Both the position numbers and the translations under genes were made by a program. Shown here piece by piece: positions 1 through 64,000 of a DNA stretch of 64,000 nucleotides. The stretch covers positions 1,798,001-1,862,000 of the forward strand of contig NZ_CP155619.1 in assembly GCF_039697315.1 (NCBI RefSeq). The letters run 5' to 3'. Numbering within the stretch: the stretch's first letter is position 1; every line of letters begins with the position of its first letter. The stretch is from Pseudomonas abietaniphila. GTDB taxonomy: Bacteria; Pseudomonadota; Gammaproteobacteria; Pseudomonadales; Pseudomonadaceae. Under the pieces are notes generated by a model. The model was given only the letters and a program-made list of their open reading frames with translations. It was not told the origin of the DNA and made no database searches.

Positions 1-1049
1 AACAGGTGAGCCGATTGCAGCTGCTGCTGGCGCCGATGGCATTGCTGATGCCTGTCGCCGTCATTGCCTCGCTGACCGCGAGCGCCGCAAGCCTGGCGCT
101 GAATGTTCAGGCCGCCAGTCTGCCGGGGCACCGCGCAGCCGAACGAAAGCAGGTCTTCTTCGCGGTCCTCAGCCTGGGCCTGTTGCAACTGGGGCCCGCA
201 ACGCCACGCCTGCTGCGGATGTTCACTCAACTCGCCACGCCTGCGAAGGCGATTGGCGTTGCACGCGCCCTGCCGTCCTCCCGAAGTTTCGGTGAGTGGC
301 TAAGGGGCGCTACGCACTCGCGGAAAACCTACATGAGCACCTTCTTCAACGGCACAGGCCCGATGAAAACCTGGAGCCTGCTCGGCAGCGGCATGTTCGG
401 CGTCGAGCCGGTCAGGGCGTGGAAACTGGGGCGCAAGTTTTTACTCTGGACATCGGATCGAAATCAGGCGCGCACGCTGGTGGTCAGCAGCCACGGTTAT
501 TACCTGCCCTGGACCCGCACCACGGCCATTCCCAATGGCACGGAACTGCGCACCTACGCGCCCCATGGCCAGACGCTGATCGATCCGACCTTGCACCGCG
601 TTGCCAGCCAGAACGTTATCCCTTACTCGATGCTCAACACCACGCAGCCCGTGCCCGGCCCCAGCACCCCGCCTTTCTCGTCCTGGCTGGAAGCCGACAC
701 CCTGATGGCCGGAACCTCACTGCCGGGACGGATCAAGAACTACACCCTGGCAAAATTCCAGAGCGAGCACTACGAAAGCTATCGCTACATCGGCCACATC
801 GTGCGCAACACTCAGCAATCGCCGCTGGCCGGACAATTACCCGCAACGCCCATGGACGTCCTGACGGTGCGCAATCGTTTCGGCATGACCAACCCGACCT
901 TGCAGGACCTGTTCAACGAACTGAATCGCCATGGCATTCATTACGACAAAATTCTGCTGGTGCACTGCCGCTGCTCGGCAGTCAACTCGCTGCTCGGGCG
1001 AGTGCCCGACTTTCAAGCGCCGATCGGTAACGCGCCGATCAGCCCGTAG
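1..1049 (+). CDS. C-terminal part of a large toxin-like protein with a Stv-like adhesin domain (5' end outside window)
   Basis: The reading frame is open to the left edge, so the GTG at 6 is probably internal and the gene starts upstream. About 345 residues are visible. Two hydrophobic stretches lie in the first 65 residues. They are followed by a soluble C-terminal domain with an SHGYY motif, a VPNG-like turn (IPNGTEL), a YAPHGQTL motif and a late ILLVHCRC strand. This pattern resembles the putative adhesin Stv domain that ends many large Pseudomonas proteins carrying dermonecrotic-toxin-like domains. The function is not established. The family assignment is from memory of the motif pattern and is an inference. 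The following gene starts about 110 bases downstream and is unrelated. Confidence 0.5.
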   Translation, partial: QVSRLQLLLAPMALLMPVAVIASLTASAASLALNVQAASLPGHRAAERKQVFFAVLSLGLLQLGPATPRLLRMFTQLATPAKAIGVARALPSSRSFGEWLRGATHSRKTYMSTFFNGTGPMKTWSLLGSGMFGVEPVRAWKLGRKFLLWTSDRNQARTLVVSSHGYYLPWTRTTAIPNGTELRTYAPHGQTLIDPTLHRVASQNVIPYSMLNTTQPVPGPSTPPFSSWLEADTLMAGTSLPGRIKNYTLAKFQSEHYESYRYIGHIVRNTQQSPLAGQLPATPMDVLTVRNRFGMTNPTLQDLFNELNRHGIHYDKILLVHCRCSAVNSLLGRVPDFQAPIGNAPISP

Positions 1050-1161
1050 TTGCCGGCCATCAACCGATCAGTCGTTAACAGCAGCCTCCCATGGCGCAAC
1101 AGGGTGGCCGCAGGCTAGCATGTCCCAATCTACGGACTTTTTACATTCAAGCGGACTGGTC

Positions 1162-2643
1162 ATGCCCCTTCGTTCCACGCTCCACTCACAACGCTCCCTG
1201 CTGTTGACGTTGGTGATCCTTCTGGGGAGCGGCTTTCTGGCGACATCCTTGCTCAGCTATTTTGCTTCGCGAGATGCCATTCGAGACAGCATCGTCAACA
1301 CCGAGCTGCCACTGACGTCGGACACGGTTTATTCCGAAATTCAGAAGGACCTGGTCCGCCCGGTGTTGATCTCATCGATGATGGCTCGCGACACCTTCGT
1401 GCGCGACTGGGTCGTGGCCGGCGAAAAAGACCCGCAGCAGATGACCCGTTACCTCAAGGAGGTCATGGATCACTACGGGGCCTACACGGCCTTCTTCGTC
1501 TCCAACCACAGCCTGACCTACTACCAGGCCAAAGGCATTCTGAAAAATATCAGCCCGGACGAGCCCCGTGATGTCTGGTACTACCGTGTGCGTGACATGG
1601 CCGATCCGTACGAGATCAATGTCGACCCGGACCTGGCGAACAAGGACAACCTGACCTTCTTCATCAACTACAAGGTCTTCGACTACAACGACAACTTCAT
1701 CGGCGCCACAGGTGTGGGGCTGACCGTCGACGCCGTCATCAAGCTGATCGACCGCTACCAGCAGCGTTATCAACGCAGCGTGTACTTCGTCGACACCTTT
1801 GGTCGACTGGTCCTGACGGGCGCGCAAGGTGGTCCGGGCGGCGCGAAAATTGGTGAGGTCCTGCGCGACCTGCCCGACCTCAAAGCGCTCCAGCAGCAGA
1901 TGCCGAAGCCGCAAAGCGGCAGCTACCAGTACGACTCGCCGGATGACGCGCACTTCCTTAACGTGCGCTACATCCCCGAGCTGAACTGGTACCTGTTCGT
2001 CGACAAGCGCGAAGATGGCGCGCTCAACGAGATTCGCCAGTCGCTGTACCTGAACCTGCTGATCTGTCTGGCCGTGATGGTGCTGGTGCTGTACCTGCTC
2101 AATCGGGTCATCCGCCGCTTCCAGGTGCGCATTGAAACCCAGGCCATGCTCGACAGCCTGACCGGCCTGCCCAACCGTCGCGGGTTCGACCGGATCGCCA
2201 TGGATGCCATCGCAGATGCACGCCGCGAACACAAAGCGCTGTCGGCCATGCTGCTGGACCTGGATCACTTCAAGCGCCTGAACGACACCCACGGCCATCT
2301 GGCCGGTGATGAAGTGCTTACGGGGTTTGCGGATGATGTGCGACGTTGCCTGCGGGACACGGACATCATTTGCCGATGGGGCGGTGAGGAGTTCATCATC
2401 CTGCTCAGGGACACTAACAGCAGCGGTGCCCGACGCGTCGCCGAGAAAATTCGTCTGCTGGCCGAGCAGCATACCTACGTCTTCACAGGCGCTGCCCTGC
2501 AAGTCACGGTCAGCCTAGGCCTGACCGAATTGCATCCCGGCGACACCCTGCAAAGCCTGATTGCCCGTGCCGACCAGGCGCTCTACAGCGCCAAGCAGAA
2601 CGGCCGTAATCGCGTCTGTACCGAGGTGGCAGAACCGGCATGA
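1162..2643 (+). CDS. Membrane diguanylate cyclase with Cache-like periplasmic sensor and GGDEF domain
   Basis: This 493-residue protein should make cyclic di-GMP from two GTP. A first membrane helix (about residues 13-33) and a second (about 294-313) enclose a roughly 260-residue periplasmic region of the double-Cache type. A GGDEF domain follows from about residue 330. The signature is GGEEF near residues 407-411, so the active site is intact. An RDTD inhibitory I-site lies exactly five residues before it, so product inhibition is expected. No EAL domain is present. The ATG at 1162 places the first helix at the N-terminus; an in-frame ATG at 1120 is the alternative. The stop overlaps the next gene as ATGA, so the two are co-transcribed. 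Confidence 0.9.
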   Translation: MPLRSTLHSQRSLLLTLVILLGSGFLATSLLSYFASRDAIRDSIVNTELPLTSDTVYSEIQKDLVRPVLISSMMARDTFVRDWVVAGEKDPQQMTRYLKEVMDHYGAYTAFFVSNHSLTYYQAKGILKNISPDEPRDVWYYRVRDMADPYEINVDPDLANKDNLTFFINYKVFDYNDNFIGATGVGLTVDAVIKLIDRYQQRYQRSVYFVDTFGRLVLTGAQGGPGGAKIGEVLRDLPDLKALQQQMPKPQSGSYQYDSPDDAHFLNVRYIPELNWYLFVDKREDGALNEIRQSLYLNLLICLAVMVLVLYLLNRVIRRFQVRIETQAMLDSLTGLPNRRGFDRIAMDAIADARREHKALSAMLLDLDHFKRLNDTHGHLAGDEVLTGFADDVRRCLRDTDIICRWGGEEFIILLRDTNSSGARRVAEKIRLLAEQHTYVFTGAALQVTVSLGLTELHPGDTLQSLIARADQALYSAKQNGRNRVCTEVAEPA

Positions 2644-2873
2644 ACCCGTCTGAATCAAGCCCCGACACCTGCCCCGTCTGCGGCATGAGCAATCGCTGCA
2701 CGCTGGCTGATCCGCGCACCGTGGATCAGCCGTGCTGGTGCTTCACCGAAACCATTGACCCTGCCGTGCTGGCCGCTTTGCCGGAAGCCCTGCGCAACAA
2801 GGCATGCCTCTGTCCACGCTGCGCCGGCCTGGCTCAGGCCATCGAAACCGAACAGATTCAACGACCGGAATGA
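2640..2873 (+). CDS. Small cysteine-rich CWC family protein
   Basis: This 77-residue protein carries a CPVCGM pair, a lone cysteine (NRC), a CWC triplet and a CLCPRC pair. That is the pattern of the Cys_rich_CWC family and suggests binding of one or two metal ions, probably zinc. No enzymatic function is known for the family. It overlaps the end of the diguanylate cyclase gene by four bases (ATGA), so it is translationally coupled to it. A REP palindrome follows. The family call rests on the cysteine spacing; any link to cyclic di-GMP signalling is only inferred from the overlap. Confidence 0.8.
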   Translation: MNPSESSPDTCPVCGMSNRCTLADPRTVDQPCWCFTETIDPAVLAALPEALRNKACLCPRCAGLAQAIETEQIQRPE

Positions 2874-2901
2874 TCCATAGACGGTCAAACAGGTCTCGAA
2901 A

Positions 2902-2998
2902 AACCTGTGGGAGCGAATTCATTCGCGATGTGGCGGGCAGCCGATATCGATGTGCTGGATGTACCGGCCCTTCGCGAATGAATTCGCTCCTACAGGTT
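2902..2998. repeat. REP palindrome pair, type A (GAATTCATTCGC family)
   Basis: Two 27-base arms (2902-2928 and 2972-2998) are inverted copies of each other with one mismatch and flank a 43-base spacer. This is the organisation of a Pseudomonas REP doublet (REPIN). It sits between the CWC gene and rsuA and may act as a transcript-stabilising hairpin. Related elements are at 4964-5010 and 61667-61753. Confidence 0.85.
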
Positions 2999-3055
2999 CA
3001 ACGACCTCCTGACCTGACGTAACATGCCCCACCCTCTTTGCACGCCAATCTGCCA

Positions 3056-3748
3056 ATGCGCCTCGACCGCTTCCTCAGCAACCTCCCCCGCTTCAGTCGC
3101 AAGGACGTGCGTCTCGCGCTGCTCGCCGGACGGCTACAGGTCGATGGGCTGACGGTCAAAGACCCACTGCACGACGTGCGTGAATTCAGCCACGTCATGC
3201 TCGACGACGAAGTGCTGCAGGTGGGCAAGCCCGCGCGTTACTTCATGCTGCACAAACCACCGGGATGCGTCAGCGCTACCACCGATCCTCAGCACCCGAC
3301 CGTGCTCGATCTTGTGCACGAGCCCGACAAGCACGACCTGCACATTGCCGGGCGCCTGGACTTCAACACCTCGGGGCTGATGCTGATCACCAACGACGGA
3401 CAGTGGTCACGCCGTCTGACCCAGCCCGCCACCAAACTCCCGAAGGTTTACTACGTGGAAACCGAGCAGGACATCGGCGAGCATTACGTCCAGAAATTCG
3501 CCGAAGGCTTTTACTTCGCCTTCGAGGACCTGACCACGCTACCAGCCCGGTTGACGATCCTCGACCACCGCCGCGCACGACTGAGTATCGTCGAAGGTCG
3601 CTACCATCAGGTCAAACGCATGTTCGGCTTCTACGACAACAAGGTCGTGCGCCTGCATCGGGAGAGCATGGGCCCATTGGTCCTTGACCCGGCGCTGAGG
3701 CCCGGCCGGTACAGGCCGCTGACAGCTGAAGAGATTCAGCAGATCTGA
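3056..3748 (+). CDS. rsuA: 16S rRNA pseudouridine(516) synthase
   Basis: RsuA isomerises uridine 516 of 16S rRNA to pseudouridine during small-subunit assembly. The 230-residue product starts with MRLDRFLSN and an S4 RNA-binding domain (about residues 1-60). The RsuA/RluB catalytic domain follows, with the AGRLDFNTSGL motif whose aspartate (about residue 101) is the expected nucleophile. The later EGRYHQVKRMF motif is also typical. Length and both motifs match E. coli RsuA closely. I chose the ATG at 3056 because the TTG at 3038 would add residues absent from the family. The gene stands alone between a REP element and phaG. Confidence 0.93.
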   Translation: MRLDRFLSNLPRFSRKDVRLALLAGRLQVDGLTVKDPLHDVREFSHVMLDDEVLQVGKPARYFMLHKPPGCVSATTDPQHPTVLDLVHEPDKHDLHIAGRLDFNTSGLMLITNDGQWSRRLTQPATKLPKVYYVETEQDIGEHYVQKFAEGFYFAFEDLTTLPARLTILDHRRARLSIVEGRYHQVKRMFGFYDNKVVRLHRESMGPLVLDPALRPGRYRPLTAEEIQQI

Positions 3749-4058
3749 CGTCTTTCGACCGCCCGGCAGATCGTGTCGGACAATTCACGAACGGCACTTG
3801 CGGGTTACCACTTCCCCTGCTTGAATCCAATCGTCGGTCCACATGTGACCGGAGAGTCACGAACGCATTCTAAGAAACCTTTTGTCGTCGCGAGCGCCCT
3901 CATACGCCACGGTCGACAAACCGCCCGCCAATAACAATACCTGTCGGACAGATCGTCCCGTACCGACATGGGCCCTCTTTCAAGGCATTGCCTACCTGTC
4001 ACGAGACTCGTGCAACGTGGTTGCGCGCACACCTGTTTTAACGTCAGGAGACATGGAT
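3749..4058. other. Intergenic region upstream of phaG, no gene recognised
   Basis: About 310 bases hold no convincing reading frame. Only the end, with a CAGGAG ribosome-binding sequence at 4045-4050, can be assigned. The region must contain the phaG promoter, but I could not identify its boxes with confidence. Confidence 0.5.
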
Positions 4059-4943
4059 ATGAGGCCAGAAATCGCTGTGCTTGATATACAGGGCCAGTTT
4101 CGGGTTTACACGGAGTTCTATCGCGCAGATGCCGCAGAAAAGACCATCATCATGGTCAACGGCTCACTGGCCACTACTGCATCTTTCGCCCAGACCGTCC
4201 GCAACCTGCACCCGCAATTCAACGTGGTGCTCTACGACCAGCCCTACGCGGGCAAATCAAAGCCGCACAACCTCCATGAGAGACCGCTGACCAAAGAAAT
4301 GGAAGGCCAGATCCTGCTGGAGCTGATCGACCACTTCAACGCCGAACACATCATGTCGTTTTCATGGGGTGGCGCGGCCGCGCTGGTGGCGCTGGCGCAT
4401 CGACCCAAGCGCATTGAAAAGGCGGTGATCAGCTCGTTCTCGCCCGTCATCAACGAGCACATGCACGACTACCTCACCCGAGGCCAGCAACACCTGGGCG
4501 CCTTTGATCGTTTCGAAGTCGGCAACCTGATCAACAGCACCATCGGCAAACACCTGCCGTCGCTGTTCAAGCGCTTCAACTACAAACACGTCAGCTCTCT
4601 GGATCTGCACGAATACGCGCAGATGCACCACCACATCAACCATGTGCTCGATGCCAGCACGCACAACCAGATCAAGGCCGCCAAACGCATCAACGTGCCC
4701 GTGCTGTTCATGAACGGCGAATGGGACGAATACACCGCCGCCCCCGACGCACGACTGTTCGCCAATCACATCCGCGATTGCCACTTCACGACCATCAAAA
4801 GCGCCGGGCACTTCCTGGACATGGAACACAAAGCCGCGTGCCTGGACTCCCGGAACGCACTGCTGAGCTTCCTTACACCGGCACCTGAACCCAGCCGAAA
4901 CCGCTACCGACAGGCACACACGCACCATGCATTTGCAATCTGA
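4059..4943 (+). CDS. phaG: (R)-3-hydroxyacyl-ACP:CoA transacylase / thioesterase PhaG
   Basis: PhaG diverts (R)-3-hydroxyacyl groups from fatty acid synthesis (ACP) toward CoA for medium-chain polyhydroxyalkanoate. The 294-residue alpha/beta hydrolase has the FSWGG nucleophile elbow with Ser102, Asp223 in the NGEWDEYT segment and His251 in AGHFLD. It also has the H177-x4-D182 acyltransferase motif. The numbering, the N-terminus (MRPEIAVLDIQGQ) and the HAFAI C-terminus agree with P. putida PhaG as I remember it. The related RhlA (HAA synthase) is the alternative but is more distant. The ATG at 4059 has AGGAG eight bases upstream; the ATG at 4053 would be too close to it. No other PHA gene is in the window. 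Confidence 0.9.
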   Translation: MRPEIAVLDIQGQFRVYTEFYRADAAEKTIIMVNGSLATTASFAQTVRNLHPQFNVVLYDQPYAGKSKPHNLHERPLTKEMEGQILLELIDHFNAEHIMSFSWGGAAALVALAHRPKRIEKAVISSFSPVINEHMHDYLTRGQQHLGAFDRFEVGNLINSTIGKHLPSLFKRFNYKHVSSLDLHEYAQMHHHINHVLDASTHNQIKAAKRINVPVLFMNGEWDEYTAAPDARLFANHIRDCHFTTIKSAGHFLDMEHKAACLDSRNALLSFLTPAPEPSRNRYRQAHTHHAFAI

Positions 4944-4963
4944 CCGTGAAGGTCTCAAGGAAC

Positions 4964-5010
4964 GGATTCATTCGCCAGCGCCCGCCTACCAGCCTTCGGC
5001 GAATGAATCC
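4964..5010. repeat. REP-like palindrome, type A
   Basis: A perfect 13-base inverted repeat, GGATTCATTCGCC (4964-4976) and its complement (4998-5010), encloses a 21-base loop directly downstream of phaG. It shares the ATTCATTCGC core of the element at 2902-2998. It could help terminate or stabilise the phaG transcript, but no T-run follows. Confidence 0.8.
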
Positions 5011-5121
5011 CGAACCTTCCCCCGCCGCCCCCGCCCCACCCACTGATTTCCACGCACCGCATTTAACGCTTCAATTCAGTGCCCGCTTCTGGTACAAAGT
5101 GACCCGCTGAAAGCGTCAAAA

Positions 5122-5195
5122 GCGGGTGTCGTATAATGGCATTACTCCAGCTTCCCAAGCTGATAACGAGGGTTCGATTCCCTTCACCCGCTCCA
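5122..5195 (+). tRNA. tRNA-Gly(CCC)
   Basis: The 74-base sequence folds as a cloverleaf. The acceptor stem is GCGGGTG paired with CACCCGC. The D arm follows, then the anticodon loop TTCCCAA with anticodon CCC, and a T loop with GGTTCGATTCC. The CCA end is encoded. It reads GGG glycine codons. The outermost anticodon-stem pair is a C-A mismatch. It is a single gene with no integrase or att duplication beside it. Confidence 0.93.
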
Positions 5196-5376
5196 GCCTC
5201 TCAAACCCTCGCCTAAAAAACCTCCTCATACCTGATTTGATCTGCCGATTTGCAACTTCGCTTATCTTTGCGCTCGGTTGCCACTTTTTCAGATACCCCC
5301 AATCATTTCTTTTCGCTTCTTCAGATACCCCGCTCGCGCGTACGGTGGTGCCATCTGAAAGCAGCGGGCGAAGACG

Positions 5377-6597
5377 ATGGAAAAGGTTCAGGTATTAGCC
5401 TCTCATACAGGCGCTTACGACCAGTCCCACAACACTAAATGGGGCATTGCGGCGGGGTTTTCGGCGAGTCTGGTGGGTATTGGTCTTGCCCGGTTTGCGT
5501 ATACGCCTTTGCTGCCGGCGATCATTGATGCCGGGTGGTTTGATGCGTCGAAAGCGGCGTACCTGGGTGCGGCGAATCTGGCGGGGTATCTGTTGGGGGC
5601 GTTGACCGGGCGGGTGATGGCGCAGAAGTCGTCGACGGCGTTCACGCTCAGGGCAATGATGCTGCTGGCCAGTGTGGCCTTTTTCGCCTGTGCGTTTCCG
5701 GTTTCTTATCTGTGGTTTTTTGTCTGGCGGTTGTTGTCCGGCATCTCGGGTGGCGCGCTGATGGTGCTTGCTGCGCCTACGGTGTTGGCGAATGTGTCGC
5801 CGTCGAAAAGAGGGCTTTCGGGCGGGATCATTTTCATGGGGGGCGGGGTCGGTATCGCGGCTTCGGGGACGTTGGTGCCGCTGTTGCTGCAGCAAGGGTT
5901 GAAGCAGACATGGCTGGGGCTGGGGGTGATTTCTCTGGTGTTTACGGCGATTGCCTGGAAGGGTTGGCCGAAGCAGGACGCTGCCCCCGTACACGCTGTT
6001 CAGCATCCTCGCCAGTCCAAGAACAGGACGCTCAAGGCGTTGTACGCCGAGTACGCCCTCAACGCGGCGGGTTGGGTGCCGCACATGATTTTTCTGGTGG
6101 CATTCATTGCTCACGGGTTGGGTCAGGGGCTTGAAGTCGGGGCTCAATATTGGGTGCTGTTTGGCATTGGCGCGACGCTGGGCCCATTGCTGGCGGGCGT
6201 CTTGGCGGACCGCGTCGGCTTTGGTCTGGCGCTGCGGTTGTCGTTCATTCTGGAAGGGGTTTGTGTCTGCATCCCGGCGTTGGGCCTGGGCACGCCATGG
6301 CTGATGGCCTCCAGCGTGGTGGTCGGCGCATTTGTAACGGGGACCGTGCCGCTGGTCCTGGGTCGTGTGCAGGAACTGCTCGTGCACCATCCCGCGCAAC
6401 AAAATGCCGCGTGGCGGACGGCGACTGTAGGCTTCGCGCTGTTTCAGGCGGTGGCGGCGTATGGGTTTTCGTACCTGTTCTCGTACAGCGGCGGCAACTA
6501 CGCCCTGTTGTTCCTGTTGGGAACCGGCGCGATCGCCCTCGCCTTCCTGATCGACATCGTGGCTTCACGAAGCGCTGAGATCACGCGAGCTGCCTGA
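5377..6597 (+). CDS. YbfB/YjiJ family MFS transporter
   Basis: The product is a 406-residue inner-membrane protein with about 12 hydrophobic segments. An early GIGLARFAYTPLLPAI motif is characteristic of the YbfB/YjiJ subgroup of the major facilitator superfamily. The substrate is unknown; export of a small metabolite is the usual guess for this family. The 3' end overlaps the 3' end of a convergent LysR gene by 17 bases. That neighbour may or may not regulate it, because a regulator of the transporter would more often be divergent. The chosen ATG has a purine-rich AGACG stretch upstream; nearby alternatives would change the N-terminus only slightly. Confidence 0.85.
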   Translation: MEKVQVLASHTGAYDQSHNTKWGIAAGFSASLVGIGLARFAYTPLLPAIIDAGWFDASKAAYLGAANLAGYLLGALTGRVMAQKSSTAFTLRAMMLLASVAFFACAFPVSYLWFFVWRLLSGISGGALMVLAAPTVLANVSPSKRGLSGGIIFMGGGVGIAASGTLVPLLLQQGLKQTWLGLGVISLVFTAIAWKGWPKQDAAPVHAVQHPRQSKNRTLKALYAEYALNAAGWVPHMIFLVAFIAHGLGQGLEVGAQYWVLFGIGATLGPLLAGVLADRVGFGLALRLSFILEGVCVCIPALGLGTPWLMASSVVVGAFVTGTVPLVLGRVQELLVHHPAQQNAAWRTATVGFALFQAVAAYGFSYLFSYSGGNYALLFLLGTGAIALAFLIDIVASRSAEITRAA

Positions 6598-7480
6598 CGT
6601 TCTGCAGACGCCCACCATTTTCCTGATGCACGCTGTCGAGAAAGGTCGCTAGTGCGCTGGAGAAATGGCTGTCGATGCGCCGAACGAACACCGTTTCAAC
6701 CTGGGAAAAAGCCGGAGGCAGTTCATGCACGGCGACCCGGCCTTCCTGCCAAGCGTCTGCGACAACGCCTCGGGGAAGGAGCGTGATGCCCACGCCCGCC
6801 GAGACACAGGCAATAATGCCGTCGATGGAGCCGAACTCAAGTGGCTCCGGCACCTGCAGGCCCATACTCGCCAGTAATGCGTCCAGGCGCTGCCGATAGG
6901 AACAGCCGACACGAAACACCACGGTTTTCAGATGGGCTATGGTGCGGACGGCGTCCAGCGAGCGAACTGCACGGGAGGTGACAAGCACCAACTCCTCGTG
7001 GAAGACAGTTTCGGTGTGCAACTCCGGATGACTGACCGGGCCTGCGACGAACGCACCTTCGAGCTTACATTCGATGACATCCTGAATCAGGCTGTTGGTG
7101 GTGCCTGTTCGCACCAATGGCCGAACGTCCGGCCAGGCCTTGGCGAAGCGGGCGATCAACAGCGGCAAGCGAAGGGCGAGGGTGGTTTCCAGCGTGCCGA
7201 TTTCCAGCACGCCGGCCGGCGTGCCGTCGTCGCGAGCAGCGGCCGATGCATCGGCAAGAAGCTTCGACAGCCTCGCGGCATAGGGCAGCACGCGCCGACC
7301 GGCCGGGGTGATCTGCACACCCTTGGCGCTGCGCTGAAACAGCGAAACCCCGAGTTCGTCTTCCAGCGAGCGAATTCTCGAAGAGACATTCGACTGCACG
7401 GTGTTCAGCTCGACGGCGGCCTTGTTCATGCTGCCGTGGCGGGCGACGGCTTCCACGACTTTCAGATCGATGACGTCCAC
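6581..7480 (-). CDS. LysR family transcriptional regulator
   Basis: This 299-residue regulator has an N-terminal winged helix (about residues 1-60; NKAAVELNTVQSNVSSRI recognition helix). A periplasmic-binding-protein-like effector domain follows and includes a GVGITLLPRGVV segment. The start is GTG at 7480, preceded on its strand by AGGTGA seven bases away. An in-frame ATG would truncate the helix. It is convergent with the MFS gene and overlaps its 3' end. Its ligand and targets cannot be read from the sequence. Confidence 0.9.
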   Translation of the reverse strand: MDVIDLKVVEAVARHGSMNKAAVELNTVQSNVSSRIRSLEDELGVSLFQRSAKGVQITPAGRRVLPYAARLSKLLADASAAARDDGTPAGVLEIGTLETTLALRLPLLIARFAKAWPDVRPLVRTGTTNSLIQDVIECKLEGAFVAGPVSHPELHTETVFHEELVLVTSRAVRSLDAVRTIAHLKTVVFRVGCSYRQRLDALLASMGLQVPEPLEFGSIDGIIACVSAGVGITLLPRGVVADAWQEGRVAVHELPPAFSQVETVFVRRIDSHFSSALATFLDSVHQENGGRLQNVRQLA

Positions 7481-7598
7481 TGAATCACCTGCTATCTAGA
7501 ATGAGACCAACCTGATGCTCAGGCTATTGGTTTCAGAGATTAGGGCCTCAAGCAGTCCAGGAACAAGGGCACACATAACCTCTCAAGAGCGGAAAAGT

Positions 7599-7633
7599 AA
7601 AAAGCCCCGGCAAGAACCGAGGCTTGTTTTTCT
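7599..7633 (-). terminator. Bidirectional intrinsic terminator
   Basis: AAGCCCCGG pairs imperfectly with CCGAGGCTT around a short loop, with A/T runs on both sides. It lies directly after the stop of the gene at 7642-7902 on the minus strand. Confidence 0.75.
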
Positions 7634-7641
7634 TCATGCAT

Positions 7642-7902
7642 TTACTTTTTCGCTTTGGATTTGGCTTTTGGCGCCTCTTTATGGGCATCGGTCGGCTTGG
7701 CTTTAGCGACGGCCGCGGGCTGTGCCCTCATCGCGGTCCGCTCCTGATAAGCAGGTAACGACGCTGCAAATGCCATCGCTTCCTCGCGAGAACCAAACGA
7801 TCCGAGTCGGTCATGGTGAGTGCAGACCCGCCATGGGCCGTTGTTGACGTTGATTACGTCATAGCCGTTGAAATGGGTTTTGCTGAGCATCGCTGTGTGC
7901 AT
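7642..7902 (-). CDS. Small hypothetical protein with basic Ala/Lys-rich tail
   Basis: The 86-residue product has a folded-looking N-terminal half (about residues 10-50, with NNGPWRVCTHHDRLGSF followed by an EEAMAFAASLP helix). This resembles small DUF2188/SPOR-like strand-helix modules. The C-terminal 30 residues are a disordered tail of Ala, Lys and Pro ending KAKSKAKK, reminiscent of histone-H1-like tails. The ATG at 7902 has GGGAGGT six bases upstream; an ATG at 7920 lacks a site. No function is known. A terminator follows the stop. Nucleic-acid binding by the tail is only a guess. Confidence 0.65.
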   Translation of the reverse strand: MHTAMLSKTHFNGYDVINVNNGPWRVCTHHDRLGSFGSREEAMAFAASLPAYQERTAMRAQPAAVAKAKPTDAHKEAPKAKSKAKK

Positions 7903-7999
7903 GGTGGACCTCCCTCTCATTTAGAGAGTGTTATTGGACTGTCCCGAAAGACCTTACACCCGGTCGGCCCCATGGGAAGGGCCGTTAGACAGATGGTGT

Positions 8000-8227
8000 T
8001 CAGGGCTTCAAGGGTTGTTCTTCGTCTTTTTCCGACAGACTTTTCCCATCGTCCGGGTGTTTCCAGGTTTGCGGGGGCGGCGTTTCGCGCGTTTGCTTCT
8101 GGTTGGCTTCAACCCGTTCGAATTCGTCGGCGGACGGCGACGACCTGTCGCGACGCGGCGTTTCCATCGGGCTTGGATGAGGGCCGGGGCTTTGTGCAGC
8201 GGCGGTATTCACTGGATCGGTTTTCAT
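8000..8227 (-). CDS. Small hydrophilic hypothetical protein
   Basis: The 75-residue product is rich in Pro, Ser, Glu, Lys and Thr and has no hydrophobic core, so it is probably disordered. A GAGAGGT ribosome-binding sequence lies a few bases before its ATG. Similar proline-rich small proteins occur in Pseudomonas, but I recognise no family. It is monocistronic, and its promoter would face away from the DUF4917 gene. It is listed because of the clear ribosome-binding site and codon use; it could be spurious. Confidence 0.5.
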   Translation of the reverse strand: MKTDPVNTAAAQSPGPHPSPMETPRRDRSSPSADEFERVEANQKQTRETPPPQTWKHPDDGKSLSEKDEEQPLKP

Positions 8228-8411
8228 GATTACCTCTCAGCGAACCGGATTTGAGGTTCAAGGGTTAGAAACACGCTCAACGCACGGGTTCGAAATATCT
8301 TCCGGACGGTCCGACGGCGGCTCCGGCGTTGACAAGGTCGGCCTGGCTTCCTATAAGTCCACTCCGTTTGGCCACTCGGCCAGCCTGCTCACCTGAACGC
8401 GAAGCGAGAAG

Positions 8412-9443
8412 ATGGAATTCACGGATTTTGACGCTGAACTTGCCGACTGGCATCAACTGCAAACCGCTCACCCGTGTTCAGGTTTGCTGTTGGGCAACGG
8501 TGCGAGCCTCGCGGTGTGGAAGAACTTCGCTTACGACTCGCTGTTCGAGCTGGCGCAAACCACCCGGAACAAGCCGCTGAGCGCGACCGAGCTTGCGCTG
8601 TTCAAGTCCATGGAAACCGAGAACTTCGAGCCCGTCCTCAGCGGCCTCAAAGTGGCGATGCGGGTGAATGCTGCGCTGACGATCAGTTCGTCTTCGCCAC
8701 GCAACCGTTACTTCGCGATCAAGGAAGCGCTCATCCATGGCATTCGCTCGGCGCACATTCCGTGGCGTTTGATGGCGCCTTCGACCATTGCACACATCAG
8801 TCAGGCGCTGAGTCAGTACGCGACGGTCTACTCCACCAACTATGACCTCCTCGCCTATTGGGCGGTGATGCATGGCGCACAGCCGTTTGACGATCTGTTC
8901 GATGAGGACGCGGTCTTTAACCTGCACCGGACCACCAGCCACGCTACCCGCATCCTGTATCTGCATGGCGGCATGCACCTGGTGAAAAACTTCGACGGCA
9001 CGGCGCGCAAGCTGATGTCTTCTGAAAGCACGTTGCTTGGCAGTTTTGCCGTCAATGCGCTGGAAGATGTTCCGCTGTTCGTCTGCGAGGGGCGTAGCAG
9101 CGACAAGATGAAAATCATCCGAGGCTCGGATTACCTCTCGTTCTGTCACGCCCAACTGGCGCAACACCAGGGCTCGCTGTGCATCTTCGGGCATTCCCTT
9201 GGCAAACAGGACCGACACATCCTCGACGCCGTGCTGCAAGCCAGACCGACAACCCTCGCCATCTCGATCCTTCCGCGCAGCGAAGCGTTCATCCAGCATC
9301 AGAAGCGGCACTACAGTGCGTTGTTCGAAGGACAGAACATCGAGTTGAAGTTCTTCGACGCCAAAACGCATCCGCTGGGCAATCCCGAGTTTTCGGTGCC
9401 GGTGGCGCGGTTGAAGGAAGCGTTGGAGCTTAAGAAGGGCTGA
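8412..9443 (+). CDS. DUF4917 family protein with SIR2-like motifs
   Basis: This 343-residue soluble protein matches the DUF4917 family. Ordered motifs resemble the NAD-binding SIR2 fold: LLLGNGAS near residues 26-32 (compare GAGAS), STNYD near 138, LYLHGGMH near 187 and IFGHSLGKQDRHI near 257. No membrane segments or zinc-binding cysteines are visible, unlike classical sirtuins. SIR2-like enzymes without zinc often degrade NAD in anti-phage systems, but the role of DUF4917 is not known to me. It ends three bases from a convergent DUF2442 gene. The family call is fairly secure; the SIR2 relation is an inference from motif order. Confidence 0.75.
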   Translation: MEFTDFDAELADWHQLQTAHPCSGLLLGNGASLAVWKNFAYDSLFELAQTTRNKPLSATELALFKSMETENFEPVLSGLKVAMRVNAALTISSSSPRNRYFAIKEALIHGIRSAHIPWRLMAPSTIAHISQALSQYATVYSTNYDLLAYWAVMHGAQPFDDLFDEDAVFNLHRTTSHATRILYLHGGMHLVKNFDGTARKLMSSESTLLGSFAVNALEDVPLFVCEGRSSDKMKIIRGSDYLSFCHAQLAQHQGSLCIFGHSLGKQDRHILDAVLQARPTTLAISILPRSEAFIQHQKRHYSALFEGQNIELKFFDAKTHPLGNPEFSVPVARLKEALELKKG

Positions 9444-9446
9444 GCG

Positions 9447-9884
9447 TCAGCGATGCTCGTATTCCCAACCTCTGCACGCCAGCGCCACATGCTTGGGTAT
9501 GAGCGCCGCGCCGCTGCTATAAGCAGTAATGGTTCGGCGTGTAAAACCAAGCTCGACCGCCGCAGCTGACAGCGACAGGTTGTTTTTTGCCATCCATTGC
9601 TTGAAATCCCGGGTTGGCATCACCTCGCCAGATTGCTCCAACGCCAGCCGATGGAGCGTAGATGCCGCCAATTCAAGATTATCGCCCCAAGTGACATCAA
9701 AACCCCACTCGCCTACGGTCGCCCTGCTGAACAACTCGAGGTCTTTCAAGGGCGAGAGGATGGGAAACTGATCGAGAACGTCCGACAGATCGACAATGTG
9801 CCGTTTGCCGTTGCTCCACTCGACAGTCAGTGCATGCTTACCTGCAACAGGCTGCACGCCAGCGATACGTAACTTGCTCGCCAT
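9447..9884 (-). CDS. DUF2442 protein with C-terminal helix-turn-helix
   Basis: The 145-residue product has two parts. Residues about 5-80 match DUF2442, a small beta-rich domain (GVQPVAGKHALTVEWSNG, then VDLSDVL). Residues about 90-140 form a Cro-like helix-turn-helix (FKQWMAKNNLSLSAAAVELGFTRRTI contains the turn). It is translated right after the DUF4160 gene: its ATG at 9884 follows that stop by three bases, and GGAGAA inside the upstream coding end serves as ribosome-binding site. DUF4160-DUF2442 pairs recur widely and resemble toxin-antitoxin modules. Here the DUF2442 protein would be the DNA-binding, antitoxin-like partner. That role is an inference. Confidence 0.8.
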   Translation of the reverse strand: MASKLRIAGVQPVAGKHALTVEWSNGKRHIVDLSDVLDQFPILSPLKDLELFSRATVGEWGFDVTWGDNLELAASTLHRLALEQSGEVMPTRDFKQWMAKNNLSLSAAAVELGFTRRTITAYSSGAALIPKHVALACRGWEYEHR

Positions 9885-9887
9885 AGG

Positions 9888-10121
9888 TCAGGTTCTCCGG
9901 TTTTGCTCGTACCATATCCGCCAGAGTTCGGCGGAATGAGATCGGGCCCACATCAAAGCGGCTCTCAGTGCTTTAGGCTCGGCCCCTTTGCCCAGGACTC
10001 TAAAGCCGTCGATCTGCACCAGCGACTCTCCATCCGGGGTCTGCACATGGAAGTGCGGCGGAGCATGGTCGTCCGGATAAATCTTGATCTTCCAATTGCG
10101 GTCGCTTTGTACGGTAGCCAT
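9888..10121 (-). CDS. DUF4160 family small protein
   Basis: The 77-residue product carries the DUF4160 signature of a WKIKIYPDDHAPPHFHV stretch, with the conserved H-x-P-x-H-x-H histidine cluster, followed by a short helical tail. The histidine cluster could be a metal or nuclease-like site. The ATG at 10121 gives the standard family length; upstream in-frame starts would add unrelated sequence. It is the first gene of a two-gene unit with the DUF2442-HTH gene. The biochemical function is unknown, and the toxin-like reading is inferred only from gene pairing and size. Confidence 0.8.
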   Translation of the reverse strand: MATVQSDRNWKIKIYPDDHAPPHFHVQTPDGESLVQIDGFRVLGKGAEPKALRAALMWARSHSAELWRIWYEQNRRT

Positions 10122-10171
10122 GGGTGCGGATACTAGAGAAAAAATTTCCCTACCGCAAATCCCGTGATCAC

Positions 10172-10200
10172 AAAAAAACCGGACCACCACAGCCCGGTTT
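10172..10200 (-). terminator. Intrinsic terminator after the small membrane gene
   Basis: On the minus strand AAACCGGGC pairs with the later CCGGTTT, followed by seven T residues. It lies 50 bases past the stop of the gene at 10248-10478 and upstream of the DUF4160 gene, separating the two. Confidence 0.8.
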
Positions 10201-10247
10201 CTGTCAGCTCAACCACCCTCGCTCCCAAACTTCCCACCCCTGCGGAC

Positions 10248-10478
10248 CTACTCGTTACTTTCCGACAACGCCCCCACTACAACCGTGTTGCCGTGCGCCT
10301 TCTTATTGACGCTGGCAGCGACTGATTCCGTCGACAGTCGGACGCTGCTGAGGGCGGCGAGGCGGTCGCTGCTCGTCGATTTGACGACGCTCGATGACCA
10401 CTGAGCCGCCACGGTCGCTATCCATGCGAACAGGAACACCACGACACCTTGCAACGCCCACTTTCCGATGACCGACAC
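10248..10478 (-). CDS. Small single-pass membrane protein, hypothetical
   Basis: A GTG at 10478 preceded by CCAGGAGAA opens a 76-residue frame. It has one strong hydrophobic helix (about residues 9-28, GVVVFLFAWIATVAAQW) and a polar Ser/Val/Ala-rich remainder that would lie in the periplasm. Longer in-frame starts exist, but the ribosome-binding sequence favours this one. No family is recognised. A terminator follows 50 bases downstream, so it is probably monocistronic. Confidence 0.55.
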   Translation of the reverse strand: MSVIGKWALQGVVVFLFAWIATVAAQWSSSVVKSTSSDRLAALSSVRLSTESVAASVNKKAHGNTVVVGALSESNE

Positions 10479-10743
10479 GATTGTTCTCCTGGCTGAATTC
10501 AACGGCATCAATTTGACCTTCAAACTGTTGCAAGAAGATGGCATTCAATTTCTGCACCAACATTCGGAGGTGTTCAGAGGCCCGCAGGAAAATCCTTACA
10601 AACGGCATTTCCCTCGTGTAACACGAAGTGTACGGTCGATTCTGTCGGTATCTGTTAAGGGGCTTTACGGGGCATCTGTGGCTGAATGAATGCCTTGTTT
10701 TCACCCCTGGCTTTTATTCTTAAAACAAAAGGCACGACTCAAC

Positions 10744-11643
10744 ATGTCCTCTCGCGAAAACACCGGCATGGTCCTCGGACTGATCGGCGTGGTGATCTTC
10801 AGTCTGACGCTGCCCATGACCCGCATCGTGGTTCAGGAAATCCATCCTTTGCTCAATGGCCTTGGCCGCGCCTTGTTCGCGGCGATTCCAGCGGCAGCGT
10901 TATTGCTGTGGCGGCGGGAGAAATGGCCCACCCGCGCCCAGTTCAAAGCGTTGATGGTGGTCGCGCTGGGCGTGATCATCGGCTTTCCGGTGCTGTCTGC
11001 CTGGGCCATGAAAACCCTGCCGGCCTCACACGGTGCGCTGGTCAACGGCCTGCAGCCTTTGCTGGTGGCGATCTATGCGGCATGGCTGTCCCATGAACGC
11101 CCTTCAAAAGCATTCTGGCTCTGCGCGGCGATGGGCAGCGTGCTGGTGTTGGGCTACGCGCTGATCAGCGGAGCGGGCAATCTTCAGGCCGGTGACCTGC
11201 TGATGGTCGGGGCCGTGGCGATTGGTGGGCTGGGCTACGCCGAAGGCGGGCGCCTTGCCAAGCAGATGGGCGGCTGGCAGGTGATCTGCTGGGCGCTGGT
11301 GATTTCGATTCCGGTGTTGATCATCCCGGTCGGCTACCTCGCCTCGCAGCACGAAGGACCGATCTCTACAGGCGCGTGGTGGGCGTTCGGTTACGTGTCG
11401 CTGTTCTCGCAATTCATCGGCTTTTTCGCCTGGTATGCGGGCCTTGCCATGGGCGGGATTGCCCGCGTCAGCCAGATCCAGCTGGTTCAGCTGTTCTTCA
11501 CCATGGCGTTTTCGGCGCTGTTCTTCGGCGAACACATCGACCCGGTCACCTGGATCTTTGCCGCAGGCGTGGTGGTGACGCTGGCCATCGGGCGCAAGAC
11601 TGCAGTCATCGCGCCCAGACCGGTCGTGGCTACCCGGGTCTAG
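10744..11643 (+). CDS. EamA/DMT family permease
   Basis: This 299-residue inner-membrane protein has about ten hydrophobic helices in two EamA repeats, as in the drug/metabolite transporter superfamily. Members export amino acids or other metabolites; the substrate cannot be told here. The ATG at 10744 gives the usual N-terminus. An upstream in-frame ATG at 10690 would add an atypical leader. The last four bases overlap the convergent methyltransferase gene. Confidence 0.88.
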   Translation: MSSRENTGMVLGLIGVVIFSLTLPMTRIVVQEIHPLLNGLGRALFAAIPAAALLLWRREKWPTRAQFKALMVVALGVIIGFPVLSAWAMKTLPASHGALVNGLQPLLVAIYAAWLSHERPSKAFWLCAAMGSVLVLGYALISGAGNLQAGDLLMVGAVAIGGLGYAEGGRLAKQMGGWQVICWALVISIPVLIIPVGYLASQHEGPISTGAWWAFGYVSLFSQFIGFFAWYAGLAMGGIARVSQIQLVQLFFTMAFSALFFGEHIDPVTWIFAAGVVVTLAIGRKTAVIAPRPVVATRV

Positions 11644-12857
11644 TCGATCAGATGGTCTGCCTGGAGCAAGGTCTCCAGGCAGTGTTCCTGGATGCCATAA
11701 AACGTCTTCAGCGCCTGAATCTTCGCCAGCAGTTCCGCAGGATCGGCTGGCGTTGCGCGTTTGACGGCCAGGATCATCTTGTTCTTGTTGGTGTGCTCCA
11801 GCGAGATGAACTCGAAGACCTTGGTTTCGTAGCCACACACTTCCAGCAACAACGCACGCAGCGCATCGGTGACCATCTCAGCCTGCTGTCCCATGTGCAG
11901 ACCGTATTGCAGCATCGGCTTGAGCAGCGTCGGGCTCTGGATTTGCAGGCGAATCTGTTTGTGACAGCACGGCGAGCACATGATGATCGAGGCGCCCGAA
12001 CGAATACCGGAGTGAATCGCGTAATCCGTGGCGATGTCACACGCGTGCAGGGCGATCATCACGTCCAGCTCGCTCGGCGCGACCGAGCGCACGTCCCCGC
12101 ATTTGAACACCAGCCCCGGGTGCTCCAGACGCGCGGCGGCGTTGTTGCACAAGGTGACCATGTCTTCCCGCAACTCGACACCCGTGACGTTGCCTTCAGC
12201 CTGCAAGGTATTACGCAGGTAGTCGTGGATGGCAAACGTCAAATAGCCCTTGCCTGAGCCGAAATCGGCCACGGTCACCGGTTTGTCGAGGGTGATCGGC
12301 GAGGTCGACAACGCGTGGGAGAACACCTCGATGAACTTGTTGATCTGCTTCCATTTGCGCGACATCGCCGGAATCAGTTCATGCTGTTTATTGGTCACGC
12401 CCAAGTCGGTGAGGAACGGGCGGCTCAGCTCCAGATAGCGTTTCTTCTCGCGATCATGTTCCGCGGACGGCGCTTCACGCTGTTGCTGTGAGGTGTTGCG
12501 GAACAAGGTGCTTTTGCCCTTCTTGCTGAATTCCAGCTGCACCTCGTCTGTGAGCGACAGCAGATGCGCGTTTTTGAACGATTCGGGCAGCAGACTGGCG
12601 ACCAGCGCTTGCGCCTCGGTCAGCGGATGGTTCTTGGTGATGTCGCGGGTCTTGTAGCGGTACACGAACGACAAACAAGGTTGATCCTTGATCGTCGTGG
12701 GCTTGATGATGATCCGTTGCAGTTCGGCCTCGGTCCCGACGTACTTGGCCAGCACCAACTTGATCAGTGAGTTCTGCATCAGACAGGTGTCGAGCAGGCT
12801 CAGGAACTGGGCGCGGTGATCCTGCGCGGGAGCGGCGTTGGCGACAGTAACGGACAT
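11640..12857 (-). CDS. Class I SAM-dependent methyltransferase (GSTCD-like domain)
   Basis: The 405-residue protein has an N-terminal domain of unknown role (about 1-150). A Rossmann methyltransferase domain follows, with motif I VADFGSGKGYLTF (about 206-218), an acidic VTGVELRED loop and a later MCSPCCHKQ motif. The PCCHKQ signature is seen in the methyltransferase group that includes eukaryotic GSTCD and is often annotated as RNA- or protein-modifying. The substrate is unknown. It is a monocistronic gene convergent with the EamA permease. Confidence 0.8.
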   Translation of the reverse strand: MSVTVANAAPAQDHRAQFLSLLDTCLMQNSLIKLVLAKYVGTEAELQRIIIKPTTIKDQPCLSFVYRYKTRDITKNHPLTEAQALVASLLPESFKNAHLLSLTDEVQLEFSKKGKSTLFRNTSQQQREAPSAEHDREKKRYLELSRPFLTDLGVTNKQHELIPAMSRKWKQINKFIEVFSHALSTSPITLDKPVTVADFGSGKGYLTFAIHDYLRNTLQAEGNVTGVELREDMVTLCNNAAARLEHPGLVFKCGDVRSVAPSELDVMIALHACDIATDYAIHSGIRSGASIIMCSPCCHKQIRLQIQSPTLLKPMLQYGLHMGQQAEMVTDALRALLLEVCGYETKVFEFISLEHTNKNKMILAVKRATPADPAELLAKIQALKTFYGIQEHCLETLLQADHLID

Positions 12858-12965
12858 CGGGTGAACCCTGTGGCAGCGAAAAATGCGAGGGCGGTATTTT
12901 AGGCGGGTTGACGGGCCGTGGTGGATTTAATTATTGACCACCACAAGGCCGTAGATCGGATTCCA

Positions 12966-13583
12966 CTAATCCAGCACCACCAGACGGTTCGGCAGCTCAT
13001 TGCGCGCCTGAGTCACGGGCACCTGCGCGCTCAGCACTTCACCGCACGAACGAATGCAACCGAGGAACCCTTCCAGGATCTTCCCTTCGCTCACCTGCCG
13101 GGTGAACACATCGACCATTGAACGCCAGACCATGTCATCCACATGACGGGCGATGCCGTCGTCGACGATGATTTCGACGTAACGCTCGGCCTCACTGACG
13201 AAGATCAAAACCCCCGTGCCATTCGTCGTCGCATGCAGGTTCTGCTCAAGAAACTGACGTCGCGCCAGACTCCCCGCTCGCCAATGCCGCACCGATCCAG
13301 GCACCAGTCGTGAGGTCACTGCGGGCAGCCGGCACAACAGCGCGACGACAATGAATGTCGCAATCTGCGTCAGCAACAACTCGTTGGCATTCAGCCAACC
13401 GGGGTAAAAGTTGATCAGGCCGGGCACGAGCAGCGCAACCAGCCCGGCCCAGATCAAGGGGACGTAAGCATAATCGTCGGCACTGGCGGCCAACACGGTC
13501 ACCAGTTCAGCGTCGGTCTGACGCTCGACCGCTTCGATGGCCTGAGCAACCTGCTTCTGTTCGTCTTCAGTGAGTAACGCCAT
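12966..13583 (-). CDS. TPM domain protein, short membrane form
   Basis: The 205-residue product contains a TPM (TLP18.3/Psb32/MOLO-1) fold interrupted by two hydrophobic helices (about residues 40-85). It has LIFVSEAERYVEIIVDDGIA as the conserved strand-turn. It is the third gene of a lemA-TPM-TPM operon, starting 27 bases after the preceding stop. The ATG at 13583 gives MALLTEDEQ, the common N-terminus. The role is probably at the cell envelope together with LemA; no enzymatic activity is shown for it here. Confidence 0.82.
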   Translation of the reverse strand: MALLTEDEQKQVAQAIEAVERQTDAELVTVLAASADDYAYVPLIWAGLVALLVPGLINFYPGWLNANELLLTQIATFIVVALLCRLPAVTSRLVPGSVRHWRAGSLARRQFLEQNLHATTNGTGVLIFVSEAERYVEIIVDDGIARHVDDMVWRSMVDVFTRQVSEGKILEGFLGCIRSCGEVLSAQVPVTQARNELPNRLVVLD

Positions 13584-13610
13584 GCACTGCAATCCTTATT
13601 GAGCTATCGA

Positions 13611-14363
13611 CTACCAGCCACCGGAGGCACCGCCGCCGCCAAAACTGCCACCACCGCCGCGCATGCCCCCGCCGCCGCCAGAGCCACCGGACCCGAAGCC
13701 ACCGCCGCCTCCCGAGCCGATGTAGCCGCCGCCCAGACCGCCCAACGCACGGCCCCAGCGCATATTGATAAAGACGAAAGCCACGAAGAGGATGAGAAAC
13801 AGCAGGCTCATTTTCCAGTCAGTGACATCGTCGCCGCCGGACGCACCGACCACCGGCTCCGCCAGCGGATCGCCGCCCAGCACCTGCACGATGGCTTCGG
13901 TGCCTTTGCTGATGCCGCCGACGAAATCACCCTGCTTGAACGCCGGCGTGATGACCTGATTGATGATCACCGACGACTGTGCGTCCGTGAGCCGGTCTTC
14001 CAGACCATAGCCGACTTCGATGCGCACCTTGCGCTCGTCCTTGGCGACGATCAGTAACGCACCGTTGTCCTTGCCCTTCTGGCCAATGCCCCAAAAGCGA
14101 CCCAACTGGTAGCCAAAGTCCTCAATGGTCGAACCCTGCAAATTGGGCAGAGTGACGACCACGACCTGCTCGGTGGTGAGCTCTTCATGAGCCCGCAGCA
14201 TCTGGGACAGCCGCTCCTTGCTCTCGTTGTCGATCATTCCCGCCGTGTCGACGACCTGACCACTCAGCGCTGGAAACTTCAGCTCGGCCTGAGCCCATTG
14301 CGCAAACACGCCAACCGACATCGCCAGCAACGCGACCAGCATGCCCCGCCGCGCGCGCCCCAT
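13611..14363 (-). CDS. TPM domain protein (YgcG family) with signal peptide, membrane helix and Gly-rich tail
   Basis: The 250-residue protein begins with a signal peptide (about 1-26, ending AQA). A TPM domain follows (about 30-150; GYGLEDRLTDAQSSVII is the conserved segment), then a single membrane helix near 178-195. The C-terminal tail of about 50 residues is almost entirely Gly and Ser. This is the standard YgcG architecture, with the TPM domain in the periplasm and the tail in the cytoplasm. It overlaps lemA at ATGA, showing translational coupling. The glycine-rich tail is typical of the family, although low-complexity sequence of this kind is prone to length variation. Confidence 0.87.
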   Translation of the reverse strand: MGRARRGMLVALLAMSVGVFAQWAQAELKFPALSGQVVDTAGMIDNESKERLSQMLRAHEELTTEQVVVVTLPNLQGSTIEDFGYQLGRFWGIGQKGKDNGALLIVAKDERKVRIEVGYGLEDRLTDAQSSVIINQVITPAFKQGDFVGGISKGTEAIVQVLGGDPLAEPVVGASGGDDVTDWKMSLLFLILFVAFVFINMRWGRALGGLGGGYIGSGGGGGFGSGGSGGGGGMRGGGGSFGGGGASGGW

Positions 14364-14986
14364 CAGAATTTCACTTGCGGCGCTTTGTCAGCGTCTGCAG
14401 CGGTGGCTTCGAAGTTAGGCCGGATCGGCAAATCGCTGTACATCACCGAATGCCAGAGACGGCCAGGAAAGGTCCGGATTTCGGTGTTGTACTTCTCGAC
14501 CGCAGCGATGAAATCGCGACGTGCCACGGCAATCCGGTTTTCTGTGCCTTCGAGCTGTGATTGCAGGGACAGGAAGTTCTGGTTGGATTTCAGGTCCGGA
14601 TACCGCTCGGACACCACCATCAGCCGGCTCAACGCGCCGGTCAACTGACCTTGCGCATCCTGGAACTGCTTGAGTTTGGCCGGATCGTTAAGCGTATTGG
14701 CATCGACCTGGATAGACGTGGCCTTGGCCCTGGCCTCGATAACGGCCGTGAGCGTCTCCTGCTCCTGCTTGGCATAACCCTTCACGGTTTCGACCAGATT
14801 GGGGATCAGGTCGGCACGGCGCTGATATTGGTTCTGCACTTGGGCCCAGGCGGCTTTGACCTGCTCGTCATAGGTCGGAATATTGTTGATGCCGCAACCG
14901 GCCAGCAACGTGCTCAACAGCATCAGCAACGCCAGTGACAAATTGTAACGACTGCCCCGAATATGCCCGTAACGCTCTATTTGCAT
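14363..14986 (-). CDS. lemA: LemA family lipoprotein
   Basis: This 207-residue LemA-type protein has an N-terminal hydrophobic stretch ending in a lipobox LLAGC (Cys31), so the mature protein is probably a lipoprotein. A mostly helical bundle follows with the family signatures VKAAWAQVQNQYQRRADLIPNLV and a late FNTEIRTFPG-like segment. It heads the lemA-TPM-TPM operon and overlaps the next gene by one base at ATGA. LemA here is the widespread envelope protein, not the P. syringae sensor kinase once given the same name. Confidence 0.9.
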   Translation of the reverse strand: MQIERYGHIRGSRYNLSLALLMLLSTLLAGCGINNIPTYDEQVKAAWAQVQNQYQRRADLIPNLVETVKGYAKQEQETLTAVIEARAKATSIQVDANTLNDPAKLKQFQDAQGQLTGALSRLMVVSERYPDLKSNQNFLSLQSQLEGTENRIAVARRDFIAAVEKYNTEIRTFPGRLWHSVMYSDLPIRPNFEATAADADKAPQVKF

Positions 14987-15267
14987 GGCCTGTGCGCCCC
15001 TTCGTGTCCTGCATTAGTCTTCCCGTCTGACCATGACTTTAGCCAAATCGGACGATCCCCGGCATAATCTTGCCCCATCACGTTGTCAGGGCACTGGATT
15101 GCCAAGCAGCAATCAGATAAAACTCGCTGCGCTACTGATGCTCAGATGCGTCGGGAGTTCAGCGACACCCGTCCTGATAACAATAAAAACCAAAGGTTTC
15201 ACACCAAAAACAAAGGCCACCCGGTATTTCGCGCGAGTTGCCGGTCAACGCCTTGAGAAAATCATTC

Positions 15268-17568
15268 ATGAATAAGCTGTGTTTACTGAGTCTAGTCATC
15301 GGTTTGGCCAGTCAGTCCGCCTGGGCCGAGACCGCAACCAGCCCCGCCAGTAACCTGTCCACGTTACAAGCCAAGAATGCATTCATCTCCAACCTGATGA
15401 AGCAGATGACCCTCGACGAGAAGATCGGTCAGTTGCGCCTCATCAGCATCGGGCCGGAAATGCCGAAGTCGGAAATCGTCAAGGAAATCGCCGCAGGTAG
15501 AATCGGCGGCACCTTCAACTCCGTGCTATTGCCCGATAACCGCGCCATGCAAGACGCCGCCGTCGCCCACAGCCGTATGAAGATCCCGATGTTCTTCGCC
15601 TACGACGTGATCCACGGCCAGCGCACCATCTTCCCGATCAGCCTGGGCCTTGCGTCGACCTGGGACATGGACGCCGTGACGCGCGCCGGTCGCGTTTCCG
15701 CGATCGAGGCCGCTGCCGATGGCGTAGACATGACCTTCGCGCCGATGGTCGACATCACCCGTGATGCCCGTTGGGGCCGCAGCTCCGAAGGCTTCGGCGA
15801 GGACACGTATCTCGTTTCGCGCCTATCGGCGACGATGACCCGCGCGTTCCAGGGCACCAGCACACAAGCACCGAACAGCATCATGGCCGCCGTCAAACAC
15901 TTCGCCCTTTACGGTGCAGTGGAAGGCGGCCGCGACTACAACACCGTGGACATGAGCCCGGTGCGTATGCAGCAGGACTACCTCCCGCCGTACCGCGCCG
16001 CGATCGATGCGGGCGCAGGCGGTGTAATGGTCGCGCTGAACTCCGTCAACGGCGTGCCTTCGACCGCCAACGCCTGGCTGCTGCAGGACGTGCTGCGCAA
16101 AGACTGGGGCTTCAAGGGCGTCACCGTCAGCGACCACGGCGCCATCAAGGAGCTGATCGACCACGGCGTGGCCAAGGACTTCCGCGAAGCCGCGAAGCTG
16201 GCGATCAAGGCCGGTGTCGACCTCAGCATGAACGACAAGGCGTACGGCGAAGAACTCCCTGCGCTGGTCAAGAACGGCGAAGTGTCGATCAAGGAAGTCG
16301 ACAATGCCGTGCGTGAAGTGCTCGGCGCGAAGTGGGAAATGGGCCTGTTCGCCAACCCTTACCTGCGCATCGGCGCGGCCGTCGACGATCCGGTCGATCG
16401 CGATGCCGAAAACCGCCTCCACCGCACCGAGGCCCGCGATGTCGCGCGCCGCAGCATGGTCTTGTTGAAGAACGACCACAACACTCTGCCTCTGAAGAAA
16501 GAAGGCACCATTGCCATTGTCGGCCCGCTGGCCAAAAGCTCGCTGGACATGCTGGGCAGCTGGTCTGCCGCAGGTCTGGCGCGTCAGACGGTTAGCGCTT
16601 ACGACGGTCTGGCCAATGCCATCGGCGACAAAGCGAAGATTCTCTACGCCGCCGGCACCAACGTGACCGACAACCAGGAAGCAATCACCTACCTGGACAA
16701 GATGGACGACCAGATTCACATCGACGGCCGTCCCGAGCAGGACATGATCGACGAAGCGGTCAAGGTCGCTCAGCAGTCGGACGTGGTCGTGGCCGTGGTC
16801 GGCGAATCACGCAACATGTCGCACGAAGCCGCGAGCCGTGTGGACTTGGTGCTTCCAGGTCGTCAGCGCGATTTGATCAAGGCGCTGAAAGCCACGGGCA
16901 AGCCGCTGGTCATCGTGCTGATGAATGGCCGGCCGCTGGCGCTGGGCGAGGAAAACAAGCTGGCCGATGCGATGCTTGAAACCTGGTTCCTGGGCACCGA
17001 AGGCGGTAACGCGCTGGCCGACGTGCTGTTCGGTGATTACAACCCGTCGGGCAAACTGCCGATGACGTTCCCGCGTTCGGTGGGCCAGGTCCCTGCCTAC
17101 TACAACCACCTGAACACCGGTCGTCCGTATCGCGAGAATGACTCGAACTACACCTCGAACTACTTCGAAGAGCCGACCAGCCCGCTATTCCCGTTTGGTT
17201 ACGGCCTGAGCTACACCCAGTTCAGCGTCTCGGACATCGTGCTGTCGGTCAACAAGATGACCCGCAAAGACAAACTGACCGCCACTGTTCAAGTGAAGAA
17301 CATCGGCAAGGTCGCGGGCGAAACCGTGGTTCAGCTGTACCTGCGCGATGTCGCTGCGTCCCTCAGCCGTCCAGTGAAAGAGCTGAAGAACTTCCAGAAG
17401 ATCATGCTCAAGCCCGGCGAAGAAAAAGCCGTGACCTTTACCCTGACCGAGGAAGATCTGAAGTTCTTCAATCCGTCGCTCAAGTACGCAGCTGAAGCGG
17501 GCGATTTCAAGCTGATGATCGGCCTGGATTCCAGGGACGTGAAGGAAACGACGTTCACTCTGCTTTAA
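15268..17568 (+). CDS. bglX: Periplasmic beta-glucosidase, glycoside hydrolase family 3
   Basis: BglX hydrolyses terminal beta-D-glucosyl residues from oligosaccharides in the periplasm. The 766-residue protein has a signal peptide (cleavage after SAWA, about residue 21), an N-terminal GH3 barrel, the second GH3 domain and a C-terminal fibronectin-III-like domain. The nucleophile aspartate lies in VTVSDHGAI near residue 289. The KHFALYGAVEGGRDY segment is typical of BglX. The length matches E. coli BglX (about 765). The ATG at 15268 is the only start giving a proper signal peptide. The gene is monocistronic, with REP elements downstream. Confidence 0.93.
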   Translation: MNKLCLLSLVIGLASQSAWAETATSPASNLSTLQAKNAFISNLMKQMTLDEKIGQLRLISIGPEMPKSEIVKEIAAGRIGGTFNSVLLPDNRAMQDAAVAHSRMKIPMFFAYDVIHGQRTIFPISLGLASTWDMDAVTRAGRVSAIEAAADGVDMTFAPMVDITRDARWGRSSEGFGEDTYLVSRLSATMTRAFQGTSTQAPNSIMAAVKHFALYGAVEGGRDYNTVDMSPVRMQQDYLPPYRAAIDAGAGGVMVALNSVNGVPSTANAWLLQDVLRKDWGFKGVTVSDHGAIKELIDHGVAKDFREAAKLAIKAGVDLSMNDKAYGEELPALVKNGEVSIKEVDNAVREVLGAKWEMGLFANPYLRIGAAVDDPVDRDAENRLHRTEARDVARRSMVLLKNDHNTLPLKKEGTIAIVGPLAKSSLDMLGSWSAAGLARQTVSAYDGLANAIGDKAKILYAAGTNVTDNQEAITYLDKMDDQIHIDGRPEQDMIDEAVKVAQQSDVVVAVVGESRNMSHEAASRVDLVLPGRQRDLIKALKATGKPLVIVLMNGRPLALGEENKLADAMLETWFLGTEGGNALADVLFGDYNPSGKLPMTFPRSVGQVPAYYNHLNTGRPYRENDSNYTSNYFEEPTSPLFPFGYGLSYTQFSVSDIVLSVNKMTRKDKLTATVQVKNIGKVAGETVVQLYLRDVAASLSRPVKELKNFQKIMLKPGEEKAVTFTLTEEDLKFFNPSLKYAAEAGDFKLMIGLDSRDVKETTFTLL

Positions 17569-17613
17569 ACAAAAAGCTTACGGCGCAGTTCCGCGTGGGA
17601 CCGCGTCGGGGCT

Positions 17614-17832
17614 TTCGCGAGCAAGCTCGCTCCCACAGGGTCTGTCATGATTCAGGAATGCCCCTAAAGAAATGGAGACCTGTTAATTTTCGGGGGGCCC
17701 GGATTCTGAGGGAATGAGCTTGCTGCCACAGGATCTGTGATGACCTTGGAATGCCCGTAAGGGGGTTGGATACCTATTCGATTTTCGGGGGGGTGTTCAG
17801 AACCTGTGGGAGCGAGCTTGCTCGCGAAGGCG
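17614..17832. repeat. REP palindromes, type B (GAGCTTGCTCGC), with a decayed copy and a 90-base tandem duplication
   Basis: Two inverted REP units lie at 17614-17639 and 17803-17832, with a degenerate third at 17712-17732. Between them a segment is duplicated head to tail with a period of about 90 bases (17629-17702 and 17720-17793). Each copy carries CACAGG, GGAATGCCC and ATTTTCGGGGGG in the same order. The whole region lies between bglX and mifS, and no gene is present. Confidence 0.8.
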
Positions 17833-17857
17833 TCGCTGAAACACAACAGGCCTATCT

Positions 17858-19615
17858 ATGCCCCGCGCCGCCCGCCTTCTTTTATATACCCTGCTCATCC
17901 TGGCGGGCGCCGTGATGGTCGCGACCCTGGCCATGCATCAGGCGCAGCGCCATTCGCTCGAAGACGAGGCGGCTCGCGCTCAAGACCAGCTTTCGCTGTA
18001 TGCCAACACTCTGCAAACCCTGATCGAGCGTTACCGTGCCCTCCCCGCCGTCCTGGCGCTGGACCCGGAACTGCGCGCCGCCCTGCGCGGACCGGTCAGC
18101 GCTGAAACCACGCAAGCCCTCAACCTCAAACTCGAGCAGATCAACGGCGCCGCGCAGTCATCGACGCTGGAATTGCTTGATCGTGACGGACTGGCCATCG
18201 GCGCCAGCAACTGGAAACTGCCCAGCAGCTACGTCGGCCACAACTACGGGTTTCGTCCTTATTTCACGCAGGCCAAAGCCACGGGCGTCGGGCGCTTTTA
18301 CGCGGTCGGCGTCACCAGCGGCATCCCCGGCTACTTCCTGGCCAATGCGGTCCGTGACGACGCCGGCCATTTCATCGGTGCCATGGTCGTGAAGCTTGAG
18401 TTCCCTGACCTTGAACACACCTGGGCGCAGGGCGACGACCTGTTGCTGGTCAGCGATGCAAAAGGCGTGGTGTTCATCGCCAATCAGCCCGGCTGGCGCT
18501 ATCGCTCGTTGCGGCCGCTGTCGGACCAGGACCGCAGTGAACTGGGCAGCACCCGCCAGTACGATAAACAGCCGCTGGCGCCACTGATTCAGGAACCGCT
18601 GCGCACCTTCAACGACAACAGCCTCCTGAGCCGGGTCGTCGCACCCGATGGCACCGACGATTACCTCTGGCAGTCGCTACCCTTGCAAGCAGAAGGCTGG
18701 ACGCTGCACCTGTTGCGCAAACCTCAGGCTGCCACTGAAGACATTCGCAATGCCGCGTTAGCCGCGGCCGGCATCTGGCTGACACTGGTGTTTCTCGGGT
18801 TGTTTCTGTATCAGCGCTGGCGACTGGCGCGCATGCGTCAACGCAGCCGTGAGGAACTGGAACAACTGGTCGAAGCGCGCACACGGGATTTACGCACGGC
18901 TCAGGACGGTCTGGTGCAATCGACCAAGCTCGCCGCGCTGGGACAGATGTCCGCCGCCCTCGCCCACGAAATCAACCAGCCGCTGACCGCGCAACGCATG
19001 CAACTGGCATCCCTGCAGTTATTGCTCGACCATGGCCGGGTCGATGACGCTTATAAGGCGCTGGCCCTGCTCGATCAGCAATTGACCCGCATGGCGGCGC
19101 TTACCGGGCATCTCAAGACCTTCGCCCGCAAAAGCCCCAGCGGCCTGCGCGAGCGCGTGGACCTTGCCTGTGTGGTCGATCAGGCGATGTTGCTGCTCGA
19201 CGCCCGGATTCGCGAGGAGCGTGTGAGCTGTGTCCTGGACCTGACGCGTCCGGCCTGGGTGCGCGGCGATGCGATTCGCCTGGAGCAGGTGCTCATCAAC
19301 CTGCTGCGCAATGCCCTGGACGCCATGCGCGAACAACCACTCAAGCGGCTGGAGATCCGTATCGATGCCGAGGGCCAGCACTGGCGCCTGAGCGTGGTTG
19401 ACAGCGGCAGCGGAATTGCCCAGGAGCACCTGGCGAATATCTTCGATCCATTCTTCACCACCAAACCCGTCGGCGACGGACTCGGTCTCGGATTGGCAGT
19501 TTCCTACGCTATCGTCCATGAGCTGGGGGGACGTCTGAGCGCCGAAAACCTCGACAACGGCGCGCGGTTTTCCTTCTGTTTGACCCAGGCCCCGGAGGCT
19601 GAACCCGTATGCTGA
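17858..19615 (+). CDS. mifS: Sensor histidine kinase, MifS/DctB type
   Basis: This 585-residue inner-membrane kinase is predicted to sense C4/C5-dicarboxylates. A first helix (about 7-29) and a second (about 300-322) enclose a Cache-like periplasmic domain; [13 protein letters not shown] and [11 protein letters not shown] are DctB-type signatures. The H-box [10 protein letters not shown] has the phospho-acceptor near His370. The ATPase region shows the [14 protein letters not shown] and GLGLGLAVS boxes. Its stop overlaps the start of the response-regulator gene by seven bases. The adjacent KgtP-type transporter and sigma-54 promoter suggest the P. aeruginosa MifSR arrangement for alpha-ketoglutarate use. 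A plain DctB is the alternative. Confidence 0.85.
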
Positions 19616-20955
19616 ACTCGGTGATCGTGGTCGATGACGAGGCCCCCATTCGTGAGGCGGTGGAGCAATGGCTGTCGCTGTCTGGCTTCGCGGTGCAAGT
19701 GTTCAGCCGTGCCGAAGATTGTCTGGCGCAGCTGCCCGAACACTTTCCCGGCGTGATCCTCAGTGACGTGCGCATGCCGGGTATGGGCGGGCTGGAGCTA
19801 CTGGCTCAGCTACAGGCACGCGATCCCGACTTGCCAGTGATTCTCCTGACAGGGCACGGCGATGTGCCGATGGCGGTGGACGCCATGCGCGACGGCGCCT
19901 ATGACTTTCTGGAAAAACCGTTCACCCCGCAAACCTTGCTCGGCAGCCTGCGCCGTGGGCTGGAAAAACGGCGACTGGTGCTGGAGAACCGTCGCTTGCA
20001 TGAACAGGCGGACAATCGCAGCCGCCTCGAAGCCACCTTGCTGGGCCTCTCGCCGAGCATTCAGACCTTACGCAGTCAGGTTCAGGACCTCGCCCAGCTG
20101 CCGGTCAACGTGTTGATTCGGGGCGAAACCGGCAGCGGCAAGGAAATGGTCGCGCGCTGCCTGCACGACTTCGGCCCTCGGGCCAGCAAACCGTTCGTGG
20201 CCGTCAACTGCGCCGCCATTCCCGAGCAACTGTTCGAAGCCGAACTGTTCGGCCATGAAAGCGGCGCGTTCACTGGTGCCCAGGGCAAGCGCATCGGCAA
20301 ACTGGAGTTCGCCCACGGCGGTACGCTGTTCCTCGACGAAATCGAAAGCATGCCGCTCGCGCAACAGGTGAAGTTGCTGCGGGTGATCCAGGACCGGCGC
20401 CTTGAGCGGTTGGGTTCCAACCAGAGTATCGAGGTTGACCTGCGCATCGTTGCCGCAACCAAGCCGGATCTGCTGGAAGAAGCCAGGTCCGGGCGTTTCC
20501 GTGAAGACTTGGCGTACCGCCTGAACATCGCCGAGCTGCGCCTGCCGCCATTGCGCGAAAGACGCGAAGACATTCCGCTGCTGTTCAGTCATTTCTCACG
20601 ACAGGCGGCGGAACGTCTGGGCCGCAGCGCTCCGGTGCTCAACGGCGGACAACTGAGTCATCTGCTCAGCCACGACTGGCCGGGCAATGTACGGGAGCTG
20701 GCCAACGCCGCGGAACGTCAGGTGCTCGGGCTGGAAAACCCGGCCTCGGTGGACATGCCGGCCGGACAGTCGCTGGCGGCGCAGCAGGAAGCGTTCGAGG
20801 CCCATTGCCTGCGCTCGGCGCTGAGCCGGCATAAAGGCGACATCAAGGCGGTGCTGAACGAGCTGCAACTGCCGCGGCGAACGTTGAATGAAAAGATGCA
20901 GCGTCACGGGTTGATCCGGGAAGTGTTTCTCCCTGACAACGGCGACCCCTTGTAG
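19609..20955 (+). CDS. mifR: Sigma-54-dependent response regulator, MifR/DctD type
   Basis: This 448-residue activator has three domains. The receiver domain has phospho-acceptor Asp53 in ILSDVRMPG. The AAA+ domain has Walker A GETGSGKE near residue 173, the GAFTGA sigma-54-contact motif near 219 and Walker B GGTLFLDEI. The C-terminal Fis-type helix-turn-helix includes KGDIKAVLNELQLPRRTL. It is coupled to the kinase gene by a seven-base overlap. The intact GAFTGA loop means it should activate a sigma-54 promoter, and one lies 230 bases downstream, before the transporter gene. It is named by analogy with MifR because the transporter is KgtP-like. Confidence 0.87.
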   Translation: MLNSVIVVDDEAPIREAVEQWLSLSGFAVQVFSRAEDCLAQLPEHFPGVILSDVRMPGMGGLELLAQLQARDPDLPVILLTGHGDVPMAVDAMRDGAYDFLEKPFTPQTLLGSLRRGLEKRRLVLENRRLHEQADNRSRLEATLLGLSPSIQTLRSQVQDLAQLPVNVLIRGETGSGKEMVARCLHDFGPRASKPFVAVNCAAIPEQLFEAELFGHESGAFTGAQGKRIGKLEFAHGGTLFLDEIESMPLAQQVKLLRVIQDRRLERLGSNQSIEVDLRIVAATKPDLLEEARSGRFREDLAYRLNIAELRLPPLRERREDIPLLFSHFSRQAAERLGRSAPVLNGGQLSHLLSHDWPGNVRELANAAERQVLGLENPASVDMPAGQSLAAQQEAFEAHCLRSALSRHKGDIKAVLNELQLPRRTLNEKMQRHGLIREVFLPDNGDPL

Positions 20956-21022
20956 AACCCCGTCCACTGTAGGAGCTGCCGGAGGTTACAACGGTGGCGA
21001 ACGCGGTATACCTGATTCCCAT

Positions 21023-21063
21023 CGTTTGCCTGACGCAACGTCATTGTCCGGATGCTGCCCGGA
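21023..21063. promoter_or_regulatory. Candidate upstream activator sites for MifR
   Basis: Two short inverted repeats lie 120-165 bases before the -24/-12 promoter: CGTTTGC/GCAACG at 21023-21040 and TCCGG/CCGGA at 21047-21063. Their distance is right for enhancer sites of a sigma-54 activator. Their identity as MifR sites is an inference. Confidence 0.4.
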
Positions 21064-21185
21064 CCCGGCGCGCACCTGCAATCATGCCGACATGAGCAAA
21101 ATTTCGCTTACCCAACCGCCCTGCATCGGCGGATTTCCGCTCACCCACTTCAAGCAAACCCTTCTAGACCGGGACTTTCCGGGCT

Positions 21186-21201
21186 TGGCACGTCTCCTGC
21201 T
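21186..21201 (+). promoter_or_regulatory. Sigma-54 (-24/-12) promoter of the KgtP-type gene
   Basis: TGGCACG at 21186-21192 and CTGCT at 21197-21201 put the invariant GG and GC exactly ten bases apart. They match the TGGCACG-N4-TTGCT consensus with one difference. The start codon of the transporter lies 62 bases downstream. The promoter fits control by the adjacent sigma-54 activator. Confidence 0.85.
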
Positions 21202-21263
21202 ATCACCCTTGCAAGACCGCATCGCTGCGATCCTTCTAAAAACAATGACTTGCAGGAAATCCA

Positions 21264-22586
21264 ATGGCTATTCCCAACTCTGTTTCCAACGGATCGGCTG
21301 CCGCACCCGTCGCCGACAAGACCACCAGAAGTCGCCTGAAATCCATTTTCAGTGGTTCGGTCGGCAACATGGTCGAGTGGTACGACTGGTACGTCTACGC
21401 TGCCTTCTCCCTCTACTTCGCCAAAGTCTTCTTCCCCAAAGGCGACACCACCGCACAACTGCTCAACACCGCGGCGATCTTCGCAGTCGGCTTTTTGATG
21501 CGCCCGATCGGCGGCTGGCTGATGGGCCTTTACGCTGACCGCAAAGGCCGCAAAGCGGCTTTGATGGCCTCGGTCCTGCTGATGTGTTTCGGCTCGCTGA
21601 TCATCGCGCTCACCCCCGGTTATGAAACCATCGGCGTCGGCGCCCCCATCCTTCTGGTGTTTGCTCGCCTGCTGCAGGGCTTGTCGGTCGGTGGCGAATA
21701 TGGCACCTCGGCGACCTATCTCAGCGAAATGGCGACCAAGGAGCGCCGTGGCTTCTTCTCCAGCTTCCAGTACGTGACGCTGATCTCCGGCCAGCTCATC
21801 GCGCTGGGCGTGTTGATCGTGCTGCAACAAACGCTCACCACCGAGCAACTGAACACCTGGGGCTGGCGCATCCCGTTCGCCATCGGCGCGCTGTGTGCCG
21901 TCGTTGCGCTGTTCCTGCGTCGCGGCATGGAAGAAACCGAGTCGTTCACCAAAAAGAAGGAAAAGCCAAAAGAGAGCCTGATGCGCACCCTGATGCGTCA
22001 TCCAAAAGAGCTCATGACCGTGGTCGGCCTGACCATGGGCGGCACGCTGGCGTTCTATACCTACACCACCTACATGCAGAAATACCTGGTGAACACTGTC
22101 GGCATGAGCATCACCGACTCGACCACGATTTCCGCTGCCACGCTGTTTCTGTTCATGGTGCTGCAACCGGTCATTGGCGCGCTGTCTGACAAGATCGGTC
22201 GTCGCCCGATCCTGATCGCCTTCGGTGTGCTCGGCACGCTGTGCACTGTCCCGATTCTCACGACGCTGCACACGATTCAAACCTGGTGGGGGGCGTTCTT
22301 CCTGATCATGGCGGCGCTGATCATTGTCAGCGGCTACACCTCGATCAACGCCGTGGTGAAGGCCGAGCTGTTCCCGACTGAAATTCGCGCACTGGGCGTC
22401 GGCCTGCCGTATGCACTGACCGTCTCAATCTTCGGTGGCACCGCCGAGTACATCGCGTTGTGGTTCAAGAGCATCGGCATGGAAACCGGCTACTACTGGT
22501 ACGTCACCGCCTGTATCGCATGCTCATTGCTGGTCTACGTCTTCATGAAAGACACCCGCCAGCATTCGCGAATCGACACCGACTGA
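21264..22586 (+). CDS. kgtP: MFS dicarboxylate / alpha-ketoglutarate permease, KgtP type
   Basis: The product is a 440-residue inner-membrane proton symporter of the metabolite:H+ family with about 12 helices. Signatures include GNMVEWYDWYVYAAFSLYFA at the first helix, the ADRKGRKAALM loop between helices 2 and 3, and [18 protein letters not shown]. It probably imports alpha-ketoglutarate or a related dicarboxylate. It is preceded by a sigma-54 promoter and the mifSR genes, and is followed by a strong terminator, so it is a single-gene unit. PcaT at 48757-50046 is a clear paralogue. The exact substrate is inferred from family and context. Confidence 0.88.
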   Translation: MAIPNSVSNGSAAAPVADKTTRSRLKSIFSGSVGNMVEWYDWYVYAAFSLYFAKVFFPKGDTTAQLLNTAAIFAVGFLMRPIGGWLMGLYADRKGRKAALMASVLLMCFGSLIIALTPGYETIGVGAPILLVFARLLQGLSVGGEYGTSATYLSEMATKERRGFFSSFQYVTLISGQLIALGVLIVLQQTLTTEQLNTWGWRIPFAIGALCAVVALFLRRGMEETESFTKKKEKPKESLMRTLMRHPKELMTVVGLTMGGTLAFYTYTTYMQKYLVNTVGMSITDSTTISAATLFLFMVLQPVIGALSDKIGRRPILIAFGVLGTLCTVPILTTLHTIQTWWGAFFLIMAALIIVSGYTSINAVVKAELFPTEIRALGVGLPYALTVSIFGGTAEYIALWFKSIGMETGYYWYVTACIACSLLVYVFMKDTRQHSRIDTD

Positions 22587-22628
22587 TCCCGCTGGAGGGC
22601 CTTGATAGAGGGCCCAGGCAGGAAAACC

Positions 22629-22663
22629 AAGGGGCGACCATACACATGGCCGCCCCTTTTTTT
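22629..22663 (+). terminator. Intrinsic terminator after the KgtP-type gene
   Basis: AAGGGGCG and CGCCCCTT form a GC-rich stem with a further GGCC-containing loop, followed by seven T residues. Confidence 0.88.
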
Positions 22664-22710
22664 CGCTGCCTCGGCAGCTAAGTCGCTGAATCACTAGGCG
22701 GTTTTCGCAG

Positions 22711-22827
22711 TATCAATTTCAACGATGATCGCTACCAATGCGATTGACTTCTTAATAATCCAGAGCCGAGTAAAGTTAACTCCATACCGAGTTACCCACT
22801 TATTCGAATCGATCTGGAGCAACTATC
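22711..22827 (+). promoter_or_regulatory. Upstream region of first repeat-protein gene, duplicated at 23597-23714
   Basis: The 117 bases before the ATG at 22828 align along their whole length with the 118 bases before the ATG at 23715. The best block is TATCAATTTCAACGATGATCG here and TATCATTTTCAGCGATGATCG there. Shared later blocks include ACTCCATACC and TGGAGCAA just before the start. No clear sigma-70 boxes with standard spacing are visible. Confidence 0.7.
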
Positions 22828-23292
22828 ATGAAAACTAACAAACTGATCTTCGGCCTCGCTTTCTCTATTCTGGCAACGAGCGCTTTTGCACTTCCTGCTG
22901 TAGATGCGAGCAAACATATCAACGCACCGGTAGTTGCTGAAAACGGTTCTTCCCATACCAACGTCGGTCGTGTTGCCGCTGATGGTGCTGACCGCGTAGG
23001 TGCCAACCGTGTTGCCGCTGACGGTGCAGACCGTGTAGGCAACAACCGTGTTGCCGCCGACGGTGCTGACCGTGTAGGCAACAACCGTGTTGCCGCTGAC
23101 GGCGCTGACCGCGTAGGCAACAACCGTGTTGCCGCTGACGGCGCTGACCGTGTAGGCAATAACCGTGTTGCCGCTGACGGTGCTGACCGTGTAGGTAACA
23201 ACCGTGTTGCCACTGACGGCGCTGACCATGTTGGTGCAAATCGTGTCGCTGCCGATGGCGCTGATCGTGTAGGCGCAAATCGCCTGAGCTGA
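22828..23292 (+). CDS. Secreted protein made of eight 13-residue tandem repeats (paralogue 1)
   Basis: The 154-residue product has a signal peptide (about 1-21, cleaved after SAFA). A 26-residue linker follows with an SSHTN motif, then eight perfect-length 13-residue repeats (residues 48-151) and a three-residue end. The repeat consensus is R-V-A-A-D-G-A-D-R-V-G-N-N, alternating Asp, Arg and Asn around small residues. This suggests a repetitive beta structure or a regularly charged fibre. I recall similar Pseudomonas proteins carrying the label phage infection protein, but I know no evidence for that function. A paralogue with its own copy of the promoter region follows at 23715. A terminator closes the gene. 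Function unknown. Confidence 0.8.
   Translation: MKTNKLIFGLAFSILATSAFALPAVDASKHINAPVVAENGSSHTNVGRVAADGADRVGANRVAADGADRVGNNRVAADGADRVGNNRVAADGADRVGNNRVAADGADRVGNNRVAADGADRVGNNRVATDGADHVGANRVAADGADRVGANRLS
22969..23280 (+). repeat. Eight in-frame 39-base tandem repeats
   Basis: Eight contiguous 39-base units encode the 13-residue repeats. Units 2 to 6 encode identical peptides and differ only at synonymous positions. Units 7 and 8 are more divergent (T and H substitutions). The array has no spacers, so it is not a CRISPR. Confidence 0.92.
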
Positions 23293-23313
23293 TCGCCAAG
23301 CGGTTCCCTCTCC

Positions 23314-23342
23314 AGCCCGGCTTCCGCCGGGCTTAGTTTTTT
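23314..23342 (+). terminator. Intrinsic terminator after repeat-protein gene 1
   Basis: AGCCCGGC and GCCGGGCT pair around a TTCC loop and are followed by TAGTTTTTT. The 250 bases from here to 23596 contain no recognisable gene. Confidence 0.85.
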
Positions 23343-23596
23343 CTGCCACCGCAAAACGATCCAGCCCTCGTAATTGCTGGCTTCTTCCCCCTTCGCTGGC
23401 GGTTTCCTCTCCCTTTAGGGCGATTAGCGCTATCAGCCTGATGAATCCCATCTCATCACGCAAACCATACCAACAAAAGAAGACATTCACGCAATAATTA
23501 ATTTGTCAACCAGCAAAACTGTCAAACCTGACAGAAATTGCCCCATTTCGGATCAAGATCCGCTGGAACGCTTTAAAACCGGGCGCTGCAGCCAAC

Positions 23597-23714
23597 TATC
23601 ATTTTCAGCGATGATCGTTAGCAAGCTTGTTAACTTCTACTTAATGCGTACGCGCGTAAAATTCACTCCATACCCAAGTTAAAGAAATTATTGAACTTTG
23701 ATGGAGCAAACATC
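23597..23714 (+). promoter_or_regulatory. Duplicated upstream region of second repeat-protein gene
   Basis: This is the homologue of 22711-22827. It starts with the same TATCA-TTTCA-CGATGATCG block and has nearly the same distance (118 bases) to the start codon. The promoter was therefore duplicated together with the gene. Confidence 0.7.
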
Positions 23715-24194
23715 ATGAAAACTTCAAACATTCTGTTCGGCCTTAGTCTCTCTATTCTGGCGTCGAGTGCATTCGCTCTGCCGGTTTCTGATCACCACGC
23801 TGTATTGAACGGTACTGTTGTCGCTGAAGGTGGTTCTTCCCACACCAACGCTTCGCACACCGGTTCTTATCGTCAGGCTTCTGATGGTGCTGACCGCGTC
23901 GGGGCAAATCGCCTGGCCGCTGACGGCGCTGACCGCGTAGGTAACAACCGTCAGGCCGCCGATGGCGCCGACCACGTGGGTGCCAACCGTCTGGCCGCTG
24001 ACGGCGCTGACCGTGTAGGCAACAACCGTCAGGCCGCCGATGGCGCTGACCACGTCGGTGCCAACCGTTTGGCCGCTGACGGCGCTGACCGCGTAGGCAA
24101 CAACCGTCAAGCCGCCGATGGCGCTGACCACGTCGGTGCCAACCGTCTGGCCGCCGACGGTGCCGACCATGTCGGCGCCAACCGCGTCAGCTAA
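23715..24194 (+). CDS. Secreted protein made of eight 13-residue tandem repeats (paralogue 2)
   Basis: The 159-residue product has a signal peptide similar to that of paralogue 1 (MKTSNILFGL start, SAFA cleavage). A longer linker follows (SSHTNASHTGSY), then eight 13-residue repeats (residues 53-156). Here the units alternate: RLAADGADRVGNN is followed by RQAADGADHVGAN, giving a 26-residue higher-order period repeated three times. The ATG at 23715 is preceded by TGGAGCAA, as in paralogue 1; an upstream in-frame start would break the signal peptide. It probably arose by duplication and then evolved its own array pattern. Function unknown. Confidence 0.8.
   Translation: MKTSNILFGLSLSILASSAFALPVSDHHAVLNGTVVAEGGSSHTNASHTGSYRQASDGADRVGANRLAADGADRVGNNRQAADGADHVGANRLAADGADRVGNNRQAADGADHVGANRLAADGADRVGNNRQAADGADHVGANRLAADGADHVGANRVS
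23871..24182 (+). repeat. Eight in-frame 39-base repeats with a 78-base higher-order period
   Basis: Eight units of 39 bases are present. Odd and even units fall into two classes (RV/DH and NN/AN differences), so the array looks like a dimer repeated three times and flanked by one variant unit at each end. Confidence 0.92.
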
Positions 24195-24247
24195 TACGGC
24201 CCTACAGCTTTACCGCTTCAGACGTTCCACCTCCTGAACTCCCTTTG

Positions 24248-24275
24248 TAGCCCGGCTGATGCCGGGCTTTTTTTT
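24248..24275 (+). terminator. Intrinsic terminator after repeat-protein gene 2
   Basis: AGCCCGGC and GCCGGGCT pair around TGAT and are followed by nine T residues. The stem is the same as in the terminator after paralogue 1, extending the duplication. Confidence 0.88.
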
Positions 24276-24396
24276 GCCTGAATAACGGCAAAGTCTGGAA
24301 TCCGCAGGAAATGCCTTGCACTATGACGGCCTTCATTCTGTGCGGACAGCCGATGCTCAACCCGGCTCCCCGTCTCTCTTATCCAGGAAATGCGCT

Positions 24397-25020
24397 ATGT
24401 CAGACGATATTCATTTCTACGAGCCGTCCAAAGGTCACGGGCTGCCGCACGATCCGTTCAACGCCATCGTCGGCCCGCGTCCCATTGGCTGGATTTCGTC
24501 TCAGGACGCCCATGGCAAGCTCAATCTTGCCCCTTACAGCTTCTTCAACGCCTTCAACTACGTGCCGCCGATCATTGGCTTCTGCAGCATCGGGCGCAAA
24601 GACAGCTTGAACAATATCGAGCAGACCGGTGAGTTCGTGTGGAACCTTGCCACCCGCCCGCTTGCCGAGCAGATGAACATGAGCTGCGCGCCCGTGGCAG
24701 CAGACGTCAATGAATTCGAGCTGGCGAATCTCACCGCCGAGCCTTCACGCATCGTCTCGGTGCCGAGGGTCAAAGAGACGCCGGTGGCGTTCGAGTGCAA
24801 GGTGACGCAGATCATCCAGCTGCAGCGGGCGGACAAGGAAGTGGTGCCCAGCTGGTTGATTCTGGGAGAGGTGGTAGCGATTCACATCGCCAAGCGCCTG
24901 CTTAAGGACGGGATCTACGACACGGCGGCCGGTGAGCCGATCCTGCGCGGCGGCGGCCCGGCCGATTATTTCCAGCTGGGCCCCGAATCGTTGTTCAAGA
25001 TGTACCGACCGCGCGCCTGA
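24397..25020 (+). CDS. Flavin reductase family (FMN-binding) protein
   Basis: The 207-residue product has the split-barrel flavin reductase fold (DIM6/NTAB family). The early segment VGPRPIGWISS contacts FMN, NLAPYSFFNAF is the family signature, and later come GEFVWNLAT and LILGEVVAIHI strands. Members reduce FMN with NADH for a partner monooxygenase or act on their own. No partner oxygenase is adjacent. The ATG at 24397 is preceded by AGGAAA; a start at 24316 would add an unrelated leader. Confidence 0.88.
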   Translation: MSDDIHFYEPSKGHGLPHDPFNAIVGPRPIGWISSQDAHGKLNLAPYSFFNAFNYVPPIIGFCSIGRKDSLNNIEQTGEFVWNLATRPLAEQMNMSCAPVAADVNEFELANLTAEPSRIVSVPRVKETPVAFECKVTQIIQLQRADKEVVPSWLILGEVVAIHIAKRLLKDGIYDTAAGEPILRGGGPADYFQLGPESLFKMYRPRA

Positions 25021-25260
25021 TCAGTCCTGGGCGAACATCAGGTCGCCCTCAGACGTTACGTCGATCAACCGCTCCAGTTCCAGGACCGCAGCTTGATCGG
25101 CGGCCAGGGCTGTCTTGAACGTCTGGTCTTGAAGCACGCGATGAAACGTCGGCGCACCACCGGCCCCCAGCCCTTTGACGGCGATAGCGGCGCTGTACTC
25201 GCCGCCGCCAGGGATTGCAGCGGAAACGGCTTCGTGATGCTGGAATTCTTTGCGTGCCAT
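25021..25260 (-). CDS. Small hypothetical protein
   Basis: The 79-residue product is soluble, with a Gly-rich turn and a long predicted helix in its second half (about residues 45-70). I recognise no family. It is immediately convergent with the flavin reductase gene: the two stop codons abut with no spacing. An AGGA sequence lies about 11 bases before the ATG, which is longer than usual, so the start is uncertain. Confidence 0.55.
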   Translation of the reverse strand: MARKEFQHHEAVSAAIPGGGEYSAAIAVKGLGAGGAPTFHRVLQDQTFKTALAADQAAVLELERLIDVTSEGDLMFAQD

Positions 25261-25447
25261 GGGAGGAGGATCCTGCCTTGAAAGAGAAAGGCGTGGATTT
25301 TAAACCTGAGTCAGGGAAATGGCCGCGAGATTTTCAGTGTTCAAGCCGATGCATTCGTCGGGTGCCGCCCGGACCACGCTCATTCCCACAGTGACTTTCC
25401 TGCGGGCGTAAGCCTGCTCGCGATAGAAGACTCAGTTCGAAGCCTGC

Positions 25448-25801
25448 TCAGCCCGCCTTCCTGACGTCCGGCAAACCGTAGGCCGTCTCGGCCTGCGCGG
25501 CACTGACGTGGGCGAACGTCTGAAAATCCAGGCTGCTGACCAGGCGTTCGGTCACCAACTCGGAAAAGATGTTCAGCTCAGGGGTGGCGAACCAGTCGTT
25601 CATGGCGGATGCGTCAGCCCACAATCCGCTGATCACCCACACGTCCTGTTCTGTCATTGATTGCTGCAGGGCAAAGTGCAGGCAACCGCCGGCCCTGGAG
25701 GATGGGGCGATCAATGTGCTCAGGCGTGCGCCGAGTCGGGCACTGTTTCCGGCGCTGGCGCGCAATGACACAAGGTGGCTCACAGCTGATGGGGTGTGCA
25801 T
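25448..25801 (-). CDS. Antibiotic biosynthesis monooxygenase (ABM) domain protein
   Basis: The 117-residue product is a single ABM-type ferredoxin-like domain. LVSLRASAGNSARLGARLSTLIAPSSRAGGCL is interrupted by the typical turn, then come QDVWVISGLWADASAM and HVSAAQ. Such small dimeric proteins act as cofactor-free oxygenases on quinone-like compounds or as heme-handling proteins. It is divergent from the AraC-type regulator at 26135, with a palindromic repeat between them, so that regulator may control it. The substrate is unknown. Confidence 0.75.
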   Translation of the reverse strand: MHTPSAVSHLVSLRASAGNSARLGARLSTLIAPSSRAGGCLHFALQQSMTEQDVWVISGLWADASAMNDWFATPELNIFSELVTERLVSSLDFQTFAHVSAAQAETAYGLPDVRKAG

Positions 25802-26134
25802 GGTCTTCGCTCCATTGATTCAGCCGCAATCGAAGAAGGCGTTGCGGCTGGATGTGAAGATTAGTGGTCCAGGCACAAGTGTCGGTAGCCAATTACTGCC
25901 CCGTTATTGCCTGATTCTGCGCGGGTGCCGCTCAAACGCTAGCCCACCGATTGCCGATTCATGGCCTTGGACGCGGGACTTTCGAGCAATCAGATCAATC
26001 GGATAAGGCGTTTCGTCGTCTATCGCGCGAACCGGTAGCAGAATCAGGCAATCATCCGGCAGGATTCGCCTACCGCTTGCGATTGCACAAAAATAAGCTG
26101 TGCTGCATCGACGCTCCGTCAGAGGAATTTCTCC
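25802..26134. other. Divergent intergenic region with a 15-base inverted repeat
   Basis: ATTGCCTGATTCTGC at 25906-25920 is perfectly inverted at 26038-26052. A weaker nested pair (CCGATTG and CAATCGG, with AAACGC on both arms) lies between them. The arms therefore look like a diverged 60-base inverted duplication. The region separates the ABM gene from the AraC gene and contains no convincing gene. Confidence 0.6.
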
Positions 26135-27100
26135 ATGTTGCCCACCGCCGTTGAGCCTGCCGTCACCAGTGCCGTGCCCGACACCCGGCCAATGCCCGAA
26201 CTGAGCGCGCAAATGGAACAGCAGCGTGCCGAACTTGCCGCGCTGATCCGTCGGCACGCGCCTACGGACGGCAGCTTTCAGACACTGATCAAGCCGCTGT
26301 TCATGGTGCGCCACGACCGTCCGGTGCAGTCCGTGCCGGGCGTGGTTCAACCCGCGCTGTGCATCATGGCGCAAGGCCGCAAGGACGTGACGCTGGGTGG
26401 CGAACTGTTCACCTACGACCCGCTCAATTACTTGGTGCTGTCGGTTGCCCTGCCCATCAGCGGCAAAGTCATTTACGCCACACCGGAAGACCCGCATCTG
26501 GCCATGCGGCTGGACATCGACCCCGCCGACATCAACGCGTTGATCGCTGAAGCCGGTCCCATGAGCGTACCGACCCGCCCCAGCGGACGCGGCATGTATG
26601 TGGAGCGCATCGATTCACAATTGCTGGACGCAGTCATTCGTCTGATTCGCCTGCTGGACAGCCCGAAAGACATTCCCATGCTGGCGCCGCTGATCACCCG
26701 CGAAATCCTCTACCGCTTGCTGCGCGGGAGCGAAGGCTATCGGCTGTATGAAATCGCCATTTCCAACTGCCAGACACATCGTGTGACCCAGGCAATCAAA
26801 TGGCTGAACGAGCACTTTCAGCAGCCGTTGCGCATCGAAGAACTGGCCCGGGAAGTGAACCTCAGTGTCTCGACCCTGCACCATCGGTTCAAGGCCGTGA
26901 CCGCCATGAGCCCGCTGCAGTATCAGAAACAGCTGCGCTTGCAGGAGGCCCGTCGTTTGATGCTCTCCGACGGGCTTGAAGCGTCAGCGGCCGGCTATAA
27001 GGTGGGCTATGAAAGCCCGTCCCAGTTCAGCCGCGAATACAGCCGCCTGTTCGGCGCGCCCCCATTGCGGGATCTGGCGCGCCTGCGCAAGACGCTGTGA
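26135..27100 (+). CDS. AraC family regulator with AraC_N cupin-like sensor
   Basis: The 321-residue protein has an AraC_N type ligand domain (about residues 35-195; VQPALCIMAQGRKDVTLG and LVLSVALPISGKV are typical). Two helix-turn-helix motifs follow (about 215-310; IEELAREVNLSVSTLHHRFK and AAGYKVGYESPSQFSREY). Many relatives control neighbouring oxidoreductase genes. The divergent ABM monooxygenase and the palindrome between them are plausible targets. No terminator separates it from the convergent ABC transporter end at 27127. Confidence 0.88.
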   Translation: MLPTAVEPAVTSAVPDTRPMPELSAQMEQQRAELAALIRRHAPTDGSFQTLIKPLFMVRHDRPVQSVPGVVQPALCIMAQGRKDVTLGGELFTYDPLNYLVLSVALPISGKVIYATPEDPHLAMRLDIDPADINALIAEAGPMSVPTRPSGRGMYVERIDSQLLDAVIRLIRLLDSPKDIPMLAPLITREILYRLLRGSEGYRLYEIAISNCQTHRVTQAIKWLNEHFQQPLRIEELAREVNLSVSTLHHRFKAVTAMSPLQYQKQLRLQEARRLMLSDGLEASAAGYKVGYESPSQFSREYSRLFGAPPLRDLARLRKTL

Positions 27101-27126
27101 ACCATCGGCCCTGAACGGCATGTGTA

Positions 27127-28182
27127 TCAGGCGCTCAGCACCCGGCACGCTTGCGCAGGAATGATCACCGACACCGAATGACCAACGGCCAGTCCGAGGC
27201 TCTGGTTCGGCGTGCTCAGCGCGGTCAACGACACGCCGCCGCACTCCACCGTGGTTTCGATGGTGGCGCCAATGTCGCGGATGAACGTGACCGTGCCATT
27301 CAGCCGATTGGCCTCAGCGGTCTGCGACTGCGAAAGCTGCAGGTCTTCCGGACGCACCAGCATCCTGATCTCGTCGCCCGCCTTGATCGTGTCGCCGATC
27401 GGCACGTCCAGTGAATCGCCCGCGGGCAGTTGCACGCGACCACCACCCAGTGCCTTGGCCGGGAAGATATTGCCGGAGCCGATAAAGTCCGCGACAAAGG
27501 CGTTGGCCGGGTTGCGGTAAATCTCAATCGGCGTGCCCACCTGCTGCACCTTGTGTTCACCCAGCACCACCACGATGTCGGCCATGGTCATGGCTTCGCG
27601 CTGATCGTGGGTCACCAAAATGGTTGTGATGTTGAGCTGTTTTTGCAGCTGACGAATCTCAACCTGCATAGACTCCCGCAGCTTGGCGTCCAGCGCGGAC
27701 AGCGGTTCGTCGAGCAACAACAGTTTCGGGTGCGCAGCAATCGCGCGGGCAATCGCAACGCGCTGGCGCTGACCGCCGGACAGTTTCGCCACCGGGCGAT
27801 CCACCATCTGTTGCAGCTGAATCATCGCCAGCAGCTCGGTGACCCGCGCTTTCTGCGCGGCCTTGTCGACACCCCGCAACTTGAGCGGGTACGCGATGTT
27901 TTCGCCCACCGTCATGTGCGGGAACAGCGCCAGCGATTGAAACACCATGCCGAAATTGCGCTCGTGGGCCGGCGTGTGGCTGACGTCTTCGCCATCCAGG
28001 CGAATCTCGCCGCTGGTGATCGTTTCAAGCCCTGCGATCATGCGCAACAGCGTGGTCTTGCCGCAGCCCGACGGGCCCAGGAAGCACACGAGTTTGCCCT
28101 GCGGCAGGTGCAGGTTGACGTCGGTGACGGCGCAGGCCGAGCCGTAGAATTTTTCAACGTTTTCGAGAACCAGTCCGGTCAT
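27127..28182 (-). CDS. ABC transporter ATPase, PotA-like
   Basis: This 351-residue ATPase would power polyamine- or opine-type uptake. It has Walker A GPSGCGKTT, Q-loop VFQSLALFPH, signature LSGGQRQRVAIARA, Walker B LLLLDEPLSALD and H-loop VTHD. The C-terminal TOBE domain starts at about residue 270. It is the last gene of the transporter cluster, 16 bases after the second permease gene. The ATG at 28182 has GAGGTG upstream; the longer frame starting at 28221 lacks this. Confidence 0.9.
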   Translation of the reverse strand: MTGLVLENVEKFYGSACAVTDVNLHLPQGKLVCFLGPSGCGKTTLLRMIAGLETITSGEIRLDGEDVSHTPAHERNFGMVFQSLALFPHMTVGENIAYPLKLRGVDKAAQKARVTELLAMIQLQQMVDRPVAKLSGGQRQRVAIARAIAAHPKLLLLDEPLSALDAKLRESMQVEIRQLQKQLNITTILVTHDQREAMTMADIVVVLGEHKVQQVGTPIEIYRNPANAFVADFIGSGNIFPAKALGGGRVQLPAGDSLDVPIGDTIKAGDEIRMLVRPEDLQLSQSQTAEANRLNGTVTFIRDIGATIETTVECGGVSLTALSTPNQSLGLAVGHSVSVIIPAQACRVLSA

Positions 28183-28198
28183 TTCTTCACACCTCAAA

Positions 28199-29047
28199 TC
28201 AGAACGAAACGCCACCTTCACCGACCAGCTTCTCCAACGCCCAGATCAGGACGAAGTCGATCAGCACGATCAGCACGGCGAACGAGAAAACGGTGGGGTC
28301 GAGCGAGGAGACGGTGCGGCTGTACATCCAGATCGGCACGGTCATGACGTCGATGTTGTAAAGGAAATAGGTCACCGTGAACTCGTTGAACGAGACGATG
28401 AAGGCCAGCAACATCCCGGCGAGAATCCCCGATTTCATCAACGGCACCACGACATCGACGATGGCGCGGGTGGGCGACGCGCCGAGCATCCGGGCAGCCT
28501 CTTCCACTTCGCTGCCGATGGTCATCATCGACGCCGTGCAGTTCTTGATCACGAACGGCAGCGCGAGAATCACGTGGGCAATCACCAGCCGCGAGGTGCT
28601 CAGGTGGAACGGCAAACTGTCGAACACCAGCAGCAACGCCAGCCCCAGGACCACCATCGGGAACACCAGCGGCAGCGACATCAGTTGCAGCGCGAAAGCC
28701 TTGCCGCGGAACTCGCAGCGCGTCAGCGCGTAAGACGCGGGCACGGCGATCAACGTGGCGAAGACCATCGTCAGGCACGCGACCATCAGGCTCGTGGTCA
28801 TGGCTTTGCCCAGACTGAGCACATCGCTTTCGTCCGGGGAAACGAAGGTCTGCCACGCCGCTTTGTACCACTGCAGGCTGTAGCTGCTCGGCGGGAAATC
28901 GAGGTTGGCCGAGCCGCTGAACGACATGACGATCATGGTCAGGATCGGGGTGACCGCCAGGAACAGAATCACCGCCGACACAATGGCTGCGAAGCGTCCG
29001 GTTTCGCCGGGCAACAGGGGCTGCGAACGGCGTATTTTCTTGCTCAT
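28199..29047 (-). CDS. ABC transporter permease, PotC-like
   Basis: The 282-residue inner-membrane protein has about six hydrophobic helices. The EAA loop (EVEEAARMLGASPTRAIVDVVVP) contacts the ATPase. The late region FIVSFNEFTVTYFLYN is typical of the PotC branch. It overlaps the preceding permease gene by four bases. It would form a heterodimeric channel with the PotB-like protein. Confidence 0.9.
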   Translation of the reverse strand: MSKKIRRSQPLLPGETGRFAAIVSAVILFLAVTPILTMIVMSFSGSANLDFPPSSYSLQWYKAAWQTFVSPDESDVLSLGKAMTTSLMVACLTMVFATLIAVPASYALTRCEFRGKAFALQLMSLPLVFPMVVLGLALLLVFDSLPFHLSTSRLVIAHVILALPFVIKNCTASMMTIGSEVEEAARMLGASPTRAIVDVVVPLMKSGILAGMLLAFIVSFNEFTVTYFLYNIDVMTVPIWMYSRTVSSLDPTVFSFAVLIVLIDFVLIWALEKLVGEGGVSF

Positions 29048-29952
29048 TGCGAAGCCTCCAGCATGCGCCGACGGCGACCGGTGACGAATTCGGAAAGGGT
29101 CATGATCGCCAGCGTCGTGATGATCAGCACGACGCCCGCCGCCGACGCCGCAGGCCAGTTCATCAGCGGGGCTATCTGGTCGTGCACCATCACCGCCAGC
29201 ATCGGCACGCGACGGCCGCCCAGCAGCAATGGCACGACGAAACTGCTGGCGTTGTAGGCAAACACCAGCGTGGCGCCGGTGATGATGCCCGGCAGACTCA
29301 TGGGCAGGATCACCTGGCGAAACACCTGAAAGCGACTGGCGCCCAGCGTGGCGGCGGCCTCTTCATAGCTTCGCGAAATGCCACGCATGGCACTCGCAAT
29401 TGGCAGTACTGCCAGTGGGAAAGCGGTTTGCACCAGGCCCATCAGCACGCCGTTCTGGTTGTACAGCATCATGATCGGCCGAGTGATCAGCCCCATTCCT
29501 TTCAATGCCTGATTGAGCATGCCGGCCGGACCCAGAATCACCAACCAGCCATAACTTTGCAGCAGCAGGTTGACCAGCAGCGGCAACAGGACAGCCGCGA
29601 GAAAAACCCGTCTGACCAAGGGCGACTTGAGCCGCGCCATGGTGTAGCCGACCGGGATCGCGAGAATGACGGCAATCACCGCGCTGATCAGGGCCAGTCG
29701 CAAGGTCAGCAGCAGGGACTTCAAATAATAGGGTTCGAACAGTTGCGCATAACTGTCGAGGCTGAACCCGCTCCACTCTGCCCCTTTGGTGCCGACGCTC
29801 ATGCGCAGGACCAAGAGGCTGGCGACGATCAGTACGGCGAGGAACAGCATCGACGGCGTGAGGAACAACCATGCGCGAGCGGTGGCCGAGAATGGCCGGT
29901 TTCGACGCGGTTTGGCTGCGTCTTCCTGGCGCGTTATAGGTGGGTTTTGCAT
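29044..29952 (-). CDS. ABC transporter permease, PotB-like
   Basis: The 302-residue inner-membrane protein has an N-terminal cytoplasmic extension and about six helices. The EAA loop is SYEEAAATLGASRFQVFRQVILP. It is the partner of the PotC-like permease, whose gene overlaps its stop. Upstream, a 280-base REP-containing gap separates it from the binding-protein gene, which may reduce its expression relative to that gene. Confidence 0.9.
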   Translation of the reverse strand: MQNPPITRQEDAAKPRRNRPFSATARAWLFLTPSMLFLAVLIVASLLVLRMSVGTKGAEWSGFSLDSYAQLFEPYYLKSLLLTLRLALISAVIAVILAIPVGYTMARLKSPLVRRVFLAAVLLPLLVNLLLQSYGWLVILGPAGMLNQALKGMGLITRPIMMLYNQNGVLMGLVQTAFPLAVLPIASAMRGISRSYEEAAATLGASRFQVFRQVILPMSLPGIITGATLVFAYNASSFVVPLLLGGRRVPMLAVMVHDQIAPLMNWPAASAAGVVLIITTLAIMTLSEFVTGRRRRMLEASQ

Positions 29953-30012
29953 GTTTTTGATCTCGGGTTTAGCGGTGAGTCACAAATGCATCGTTTGCCT
30001 GTTGTGGCCCTT

Positions 30013-30185
30013 TCGTGAGCAAGCTCACTCCCACAGGGTCCGGGATACATCAGAAACCGGGCTCGTTCCCAGTAATGCTGCGCCGTCGCAATCAACACAG
30101 ACAGGTCAAGAAACGCTGCACCGTGGCGGTCCACACAGACAGGTCAAGCACCGGCGTCCCTGTGGGAGTGAGCTTGCTCACGAAG
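30013..30185. repeat. Inverted type-B REP pair flanking a 38-base tandem duplication
   Basis: TCGTGAGCAAGCTCACTCCCACAGG-type arms lie inverted at 30013-30037 and 30159-30185. Between them is a 38-base unit duplicated head to tail (30077-30114 and 30115-30152), each copy ending in ACACAGACAGGTCAAG. The element separates the binding-protein gene from its permease genes. Confidence 0.82.
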
Positions 30186-30236
30186 ACGTCGGGCCGGACA
30201 CTGCAACCGTGTCAGACCCGACTCAACCAACAGGCA

Positions 30237-31352
30237 TCAGGACGAGAAAATCTCGGTGTAACGACGAATCCACTGGTCATGCACGGTCGCCAGGAAGGCG
30301 TTGTCGTGCATGATCGCCTTATCGGCGATCTGCTCAGGCGTTAGGATGTACGGGCTCTTGCGCGCTTCGGCGGAGATCACGGCCTTGGCGTTGACCGGGC
30401 CGTTATAAATGTCTTCCGCCATCTTGCCCTGCACCACCGGGTCCAGTGAGTGGTCCAGAAAGGCGTAGGCCAGGTCGGTATCGCCCGGCCGATTCTTCGG
30501 CATCACCGATTGCATCAGGTCGGTGTAAAACCCTTCCTTCATGCCAAAGGTGGCGCCCAGACCGTAGTTCGGGTCGCGAATCTGTTTCGGGAAGAACGCC
30601 GGCGCGTACAGTCCGCCCATGTCCAGCGAACCGGTGCGGAACAATTCGGCGATCTGGTTCGGGTTCTCACCCAGGGTCACGACGCGGTCTTTCAACTCGG
30701 CGAGTTTCTTGAAGCCTGGCTCGATGTTGTGCTCGTCACCGCCCGCCAGTTTCGCGGCAATGATGATCAGGTCCATTGCCTCGGTCCAGTTGGGCGGCGG
30801 CAGGAAGATATTCGGCGCCATGTCCTTGTCCCACAGCGCAGCGTAGCTGTCCGGGGCTTCTTTCACGGTGCGGGTGCTGTACACCAGGCTGTTGCACCAG
30901 AGCAGGTAACCGATGCCGTGCCCATTGGCGCCGGTGCGGTATTTCTCAGGCACATCAACGATGTTGGGAATGCGGTTCAGGTCCGGTTTTTCCAGAAGAC
31001 CGGCCGCCGCCAGACCTTCGGCGCCGACGCCTGCCAGGGTAATGATGTCGTACTGGGGACGATCGCCACCGGCCTTGAGTTTGGCGACCATTTCCGAGGT
31101 GCTGCCGGTGCGGTCGGCAATCACCTTGGCGCCGGTTTTGGCTTCGAATGTCGCCGCGATATTGCGCAGGGCGGCAAGCCCCGTGTCATCCGACCAGGTC
31201 AGCAAACGCAGGGTCTTGCCCTGGAATTTGCCATCACTGGCGCTCGCCCGGATAAAGGGCATGGACATGGCCGCCGCGCCCACGGATGCGACGCCCACTG
31301 CCTTGATGAATTGCCGTCTATTCAGATCATGTTTGCCCACGTCGGACTCCAT
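30237..31352 (-). CDS. Periplasmic substrate-binding protein, PotD-like, Tat-type signal
   Basis: The 371-residue product is an extracellular solute-binding protein of the PotD/spermidine type. The N-terminus contains a twin-arginine motif (NRRQFIK) followed by a hydrophobic stretch ending in ASA, so export by the Tat system is likely. Two lobes with the LRLLTWSDDTG entry strand and ADRTGSTSEMVAKL are typical. The ATG at 31352 places the twin arginines at residues 12-13. It follows the aldehyde dehydrogenase gene across a strong hairpin. The ligand is inferred to be a guanidino or amino compound from its neighbours. Confidence 0.88.
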   Translation of the reverse strand: MESDVGKHDLNRRQFIKAVGVASVGAAAMSMPFIRASASDGKFQGKTLRLLTWSDDTGLAALRNIAATFEAKTGAKVIADRTGSTSEMVAKLKAGGDRPQYDIITLAGVGAEGLAAAGLLEKPDLNRIPNIVDVPEKYRTGANGHGIGYLLWCNSLVYSTRTVKEAPDSYAALWDKDMAPNIFLPPPNWTEAMDLIIIAAKLAGGDEHNIEPGFKKLAELKDRVVTLGENPNQIAELFRTGSLDMGGLYAPAFFPKQIRDPNYGLGATFGMKEGFYTDLMQSVMPKNRPGDTDLAYAFLDHSLDPVVQGKMAEDIYNGPVNAKAVISAEARKSPYILTPEQIADKAIMHDNAFLATVHDQWIRRYTEIFSS

Positions 31353-31512
31353 TGTTTTTCTGTCGCATGGTTGAGGGAATTTGCACCGCAGCGCGCAAGC
31401 CGACTTCTCTATAAGCCCCGGATGGCGGGGCATTCAGCAAGTCAGCGGGGTCATCCTGCGGCGACGCAGGTCCCTCAACAATCGAAAGTTTTTCATTGGA
31501 GCCATGTGCTCG

Positions 31513-31539
31513 ACGCATGCCTTACGGGGAGGCATGCGT
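31513..31539 (-). terminator. Intercistronic hairpin between aldehyde dehydrogenase and binding-protein genes
   Basis: ACGCATGCCT pairs perfectly with AGGCATGCGT around a seven-base loop. No T-run follows on the minus strand, so this is more likely an mRNA-processing or attenuating hairpin than a full terminator. Confidence 0.5.
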
Positions 31540-31557
31540 GAACTGTTTTCGACCGGC

Positions 31558-33018
31558 TCAGACGGCGCGAACGACGTGTTTTATTTCCTGAAACGCCTGC
31601 ATGCCCCAAGGCCCCAACTCGCGGCCCAGACTGCTCTGCTTGTAGCCGCCCCACGCCGTTTGAGGAAAGATCACCTGTGGCGCATTGATCCACACAAGCC
31701 CCGCCTGCAGGGCGTTGGCGACGCGTTCAGTGGTCGCGGCATCACGACCGACCACGCTTGCCACCAACCCGAACTGACTGTCGTTGGCCAGAGCAATCGC
31801 TTCGGCTTCCGAGCTGAAGCCCCGAACGCAGACCACCGGGCCAAAAATCTCTTCGCGCCACAGTGCACTGTCCAGGGGCACGTGGCTGAACACTGCAGGC
31901 TGCAAAAAATACCCGCGAGGCTGATCGGCAGGACGTTTCCCGCCGCACAACAGGCGCGCGCCCGAGTCCTTGCCGGCCTCGATGTGGGCCATCACGCGTT
32001 GGTACTGTGCCTGGTTGACCAACGGCCCCATCTCGGCGCCGTCGTCTTGAGGGCCGGCGACCTTGATCGATCTGGCCTTGGCGACGATGCGCTCCAGAAA
32101 CGGTTCCAGCAGTTCGTTCGCCACCAGTACGCGGCTGGTCGCCGAGCACATCTGCCCGGCATTGAAGAAGCCGCCGCCACTCGCCAGCTCCACCGCCAGA
32201 TCCAGATCGGCATCGGCCAACACCAGAAGAGACGACTTGCCGCCCAGCTCAAGACTGACGCCTTTCACGGTTTCCGCCGCGCGCTGCATCACCTGAACCC
32301 CCACCGCATTGCTGCCAGTGAACGAGACTTTGGCGATGCCGGGATGGCCCGACATCGGCGCGCCGACGGCCAGACCCGTGCCGCAGACGACGTTGAACAC
32401 GCCGGTCGGCAAACCGCTCGCGGCAATGATCTGCGCCAGTTCCAGCTCGGCCAGCGGCGTCACTTCCGAAGGTTTCAGGACCACGCAGCACCCGGCCGCC
32501 AGCGCAGGCGCCAGCTTCCAGGCGGTGGTCACCATCGGAAAATTCCATGGCACGATCAGCCCGACCACGCCGCACGGCTCACGGCGCAGGCGCGCGGTGA
32601 ATTCATCGCTCGGTAGCTCGACCGCACGGTTTTGTTGACCATCGGAGGCTTCGGCCAATTCAGCGTAATAGTTGAACGTGCCGATCACATCGTCGACATC
32701 GATGGCCGCCTCGAAGCCCGGCTTGCCGTTGTTGCTCGATTGCAACTCGATCAGCCGCTCGCGACGCGCCGCCACACCATTGGCGATCTTGCGCAGGATC
32801 ATCGCCCGCGCCGCGCCGGTGGTTTTCGACCATGCGCCAAAGGCCTCGCGCGCAACCTGCACGGCATCCTCCACCGCGCCGGCATCGCCGCCGGTGACGA
32901 TCGCCAGACGCTCCTCGGTCGACGGGTTGATCACTGTCAGTTGCTCGCCACCGGCGCGCCAATGACCGTCGATGTACACACCTGCCAATACCGGGCTCAA
33001 CACAGTTGCCTCACTCAC
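31558..33018 (-). CDS. NAD(P)-dependent aldehyde dehydrogenase, amino/guanidino-aldehyde type
   Basis: The 486-residue enzyme has the full ALDH fold. PWNFPMVTTAWKLAPALAAG and the FTGSNAVG glycine pair bind the cofactor. LELGGKS carries the general-base glutamate and GQMCSATSRV the catalytic cysteine. The closest familiar group is betaine-aldehyde or aminobutyraldehyde dehydrogenase. Its ATG overlaps the decarboxylase stop by four bases, so it probably oxidises the aldehyde that enzyme releases, for example 4-guanidinobutyraldehyde to 4-guanidinobutyrate. That substrate is inferred from gene order. Confidence 0.87.
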   Translation of the reverse strand: MSEATVLSPVLAGVYIDGHWRAGGEQLTVINPSTEERLAIVTGGDAGAVEDAVQVAREAFGAWSKTTGAARAMILRKIANGVAARRERLIELQSSNNGKPGFEAAIDVDDVIGTFNYYAELAEASDGQQNRAVELPSDEFTARLRREPCGVVGLIVPWNFPMVTTAWKLAPALAAGCCVVLKPSEVTPLAELELAQIIAASGLPTGVFNVVCGTGLAVGAPMSGHPGIAKVSFTGSNAVGVQVMQRAAETVKGVSLELGGKSSLLVLADADLDLAVELASGGGFFNAGQMCSATSRVLVANELLEPFLERIVAKARSIKVAGPQDDGAEMGPLVNQAQYQRVMAHIEAGKDSGARLLCGGKRPADQPRGYFLQPAVFSHVPLDSALWREEIFGPVVCVRGFSSEAEAIALANDSQFGLVASVVGRDAATTERVANALQAGLVWINAPQVIFPQTAWGGYKQSSLGRELGPWGMQAFQEIKHVVRAV

Positions 33019-34652
33019 GATGCTTTCAGTCCATTCATCCAGCGACGCTGGTCAATTTCGATAACGGTCGGGCCCTGACGGTCGTTCGCCGCATTCAGTG
33101 CCGCTTTTAACTGCGTGACGCCGCTGACGGCCTCGGCCGCACAACCCAAGGCTTTGGCGACGCCGATGAAATCAGGGGTGTAAATGTCCACGCCCACCGG
33201 CTCGATGGCGCGATTGACCATGTACTTCTTGATCTCTTCGTAACCCTGGTTATTCCACAGCAGCACAATGATCGGCGTGCGCGCTTCGACAGCGCTTGCC
33301 AGCTCGGACAGGGTGAATTGCAGGCCGCCGTCGCCGATCAGGCAGGCAACCGGGTTGCGCTCGCCGGCATCCTGACTGCCAAGCCAGGCACCCACCGCCG
33401 CGGGTAAGGCATAACCCAGCGTGCCGTAGCCGGTGGACGAGTTGAACCAGCGGCGCGGCTTATCCAGGTCCAGTGTCAGGTTCCCGGTGTAGACCGGCTG
33501 GGTAGAGTCGCCCACGATCACCACATCGGGCAGCACCTCCAGGACGGTTTGCAGGAACAGCGTCTGCCCGCGAGTGGCTTCATCCCACGAAGCCGTCAGC
33601 GTCTCTTTCAGTGCGGCCGCGCGTTTGTGGCCCCAGTCGTTCTGACGCTCGGCCAGCGTTTCTTCGTTCAAGGCAGCCACCAACGCCTCGGCTGCGGTCT
33701 GGGCATCGGACACCAACGCGACCTTGGGCGGGAAGTTGCGCACCGTCTGGTCCGGGTCGATATCGATACGCAGCAGCGTGCCGGGGATCTTGAAGTGCCC
33801 CTGGAACGTGATGTCGTAATCGGTTTCGGCGAGTTCAGTGCCGATCGCCAACACCACGTCGGCGCCTTCGACGATTTCGCGGGTCGGGTCCAGTGACTGA
33901 GTCGAACCGATCAGCAATGGATGACTCGCCGGCAGCATGCCCTTGGCGTTGATCGTCAGCGCAACGGGCGCGTCGAGCTTTTCTGCCAACTGAGTGAGTG
34001 CGCCGGCCGCATGAATGGCGCCACCGCCGGCCAGAATCAACGGACGTTTGGCGCTGGCCAACAACCCGGCCATTTGCTTGATCGCAGCGGGCGACGGGCC
34101 GGCCGGGGTGATGGACACCGGCTGGCTGTCCAGCAGGTCATCCGCGTTCTCGACCAGCACGTCCAGCGGAATTTCGATGTGCACAGGCCGTGGGCGACCG
34201 GCCTGGAACAACGCAAACGCGCGGGCCAGCACCGACGGCAACTCGGCGGCCGACATCAAGGTGTGGGAGAACGCCGCGACGCCCGCCACCAGCGCGCTCT
34301 GCGACGGCAGCTCATGCAGCTTGCCGCGTCCACCGCCCAGCTGGTTACGCGATTGCACGCTGGAAATCACCAGCATCGGGATGGAATCGGCGTAGGCCTG
34401 CCCCATCGCCGTGGTGATGTTGGTCATCCCGGGGCCGGTGATGATGAAGCAGACGCCCGGCTTGCCACTGGTGCGCGCGTAACCGTCGGCCATGAACCCC
34501 GCGCCTTGCTCGTGACGCGGAGTGACGTGATTGATCGAGGAGCTCGCAAGGCCGCGATACAGCTCCACCGTATGCACGCCGGGAATGCCGAACACCTGCT
34601 CGACACCGTATCCCTCGAGTAACTTGACCAACACTTCGCCGCACGTCGCCAT
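33015..34652 (-). CDS. aruI: ThDP-dependent 2-ketoacid decarboxylase, AruI-like (5-guanidino-2-oxopentanoate decarboxylase)
   Basis: The 545-residue protein belongs to the acetolactate synthase/benzoylformate decarboxylase superfamily. The N-terminal PYR domain has HVTPRHEQGAGFMADGYAR with the catalytic glutamate. A central domain follows, then the C-terminal PP domain with the ThDP motif running from GDGG to NN. N-terminus and context match AruI, which removes CO2 from 2-ketoarginine in the P. aeruginosa arginine transaminase pathway. The aruH transaminase gene is not in the window, so the substrate could be another 2-keto acid. It is the first gene of the operon, divergent from a LysR regulator. 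Confidence 0.72.
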   Translation of the reverse strand: MATCGEVLVKLLEGYGVEQVFGIPGVHTVELYRGLASSSINHVTPRHEQGAGFMADGYARTSGKPGVCFIITGPGMTNITTAMGQAYADSIPMLVISSVQSRNQLGGGRGKLHELPSQSALVAGVAAFSHTLMSAAELPSVLARAFALFQAGRPRPVHIEIPLDVLVENADDLLDSQPVSITPAGPSPAAIKQMAGLLASAKRPLILAGGGAIHAAGALTQLAEKLDAPVALTINAKGMLPASHPLLIGSTQSLDPTREIVEGADVVLAIGTELAETDYDITFQGHFKIPGTLLRIDIDPDQTVRNFPPKVALVSDAQTAAEALVAALNEETLAERQNDWGHKRAAALKETLTASWDEATRGQTLFLQTVLEVLPDVVIVGDSTQPVYTGNLTLDLDKPRRWFNSSTGYGTLGYALPAAVGAWLGSQDAGERNPVACLIGDGGLQFTLSELASAVEARTPIIVLLWNNQGYEEIKKYMVNRAIEPVGVDIYTPDFIGVAKALGCAAEAVSGVTQLKAALNAANDRQGPTVIEIDQRRWMNGLKAS

Positions 34653-34776
34653 TTGTCTGGACCTTATAGTCGTTCTGAAAACAGGATTCGAAGCTGCCCG
34701 CGAGGCTCAAACCAGGCGTAGCAGATGTAGGGTAATTGGAACCGTGCGGACATATCGGTGACAACGCAAAAAATGT

Positions 34777-34790
34777 CATGCTTAGGCATG
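34777..34790. promoter_or_regulatory. Palindrome in the LysR/aruI divergent promoter
   Basis: CATGCTTAGGCATG is a 5-4-5 palindrome 11 bases before the LysR start. Its position suits an autoregulatory LysR box, but the binding protein is inferred. Confidence 0.4.
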
Positions 34791-34800
34791 TTCTCCACTC

Positions 34801-35706
34801 ATGCCTGCGCAACCGATGAAACGCCTGCCTCCCCTGCCCGCCCTGCACACCTTCCTGATTACGGCTCAGTGCTGCAATTTCACGCGTGCCGCAGAGCTGT
34901 TGCACATCACGCAGGGCGCGGTCAGTCGGCAGATTTCGGGGCTGGAAAGTCACTTGGGCTATAGCCTTTTTCAGCGTCAGGCACGGGGCCTGAGCCTGAC
35001 CGCGCAAGGCCGCGAACTGTTTCCGCGCATCCAGCAAGTGTTCGCGCTGATTGACGAGGCGGTCGATCAGGTCGGCGTCAAACGCGAGGCGCTGCAACTC
35101 AAGGCACCCACCTGCATGATGCGATGGCTGCTGCCCCGCCTGTTGCAGTGGCAAAAGGAACGCCCGGATGTGCCCGTGGAGCTGACCACGACTGTGCAGC
35201 ACGCGGTGGACTTCCGTCGCGAGGAGTTCGACGCCGCCGTGGTGTATGGCGCTCGCCCCGACGGGTCGATGCAGGTCCATCACATTTTTGACGAACAACT
35301 CACGCCGGTCTGTTCTCAATCACTCCTGGACGGCCCGACGCCGCTGGGCCAGTTAAGCGATCTGGAGCAGCACATGTTGCTGCACCCGACCCGCGATCAG
35401 CGTGACTGGGAACAGTGGCTCAAGGCAGCAGGCACTACCCTGAGCAACATCAGCAAGGGTCAGCATTTCGACACGCTCGATCTGGCGATGACCGTCGCGT
35501 CTCAGGGTTCGGGCGTGGCGATTGGCGACTGGGCGCTGATTGGCGAAGACTTGAGCGCCGGGCGGCTGGTGATGCCGTTCGACCTGCGGGTAAAAACAGG
35601 TCAGGCGTATTACTTCGTTTACCCGAACCGCGCCGGGTCTTCACCGCAATTGCAGGAACTGCTGGATTGGTTGCTGGACCAGGCCGCTCAACGCGAGGGG
35701 CAGTGA
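34801..35706 (+). CDS. LysR family regulator (GcvA-like), divergent from aruI-like operon
   Basis: The 301-residue protein has an N-terminal winged helix (FTRAAELLHITQGAVSRQISGLE) and a type-2 periplasmic-binding effector domain. TCMMRWLLPRLLQWQKERPDV and a late GVAIGDWALIGEDLSAGRLV resemble the GcvA group. It is transcribed away from the decarboxylase-dehydrogenase-transporter operon with 148 bases between the starts, so it is the likely regulator. An in-frame ATG at 34816 is an alternative start; neither has a strong ribosome-binding sequence. Confidence 0.9.
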   Translation: MPAQPMKRLPPLPALHTFLITAQCCNFTRAAELLHITQGAVSRQISGLESHLGYSLFQRQARGLSLTAQGRELFPRIQQVFALIDEAVDQVGVKREALQLKAPTCMMRWLLPRLLQWQKERPDVPVELTTTVQHAVDFRREEFDAAVVYGARPDGSMQVHHIFDEQLTPVCSQSLLDGPTPLGQLSDLEQHMLLHPTRDQRDWEQWLKAAGTTLSNISKGQHFDTLDLAMTVASQGSGVAIGDWALIGEDLSAGRLVMPFDLRVKTGQAYYFVYPNRAGSSPQLQELLDWLLDQAAQREGQ

Positions 35707-35875
35707 TCACCTTCGTACGAGATCACGTCGCGATATTTGACGGCGATAAACCTTCCAGCGCCTGGTCGCTGATAAAAACATTCAATCCCTGTCGCTGAGC
35801 CATCATCGCGATACCGACCTACACTTACCTTGTCCGACAAACAAACATTTTTGTAACCGGATCGAGGCAAATGTC

Positions 35876-36052
35876 ATGAAAACCACAATAAAAAGACAAT
35901 GCGTGTACGTAGTCGCTGTTCTGGCGGTGCTCAGCATCTATGCGGCAGGCGCCTATCGAATAGAACAGCTGCGGCAACAACCGCGCATGGCGGTCGTCTG
36001 CACCATTGGGCACTGCGTGCCATCGGATGCCACCTTCAGCGCGTTACGCTGA
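35876..36052 (+). CDS. Small single-pass membrane or secreted peptide, hypothetical
   Basis: The 58-residue frame starts MKTTIKRQCVY and has one hydrophobic helix (about residues 9-25). A basic stretch and a C-terminal part with two cysteines (VVCTIGHCVPSD) follow. GAGG lies eight bases before the ATG. The charged start, helix and paired cysteines are typical of real small envelope proteins rather than chance frames. No family is recognised. It stands alone between the LysR gene and an exporter gene. Confidence 0.6.
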   Translation: MKTTIKRQCVYVVAVLAVLSIYAAGAYRIEQLRQQPRMAVVCTIGHCVPSDATFSALR

Positions 36053-36102
36053 TCGCATTCGCAGGTGCCGGCGTCGAGTGAATCGATAAAGCCAGCTATC
36101 GA

Positions 36103-36114
36103 TTAGCTAGCTAA
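36103..36114. promoter_or_regulatory. CTAG-rich palindrome before exporter gene
   Basis: TTAGCTAGCTAA is a perfect 12-base palindrome, 70 bases before the exporter start. It is flanked by two ATCGAT copies (one ending just before it) and a further ACTAG. It may be the operator of a MarR- or TetR-type repressor not encoded here. Confidence 0.4.
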
Positions 36115-36183
36115 CGGACTAGACTGAGCAAAAATTCCCGCTGCGGTATCCGGCGGGTCAACCTGCCAGTTCGAGTCCCTTTC

Positions 36184-37689
36184 GTGACCAGCCTCAATCA
36201 AACTCGTCCGGACATTCGCAGCATTCTGGTTGCGCTGATGATGGCCGTCTTTCTCAGCGCGCTGGACCAGACCATCGTCGCCGTCTCGATGCCCGCCATT
36301 TCCGCTCAATTCAAGGATTTCGACCTGCTGGCCTGGGTGATCTCGGCCTATATGGTCGCGCTTACCGTGGCCGTACCCATCTACGGCAAGCTGGGTGATC
36401 TTTACGGCCGTCGACGCCTGATGCTGTTCGGCCTGGGGACCTTCACCCTCGCCTCCCTCTTCTGCGCGATGGCTCAGAGCATGGAGCAACTGGTGCTGGC
36501 GCGCGTGCTGCAGGGCATCGGCGCAGGCGGCATGGTCTCGGTCAGCCAGGCAATTATCGGTGACATCGTCCCGCCACGCGAACGTGGCCGGTATCAGGGT
36601 TACTTCAGCGGGATGTACGCGGCGGCGAGCGTTGCAGGCCCGGTGCTGGGGGGTTTCATGACCGAATACCTCTCCTGGCGCTGGGTGTTCATCATCAACC
36701 TGCCGCTGGGTTTCGTGGCCTGGTGGATTGCACGTCAAACCCTGATCGGCCTGCCGGTTCCGCAGCGCAAGCCTGTTATCGATTACCTGGGCACGGTGCT
36801 GATGATCATCGGTCTCACGGCCTTGCTGCTGGGCATCACTGAAATCGGTCAGGGTCACAGCTGGCGCGATGATCATGTGCTGATTCAGCTGGGCGTGGCG
36901 ATGCTCGCGCTGGTGGTTTTCGTGCTGTACGAACGCCGGACCCGCGAGCCCCTGCTGCCCATGCACCTGTTCGCCAACCGCAGCGCCGTGTTGTGCTGGT
37001 GCACGATTTTCTTCACCAGCTTTCAGGCCATCTCGCTGATCGTGCTATTGCCGCTGCGTTTCCAGACCGTGACGGGCGGCGGCGCAGACAGTGCGGCTTT
37101 GCACTTGATGCCCCTCGCGATCGGCATGCCGATGGGCGCCTACTTTGGCGGGCGTCGGACGTCGCTCACCGGTCGCTACAAGCCGATCATTCTGACCGGT
37201 GCGGCGCTGATGCCTTTGGCGATTCTGGGCATCGCCTTCACACCGCCGCAGTCGGTGATCCTCACCGGGTTTTTCATGGTGCTCACGGGCATCGCCAGCG
37301 GGCTGCAATTTCCCACGTCGCTGGTCGGCACTCAGAACTCGGTGGACATGAAAGACATGGGCGTTGCCACCAGCACCACCAATCTTTTCCGTTCACTGGG
37401 CGGAGCCGTGGGCGTAGCGAGCATGTCGGCGCTGTTGTTGGCGATGTTGACGACGTCCGGCCTGGGCCACCTCAGTGGTGGCGCGATCGGTGAAGGCAGT
37501 TCGGGCAATCTGTTGATGGACAGCCTGCACGCCGCCAGCGGCCCGGCGCTGGAATTGCTTCGTGGCCAACTGTCGATGACCTTCCAGCATCTGCTGATGA
37601 CCAGCGCCGCCGTTTCCGTCCTCGGCCTGGCAGCGGCGTTGGCAATGCCCAACAACCTCTTGCGCGGGCGGGAAGACAGGGATCGGTGA
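36184..37689 (+). CDS. DHA2 family drug:H+ antiporter (EmrB/QacA type)
   Basis: This 501-residue inner-membrane exporter has about 14 helices. It carries motif D1 (SALDQTIVAVSMP), motif A (GKLGDLYGRRRLM) and antiporter motif C (GPVLGGFMTEYLSWRWVF) in the expected order. The family exports lipophilic drugs or toxic metabolites. No membrane-fusion partner gene is adjacent. The start is GTG at 36184; it has only a weak GAG upstream, and the next ATG would remove part of helix 1. A palindrome at 36103 may control it. Confidence 0.9.
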   Translation: MTSLNQTRPDIRSILVALMMAVFLSALDQTIVAVSMPAISAQFKDFDLLAWVISAYMVALTVAVPIYGKLGDLYGRRRLMLFGLGTFTLASLFCAMAQSMEQLVLARVLQGIGAGGMVSVSQAIIGDIVPPRERGRYQGYFSGMYAAASVAGPVLGGFMTEYLSWRWVFIINLPLGFVAWWIARQTLIGLPVPQRKPVIDYLGTVLMIIGLTALLLGITEIGQGHSWRDDHVLIQLGVAMLALVVFVLYERRTREPLLPMHLFANRSAVLCWCTIFFTSFQAISLIVLLPLRFQTVTGGGADSAALHLMPLAIGMPMGAYFGGRRTSLTGRYKPIILTGAALMPLAILGIAFTPPQSVILTGFFMVLTGIASGLQFPTSLVGTQNSVDMKDMGVATSTTNLFRSLGGAVGVASMSALLLAMLTTSGLGHLSGGAIGEGSSGNLLMDSLHAASGPALELLRGQLSMTFQHLLMTSAAVSVLGLAAALAMPNNLLRGREDRDR

Positions 37690-37694
37690 CGTTG

Positions 37695-37721
37695 TTTGCC
37701 GCCTACAAGGTAGGCGGCAAA
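37695..37721. terminator. Hairpin between convergent genes
   Basis: TTTGCCGCCTAC pairs perfectly with GTAGGCGGCAAA around three bases. It serves as a bidirectional terminator-like stem between the exporter and the Cache gene, although T-runs are short. Confidence 0.75.
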
Positions 37722-37730
37722 TTCACTGAC

Positions 37731-38594
37731 TCAACCGTTGTAGTACCCCACCGCCACCAGAAACTCGCCCACTTTGCGCATGTACGCGTGTTTGTGTTCG
37801 ACCTTGCCGGTTACCGGGTTGCGCCAGCGGTACTCGTATTCACCCTCCGGCTGTTTCTTGATCATCTCGAGCATTGGCAGGCCGACCGGTTTGCCTTCCG
37901 GGTCCTTGATCTTGCTGAAGTCGGTGTTGACCAGACGCAGGTTAGTGCCGTGCGCGACATAGCGTTTGGTGTCGACATTGACCACGAACACGTAGAGATC
38001 ATCCTGCAAAAAGCCGCCTTTGAGGTTGTTGATCGCCTCGAGGGTTCCGTCCTGATCCTGCTCCAGCGCCTTGGACGCTTTGTCCAGCAACGCCCTCGCC
38101 TGTTCCGGTGATGCCCGAGGCAGGTAATAACCGACGGCCAGCACACGGTCACCGACGCGCTGAAAATACACACGCTTGCGTTCGATCTTGCCGTCGTTCT
38201 GGTTCTTCCAGCGGTACTCGGCCTGCTGAATTCCGGCGCTTTCCGGCGTTTTCAGGACGTCCTTGAAGCCCTTCTGGAGCTCGGGGTCGAGGACCGAAGA
38301 GACGTCCCGGCCAATCAACACCACCGACGGTCCGCCACTGGCGAGCATGACCCCGTTGGTGTCGGTGACAAAGACATAGCGCTCGCCGTCGACGTACTCG
38401 CCCTGACGGCTGAACTCGGCCAGCGCTTTGTCACCGACTTGACGGTAATGCGCCACGGCTTTTTCCAGCAGTGCCTTCGCCGCCGCAGCCTCTTGAGCCT
38501 CGTCCCCTGCCGCCCAAAGTTGTCCTACACACAACCAGGCCAGCACAAAGAGCACGCTTTTTTTCCACGCCCCACACCCCGAAACGACCGACAT
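37731..38594 (-). CDS. Periplasmic protein with two single-Cache domains
   Basis: The 287-residue product has a signal peptide (cleaved near residue 29, LWAAG) and two similar sensor modules. Each ends in a YRWKNQNDG- or YRWRNPVTG-type strand followed by VLAVGYY or LVAVGYY. These are sCache_2 domains, which usually sense small organic acids. Unusually there is no membrane kinase or chemoreceptor part, so it may deliver a ligand signal to another protein or be a binding protein. Neighbours give no further hint. Confidence 0.8.
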   Translation of the reverse strand: MSVVSGCGAWKKSVLFVLAWLCVGQLWAAGDEAQEAAAAKALLEKAVAHYRQVGDKALAEFSRQGEYVDGERYVFVTDTNGVMLASGGPSVVLIGRDVSSVLDPELQKGFKDVLKTPESAGIQQAEYRWKNQNDGKIERKRVYFQRVGDRVLAVGYYLPRASPEQARALLDKASKALEQDQDGTLEAINNLKGGFLQDDLYVFVVNVDTKRYVAHGTNLRLVNTDFSKIKDPEGKPVGLPMLEMIKKQPEGEYEYRWRNPVTGKVEHKHAYMRKVGEFLVAVGYYNG

Positions 38595-38748
38595 CGCGCT
38601 TACCCCGTTTTTATTGATCTGGCTGCAAGCTTAGTCGGGGGATGGCAATAAGGAAGTATTCGGCAATTCGATGCTTGCACCTGCAGCAGCGCACTTGCCC
38701 GCGATGCGTTGGTTCAGCCGCCATCCCTTCACCCGGGCCACCCCAGGC

Positions 38749-39381
38749 TCACGCAGCAATCACCTTGCACCCGGTCGCTTCCTGAATCTGCTCGAAGGTC
38801 ACTCCCGAGGCGAGTTCAACCAGCTGCAAGCCCTGCTCGGTGATGTCCAGCACGCCCAGGTCAGTGATGATCCGGTCCACCACACCGACGCCGGTCAACG
38901 GCAGGTCGCATTGCTCCAGCAGCTTATGGGTCCCGCCTTTGGCCGTATGTTCCATCAAGACCACGACGCGCTTGACACCTGCCACCAGATCCATCGCGCC
39001 GCCCATCCCCTTGACCATCTTGCCGGGGATCATCCAGTTCGCCAGGTCACCGGTTTGCGACACCTGCATGGCGCCCAGGATCGACAGGTTGATGTGACCG
39101 CCACGAATCATCGCAAACGAATCGGCGCTGTTGAAAAAGCTGCTGCCAGGCAACGTGGTGATCGTTTGCTTGCCCGCGTTGATAAGGTCCGGGTCGACCT
39201 CGTTTTCCCTCGGAAACGGGCCGATGCCGAGCAAGCCGTTTTCACTCTGCAGCCAGACGTCCATGCCGTCGGGAATGTAATTGGCGACCAGCGTCGGAAG
39301 ACCGATGCCGAGGTTGACGTAGAAACCGTCCTGCAACTCCTGCGCAGCACGATGCGCCATTTCTTCACGTGTCCAGGCCAT
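38749..39381 (-). CDS. 3-oxoacid CoA-transferase subunit B
   Basis: The 210-residue beta subunit is of the SCOT/AtoA type. The catalytic glutamate lies in [12 protein letters not shown], and [14 protein letters not shown] and [11 protein letters not shown] are family signatures. With subunit A it moves CoA from succinyl-CoA to a 3-oxoacid such as acetoacetate or dehydrocarnitine. It follows subunit A by one base. It is separate from and only distantly related to PcaIJ in this window. No thiolase gene is adjacent, so the physiological substrate is open. Confidence 0.88.
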
Positions 39382-39382
39382 G

Positions 39383-40081
39383 TCAGGCGCTCCTCACGGT
39401 GCGTTGTTCGATGCGTTTTTCCGACGCGGCGTTAAGCACCAGACGTTTCACATAAATGCCCGGCAAATGAATCTGGTCAGGGTCCAGCGCGCCGGTCTCG
39501 ACGATTTCCTCCACCTCGACCACGCAGACTTTCGCCGCCATGGCGGCCAGCGGGTTGAAGTTGCGCGCGGTTTTGTTGAACAGCAGGTTGCCCGATGTGT
39601 CGGCCTTCCAGGCCTTGACCAGCGCGACGTCGGCGCGCAGCGAGCGCTCCATCACGTACCACTCGCCGTCGAATTCTCGGGTTTCCTTGCCTTCGGCCAC
39701 CAACGTTCCATACCCCGTTCGGGTGAAGAACGCCGGAATACCCGCCCCGCCAGCGCGAAGCTTCTCGGCCAGCGTCCCTTGCGGGGTGAATTCCAGTTCC
39801 AGCTCGCCTGCGAGGTACTGACGCTCGAACTCCTTGTTCTCGCCCACGTACGACGAAATCATTTTGCGAATCTGACGGGTCGCCAGCAGTTGCCCCAAGC
39901 CGAAACCATCGACGCCCGCGTTGTTGCTGATCACAGTCAGGTCGCGCTTGCCGGTGTCGCGTAATGCAGCAATCAACGCCTCAGGAATACCGCACAGACC
40001 AAAACCGCCAACGGCCAGAGTCATGCCGTCCTCGACGAGCCCCTGCAAGGCGGCGTCGGCGGTGGAAAAGAGTTTGTTCAA
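39383..40081 (-). CDS. 3-oxoacid CoA-transferase subunit A
   Basis: The 232-residue alpha subunit is of the SCOT/AtoD type. [11 protein letters not shown] is the glycine-rich oxyanion region, and [15 protein letters not shown] and a [18 protein letters not shown] segment are conserved. The start appears to be TTG at 40081, giving NKLFST and the standard subunit length. GAGGAT lies eight bases upstream and no ATG or GTG fits. The rare TTG could limit its translation. It is the first gene of a two-gene operon. Confidence 0.87.
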
Positions 40082-40483
40082 TGGTTGATCCTCGAAAGTC
40101 GCCGCTGTTGGCAACAGGGCCAACAGCGACAGGCATACTCTCGTCGCACACCCCGGAATACGCTGGGAGGTCTGCGCACCCATGCGCCACACCGTTGCAA
40201 CACGCAGCGCGATTTGAGTGTAGAGGACCCTCGCAGAGGTGCCCGATGAATGGGCGCGATGGGCAAGATCTGGCGCCCACGGACCGGCCGCCTGTCGCGT
40301 TGCTGAATGCGCCAGGGGATTTAGGTAAAGGCTGGGTAAACCGTCTGTTCAATCCGCTTGAACGTATGTATAGATGCAGGCTAAGCGCCACAAGGTTATA
40401 GTCGGTTCTCTGGAGAGCACGATCCGTGCGGCTTTCAGCCCTTATATAAAAGCAGTACGTCTAACGCGCGCAAAGAAAGTATT
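40082..40483. other. 402-base leader region of the CoA-transferase operon
   Basis: No gene is seen. GCTGTTGGC and GCCAACAGC form a perfect nine-base inverted repeat (40104-40127), 23 bases before the TTG start. It is either a repressor operator or a leader hairpin. The rest, up to the ttgR stop, has no recognised element. Confidence 0.5.
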
Positions 40484-41146
40484 TCAAACGCGGGGATCGC
40501 CAGATCCTGTGGACGAGTCGCGCAAGGCGGGGCTGTAACGGAGCATATCCAGGACGGTATCAACCAGGCGTTCAGCGTCATGGAACAGCGGAAAGCTGTC
40601 GGGCACCAGCAACCACTGTCCGAGAATGCCGTGAATATACGCATGCAGGCAAATGGCCCCTCGCTGAGGGTTCAGATCTGCGGGTAGCTGCCCTTGGCGA
40701 GAAGCGTTGCTCAAGGCCAGGGCAATCCGTTCGTTGGCATCGAGCCAGACGAATTGACGCTGACGCCGCATGTCACACATTTCATCGGTGAATTCGAATT
40801 TATGAAACAGAATTTCATTGATGCGGCGGGTTTTCGGGTCCATTGCAACTTGCTGAAACAAATGAACCAGAAGCTTACGCGTCCAGCCCAGCGGATCCAG
40901 TTCATCCGCACTTTCACTGGCTCGGGCCATTTCTTCCAGCGGCTCATGCAGGCTGTCCAGCATCGCCTGCACCAGATCGGCCTTGTTGCTGAAGTGCCAA
41001 TAGATCGCTCCACGGGTCACGCCCGCCAGGGCTGCGATATCCGCCAGGGTCGTGCGAGCCACGCCACGCTCGAAAAACGCTTGCTCGGCAGCTTCAAGAA
41101 TCTGCCTGCGGGTTTCCTGAGCTTCTTCTTTCGTGCGTCGGACCAT
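40484..41146 (-). CDS. ttgR: TetR-type repressor of mexAB-oprM (TtgR/PmeR)
   Basis: The 220-residue repressor matches TtgR closely. The N-terminus ([13 protein letters not shown]), the helix-turn-helix ([19 protein letters not shown]) and [18 protein letters not shown] all correspond. TtgR releases DNA on binding flavonoids, antibiotics or other multidrug ligands and represses the divergent efflux operon and itself. In P. syringae the same protein is called PmeR. The last 20 residues (GSGDPRV end) extend beyond the P. putida protein. The operator lies between the two genes at 41273. Confidence 0.9.
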
Positions 41147-41272
41147 GGCAGTAAAACCTCAATGAAAATGCTTCAGGCTCTCGGCTCGAGTGGCCTGAAC
41201 AGCATGCCGGACGGCCTTTGTAATGCCTTGTCCCGGACCTACAATCGATCCCCTTGCTGCGTTCGTGTGTCG

Positions 41273-41315
41273 CAGTCATGGGTGTTTACAAACAACCGTG
41301 AACGTAAGTATATTC
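41273..41315. promoter_or_regulatory. TtgR operator overlapping the mexA promoter
   Basis: The segment contains TTTACAAACAACCGTGAACG and GTAAGTATATTC, nearly the published P. putida ttg operator as I recall it. A sigma-70 promoter lies inside it: TTTACA at 41285-41290, an 18-base spacer and TATATT at 41309-41314. Repressor binding would block the polymerase. Confidence 0.82.
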
Positions 41316-41399
41316 ATTAGCTTGCTACTTATCCAGCCGGAAGACTTTTTACGCCCATTTCACTTCTCATGAGCTCAGGCTCCTGACCCGAGGATCTTC

Positions 41400-42560
41400 A
41401 TGCAATTCAAGCCAGCTGTTACCGTACTGGTCACTGCCGTCGCCCTGGCATCGCTGCTCAGCGGATGCAGTAAAAAGGAAGAAGCGGCCGCGGCACCACC
41501 GCCTCCTCAGGTCGGCGTCGTCACTCTGAAAACGCAGGCCTACACCCTGACCACCGAGTTGCCGGGCCGGACCACTGCGTTCCGGGTCGCTGAAGTTCGT
41601 CCGCAGGTCAACGGGATCATCCTCAAGCGTCTATTCACCGAAGGTGCTGACGTCAAAGCAGGCCAGCAGCTGTACCAGATCGATCCGTCGATCTATCAGG
41701 CGAATCTGGACAGCGCCAAGGCGACCTATCAGTCGGCCAATTCGCTGGCCAACCGCTATAAGCAGCTGATCAACGAGCAAGCCGTCAGCCGTCAGGAATA
41801 CGACACCGCTGTCGGCTCCGCACGGGAAGCCCAGGCCGCCGTACAGACTGCCGAAATCAATGTGCGCTACACCAAGGTTTATGCACCGATCTCCGGCCGT
41901 ATCGGTCGTTCGTCGGTGACCGAGGGCGCATTGGTCAGCAGTGCCCAGGCAGACGCCATGGCAACCATTCAGCAGCTTGATCCAATCTACGTCGACGTCA
42001 CGCAGTCTTCGGTCGACATGCTCAAACTGCGTCGTGAACTGGAAAGCGGTCAGTTGCAGAAAGCGGGCGACAACGCGGCGAAGGTCAAATTGGTGCTGGA
42101 AGACGGTAGTGTTTATCCGATAGACGGCAAACTTGAGTTCTCGGAAGTGTCAGTTGACGAGACCACAGGCTCGGTGACACTGCGCGCCGTGTTCCAAAAC
42201 CCGGACCACACGTTGCTGCCGGGCATGTTCGTTCATGCACGCCTGCAGGCCGGTGTTGCAGCCAACGCAATTCTGGTGCCTCAGCAAGGCATTACCCGAG
42301 ATCTTAAAGGCACGCCGACTGCGCTGATCGTCAACCAGGACAACAAGGTTGAAAGCCGCACGCTGGTTGCCAACCGCACCATCGGCAGCGACTGGCTCGT
42401 CGAGAAAGGCTTGAACGCTGGCGATCGTGTGATCACCGAAGGTCTGCAGTATGTGAAACCGGGTGCGCAGGTGAAAGTCGCCGAAGCCACCAACGTCAAG
42501 GCAGCCAACCCGGCCACTGCCCCGGCGACTGATCCAGCCGCAGGCAGTAAAGGGGAGTAA
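41400..42560 (+). CDS. mexA: RND efflux periplasmic adaptor
   Basis: MexA/TtgA bridges the inner-membrane pump and the outer-membrane channel. The 386-residue product has a lipobox ending LLSGC (Cys23), so it is a lipoprotein anchored in the inner membrane. The lipoyl, alpha-hairpin (about 95-170) and beta-barrel regions follow, with PLPG-like turns such as TTELPGRTTA and VYAPISGRIGRS. The tail is Ala/Pro-rich. It is the first gene of mexA-mexB-oprM and is divergent from ttgR. Confidence 0.93.
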   Translation: MQFKPAVTVLVTAVALASLLSGCSKKEEAAAAPPPPQVGVVTLKTQAYTLTTELPGRTTAFRVAEVRPQVNGIILKRLFTEGADVKAGQQLYQIDPSIYQANLDSAKATYQSANSLANRYKQLINEQAVSRQEYDTAVGSAREAQAAVQTAEINVRYTKVYAPISGRIGRSSVTEGALVSSAQADAMATIQQLDPIYVDVTQSSVDMLKLRRELESGQLQKAGDNAAKVKLVLEDGSVYPIDGKLEFSEVSVDETTGSVTLRAVFQNPDHTLLPGMFVHARLQAGVAANAILVPQQGITRDLKGTPTALIVNQDNKVESRTLVANRTIGSDWLVEKGLNAGDRVITEGLQYVKPGAQVKVAEATNVKAANPATAPATDPAAGSKGE

Positions 42561-42563
42561 TTC

Positions 42564-45500
42564 ATGTCGAAATTTTTTATCGACCGGCCCATTTTCGCGT
42601 GGGTAATCGCCCTCGTGATCATGCTGGTGGGGACGCTCTCGATCCTCAAGCTGCCGATCAACCAATACCCCGCCATCGCTCCGCCGGCCATCGCGATTCA
42701 GGTCACCTACCCGGGTGCGAACGCGCAAACCGTGCAGGACACCGTGGTTCAGGTGATCGAGCAACAGCTCAATGGTATCGACAACCTGCGATATGTCGCC
42801 TCGGAAAGTAACTCCGACGGCAGCATGACCATCACCGCGACGTTCAACCAGGGCACCAACCCGGACATCGCGCAGGTTCAGGTCCAGAACAAGCTCAACC
42901 TGGCGACCCCACTGCTGCCCCAAGAAGTGCAGCAGCAAGGTATCCGTGTCACCAAGGCGGTTAAAAACTTCCTGATGGTTGTGGGTCTGGTGTCGGAAGA
43001 CGGCAGCATGGCCAAGGAAGACTTGTCCAACTACATCGTATCGAACATGCAGGACCCGATCTCCCGTACCTCCGGTGTGGGCGACTTCCAGGTGTTCGGT
43101 GCGCAGTATGCGATGCGTATCTGGCTCGATCCGGCCAAGCTGAATAACTTTCAGCTGACGCCCGTCGATGTGAAAACCGCAATCAGTGCCCAGAACGTAC
43201 AGGTTTCCTCCGGCCAACTCGGTGGCCTGCCTGCGCTCAAGGGTCAGCAACTGAACGCGACCATCATCGGCAAGACCCGTCTGCAAACTGCCGAGCAGTT
43301 CGGCAATATCCTGCTCAAGGTCAATCAGGACGGTTCGCAAGTTCGTGTGAAGGACGTTGGTACAGTCGGTCTGGGCGGCGAGAACTACAGCATCGACGCG
43401 CAGTTCAACGGCAAACCGGCTTCCGGTCTTGCGATCAAGCTGGCAACCGGTGCGAACGCACTGGACACCGCCAAGGCGATCCGCGCGACCATTTCGCAAC
43501 TGGAACCCTTCTTCCCGCCAGGCATGAAAGTCGTCTACCCGTACGACACCACGCCGGTGGTGACCGAGTCGATCTCCGGGGTTGTTCACACCCTCGGTGA
43601 AGCAATCGTGCTGGTCTTCCTGGTGATGTACCTGTTCCTGCAGAACTTCCGCGCAACTGTCATCACGACACTGACGGTTCCGGTGGTATTGCTGGGTACC
43701 TTCGGCATCCTCGCCGCAGCGGGTTTCACCATCAACACCCTGACCATGTTCGGCATGATTCTGGCCATCGGCTTGCTGGTGGACGATGCCATCGTGGTGG
43801 TGGAAAACGTCGAACGGGTGATGGCGGAAGACAAGCTGTCCCCGCGTGAGGCCACCATCAAGTCCATGGAGCAGATCCAGGGTGCACTGGTCGGTATTGC
43901 ACTCGTTCTCTCGGCGGTACTGCTGCCGATGGCTTTCTTCGGCGGCTCCACCGGTGTGATTTACCGGCAGTTCTCGATCACCATTGTCTCGGCCATGGCC
44001 CTGTCGGTGCTGGTTGCGCTGATCTTCACCCCTGCCTTGTGCTCGACCATGCTCAAGCCCATTGACCATGAAAAACACGGGCAACCGAAACGTGGATTCT
44101 TTGGCTGGTTCAACCGCACGTTCGACCGCAGCGTACTGAGCTACGAGCGCGGCGTCGGGAACATGATCAAGCACAAGATCCCGGCTTATCTGGTTTACCT
44201 GCTGATCATCTGCGGCACCGTCTGGATGTTCACACGCATCCCGAGCGCGTTCCTGCCGGAAGAAGACCAGGGCGTTATCTTTGCCCAGGTTCAGACGCCG
44301 CCCGGCTCCACAGCCGAACGCACCCAAGTGGTGATCGACAACATGCGCAAATACCTGCTGGAGCAAGAGTCCAGTGCGGTTAACTCGGTGTTCACGGTCA
44401 ACGGGTTCAACTTCGCGGGTCGCGGCCAGAGCTCGGGTCTTGCGTTCATCATGCTCAAACCGTGGGAAGACCGTGACGCGTCCAACAGCGTGTTCGAGCT
44501 TGCCAAGCGTGCTCAGCAGCATTTCTTTGGATTCCGCGATGCGATGACATTCGCCGTCGTACCGCCTGCCGTACTGGAACTGGGTAACGCCACCGGTTTC
44601 GACGTGTACCTCCAGGATCAGGGCGGTGTGGGCCACGCCAAGCTGATGGAAGCGCGTAACCAACTGCTCGGCATGGCAGCACAAAGCAAGATACTGGCGG
44701 GCGTGCGGCCCAACGGTCTGAACGATGAGCCGCAGTATCAGTTGGTCATCGATGACGAGCGTGCCCAGGCACTGGGTGTCAGCCTCTCGGACATCAACAC
44801 CACACTCTCGGTGGCGTTCGGTGGTAACTACGTCAACGACTTCATCGACCGCGGCCGGGTTAAAAAGGTGTACGTGCAGGGTCAACCCAACGCGCGGATG
44901 AAGCCTGAAGACCTGAAGAAATGGTACGTGCGCAACACCGCAGGGGAGATGGTGCCGTTTGCCTCGTTCGCCACCGGCGAGTGGGTGTTCGGTTCGCCAA
45001 AACTGTCGCGCTATAACGGTGTTCCGGCCGAGGAAGTACTGGGTACTCCGGCGCCAGGCTACAGCACCGGTGAGGCGATGGCCGAGGTCGAGCAACTGGC
45101 CAAGAAACTGCCTGCAGGCATCGGCATCTCGTGGACAGGTCTGTCTTACGAGGAGCGTCTGTCCGGTTCTCAGGCCCCAGCGCTGTATGCGCTGTCGATT
45201 CTGGTGGTCTTCCTCTGCCTTGCGGCCCTGTATGAAAGCTGGTCGATTCCGATCGCGGTCATTCTGGTTATCCCGCTGGGCGTGATCGGTGCACTGATGG
45301 CAACCAGTCTGCGGGGCCTGTCCAACGACGTGTTCTTCCAGGTGGGCTTGCTGGTAACCGTGGGTCTGGCGGCGAAAAACGCCATTCTTATCGTCGAGTT
45401 CGCCAAGGAACTCCATGAGCAGGGCAAAGGTCTGGTTGAAGCGACCATCGAGGCATGCCGGATGCGTCTGCGGCCAATCGTCATGACGTCGATGGCGTTC

Positions 45501-45698
45501 ATCCTCGGCGTAGTGCCCCTGGCGATTTCCTCGGGTGCAGGTGCAGGCAGCCAACATTCGATCGGTACTGGCGTGATCGGCGGTATGATCACCGCCGTGA
45601 TCCTGGCGATCTTCTGGGTACCTCTGTTCTTCGTTTCGGTATCCTCGCTGTTCAAGAGCAAACAGAAACACACCCCACACGATGAGGCTGGCCAATGA
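42564..45698 (+). CDS. mexB: RND multidrug efflux pump, inner-membrane transporter
   Basis: The 1044-residue HAE1-family pump has 12 transmembrane helices and two large periplasmic loops. The proton-relay aspartates are in [16 protein letters not shown] (about residues 407-408), and the partner lysine is in [16 protein letters not shown] (about 940). It starts [14 protein letters not shown], the typical RND N-terminus. It exports beta-lactams, chloramphenicol, solvents and plant compounds in relatives. It begins three bases after mexA and overlaps oprM by four bases (ATGA). A long antisense open frame here is only a codon-bias shadow. Confidence 0.95.
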
Positions 45699-47161
45699 GC
45701 AAGTCCCTGATCTCTCTGGCAGTTACCGCGTTCATTCTTAGCGGCTGCTCGTTGATCCCCGATTACAAGCAGCCTGCAGCACCAGTGGCCGCCCAGTACC
45801 CGCAAGGTCCGGCGTATTCGCCGGCCGATGCGCCCAACCAGGCCGCTGCCGAGCAAGGCTGGCGTCAGTTCTTCCATGACCCGGCCCTGCAACAGTTGAT
45901 TCAGACGGCGCTGGTGAACAACCGCGACCTGCGTGTCGCGGCCCTGAACATCGACGCGTATCGGGCGCAGTACCGCATCCAGCGTGCGGACCTGTACCCG
46001 GCCGTGAGCGCGGATGCCACCGGCACGCGTCAACGCGTACCGGGGGATCTTTCGCAAACCGGCCAGGCAGGCATCACCAGTCAGTATTCGGTGGGTCTGG
46101 GTGTCAGTGCTTATGAACTGGACCTGTTCGGTCGCGTGCGCAGCCTGAGCGAGCAAGCCCTCGAAACTTACTTTGCCAGCGAAGAAGCTCGTCGCAGCAC
46201 GCAGATCAGCCTGGTGGCCAACGTCGCCAACGCTTACCTGACCTGGCAGGCGGACAAGGAATTGCTCAAGCTGACTCAAGACACTCTGGGTGCGTTTGAA
46301 GAAAGCCTGCGCCTGACCTCCCGCAGCAACGAAGTCGGCGTGGCGTCGGCCCTGGATCTGGCGCAGTCGCGCACCTCGGTGGAAAGCGCCCGCGTCAAGC
46401 TGGCTCAATACCAGCGTCTGGTCGCTCAGGACGAGAACAACCTCGTCCTGCTGCTGGGCACCGGATTGCCAGCCAACTTGCCGGCCCCGCAACCGTTGAG
46501 CGCTGACATGCTCAACGAGATGCCGGCCGGTCTGCCTTCCGAGCTGCTGCAACGTCGTCCGGATATCCTCCAGGCCGAACACAGCCTGAAAGCCGCCAAC
46601 GCCAACATCGGTGCCGCCCGCGCCGCGTTCTTCCCGAGCATCAGCCTGACGGCCAGTGCAGGTACGGCGAGTGGCGACCTGAGCGGTCTGTTCAAAGGCG
46701 GTTCGGGCACCTGGCTGTTCACGCCGAAGATCAATCTGCCGATCTTCAACGCGGGTAGCCTGCGAGCCAGTCTGGATTACTCCAAGATCCAGAAGGACAT
46801 TGGCATCGCCAACTACGAGAAGGCGATTCAGACAGGGTTCCAGGAAGTCTCCGACGGTCTGGCCGCGCGCAAGACCTTCACCGATCAGCTCAAGGCGCAG
46901 AACGACTTCGTGGCTGCCAACCAGGACTACTACCGTCTGGCTGAGCGCCGTTACCGCATCGGGATCGACAGCAACCTGACCTTCCTCGACGCGCAGCGTC
47001 AGTTGTTCAGTGCGCAGCAGTCGTTGATCACGGATCGTCTGTCGCAGTTGTCCAGCGAGGTGAATCTGTACCGCGCGCTGGGCGGCGGTTGGTATGAGCA
47101 GACCCAGAACGGCCAGAAACAGCCGACTTCGGGTGATGTGCCGGCCATGCGGATGTTCTGA
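45695..47161 (+). CDS. oprM: RND efflux outer-membrane channel
   Basis: This 488-residue TolC-like outer-membrane lipoprotein has its lipobox at ILSGC (Cys18). Two OEP repeats are visible, each with a long helical hairpin. [20 protein letters not shown]-type sequence (ours reads [16 protein letters not shown]) is the hallmark of the NodT/OprM group. The gene completes the operon and is followed by a strong terminator at 47177. Confidence 0.93.
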
Positions 47162-47176
47162 TTTTTTGCTTCATGA

Positions 47177-47206
47177 GAAAACCCACCGTTTGGTGGGTTT
47201 TTTTAT
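47177..47206 (+). terminator. Terminator of mexAB-oprM
   Basis: AAAACCCACC and GGTGGGTTTT pair around GTTT and are followed by a T-run, 16 bases past the oprM stop. Confidence 0.9.
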
Positions 47207-47881
47207 GGGCTTTTTTAGCGGTTGGATCGTGCGGATATTGGCCAGGGCAAGCGCGCTCCTGCAGTGCGGCGTGCGGACGATTGATGCACGGATCAAGATG
47301 CAATGAGCCTTCCAGGATCGTTCCAACGCTCTGCGTGGGAATGCCTGCCAGGACGCTCTGCGTCCACGTGACGCAGAGCGTCAGCCGCTGCGTTACCACA
47401 CGGAGCGTGGGAACGATCAAAAAAGCATCGGATGACGTAACTCTTGTAGGAGCGTGGCTTGTCCCGCGATCTACCGCGCAGCGGTAGCGAATCCAGGAGA
47501 CTGGATAATGCCTGACACTCCGCGTGCTTAAGACTTGCTGCCGGTCCCCGGCAGATCGCGGGACCAGCCACGCTCCTACAGTTAAGAATGCAGCGCAGAG
47601 GATTGATGCAACAATCAAGGAAGCGATGAGCGTTCGGTCGTACCTGATACACCGCATGCATCGGATTTGCTGCCGGTTCCCGGCAGATCGTCCGAGTGCG
47701 GCCCCACGGAGCGTCGTCGGAGTGCGGGTACCCGACGAAGTCGGGCCTAGCCGGGAGCAGACACTTGGTTACTTGGTGTCTTTTCAAGTAACTCGCCTAA
47801 GGCGGAACGCTTCTGCCGTTAGGCAGAACCACTGCCAGTGTCACCCAAGACAATGGATCTGCACACGACGCTAAATCCGAT
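47207..47881. repeat. Repeat-rich intergenic zone with three kinds of palindrome
   Basis: About 675 bases contain no gene. Element one (47316-47418) has GATCGTTCCAACGCTC inverted at the far end and a perfect inner 13-base palindrome GACGCTCTGCGTC. Element two (47445-47580) is a 28-base inverted REP pair, type C, TAGGAGCGTGGCTTGTCCCG. Element three (47768-47792) has GTTACTTG/CAAGTAAC arms. TGCTGCCGG-CCCGGCAGATCG also occurs twice, about 130 bases apart. All are typical Pseudomonas interspersed repeats. Confidence 0.82.
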
Positions 47882-48670
47882 TCATCCCAACAAAAACTCC
47901 GTCACCCTCCACGTAAACGTCTCCCCCAACTCAACACTCGACAGATGCGCCGCGTAGTAATCAGACAACTGCGAACCATGGATATGATTCTGCAAATAAT
48001 GCCCGTCAGCCACCGTCGTCACCGCATCATGACTGCCACAGATAATCAGCGTATCCACCGTAATAGACCCAAGCTGCTTACGAAAATCAGCATCACGCAC
48101 CGCCGCACAACACGCCGCATAGCCCAGCGGAGAAGTGTTGGCCAGCACGTCCGTCACCGGCGTGACCTTATCCGCGTGATCGCGGGCAAACTCCGGCGTG
48201 AACCAACGCCCTACCGCACCGGCGCCCAATTCCTTCATCGCCTGAGCACCACCCTTCTCCACCATCTCGATCCGCGGCCCCCACATTTCAGGACCGCCGA
48301 TCTTCGCGGCGGTGTTACACAGGACCAGCTTATCCAGACGATCATTGGCATGAATGCCCAGCCACTGACCGATCAGCCCGCCCATCGACAGCCCACAGAA
48401 ATGCGCGCGTTTGACCTTCAGGGCATCAAGCAGCGCCAGCACGTCGCGCCCTAGCCGCTCAATCGTGTAAGGGCCGTGAGTGACAAGAGACCTGCCATGG
48501 CCACGGGTGTCATAACGCACCACCCGAAAGGACTTCTTGAATGCGTCGATCTGCGCGTCCCACATGTGCAGATCGGTGCCCAGCGAGTTGGACAGCACCA
48601 GCACCGGAGCGCCAGCGGGTCCCTCGACCTCGTAATACATTTCACCGTCTTCAAGTTGTACGAATGCCAT
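47882..48670 (-). CDS. pcaD: 3-oxoadipate enol-lactonase
   Basis: PcaD hydrolyses 3-oxoadipate enol-lactone to 3-oxoadipate. This 262-residue alpha/beta hydrolase has NSLGTDLHMWD, YDTRGHGRS and the nucleophile elbow CGLSMGGL. The length and these motifs match known PcaD enzymes. It is the last gene of the minus-strand pca operon. pcaB normally lies between pcaT and pcaD, and pcaC after pcaD. Here only 86 bases separate pcaT from pcaD, and a repeat-rich gap follows pcaD. Confidence 0.92.
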   Translation of the reverse strand: MAFVQLEDGEMYYEVEGPAGAPVLVLSNSLGTDLHMWDAQIDAFKKSFRVVRYDTRGHGRSLVTHGPYTIERLGRDVLALLDALKVKRAHFCGLSMGGLIGQWLGIHANDRLDKLVLCNTAAKIGGPEMWGPRIEMVEKGGAQAMKELGAGAVGRWFTPEFARDHADKVTPVTDVLANTSPLGYAACCAAVRDADFRKQLGSITVDTLIICGSHDAVTTVADGHYLQNHIHGSQLSDYYAAHLSSVELGETFTWRVTEFLLG

Positions 48671-48756
48671 AGCAGCTCCTTTTTATCGAGCACTTGCGAG
48701 AAAATCATTGAGGAGTATGGATGACGCGCGCCTGATCGCAGGCGCGCGCGGATGAA

Positions 48757-50046
48757 TCAGTGGTCTTCGTGCAGGTATACCGGCTTCTTCGGCAGACGCA
48801 GGCTGAAGAGGAAGGCAATCGCCATCATGGCCGTCACGTACCAGTAGAAGATGTTTTCCGACCCCATGTTCTTGAAGCTCAGTGCCACGAACTCCGCCGA
48901 ACCGCCGAAGATGGCGTTGGCAACGGCGTACGCCAGGCCCACGCCCAATGCACGGACATGCACCGGGAACATTTCGGCTTTGACCAGGCCGCTGATCGAG
49001 GTGTAGAAGCTGACGATCGCCAGCGCCAGGGTGATCAGGACGAACGCCAGGACCGGACTGGTGGTGGTTTTCAGGGTCATCAGCAACGGCACGGTGCAGA
49101 TCGTGCCCAGCGCACCGAACCACAGCATCGACGCACGACGACCGATCTTGTCCGCCAATGCGCCGAACACCGGCTGCATGCACATGTACAGGAACAGCGC
49201 GCCGGTCATGATGTAGCTGGCGACCTTGGGGTCCATGTGAACGGTGTTCACCAGGTATTTCTGCATGTACGTGGTAAAGGTGTAGAAAATCAGCGAGCCG
49301 CCGGCGGTGTAACCCAGCACGGTAATGAACGCGGCTTTGTGGTCACGGAACAGCGCGGCGATGCTGCCCGCGTCCTTGTCCTGACGCACGTCGGCAGTGG
49401 TGGTCTCTTTCAGCGAGCGACGCAGCAACAGCGAGATGACGGCAGCCACGGCGCCGACCACGAATGGAATCCGCCAGCCGTAGGCTTTCAGCTCATCGGC
49501 ATTGAGAAACTGTTGCAGGATGACCACGGTCAGGACTGCCAGCAATTGACCGCCAATCAGCGTCACGTACTGGAAGGACGCGAAGAAACCACGCTGCCCC
49601 CGCAGCGCGACCTCACTCATGTACGTCGCCGTGGTGCCGTATTCGCCCCCGACCGACAGGCCCTGAAACAGGCGCGCGACCAGCAGCAGAAATGGCGCCC
49701 AGGCACCGATTGAGGCGTAGGTCGGCAAGCAGGCGATCACCAGCGAACCGGCGCACATCATAAGGACCGAAATCATCATTGAGTTTTTGCGGCCATGCTT
49801 GTCGGCGACGCGGCCAAACAGCCAGCCACCGATAGGACGCATCAGGAAGCCCGCCGCGAATACGCCTGCGGTGTTGAGCAGTTGCACGGTCGGGTCGTCA
49901 GACGGGAAGAAGGCCGGTGCGAAATAGATGGCGCAGAAGGCGTAGACATAGAAGTCGAACCATTCCACGAGGTTGCCTGAAGAGGCGCCCACAATCGCAA
50001 AAATCCGTTTGCTCCTTTCTTCTCCGGTGTAGTGAGTCGTTGTCAT
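48757..50046 (-). CDS. pcaT: MFS transporter for 3-oxoadipate or related dicarboxylate
   Basis: The product is a 429-residue 12-helix permease of the metabolite:H+ symporter family. [25 protein letters not shown] and [18 protein letters not shown] are shared with the KgtP-type protein at 21264, its paralogue. Its position between pcaF and pcaD is that of pcaT. The ATG at 50046 gives [14 protein letters not shown]; the longer frame to 50169 has no family counterpart. A 188-base gap separates it from pcaF. Confidence 0.88.
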
Positions 50047-50234
50047 TATTGTTTCCCCAGTTTTTATAAGTACCAGCCCGTTCGAGCCTTCAACGGCCAG
50101 TCTACGACATAGTCTGCAACACTTGGACTTAAGCAGTAACACTTCGACATCACAAGGACAACCACCCAAGCCATCGAGTTGCCTGTTCGTGGAGGCAGCC
50201 GATGGCTCGGGTAGTTGGACTCGTCAGGTGTCGC

Positions 50235-51434
50235 TTATCGTTCTATTACCAAGGCCAGACCCTGTCCCACGCCGACGCACATGGTGACCAATCCCTTGCT
50301 GCCGCCGGTTTTCTCCAATTGATGCAACGCTGTCAGCACCAGGCGCGCCCCGCTCATGCCCAACGGGTGGCCTAGGGAAATGGCACCACCGTTCGGGTTG
50401 ACCTTGGGCGAGTCGTCGGCGATGCCGAGTTCACGCATGACCGCCAGGCCTTGGCTGGCGAAGGCTTCGTTGAGTTCAATGACGTCAAAATCTAAAACGG
50501 CCAGGCCCAGACGCTCGACCAGCTTGCGCACCGCCGGAACCGGACCGATGCCCATGACGCGGGGCAAGACGCCCGCACTGGCCATGCCCAAGACACGGGC
50601 GCGTGGGGTCAGGCCGTGTTTTTTGACCGCCTCGGCTGATGCCAGGATCAGCGCAACAGCGCCGTCGTTCAGACCGGCCGCGTTACCGGCAGTCACGGTC
50701 TTGCCGGCACCATTGACCGGCTTCAATTTGGCCAACCCTTCCAAACTGGTGTCCGCACGCGGATGTTCATCCTGATCGACGATGGTTTCGCCTTTCTTGT
50801 GAGCAATCCGCACCGGCACGATTTCTTCGGCAAAGAACCCCGAAGCCTGCGCGGCGGCGGTCCGTTGCTGACTGCGCAGCGCGAAAGCGTCCTGATCTTC
50901 TCGGGACACCTTGAAGTCCTCGGCGACGTTGTCGCCGGTCTGCGGCATGGTTTCGACGCCGTACTGGTCTTTCATCTGCGGGTTGACGAAGCGCCAGCCC
51001 AGAGTGGTGTCTTCCAGCTTCTGACCGCGACCGAAGGCCGTGTCAGCCTTACCCATCACGAACGGCGCACGGGACATCGACTCGACGCCACCGGCTATCG
51101 CCAGCTCCATTTCGCCACAGGCGATGGCGCGGAAGGCGGTGCCCACTGCGTCCAGGCCAGACGCGCAGAGGCGATTGAGGGTGACGCCGGGGACGGTTTC
51201 CGGCAATCCGGCCAGCAACGCCGCCATGCGCGCGACGTTACGGTTGTCCTCGCCCGCCTGATTCGCGCAACCGAGGAACACTTCGTCGACCTCGTTCCAG
51301 TTCACCGATGGATTGCGCTCCATCAAGGCTTTGATCGGCAGAGCGGCCAGATCGTCCGCTCGGACGGTCGCCAGCGCGCCGCCGAAGCGGCCGATCGGAG
51401 TGCGAATGGCATCGCAGATAAAGACGTCACGCAT
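50235..51434 (-). CDS. pcaF: 3-oxoadipyl-CoA thiolase
   Basis: PcaF cleaves 3-oxoadipyl-CoA to succinyl-CoA and acetyl-CoA, the last step of the beta-ketoadipate pathway. The 399-residue thiolase has the catalytic cysteine in [13 protein letters not shown]. The acid/base residues are in [19 protein letters not shown] and CVGVGQG. Two adjacent ATGs exist at 51437 and 51434; the second has better spacing from GGGAG. It overlaps the end of pcaJ. Confidence 0.93.
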
Positions 51435-52213
51435 CATGCTTCTCCCGGCGCCTGGCCATGAGCGGCAGCCGTACGCGCTTCCAGGTCACGCAAGGCGCTC
51501 AGCTCGTATTCGCTTGGCTCTTCGGAAACCACTACGTTTTCCGCAAAACGCAATTCCCAACCGGTGGCCGCGATCACTTGCTCGCGGGTCACGCCCGGGT
51601 GCAGCGTCGTCACGACAAACTCGTTGGTGCCTGCTTCTGGCTCCATGATGCACAGGTCGGTGATGATGCCGACGGGACCTGCGCCGGGCAGGCCGAGGCG
51701 TTTGCGAGAATCGCCGCCTTCGCCATGGCCGACGGAGGTCATGAAGTCCAGCTTGTTAACGAACGCACGGGAAGATTGCTTGAGGATGATCAGCACTTCC
51801 TTCGCGGAACCGGCGATCTCCGGCGCACCACCGGCTCCCGGCAAGCGCACTTTCGGGTTGTGGTAATCACCGACCACCGTAGTGTTGATGTTGCCGAAAC
51901 GGTCGACCTGAGCCGCACCGAGGAAACCCACATCGACGCGGCCGCCTTGCAGCCAGTAACGGAAGATTTCGCTGGTGGACACCACAGTGTCTGCGGTTTC
52001 GGCCAGCTCGCCGTCGCCGATGGACAGCGGGAGAACGTCAGGCTTGGCGCCAATCGGACCGGACTCGTAAATCAGCACAACGTCAGGTGACGAAGTCAGG
52101 CGCGCCAGGTTGGCAGCCTTGGAAGGCAGCCCGATACCGACGAAGCAGACAGAGCCGTTTTTCAAGCGACGGGCAGCGGCCACGGTCATCATTTCACTGG
52201 TGGTGTACGTCAT
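51434..52213 (-). CDS. pcaJ: 3-oxoadipate CoA-transferase subunit B
   Basis: This 259-residue beta subunit transfers CoA from succinyl-CoA to 3-oxoadipate together with PcaI. The catalytic glutamate is in [29 protein letters not shown] and [16 protein letters not shown] are typical of the long PcaJ/CatJ form. The start overlaps the pcaI stop by one base and the end overlaps pcaF. Confidence 0.92.
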
Positions 52214-53070
52214 TATTTTGCCTCCGAAGCGCGGGCCAGCTTGCTCTGGAACTCACTGAAGTCGCGGGTGCCGTGGATGTATTCGTCGATCCATGCCGTA
52301 AACGCCTCACGGTCACGACCGATCGCGTCCCACGCCTGATAGAAACGGTTGTCGCGCTCGTAATAGCCGTGAGCGTAAGAAGGGTGTGCCCCACCCGGTA
52401 CGACGCAGACCGCGCTAAGGGCCCAGGTCGGCAGTACGCAGGCGTTCATTGGGGCTTTGAGGTCATCGACGATTTCCTCAACGGTAACAATGCAACGCTT
52501 GGCCGACAGCGCCGCTTCTTTCTGCACGCCGAGAATGCCCCACAGCAGCACGTTGCCTTTGCGGTCCGCTTTCTGCGCGTGGATCACGGTGACGTCAGGA
52601 CGCACTGCGGGCACGGCGGCCAGCACTTCGCCGGTGAACGGACAGGTCACCGACTTGATCAGTGGGTTGACCTTCGGCAGGTCAGAGCCGGCGTAAGCGC
52701 GCAGGACCGCGAACGGCAAGCCCGAAGCACCCGCCACGTAAGCGTTGGCCAGGTCCGCGTGGCTGTGCTCTTCAATTTCCATTGGCTGCGGCCACTGTTT
52801 TTCAACGGCATCGCGCAGGCGGTGCAACGAGCCGACACCTGGGTTGCCACCCCACGAAAAGATCAGCTTTTTCGCACAGCCCGAACCGATCAACTGGTCG
52901 TAGATCAGGTCCGGCGTCATGCGAACCAGCGTCAGGTCTTTCTTCTTCTGACGAATGATTTCATGACCGGCGGCGGTAGGAATCAGATGGGTGAAGCCTT
53001 CCAGCGCAACGGTGTCGCCATCGTTGACGAATTGCTTCACGGCATCGTGCAGGGAAAGAATTTCAGCCAT
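52213..53070 (-). CDS. pcaI: 3-oxoadipate CoA-transferase subunit A
   Basis: This 285-residue alpha subunit has the exact usual PcaI length from the ATG at 53070, which has GGAG eight bases upstream. VALEGFTHLIPTAAGHEIIRQ is the glycine-rich N-terminal region, and FSWGGNPGVGSLHR and HADLANAYVAGASGLPF are family-specific. It is the first gene of the induced operon. A perfect PcaR palindrome lies 112 bases upstream of its start. Confidence 0.92.
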   Translation of the reverse strand: MAEILSLHDAVKQFVNDGDTVALEGFTHLIPTAAGHEIIRQKKKDLTLVRMTPDLIYDQLIGSGCAKKLIFSWGGNPGVGSLHRLRDAVEKQWPQPMEIEEHSHADLANAYVAGASGLPFAVLRAYAGSDLPKVNPLIKSVTCPFTGEVLAAVPAVRPDVTVIHAQKADRKGNVLLWGILGVQKEAALSAKRCIVTVEEIVDDLKAPMNACVLPTWALSAVCVVPGGAHPSYAHGYYERDNRFYQAWDAIGRDREAFTAWIDEYIHGTRDFSEFQSKLARASEAK

Positions 53071-53181
53071 GGGGTGCTCCAGGTTCAAAAATCTCGATCG
53101 GTTAACGGCACGTCGAACAGTGCCGGGATGAGATTCAGGTTATGCCTGAGCGTGGAGCCGAACAATCCGATAATCGACTAT

Positions 53182-53200
53182 CCGTTCGATAATCGAACGG
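53182..53200. promoter_or_regulatory. PcaR operator upstream of pcaI
   Basis: CCGTTCGATAATCGAACGG is a perfect 19-base palindrome containing the PcaR core GTTCGATAATCG. A second half-like copy, CCGATAATCGACTATC, precedes it. It lies between pcaR and pcaI on the pcaI promoter side. Confidence 0.88.
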
Positions 53201-53218
53201 AGAGTGAAAACGGCTTAA

Positions 53219-54061
53219 TCAGGTGAATAACTGAGTGCTCAGATCACGGCTTGCATCGAGCATGATCGGCAGAAACTTCTGCTCCAGTTCGTTGCGCGTC
53301 ACGCGTCCGGCGCTGGTACTGACATTGAGCGCGGCCAACACCTGGCCCGACGCGTCATACACAGGGACGGCGATCGACCGCAGACCCTGCTCCAGCTCCT
53401 GATCGACAATGCACCAGCCTTGCTGGCGAACCTGTTGCAGGCACTCAAGCAACGCTTCTGGCGTGCGCAACGTGCGACTGGTTTTGGGCTGCAGGTCAAC
53501 ATGATCCAGGTATTCCTGAAGCGAGACGTCGTCCAGAGCGGCCAGAAGAATCCTGCCCATGGACGTGCAATACGCCGGTAAACGACCGCCCACCGCCAAA
53601 TCAACGGAAATCAGCCGCTGGGTGGTCGCCGAACGGGCTATATAAAGGATGTCGTCCCCCTCGAGCGTGGCCATGTTGCAGGCTTCGTGCAACTGATTGC
53701 TCATGCGGTCCAGGTAAGGCTGGGATGAAACCGCCAGCGGCGTCGACGACAGATACGCGTGGCCCAGGGTCAGCACTTTCGGCAGCAGGGAATACGTGCG
53801 GCCGTCGGTCGTGGCGTAGCCCAGCTTGATCAACGTATGAAGGCAGCGGCGCACGGCGGCGCGGGGGATTTCGGTGCGGTGGCTGATCTGCGCGATGGTC
53901 AGGTGACGCTTGCGCTCCTGGAATGCCTGAATGACGGCCAGCCCACGCGCCAGCGACGTCATAAAATCCGGATCACCTGTCAGGGCCTGAATACGCTTGG
54001 CCGGGGAGGCCACGATCGGCGGGGCCAGCGAGGCAAAGGAATTACGCAGTTGATCGTTCAT
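53219..54061 (-). CDS. pcaR: IclR family activator of the pca regulon
   Basis: The 280-residue regulator binds 3-oxoadipate and activates pca genes. The N-terminal winged helix (about 45-100; MTSLARGLAVIQAFQER and ISHRTEIPRAAVRRCLHTL) and the IclR effector domain (ARSATTQRLISVDLAVGGRLPAYCTSMGR contains the key patch) are almost identical to P. putida PcaR as I recall it. The ATG at 54061 gives the usual short variable N-terminus; the frame is open to 54133. Operators lie both upstream and downstream. Confidence 0.93.
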   Translation of the reverse strand: MNDQLRNSFASLAPPIVASPAKRIQALTGDPDFMTSLARGLAVIQAFQERKRHLTIAQISHRTEIPRAAVRRCLHTLIKLGYATTDGRTYSLLPKVLTLGHAYLSSTPLAVSSQPYLDRMSNQLHEACNMATLEGDDILYIARSATTQRLISVDLAVGGRLPAYCTSMGRILLAALDDVSLQEYLDHVDLQPKTSRTLRTPEALLECLQQVRQQGWCIVDQELEQGLRSIAVPVYDASGQVLAALNVSTSAGRVTRNELEQKFLPIMLDASRDLSTQLFT

Positions 54062-54142
54062 CTTGATACCGTTCGTCGTGGCCACGCAGGCCTGCATTAG
54101 CGCCACTCTCGCCTCTTTTTTCGGAGACATCAAGGGTGATCG

Positions 54143-54177
54143 GGGCGATTATCGAACCACTGGCCGATAATCGCAAT
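54143..54177. promoter_or_regulatory. Double PcaR operator upstream of pcaR
   Basis: Two sites with the GATAATCGC core lie at 54143-54157 (minus strand GTTCGATAATCGCCC) and 54163-54177 (plus strand GCCGATAATCGCAAT). They point to autoregulation of pcaR and lie next to the candidate divergent promoter at 54177. Confidence 0.8.
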
Positions 54178-54203
54178 TGACCCGCCGCCCCGTTGCTTAT
54201 ACC
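54177..54203 (+). promoter_or_regulatory. Candidate sigma-70 promoter divergent from pcaR
   Basis: TTGACC at 54177-54182 and TATACC at 54198-54203 are 15 bases apart, with an extended TGC before the -10 box. The spacing is short, so the call is tentative. It touches the PcaR operator. Confidence 0.35.
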
Positions 54204-54209
54204 TTTCAC

Positions 54210-54296
54210 AGGCCACCATGTGGCTTCTTGGAAATACTGGTCAGGTACCCACTGAGAAGTCCCAGGCACGGCCTTGCTCACCGCAAGGCCGTTTTT
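54210..54296 (+). ncRNA. Candidate small RNA, about 90 bases, ending in a strong terminator
   Basis: Downstream of the candidate promoter there is no gene with a ribosome-binding site, yet the segment ends in an excellent intrinsic terminator (54268-54296). This leaves a predicted transcript of about 90 bases. No known RNA family was recognised. The call rests on the orphan terminator plus the promoter-like boxes and needs expression data. Confidence 0.35.
54268..54296 (+). terminator. Orphan intrinsic terminator
   Basis: ACGGCCTTGC pairs perfectly with GCAAGGCCGT around five bases and is followed by TTTTT. No plus-strand coding gene ends here. Confidence 0.88.
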
Positions 54297-54895
54297 GTCT
54301 CTGCCTCCATTCCCCGCAAAATCTTCAATGTATGAATCCCGATACATTCACACTGATCGGCTCAATCGAATCAGCATGGAATTACGTCGCCAGAATTCTG
54401 TCTCGCCATTCCACGATTTGAATAACAAAGTTCTGACATAAATTTTACCCGCACAAACTTCGGAACCTTCGTACACGAAAAGAGTATTTATCCTCGGATA
54501 TGAATAGTGGATCGCTCTACAGTTGACTCTTTTGTTCTTCTTGGAGATAGTACGCCGTAATTGACGTTCTATAACGCTACGGCGCGAGGTAACGTCCACC
54601 GCCCAATCTGGCGTGGATCCAATCCCCGAGCCGCATGCACTACCCGAGTGCATTGCCCAGCGATAGGCAGGCCAGAAGCCTGGTCGATTAGCCAGCAACG
54701 CTGGCAACCCAAAAATGAATGTTGCTACGACAGCTTTGTCGTTCTGGTGCGCGTAGCCGCAGGTGGCAGAAGTGTTTAATACACTCGACCACGACTCATC
54801 GATAACGTTTATCTTCCGTCGATCAGTCAATGGCCTTAACACTTCCGGGCACTGCGTTATCACCAGAATCAAACTCGACACAATCAGGTAACAAC
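54297..54895. other. 600-base region without a recognised gene, AT-richer than surroundings
   Basis: Neither strand shows a frame with a plausible start and codon use. The 177-codon minus frame here looks accidental. Short hairpins such as ACGACAGCTTTGTCGT occur near 54730. It could hold regulatory sequence for the small gene at 54896 or remnants of lost genes; I see nothing definite. Confidence 0.4.
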
Positions 54896-55093
54896 GTGAC
54901 CAAAGATGAACTGCGCGCAGAATTAGAGCGCCAGGAACAACGTTACAAGGAAGTCTACGGTGGCGAAATCACCACCTACGCCGCTCAGCCCGAACCGGAA
55001 CGCAAGCCTTGGCGCAAAAGGGCCAGCTTGCTCGATCAGGCGTTCAAGCAAGAACTGCAGAAAATGGAAGACGAGCTCAAAGAAGAGCCTTGA
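54896..55093 (+). CDS. Small charged hypothetical protein
   Basis: A GTG at 54896 with AGGTAA six bases upstream opens a 65-residue frame starting MTKDELRAELERQEQR. It is strongly helical and highly charged, with acidic and basic clusters, and ends in KMEDELKEEP. No membrane segment or cysteine is present. Comparable short proteins are common in Pseudomonas without known function. The longer frame from 54830 lacks a ribosome-binding site. It precedes pitA by 228 bases and is probably independent of it. Confidence 0.6.
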   Translation: MTKDELRAELERQEQRYKEVYGGEITTYAAQPEPERKPWRKRASLLDQAFKQELQKMEDELKEEP

Positions 55094-55321
55094 ATCCGTT
55101 CGAGTGTCGATGCTGACGCAACGCCCAGATACCCGATTCACCCTACCCGGTTTCAGCTAAGGTTGAAGCGCGCTACTGCGTTTTTGCTTCCTTACAGAAA
55201 GTCAACGGGGTGGAAGGACAGAAATTTCGTTGCAGGTTGCTACCAATTGGCGGCTTGCCTATCGATTAGTTTTTTTTCTGTCATAATCCCGCCCCCTTAA
55301 TACCGGGTCAGAAAACCTTCC

Positions 55322-56794
55322 ATGATCGATTTATTCAGCGGACTGGATGCCTGGGTGATTGTGAGCCTGCTGCTCGCCTTGGCTTTTGTCCTCACCTTCG
55401 AGTTCATCAACGGCTTTCATGACACCGCCAACGCGGTGGCGACAGTCATTTACACCAAGGCCATGCCGCCTCATCTGGCGGTATTTTTCTCGGGTGTGTT
55501 CAACTTTCTCGGGGTACTGCTCGGCGGTGTCGGCGTGGCGTATGCCATCGTCCACTTGCTGCCGGTCGAGTTGCTGATCAACGTCAATACCGGTCATGGT
55601 CTGGCGATGGTGTTCTCGTTGCTGGCGGCGGCGATCACCTGGAATCTGGGTACGTGGTACTTCGGTATTCCAGCCTCCAGTTCGCATACCTTGATCGGGT
55701 CGATTCTCGGCGTGGGCCTGGCCAACGCGCTGATCAACCACATTCCGCTGGGCGAAGGCGTGAACTGGCAGAAGGCGATCGATATTGGCGCCTCGCTTGT
55801 GTTCTCGCCGCTGATGGGTTTCATCGTCGCAGCGCTGGTGCTGATCGGCCTTAAAACCTGGCGTCCATTGTCGAAGATGCACAAGACGCCTGAACAACGC
55901 CGCAAGCTCGACGACAAGAAACACCCACCGTTCTGGAATCGTCTGGTGCTGGTGATCTCGGCCATGGCGGTCAGCTTCGTGCACGGCTCCAATGACGGCC
56001 AGAAAGGCATCGGCCTGATCATGCTGGTGCTGATCGGCATCGTGCCTGCGCAGTTCGTACTGGATTTGAGCACCACGACCTACCAGATCGAACGTACCCG
56101 CGACGCGACTTTGCACCTGAGTCAGTTTTACCAGCGCAACAACGCGACGCTCGGCGAGTTTCTGGCCCTGGGCAAATCGAAGAGCGGTGACCTGCCCGAG
56201 CGCTTCAGTTGCAACCCGGAACAAACCGAACCCACCATCGATGCCCTGCTCAGCAACCTCAAGGGTGTGACCGACTATCACAGTCTGGCGCCTGAGCATC
56301 GCATCGAGGTTCGTCGCTACCTGCTGTGTCTGGATGACACCGCGCGCAAAGTCAGCAAGCTGCCAGCGCTGGATGCCCGTGAGAAATCCGACCTGGACAA
56401 ACTGCGCAAAGACCTGACCGCGACCACTGAATACGCCCCGTTCTGGGTGATCTTCGCCGTGGCACTGGCGCTGGGTATCGGCACCATGGTCGGCTGGAAA
56501 CGTGTGGTGCTGACCATTGGCGAGAAGATCGGCAAGCAGGGCATGACTTACGCACAAGGCATGTCGGCACAGATCACCACCGCCAGCGCGATCGCGCTGG
56601 CCAACGTCTTCAGCCTGCCGGTATCAACGACCCATATCCTGTCTTCCGGCGTGGCCGGGACCATGGTGGCGAACAAGAGCGGCCTGCAAGGCGGCACCGT
56701 GCGCAACATCCTGCTGGCCTGGGTGCTGACCCTGCCTGCGACGGTCGCACTGTCCGCTGGATTGTTCTGGCTGGCGTCCAAAGCGCTGGCTTGA
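55322..56794 (+). CDS. pitA: Low-affinity inorganic phosphate transporter, Pit family
   Basis: The 490-residue inner-membrane metal-phosphate:H+ symporter has about ten helices in two inverted PHO4 repeats. GFHDTANAVATVIYTKAMPP lies near residues 32-51 and SNDGQKGIGLIMLVL near 223, both conserved in Pit. The central soluble loop (about 260-370) separates the halves, as in E. coli PitA. A strong terminator follows. The usual PhoU-like DUF47 partner gene is absent upstream. Confidence 0.92.
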   Translation: MIDLFSGLDAWVIVSLLLALAFVLTFEFINGFHDTANAVATVIYTKAMPPHLAVFFSGVFNFLGVLLGGVGVAYAIVHLLPVELLINVNTGHGLAMVFSLLAAAITWNLGTWYFGIPASSSHTLIGSILGVGLANALINHIPLGEGVNWQKAIDIGASLVFSPLMGFIVAALVLIGLKTWRPLSKMHKTPEQRRKLDDKKHPPFWNRLVLVISAMAVSFVHGSNDGQKGIGLIMLVLIGIVPAQFVLDLSTTTYQIERTRDATLHLSQFYQRNNATLGEFLALGKSKSGDLPERFSCNPEQTEPTIDALLSNLKGVTDYHSLAPEHRIEVRRYLLCLDDTARKVSKLPALDAREKSDLDKLRKDLTATTEYAPFWVIFAVALALGIGTMVGWKRVVLTIGEKIGKQGMTYAQGMSAQITTASAIALANVFSLPVSTTHILSSGVAGTMVANKSGLQGGTVRNILLAWVLTLPATVALSAGLFWLASKALA

Positions 56795-56812
56795 TCGCAG
56801 CTGCTTTGACTG

Positions 56813-56847
56813 ACGGTGCCCACTCATTGAGTGGGCACCGTTGTTTT
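56813..56847 (+). terminator. Terminator of pitA
   Basis: ACGGTGCCCACTC pairs perfectly with GAGTGGGCACCGT around three bases and is followed by TTGTTTT. Confidence 0.9.
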
Positions 56848-56874
56848 GGGCGTATGAAAACCTGAAGCCAGCCG

Positions 56875-58365
56875 TCAACGTCGCCTCTTGCTCCCTCCCA
56901 GCAACGACCCCATCAAGCCTCGCACCAGCTCGCGACCAATCTGATTGGCAGCCTGACGCATCGCACTCTTGACCGCCTGCCCTGCCAACCCGCCCAGAAA
57001 ACCGCCGGCCATGTCGGCAAAGCCGCCCTCTGCCTTCTCATCCGCAACGGGCGCTTGCCCCGGTTCGGGTGCCGCCCCTTTCCTCGCCAGCAGCATTTCA
57101 TACGCCGACTCGCGATCAACCGCCTTGTCGTAACGCCCGGCCAGCGGTGATTGAGCAATCAACGCCGCGCGCTCGGCATCGCTCAGCGGCCCTATCCTCG
57201 ATTGTGGCGGCGCAACCAGCACGCGCTTGACCATTTCCGGCGTGCCCTTCTCCTGCAGCGTTCCCACCAGCGCCTCACCGATGCCCAACTCGGTCAACAC
57301 TGTCAGCGCGTCGAATTCGGGGTTGGGCCGAAACCCTTCCGCCACGGCTCTCAGGGATTTCTGCTCCTTGCTGGTGAAGGCCCTCAAGCCGTGCTGAATA
57401 CGCAAGCCGAGTTGCGCAAGGATCGTGTCGGGCAGGTCGGAGGGGGACTGGGTGACGAAATACACGCCCACGCCCTTGGAGCGAATCAGCCGGACCACCT
57501 GTTCAAGCCGGTCCTGCAAGGCCTTCGGCGTATCGGCGAACAGCAGATGGGCCTCGTCGAAAAACAGCGCCAGCAACGGTTTGTCGGCGTCGCCGCGCTC
57601 AGGAAGCTGCTCGAATAACTCCGCCAGCAGCCACAATAGAAACGTCGCGTAGACCTTCGGCGCTTCATGCACCAGACGGCTGGCATCCAGCAGATGAATA
57701 CGCCCTCGCCCATCGCTCGCGGGCTGCAGGATGTCTTCGAGTTGCAGTGCCGGTTCGCCGAACAGCGCTTCGGCACCCTGCTGCTCAAGCACCGCCAGAC
57801 GACGCAGTAACGCTTGACTGGAACCTGTCGTCATCAGCGCGCTGTCTTCGCCCAACGCCTGCGGGTTATCACGCAAATAGTTGAGCAACGCCTTGAGGTC
57901 TTTGATATCCAGCAGCAACAGCCCCTCGCGGTCGGCGACCTTGAACGCTGCATACAGGGCGGACTGCTGACTGTCGGTCAGTTCCAGCAGGCTCCCAAGC
58001 AATAACGGTCCCATTTCAGACAACGTCGTACGAAGTGGATGACCGGACTGACCCTGTACGTCCCACAACGTCACTGGATACGCCTGCGGCGTGTGATTCA
58101 GCCAGGGCATCCCGGCAATACGCTCGGCCACCTTGCCTTGCGGATTCCCCGCTGCGCCCAACCCGCAAAGATCGCCCTTGATATCCGCAGCGAACACCGC
58201 GACACCGGCGTCGCTGAACACTTCTGCCAGACGCTGCAAGGTCACGGTTTTCCCGGTGCCTGTCGCTCCAGCCACCAGACCGTGACGATTGGCCAGACGC
58301 ATCGCCTGGCCGACCGGCTGACCGTCGAGGCCCGCGCCGATCAGAATGTGTTGAGAATCCGCCAT
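56875..58365 (-). CDS. HerA-like P-loop ATPase, DUF853 family
   Basis: This 496-residue protein of the HerA/FtsK ATPase superfamily has Walker A GATGTGKTVTLQRL near residue 34. Walker B is the ALFFDEAHLLF segment, and VYFVTQSPSDLPD is a sensor region. The C-terminal 80 residues contain a Gly-rich, Ala-rich tail ending GGSKRRR. The family (E. coli YjgR) is of unknown function and may be a DNA translocase. The ATG at 58365 is preceded by GAGGGGGAT. It is monocistronic and divergent from the glycosyltransferase operon. Confidence 0.88.
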   Translation of the reverse strand: MADSQHILIGAGLDGQPVGQAMRLANRHGLVAGATGTGKTVTLQRLAEVFSDAGVAVFAADIKGDLCGLGAAGNPQGKVAERIAGMPWLNHTPQAYPVTLWDVQGQSGHPLRTTLSEMGPLLLGSLLELTDSQQSALYAAFKVADREGLLLLDIKDLKALLNYLRDNPQALGEDSALMTTGSSQALLRRLAVLEQQGAEALFGEPALQLEDILQPASDGRGRIHLLDASRLVHEAPKVYATFLLWLLAELFEQLPERGDADKPLLALFFDEAHLLFADTPKALQDRLEQVVRLIRSKGVGVYFVTQSPSDLPDTILAQLGLRIQHGLRAFTSKEQKSLRAVAEGFRPNPEFDALTVLTELGIGEALVGTLQEKGTPEMVKRVLVAPPQSRIGPLSDAERAALIAQSPLAGRYDKAVDRESAYEMLLARKGAAPEPGQAPVADEKAEGGFADMAGGFLGGLAGQAVKSAMRQAANQIGRELVRGLMGSLLGGSKRRR

Positions 58366-58579
58366 GTCATCCCCCTCAGGTCGGTTGTTTTCGCATAAGG
58401 CCAAAGCGATTCACCGAGCTTCGCCCGCATTGAACATCGCCAACCAGCGTCGGCTTCTTCACTCTAGTTCACGCCACGAGATGCCCACAGCGCCGGACCT
58501 TGCGGAACGGTTTTCCGAACGAACAACTATTCTTGAGAGTGGTCAACCAAGGACGCGAAACCGCTGGAAGGAGGCAACC

Positions 58580-59704
58580 GTGCACATCGCTGACATGACC
58601 ATGTTTTACGCCCCTGCCAGCGGCGGCGTGCGCACTTATCTGGATGCCAAGCACCGACGGTTGGCGGGTTATCCCGACGTTCGACACAGCCTTTTAATTC
58701 CCGGCGCCGGCATCGGCTCCAAGGACGGCGTGTACAGCGTGCCGGCTCCGCCCGTTCCGTTTGGCAACGGTTATCGCTTTCCATTGCGGGCAGCGCCCTG
58801 GCGAAATGCCCTGCGCGATCTTCAGCCCGACCTTATCGAGGCCGGAGATCCGTATCTCACCGCATGGGCGGCGCTGGATGCCCGCCGTCAACTGGATGTC
58901 CCGGTCATCGGTTTCTACCACTCCGATCTCCCGCTGTTGGTCAGCAACCGCATCGGCACTTGGCTGGGCACTAACGTCGAGGCCTATGTCAGCAAACTCT
59001 ACGGCAACTTCGACCGCGTCCTCGCGCCCAGTGCAGTCATGGCCGAAAAGCTCACCCGGCTCGGGGTCAGAAATGTGTATGTGCAGCCTTTGGGCGTTGA
59101 CCTGGAGCGGTTCAATCCTGCCTGTCGTGATTCGCGACTCAAGTCGGCATTGGGCCTTCGCGACGAAACGCGCCTGCTGGTGTTTGCCGGACGGGGTTCG
59201 CGCGAGAAAAACATCCCCGTCCTGCTCGACTGCATGAGGCTGCTCGGCGAGGGTTATCACCTGTTGCTGGTGGGCTCGCACATGCCGACCCACGTGCCCG
59301 AGAACGTGAGCACGATGAATCATTTCCTGCCGTCCGAAGAGGTCGCCCGCCTGTTGGCCAGCGCCGATGCGTTGGTGCACGCTGGCGATCAAGAAACGTT
59401 CGGGCTGGTGATTCTGGAAGCCATGGCCAGCGGGACGCCCGTGATAGCGGTCGATGCGGGCGCTTTCCGCGAGATCATTCCCGAAACCTGCGGCCTGTTG
59501 TGCGAGCCCAATCATGCAGCCTCCATGGCCGCAACCGTACGGCAGCTCTTCACGCAAGACATGCCCGGTATGAGGCTCGCGGCACGCCGCCACGTCGAAG
59601 CACATTACGATTGGACCACCGTCGTAACCGGCCTACTGGGCCATTACGCCTCGGTACTGGGCGTCACCGTCAGCGACCACGCCACGGCCTATGCCCATGG
59701 TTGA
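58580..59704 (+). CDS. Glycosyltransferase, GT4 type
   Basis: The 374-residue enzyme should transfer a sugar from a nucleotide sugar. The N-terminal half has MFYAPASGGVRTYLDAK, a Gly-rich acceptor-side loop. The C-terminal half has the GT4 donor site with the E-x7-E motif in DQETFGLVILEAMASG. The start is GTG at 58580 directly after AAGGAGG, a very strong ribosome-binding site. The open frame reaches further upstream but without a site. It overlaps the next gene by 14 bases, so the three genes form one operon. Confidence 0.87.
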   Translation: MHIADMTMFYAPASGGVRTYLDAKHRRLAGYPDVRHSLLIPGAGIGSKDGVYSVPAPPVPFGNGYRFPLRAAPWRNALRDLQPDLIEAGDPYLTAWAALDARRQLDVPVIGFYHSDLPLLVSNRIGTWLGTNVEAYVSKLYGNFDRVLAPSAVMAEKLTRLGVRNVYVQPLGVDLERFNPACRDSRLKSALGLRDETRLLVFAGRGSREKNIPVLLDCMRLLGEGYHLLLVGSHMPTHVPENVSTMNHFLPSEEVARLLASADALVHAGDQETFGLVILEAMASGTPVIAVDAGAFREIIPETCGLLCEPNHAASMAATVRQLFTQDMPGMRLAARRHVEAHYDWTTVVTGLLGHYASVLGVTVSDHATAYAHG

Positions 59705-60476
59705 GATCCTGAAGCCCCGAGAGCGCAGCGTCGTGTTGGTGCTGCATGACGTCGCTCCACAGACCTGGGCGGACTATCGCCCCTTTGTCGACGCTGTCGA
59801 TGCGATGGGTCATATTCCGATGACCTGGCTGGTCGTGCCGGACTTTCACAGAGGGGACCCGGTCGACAAAGCGCCGGCTTTTCAGCACCTGATGCACTCG
59901 CGTCTGGCGCGGGGTGACGAACTGGCGCTTCACGGCTATTACCACTGCGACGACGGCCCCACACCTCGCACTCCTCGCGATTTTTTCATGCGGCGTATTT
60001 ATACGTGGGAAGGCGAGTTCTACACCCTCGATTACCCTCAGGCGCTGCAACGGCTGGAAGCGGGCATTGAGGTGTTCAAGCGCAACGACTGGCCGCTACA
60101 CGGATTCGTCTCGCCCGCATGGCTCATGAGCGAGGGCACGCGAACAGCCTTGCGCCAATTGCCACTGGACTACACCAGTGATGCGCAACACCTGTATCGT
60201 CTGCCGGACTTTTCCCCCATCGACGCACCGGGTATTGTCTGGAGCGCGCGCAGTTCCTGGCGACGCGGACTGTCGAAGATAATAAGTGATCATCGCGAGG
60301 CTCATTTGCATAACGCCATCACCATTCGCCTGGGGCTGCACCCCGTGGACATGCGCCATGAATTTTCTCGCCAGTACTGGCTGCACACGCTTGAGCGCCT
60401 GCTGGAAGATGGCCGCGCGCCCATGACCAAGTTTGCCTGGCTGCAACGTCAGAGCGTTGTCAGGTCCGCCGCGTGA
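59691..60476 (+). CDS. DUF2334 (polysaccharide-deacetylase-like) protein
   Basis: The 261-residue protein has the NodB-like barrel of DUF2334. VLVLHDVAPQTW supplies the first metal-binding aspartate, ELALHGYYH the histidine pair and GFVSPAW a conserved loop. It probably removes an acetyl group from the glycan or lipid made by the adjacent glycosyltransferase. It overlaps that gene by 14 bases and the next by four. The true substrate is unknown. Confidence 0.85.
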   Translation: MPMVEILKPRERSVVLVLHDVAPQTWADYRPFVDAVDAMGHIPMTWLVVPDFHRGDPVDKAPAFQHLMHSRLARGDELALHGYYHCDDGPTPRTPRDFFMRRIYTWEGEFYTLDYPQALQRLEAGIEVFKRNDWPLHGFVSPAWLMSEGTRTALRQLPLDYTSDAQHLYRLPDFSPIDAPGIVWSARSSWRRGLSKIISDHREAHLHNAITIRLGLHPVDMRHEFSRQYWLHTLERLLEDGRAPMTKFAWLQRQSVVRSAA

Positions 60477-61468
60477 AGCGACTTGTCTGGCTGGCGGTGG
60501 TCCTGGTACTTGCCCTTCTGATTCCTTTTTTCATGGGCGGCGCGGACATGTTTCACCGCCTGCGCAACTTTCCGCTCCCGTTGCTGATCGGCATGTTCGG
60601 CATGGTCTTGGTCGGCTGGTGCATGAACACTCTGCGTTTGCGCTTGTTATTAGGCGACAGCGCTGGCGGGCTGGGAATGCGCAAGAGTCTGGCAGTGGTC
60701 ATGGCCACCGAATTCGCGTACTGCGCGACGCCAGGTGGCAGCGGTGCGCCGCTGACGCTGGTGGCGCTGCTGTCACGCAGCGGTATCGGTCCGGCGAAGA
60801 GCACGGCGGCGTTCGCCACGGACCAACTCAACGACCTGGTGTTCTTTCTGTTCGCGCTGATCGGCATCCTGATTTACGCCGTCTTTCACAAGCTCAGCGA
60901 GAACCTTGAATGGATGCTCATAGCCAGCGCACTGCTGATTGGCGCGGGCCTGTGTGTCTGCGCGGGTTTTGCACGGTATCACCGTCGCATCATTCTGCTG
61001 AACGGCAAGCTGCTCAAACGTCTGAAGCGCAAGAACACCACTCGCATTCGCTGGGCGCGCAAGCTGTTGCACTTTCGCGATGCGCTGGCTGAAACCTGGA
61101 AAATGCCCCACCGCATCCTGCTCAAGGTCTTCGCGCTGACCTGCGTTCACTGGAGCCTGCGCTACAGCGTGATGTACCTGGCTTTACGTGGGCTTGGCGT
61201 GGACATCGACTGGGCCTGGACATTTCTGGTGCAAATGTTGTCGCTGAGCGCGGGCCAGTTCAGCCTGTCGCCCGGCGGCGCCGGTGCTGCGGAACTGACC
61301 TCGGCGGCCCTGCTGGCGCCGATGGTGGGCAAATCGACCGCTGCCGCGGCGATTCTGATCTGGCGGATCGTGACGTACTACTTCTATCTGGTGGCGGGCG
61401 GTCCGGTGTTTCTGCTGATGGTGGGCCGCCCCTTGTTGATGAAGCTACTGCGGATCAAGGCTGCGTGA
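60473..61468 (+). CDS. LPG_synthase_TM / UPF0104 family membrane protein (flippase-like)
   Basis: The 331-residue inner-membrane protein has about eight helices. FAYCATPGGSGAPLTLVALLSRSG and LSPGGAGAAELTSAALL match the lysylphosphatidylglycerol-synthase transmembrane family without the synthase domain. Relatives move lipids across the membrane or act in glycolipid pathways. It starts with GTG at 60473, overlapping the deacetylase gene by four bases. Its 3' end overlaps a small minus-strand gene. Confidence 0.87.
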   Translation: MKRLVWLAVVLVLALLIPFFMGGADMFHRLRNFPLPLLIGMFGMVLVGWCMNTLRLRLLLGDSAGGLGMRKSLAVVMATEFAYCATPGGSGAPLTLVALLSRSGIGPAKSTAAFATDQLNDLVFFLFALIGILIYAVFHKLSENLEWMLIASALLIGAGLCVCAGFARYHRRIILLNGKLLKRLKRKNTTRIRWARKLLHFRDALAETWKMPHRILLKVFALTCVHWSLRYSVMYLALRGLGVDIDWAWTFLVQMLSLSAGQFSLSPGGAGAAELTSAALLAPMVGKSTAAAAILIWRIVTYYFYLVAGGPVFLLMVGRPLLMKLLRIKAA

Positions 61469-61636
61469 AGCTTCGTCATCCGGCTCTTCAGGCTTGATCT
61501 GGTCCCACAACTGAGCGGCCCCCTCGAATTCGGTGCCGTCCTCGGGCGACAGCGCATCGGGGTCATAACGGCTCAGGCAGCCCTCACCCAGAGTGGGCGG
61601 CGCTTTGGAGGTGGCTTTGTCGAGTGGGTCGGTCAT
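61445..61636 (-). CDS. Small acidic hypothetical protein
   Basis: The 63-residue product is soluble and acidic, with two Pro-rich turns and an EDGTEFEGAAQLWDQI segment that may form a short helix. Codon use is normal, and the frame overlaps the end of the convergent membrane gene by 24 bases. No family is recognised. A type-A REP follows upstream of its start. Confidence 0.55.
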   Translation of the reverse strand: MTDPLDKATSKAPPTLGEGCLSRYDPDALSPEDGTEFEGAAQLWDQIKPEEPDDEASRSLDPQ

Positions 61637-61666
61637 GGCTGTGCTCCGCTGATCTACGGATGGACC

Positions 61667-61753
61667 GTGGGGGCGAATTCATTCGCGAAACGCCAATACA
61701 TCCAGTGCGCTGTGTCGCCTGACACTTTGCATGGCGAATGAATTGGCCCCCAC
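61667..61753. repeat. REP palindrome pair, type A
   Basis: GTGGGGGCGAATTCATTCGC at 61667-61686 is inverted at 61734-61753 with a single mismatch. It lies between the small acidic gene and purU. Confidence 0.85.
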
Positions 61754-61802
61754 AGATCTGGCGTTTAAACCCTAACTCTATCGCTGGACTCTACCGTCCG
61801 GC

Positions 61803-62654
61803 TCAGTCGAACACCACGGTCTTGTTGTCATGCACCAGAACCCGGTCTTCCAGGTGCGCGCGCAGACCACGGGCCAACACCATCTTCTCGACATCACGAC
61901 CGAAACGCACCATGTTCTCGATGCTGTCGCGATGGCTGACCCGCACCACGTCCTGCTCGATGATCGGGCCAGCGTCCAGTTCTTCGGTGACGTAATGGCA
62001 CGTCGCACCGATCAGCTTCACGCCACGCAGCGATGCTTGATGGTACGGCTTGGCGCCCACGAACGATGGCAGGAAGCTGTGATGAATGTTGATGACCTGA
62101 TGCGCATATTCGCGGCACAGATCAGGCGGCAGGATCTGCATGTAACGGGCGAGTACCACCACATCGGCTTCGTGCTGTTTCACCAGGCGTGAAACTTCAG
62201 CGAAGGCCGGCTCTTTGTCTTTTGGATCGACCGGCACGTGGTAGTAAGGAATGTCGTGCCACTCGACCATGCTGCGCAGGTCCTGGTGATTGGAAATCAC
62301 ACAGGCGATTTCGCAATCCAGTTCATCGCTGTGCCAGCGGTGCAACAAGTCCGCCAGACAGTGCGATTCACGGCTGGCCATCAGCACGACGCGTTTTTTC
62401 TGATCGGAGTCCGTGATACGCCAATCCATCGAGAACTCTTCAGCGATGGGGGTGAATGCCTCTCGGAAGCCCTCGAGGTCGAACGGCAGGGTGTCGGCAC
62501 GGATTTCGTGACGCATGAAAAACCAGCCGCTGAGGTTGTCAGAGTGATGGCTCGCTTCGGTAATCCAGCCGTTGTACGACGCCAGAAAGTTACTGACTTT
62601 GGCAACGATGCCAACACGGTCCGGGCACGCGATGACCAGACGAAAAGTGCGCAT
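61803..62654 (-). CDS. purU: Formyltetrahydrofolate deformylase
   Basis: PurU hydrolyses 10-formyl-tetrahydrofolate to formate and tetrahydrofolate, balancing one-carbon pools. The 283-residue enzyme has an N-terminal ACT domain (about 1-80; RLVIACPDRVGIVAKV) and a formyltransferase-like domain. INIHHSFLPSFVGAKPYHQA and GATCHYVTEELDAGPI are the signature segments. The ATG at 62654 gives the known N-terminus MRTFRLV; the frame is open for 69 more codons upstream, which I consider accidental. Confidence 0.94.
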   Translation of the reverse strand: MRTFRLVIACPDRVGIVAKVSNFLASYNGWITEASHHSDNLSGWFFMRHEIRADTLPFDLEGFREAFTPIAEEFSMDWRITDSDQKKRVVLMASRESHCLADLLHRWHSDELDCEIACVISNHQDLRSMVEWHDIPYYHVPVDPKDKEPAFAEVSRLVKQHEADVVVLARYMQILPPDLCREYAHQVINIHHSFLPSFVGAKPYHQASLRGVKLIGATCHYVTEELDAGPIIEQDVVRVSHRDSIENMVRFGRDVEKMVLARGLRAHLEDRVLVHDNKTVVFD

Positions 62655-62934
62655 GAGGGGGAAACTCCAGAACTTCGCAAAGGCGGCTATTCTAGCGACT
62701 ACCCGACGACTCTGCAGTATTCCGATGACACTGATTTCATCGGGTGAAAAAGCACCGCCGATCAACGGTAACGGGGCACCGCTCCCGAGCCGTCCCTCCT
62801 CCAGACCTAACAACGCGCAGATAAGGCCGTCAATAGCAGCATTCTTTTGAAAGCCGGCCACATAACATTTGTTTCATGAACACGCATGTCACTCAGCTAT
62901 TTCAAAATGCTACAGATAAAACTTTTCTTAAATG

Positions 62935-62963
62935 TTTACTTGCGCAAACACTGTGACTATTAT
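62935..62963 (+). promoter_or_regulatory. Sigma-70 promoter of mvaT
   Basis: TTTACT at 62935-62940, a 17-base spacer and TATTAT at 62958-62963 lie 42 bases before the mvaT ATG in an AT-rich region. The upstream 270 bases to the purU start hold no gene. Confidence 0.75.
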
Positions 62964-63004
62964 TGCGTCATTACACCCTGCTCATCACAACACAGGTAGC
63001 CCTC

Positions 63005-63382
63005 ATGTCCCTGATCAACGAATACCGCGCAACAGAAGAAGCCATCAAAGAACTGCAAGCGCGTCTGCAAAACCTGCAACAAGACGACAAACTGCAAAAG
63101 GAACTTGAGTTCGAAGGCAAACTGCGCACCCTGATGGGCGAATATCAGAAATCCCTGCGCGACATCATCGCGCTGCTGGATCCGGATTCCAAAATGAAGG
63201 CTCCTCGCGGCGCCGCGGTAAAACCTGCCGGCACCAAGCGCGCGCGCAAGGTCAAGCAATACAAGAATCCGCACAACGGTGAAATCATCGAAACCAAAGG
63301 CGGCAACCACAAAACCCTGAAAGAGTGGAAAGCCAAGTGGGGCGGCGACGAGGTTGAAAGCTGGGCAACTCTGCTGGGCTAA
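63005..63382 (+). CDS. mvaT: H-NS family nucleoid-associated silencer MvaT
   Basis: MvaT binds AT-rich DNA and silences foreign genes in Pseudomonas. The 125-residue product has an N-terminal coiled-coil oligomerisation region (about 1-60) and a C-terminal AT-pincer domain. KNPHNGEIIETKGGNHKTL carries the GGN minor-groove motif at residues 99-101. The usual linker with basic KRARKVKQ precedes it. It is monocistronic with its own promoter and terminator. No MvaU paralogue is in the window. Confidence 0.95.
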   Translation: MSLINEYRATEEAIKELQARLQNLQQDDKLQKELEFEGKLRTLMGEYQKSLRDIIALLDPDSKMKAPRGAAVKPAGTKRARKVKQYKNPHNGEIIETKGGNHKTLKEWKAKWGGDEVESWATLLG

Positions 63383-63426
63383 TTACCCGCGTAGTGCAAT
63401 AGCTGTTGTGCAGTGATGTGCGACTC

Positions 63427-63459
63427 AAAAAAACGCCAGCAAATGCTGGCGTTTTTTAT
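63427..63459 (+). terminator. Terminator of mvaT
   Basis: AAACGCCAGC pairs perfectly with GCTGGCGTTT around a four-base loop, with T-runs on both strands. It may also terminate sbcB. Confidence 0.9.
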
Positions 63460-63484
63460 TGGCCGCGAAAAGGCTGCCCGTGAT

Positions 63485-64000
63485 TTATAAGCCCACTCGT
63501 TGCTGAAGTTGCAGCGAATAATCCTGCCACTGGCTCAGCACCTTGAGTTGCTCGGGCGTCGCGGTGAGCGACTGCGCGATCAAGGCCTTGGTAAAGCCTT
63601 TCAACGTGTTGGGCGCCCCGGCCTGCGGGTCGCTGAGGCGCAACCGGCAAAAGCTTAACCAGCGTTGTTGCTCTTCAGTGTTCAGGGTTTCGGCAAAGTT
63701 TCGGGCACGGTAACGGAACAATAACTCCGGGAGACGAGGATCATCGAAAGGCCAGGACTCGCTGCCCAGTTGCTGCGGCTCCGCAATACGGACCTGCTCA
63801 CAAAGACGACGATCTCGGTCGTTGATAAAACCGTCATATAACTGCTGCTCGGGGTCTTCACTCGCCGCGAATTCATCACTGGCGTAAACCGTTTTCAACT
63901 TTTCCTGCCAGATCGCCTGCCCTTCGTTCAGACGCAAGACACGCTCTTTAAAGACGCTCATGTCCAACTGCAACCGCTGGCGATCTTCCTCACGCAAGAC
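63485..64000 (-). CDS. sbcB: Exodeoxyribonuclease I, C-terminal part (5' end outside window)
   Basis: The frame is open to the right edge; about 170 C-terminal residues are visible. LLFRYRARNFAETLNTEEQQRWLSF matches the C-terminal helical domain of E. coli exonuclease I, which degrades single-stranded DNA 3' to 5'. The nuclease domain itself lies beyond position 64000, so catalytic residues cannot be checked. Confidence 0.85.
   Translation of the reverse strand, partial: VLREEDRQRLQLDMSVFKERVLRLNEGQAIWQEKLKTVYASDEFAASEDPEQQLYDGFINDRDRRLCEQVRIAEPQQLGSESWPFDDPRLPELLFRYRARNFAETLNTEEQQRWLSFCRLRLSDPQAGAPNTLKGFTKALIAQSLTATPEQLKVLSQWQDYSLQLQQRVGL

Follow-up and report, generated by a model that had tools for sequence, protein, structure and literature searches.

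Paired tandem-repeat genes of Pseudomonas abietaniphila belong to a widespread family with a shared, putatively MexT-type promoter

Two of the closest described systems to the genes analysed here lie under the regulator MexT of Pseudomonas aeruginosa, whose nod box has been given as ATYA(N7)YGAT (PMC11432991) and which is reported to be activated by diamide (PMC12607905). Among the genes reported as most reduced in a mexT mutant are PA4881, PA3229, PA1942, PA4623, PA1744, PA2486 and PA1970, with PA4881 at −6.5 log2 and PA2813 likewise lower (PMC12607905); PA2813 is annotated as a probable glutathione S-transferase (PMC3848899). PA4881 is described as a tandem repeat protein under MexT, another LTTR, PA2206, is reported to bind its promoter, and the disk test described in that report gave no added H2O2 susceptibility (PMC3557286). 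An enynone compound is also reported to induce MexT-linked genes, PA4881 among them. PA2486 has been named ptrC (PMC9602442), and titles and tables in the literature indicate a proposed role in the T3SS. The two genes described below, P1 and P2, are like the MexT-regulated PA4881 type in that they encode tandem-repeat proteins and have ATYA-N7-YGAT upstream. PA4881 is comparable as an uncharacterised tandem repeat protein with a redox-responsive LysR regulator, and PtrC as the product of a MexT-regulated gene, both comparisons being drawn by description only.

P1 (22828..23292, plus strand; 154 amino acids) and P2 (23715..24194, plus strand; 159 amino acids) are adjacent in the window, by which we mean the whole 64,000-nucleotide stretch of P. 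abietaniphila DNA that was analysed. Open reading frames and repeats bear out the original prediction for each protein, namely eight 13-residue units preceded by a signal peptide and a linker. By inspection, the signal-peptide-like start is 21 residues long in both proteins (22828..22890 in P1, with an AFA end, and 23715..23777 in P2, both plus strand), and F20 and A21 are invariant across the 38 rows of alignment A1. The repeat arrays, both on the plus strand, are made of eight 39-bp units (22972..23283 in P1 and 23874..24185 in P2), those of P2 alternating as a 78-bp unit. Tandem Repeats Finder delimits 39-bp arrays at 22969-23274 in P1, with 87% matches, and at 23871-24184 in P2, with 76% matches, or 90% when P2 is read as a 78-bp unit (23871-24168). 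Each gene is followed on the plus strand by a terminator (stems at 23314..23333 and 24249..24268) with an eight-pair stem, identical in its letters between the two, and then a T run. Long opposite-strand reading frames at the arrays were set aside as what we read as by-products of stop-free 39-bp repeats.

The likeness of the two copies extends to their surroundings. Identity between the copies is 73% for the upstream blocks (22711-22788 and 23597-23674), 74% for the start regions (22815-22895 and 23702-23782) and 76% for the terminator blocks (23305-23345 and 24240-24280), which supports the earlier proposal that promoter, gene and terminator were copied together; the distances from block start to ATG are indeed 117 bases for P1 and 118 for P2. 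A midpoint-rooted tree of promoter and start regions, in which copy 2 of locus L067 is a clear outlier row, places the first copies of different species together and apart from the second copies, so the duplication is older than those species. Both flanks of the pair, a metabolite/H+ symporter gene and a gene read as flavin-reductase-like (no NCBIfam match), are present at 25 of 29 named loci; 13 of these loci have two family genes in between and 12 have one. This pair count runs low, as the promoter model introduced below shows two promoters in L053, scored as one gene, and in L043, scored as missing one flank. At locus L099 (genome G748), three short family genes stand in a row, with a promoter-like region upstream of each.

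The repeats are kept as protein, under selection at that level, since the differences between units are concentrated at third codon positions. Pairwise comparison of the eight units gives 22, 22 and 138 differences at codon positions 1, 2 and 3 in P1 and 29, 47 and 146 in P2, and comparison of P1 with P2 units gives 113, 98 and 391. Across 93 distinct family proteins, core-to-core spacing is 13 residues in 552 of 606 cases. The unit joins a conserved eight-residue core to a variable stretch of five residues that is not the same from one paralogue or clade to another. G occupies position 5 in all 552 units, R or H position 8 in 550 and R position 13 in 523, conservation of the first eight positions being partly built in because the core pattern demands the G and restricts positions 1-8. 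Positions 9-12 vary, with post-core parts such as VGANR, VGNNR, TPGFR, SQSLR, TKAFR and LIEGRD, among others.

These genes are real, conserved and genus-wide. Searches with P1 find matches in 283 of the 298 Pseudomonas genomes sampled, in 62 of 198 genomes of the Pseudomonadaceae sample (9 of 19 genera) and in 3 of 274 genomes of the class sample, the own genome being counted each time and two of the class-level matches having E about 1e-4. Among 72,556 plasmid records there are three matches, one of them in Pseudomonas; the other two (Lactiplantibacillus and Mesomycoplasma) and the two class-level ones are taken as compositional. All 29 named loci are from Pseudomonas, and the closest neighbourhood belongs to P. 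abietaniphila, with a symporter 99.1% identical and a flavin-reductase-like protein 100% identical. A histidine kinase, an NtrC-type regulator and the metabolite/H+ symporter form a cluster at 17858-22586 of the window; at most of the named loci, too, this cluster lies upstream of the repeat genes. Elsewhere, the own genome encodes a 102-residue paralogue with the promoter and a more distant 101-residue relative (L196) that was detected via its promoter. It also holds a 397-residue relative (L009:4758-5951, at 166.8-168.0 kb), in which over 20 near-identical units are followed by a C-terminal tail free of repeats and upstream of which the promoter model has no match; long proteins similar to it occur at L038 and L039.

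The new result is the promoter, which is common to members with repeats as unlike as VAADGADRVGNNR and VAEGGADRTPGFR. The 96 rows available were reduced to 92 promoters by leaving out the upstream regions of L009, L038, L039 and L079, the first three being those of the long paralogues, where the pattern is not seen by eye. Alignment of 42 of the 92, picked for diversity so as to include close and distant members, has few gaps and a fixed-spacing layout: ATC-N9-GAT, a −35 element, 17 bp and a −10 element. A TA element lies downstream of the box, the −35 is of the ACTTC type, a −10-like hexamer stands 59 bp past the box start, and CTCC(A/G)TA follows this hexamer in most aligned rows. ATC-N9-GAT is present in 80 of the 92 promoters, and 74 of 85 such boxes begin exactly 59 bp ahead of a TA-NN-[AG]T hexamer. 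If transcription starts about 7 bp past the −10, the box centre falls near −64, which we take to be the classic position for LysR recognition. The family box also agrees with the nod box published for MexT: ATYA-N7-YGAT occurs within 160 bp in 69 of the 92 family promoters (it is missing from the other 23), compared with 1.4% of shuffled regions.

Exact copies of ATYA-N7-YGAT stand upstream of P1 (22712..22726, plus strand), P2 (23598..23612, plus strand) and the 102-residue paralogue. In P1 the putative −35 CTTCTT and −10 TAAAGT, and in P2 CTTCTA and TAAAAT, are separated by 17-bp spacers (22748..22776 and 23634..23662, both plus strand); a sigma-70 scan did not report these promoters, so their assignment rests on family conservation. 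As both genes carry the same LysR box, −35, −10 and spacing, they are better explained by co-regulation and dosage than by differential regulation. The idea that the two copies kept private promoters therefore holds in that each gene has its own, and of the two roles that had been suggested for this arrangement, the like twin promoters favour dosage and disfavour differential regulation.

A promoter model, R1, was built from the 42 aligned promoters, with P1 (22703..22800, plus strand, 71.1 bits) and P2 (23589..23683, plus strand, 70.5 bits) matching it as training rows. Over 30 sources (400,946 bp), all chosen for holding family genes, R1 gives 47 matches, all at E ≤ 8e-14, with nothing weaker up to E 10, and a family reading frame lies downstream of every one; 34 of the 47 share no letters with a training row and 13 do. 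The own genome has five matches at E ≤ 2.4e-6, three of them the training rows of P1, P2 and the 102-residue paralogue, the fourth belonging to the L196 relative (E 2.9e-15) and the fifth to a short membrane-like reading frame of 45 amino acids, or 68 with an earlier start. Weak matches there (E 0.03-0.5), none significant alone, precede a DoxX-like gene, azoR (E 0.037 and 0.38) and a glutathione transferase-like gene. For azoR, at least four of ten other genomes give matches at E 1.4e-8 to 3.8e-5.

Eighteen R1 matches, 4 from the own genome and 14 from the ten others, were inspected closely, and behind them stand nine repeat genes, five azoR genes (the own copy included), one glutathione transferase-like gene, one DoxX-like gene and two short membrane-like reading frames. 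Of 30 matches taken from a longer list in another genus of the Pseudomonadaceae, 17 precede azoR, 4 repeat proteins and 6 a membrane-like protein of 80-88 amino acids, the other 3 having no clear assignment. FMN-azoreductase genes with the family's promoter architecture in many genomes suggest one quinone/electrophile regulon. The same architecture was seen at azoR in 17 loci among L215-L243 of the other genus, and at L199, L204, L207, L209 and L213. R1-type promoters precede genes for short membrane-like proteins at L218, L224, L228, L233, L234, L242, L202 and, in the own genome, L197, and a protein of another repeat design, NGSERTIDRLHxxM, lies behind a like promoter at L223, L231 and L238.

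RND pumps of the own genome were surveyed at 13 strong loci out of 15 places. The best R1 match among them lies upstream of a MexF/OqxB-like pump (above the NF000282 cut-off and below that of the OqxB model), at 9.0 bits and E 0.081 in 78.7 kb, and this promoter is missing from the genome-wide R1 list. ATYA-N7-YGAT occurs upstream of this pump and at 2 of the other 12 loci, where the position of one of the two boxes places it within a coding region; with about one chance box expected by our estimate, the box at the pump is support rather than proof. The window itself contains an AcrB/MexB-type RND pump gene (42564-45641), whose 1.5 kb upstream is without ATYA-N7-YGAT. We did not locate a mexT gene in the own genome.

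Taken with the published consensus, the promoter layout makes it probable that ATC-N9-GAT, at about −64, is the binding site of a MexT-type LysR activator, and that disulfide or electrophile stress would turn the family genes on along with others such as azoR and a MexEF-like pump. The regulator could instead be another quinone-sensing LysR protein, such as one encoded divergently from azoR, in which case the family would sit in a quinone-reductase regulon and not in that of MexT. By the counts above (5 of 18 and 17 of 30), no gene outside the family follows the R1 matches examined more often than azoR, glutathione transferase-like and DoxX-like genes also lie behind such matches, and at L160 in the own genome a LysR gene adjoins azoR, the space between the two genes containing the R1 match of E 0.037. 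We regard this alternative as rather unlikely, given that the family boxes fit the MexT consensus and that PA4881 is a reported MexT target; the consensus itself also fits azoR boxes such as that at L220, so it cannot separate MexT from an azoR-side LysR.

For the product, one lead is PtrA, which is reported to be periplasmic and induced by copper and zinc. The PtrA family (NF041599; PA2808) is similar in that an AEGGADR-like unit follows the signal peptide, and different in that the unit is single and the tail non-repeat; among 30 loci, 14 are shown in which PtrA-type members have this one unit right after the signal peptide. Five of ten tested relatives with VAEGGADR-type repeats score above the NCBIfam PtrA cut-off of 31 bits, and the units of PtrA and of the repeat family may possibly have a common origin. 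That P1 and P2 are periplasmic Cu/Zn-binding buffers, as proposed for PtrA, nevertheless seems unlikely to us. Neither matches NF041599 or any other family of the collection up to E 1, and the own genome has no match to it up to E 0.1. Moreover, the relatives reach their scores by adding up many short repeats, in most cases without a single significant stretch, and mature P1 has only three His and neither Cys nor Met, with eight His in mature P2. A Cu/Zn-induced operon beside CopRS is taken as a mark of the PtrA family; the neighbours of P1 and P2 are the symporter gene and the flavin-reductase-like gene. The copper lead was set aside for P1 and P2 because the direct test against the PtrA model failed.

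The mature parts of the family have an unusual composition. Cys and Trp are absent after residue 24 in all 90 distinct family proteins of up to 300 amino acids, and in the same proteins Lys amounts to 0.38% and Met to 0.07%; the L196 relative, which lies outside this count, carries one Cys. The family is similar in composition to hydrophilins and disordered desiccation protectants, being Gly-rich, hydrophilic and poor in aromatic residues and Cys; it differs in being exported, in its LysR-type promoter and in its exact 13-residue repeats, and the likeness is by composition alone. We tentatively suggest that the Sec-exported chains remain disordered in the periplasm, where polyampholytes of this kind, lacking Cys and Trp and containing hardly any Lys or Met, could act as inert, hydrophilin-like protectants of envelope proteins, with the dose set by gene number and repeat number.

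The same composition could also be read as that of a sacrificial nucleophile whose dense Arg and His side chains scavenge periplasmic dicarbonyls or unsaturated aldehydes. Of 552 units, 523 end in Arg and 550 have R or H at position 8, the proteins contain no Cys and little Lys, and the reported induction of MexT-linked genes, including PA4881, by an enynone would suit such a role; Cys would trap better, however, and we find this even less likely than the metal buffer.

AlphaFold2 gives a mean pLDDT of 38.6 and a pTM of 0.18 with 38 aligned sequences, scores that agree with disorder for the protectant reading and may also reflect an alignment that is unfit for repeats. Searches of P1, P2 or the region against Pfam, NCBIfam, PHROGs, PADLOC, PDB and Rfam returned nothing convincing, the best PHROG match having E 0.0025 over 15 residues and one PDB chain E 0.4; PADLOC assigned no family to either protein, and P1 has no match in 50,697 phage records. 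Pfam matches to PAAR, PilX_N and PadR in divergent relatives (above cut-off, one protein) were judged repeat artefacts. The even spacing of the cores, 13 residues in 552 of 606 cases, speaks for the earlier suggestion of a secreted fibre or β-solenoid that binds ligands or phage. The structure prediction lends this suggestion no support, and the PDB profile, PADLOC and phage-record searches were all without a match, results that leave room for a receptor role; we hold the suggestion highly improbable. A literature search found no match for the repeat letters and none for a 13-residue repeat. The earlier statement that the proteins have no characterised function still holds, and what can now be proposed is their regulatory setting.

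As a whole, the best explanation is that P1 and P2 are regulated together and belong to a family of exported tandem-repeat proteins that spans the Pseudomonadaceae, its members being induced by stress through a MexT-type activator and protective in the periplasm, an explanation to which we give a probability of about one half. The regulation of the family would have a name that can be put to the test, and its function is a matter of inference. PA4881 and PA3229 are reported to be among those P. aeruginosa genes that depend most strongly on MexT, with function unassigned, and if PA4881-type genes are relatives, a non-pathogenic pseudomonad with few copies would be a simple place to learn what they do. 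R1 also offers a sequence handle for tracing the stress regulon through the genus. It is conceivable, although we hold it more doubtful than the protectant role itself, that a multi-copy family of exported, Cys-free, disordered repeat proteins is a main output of a conserved MexT-type promoter for disulfide/electrophile stress in pseudomonads, forming a protectant layer in the periplasm whose amount would be tuned by duplication of repeats and genes.
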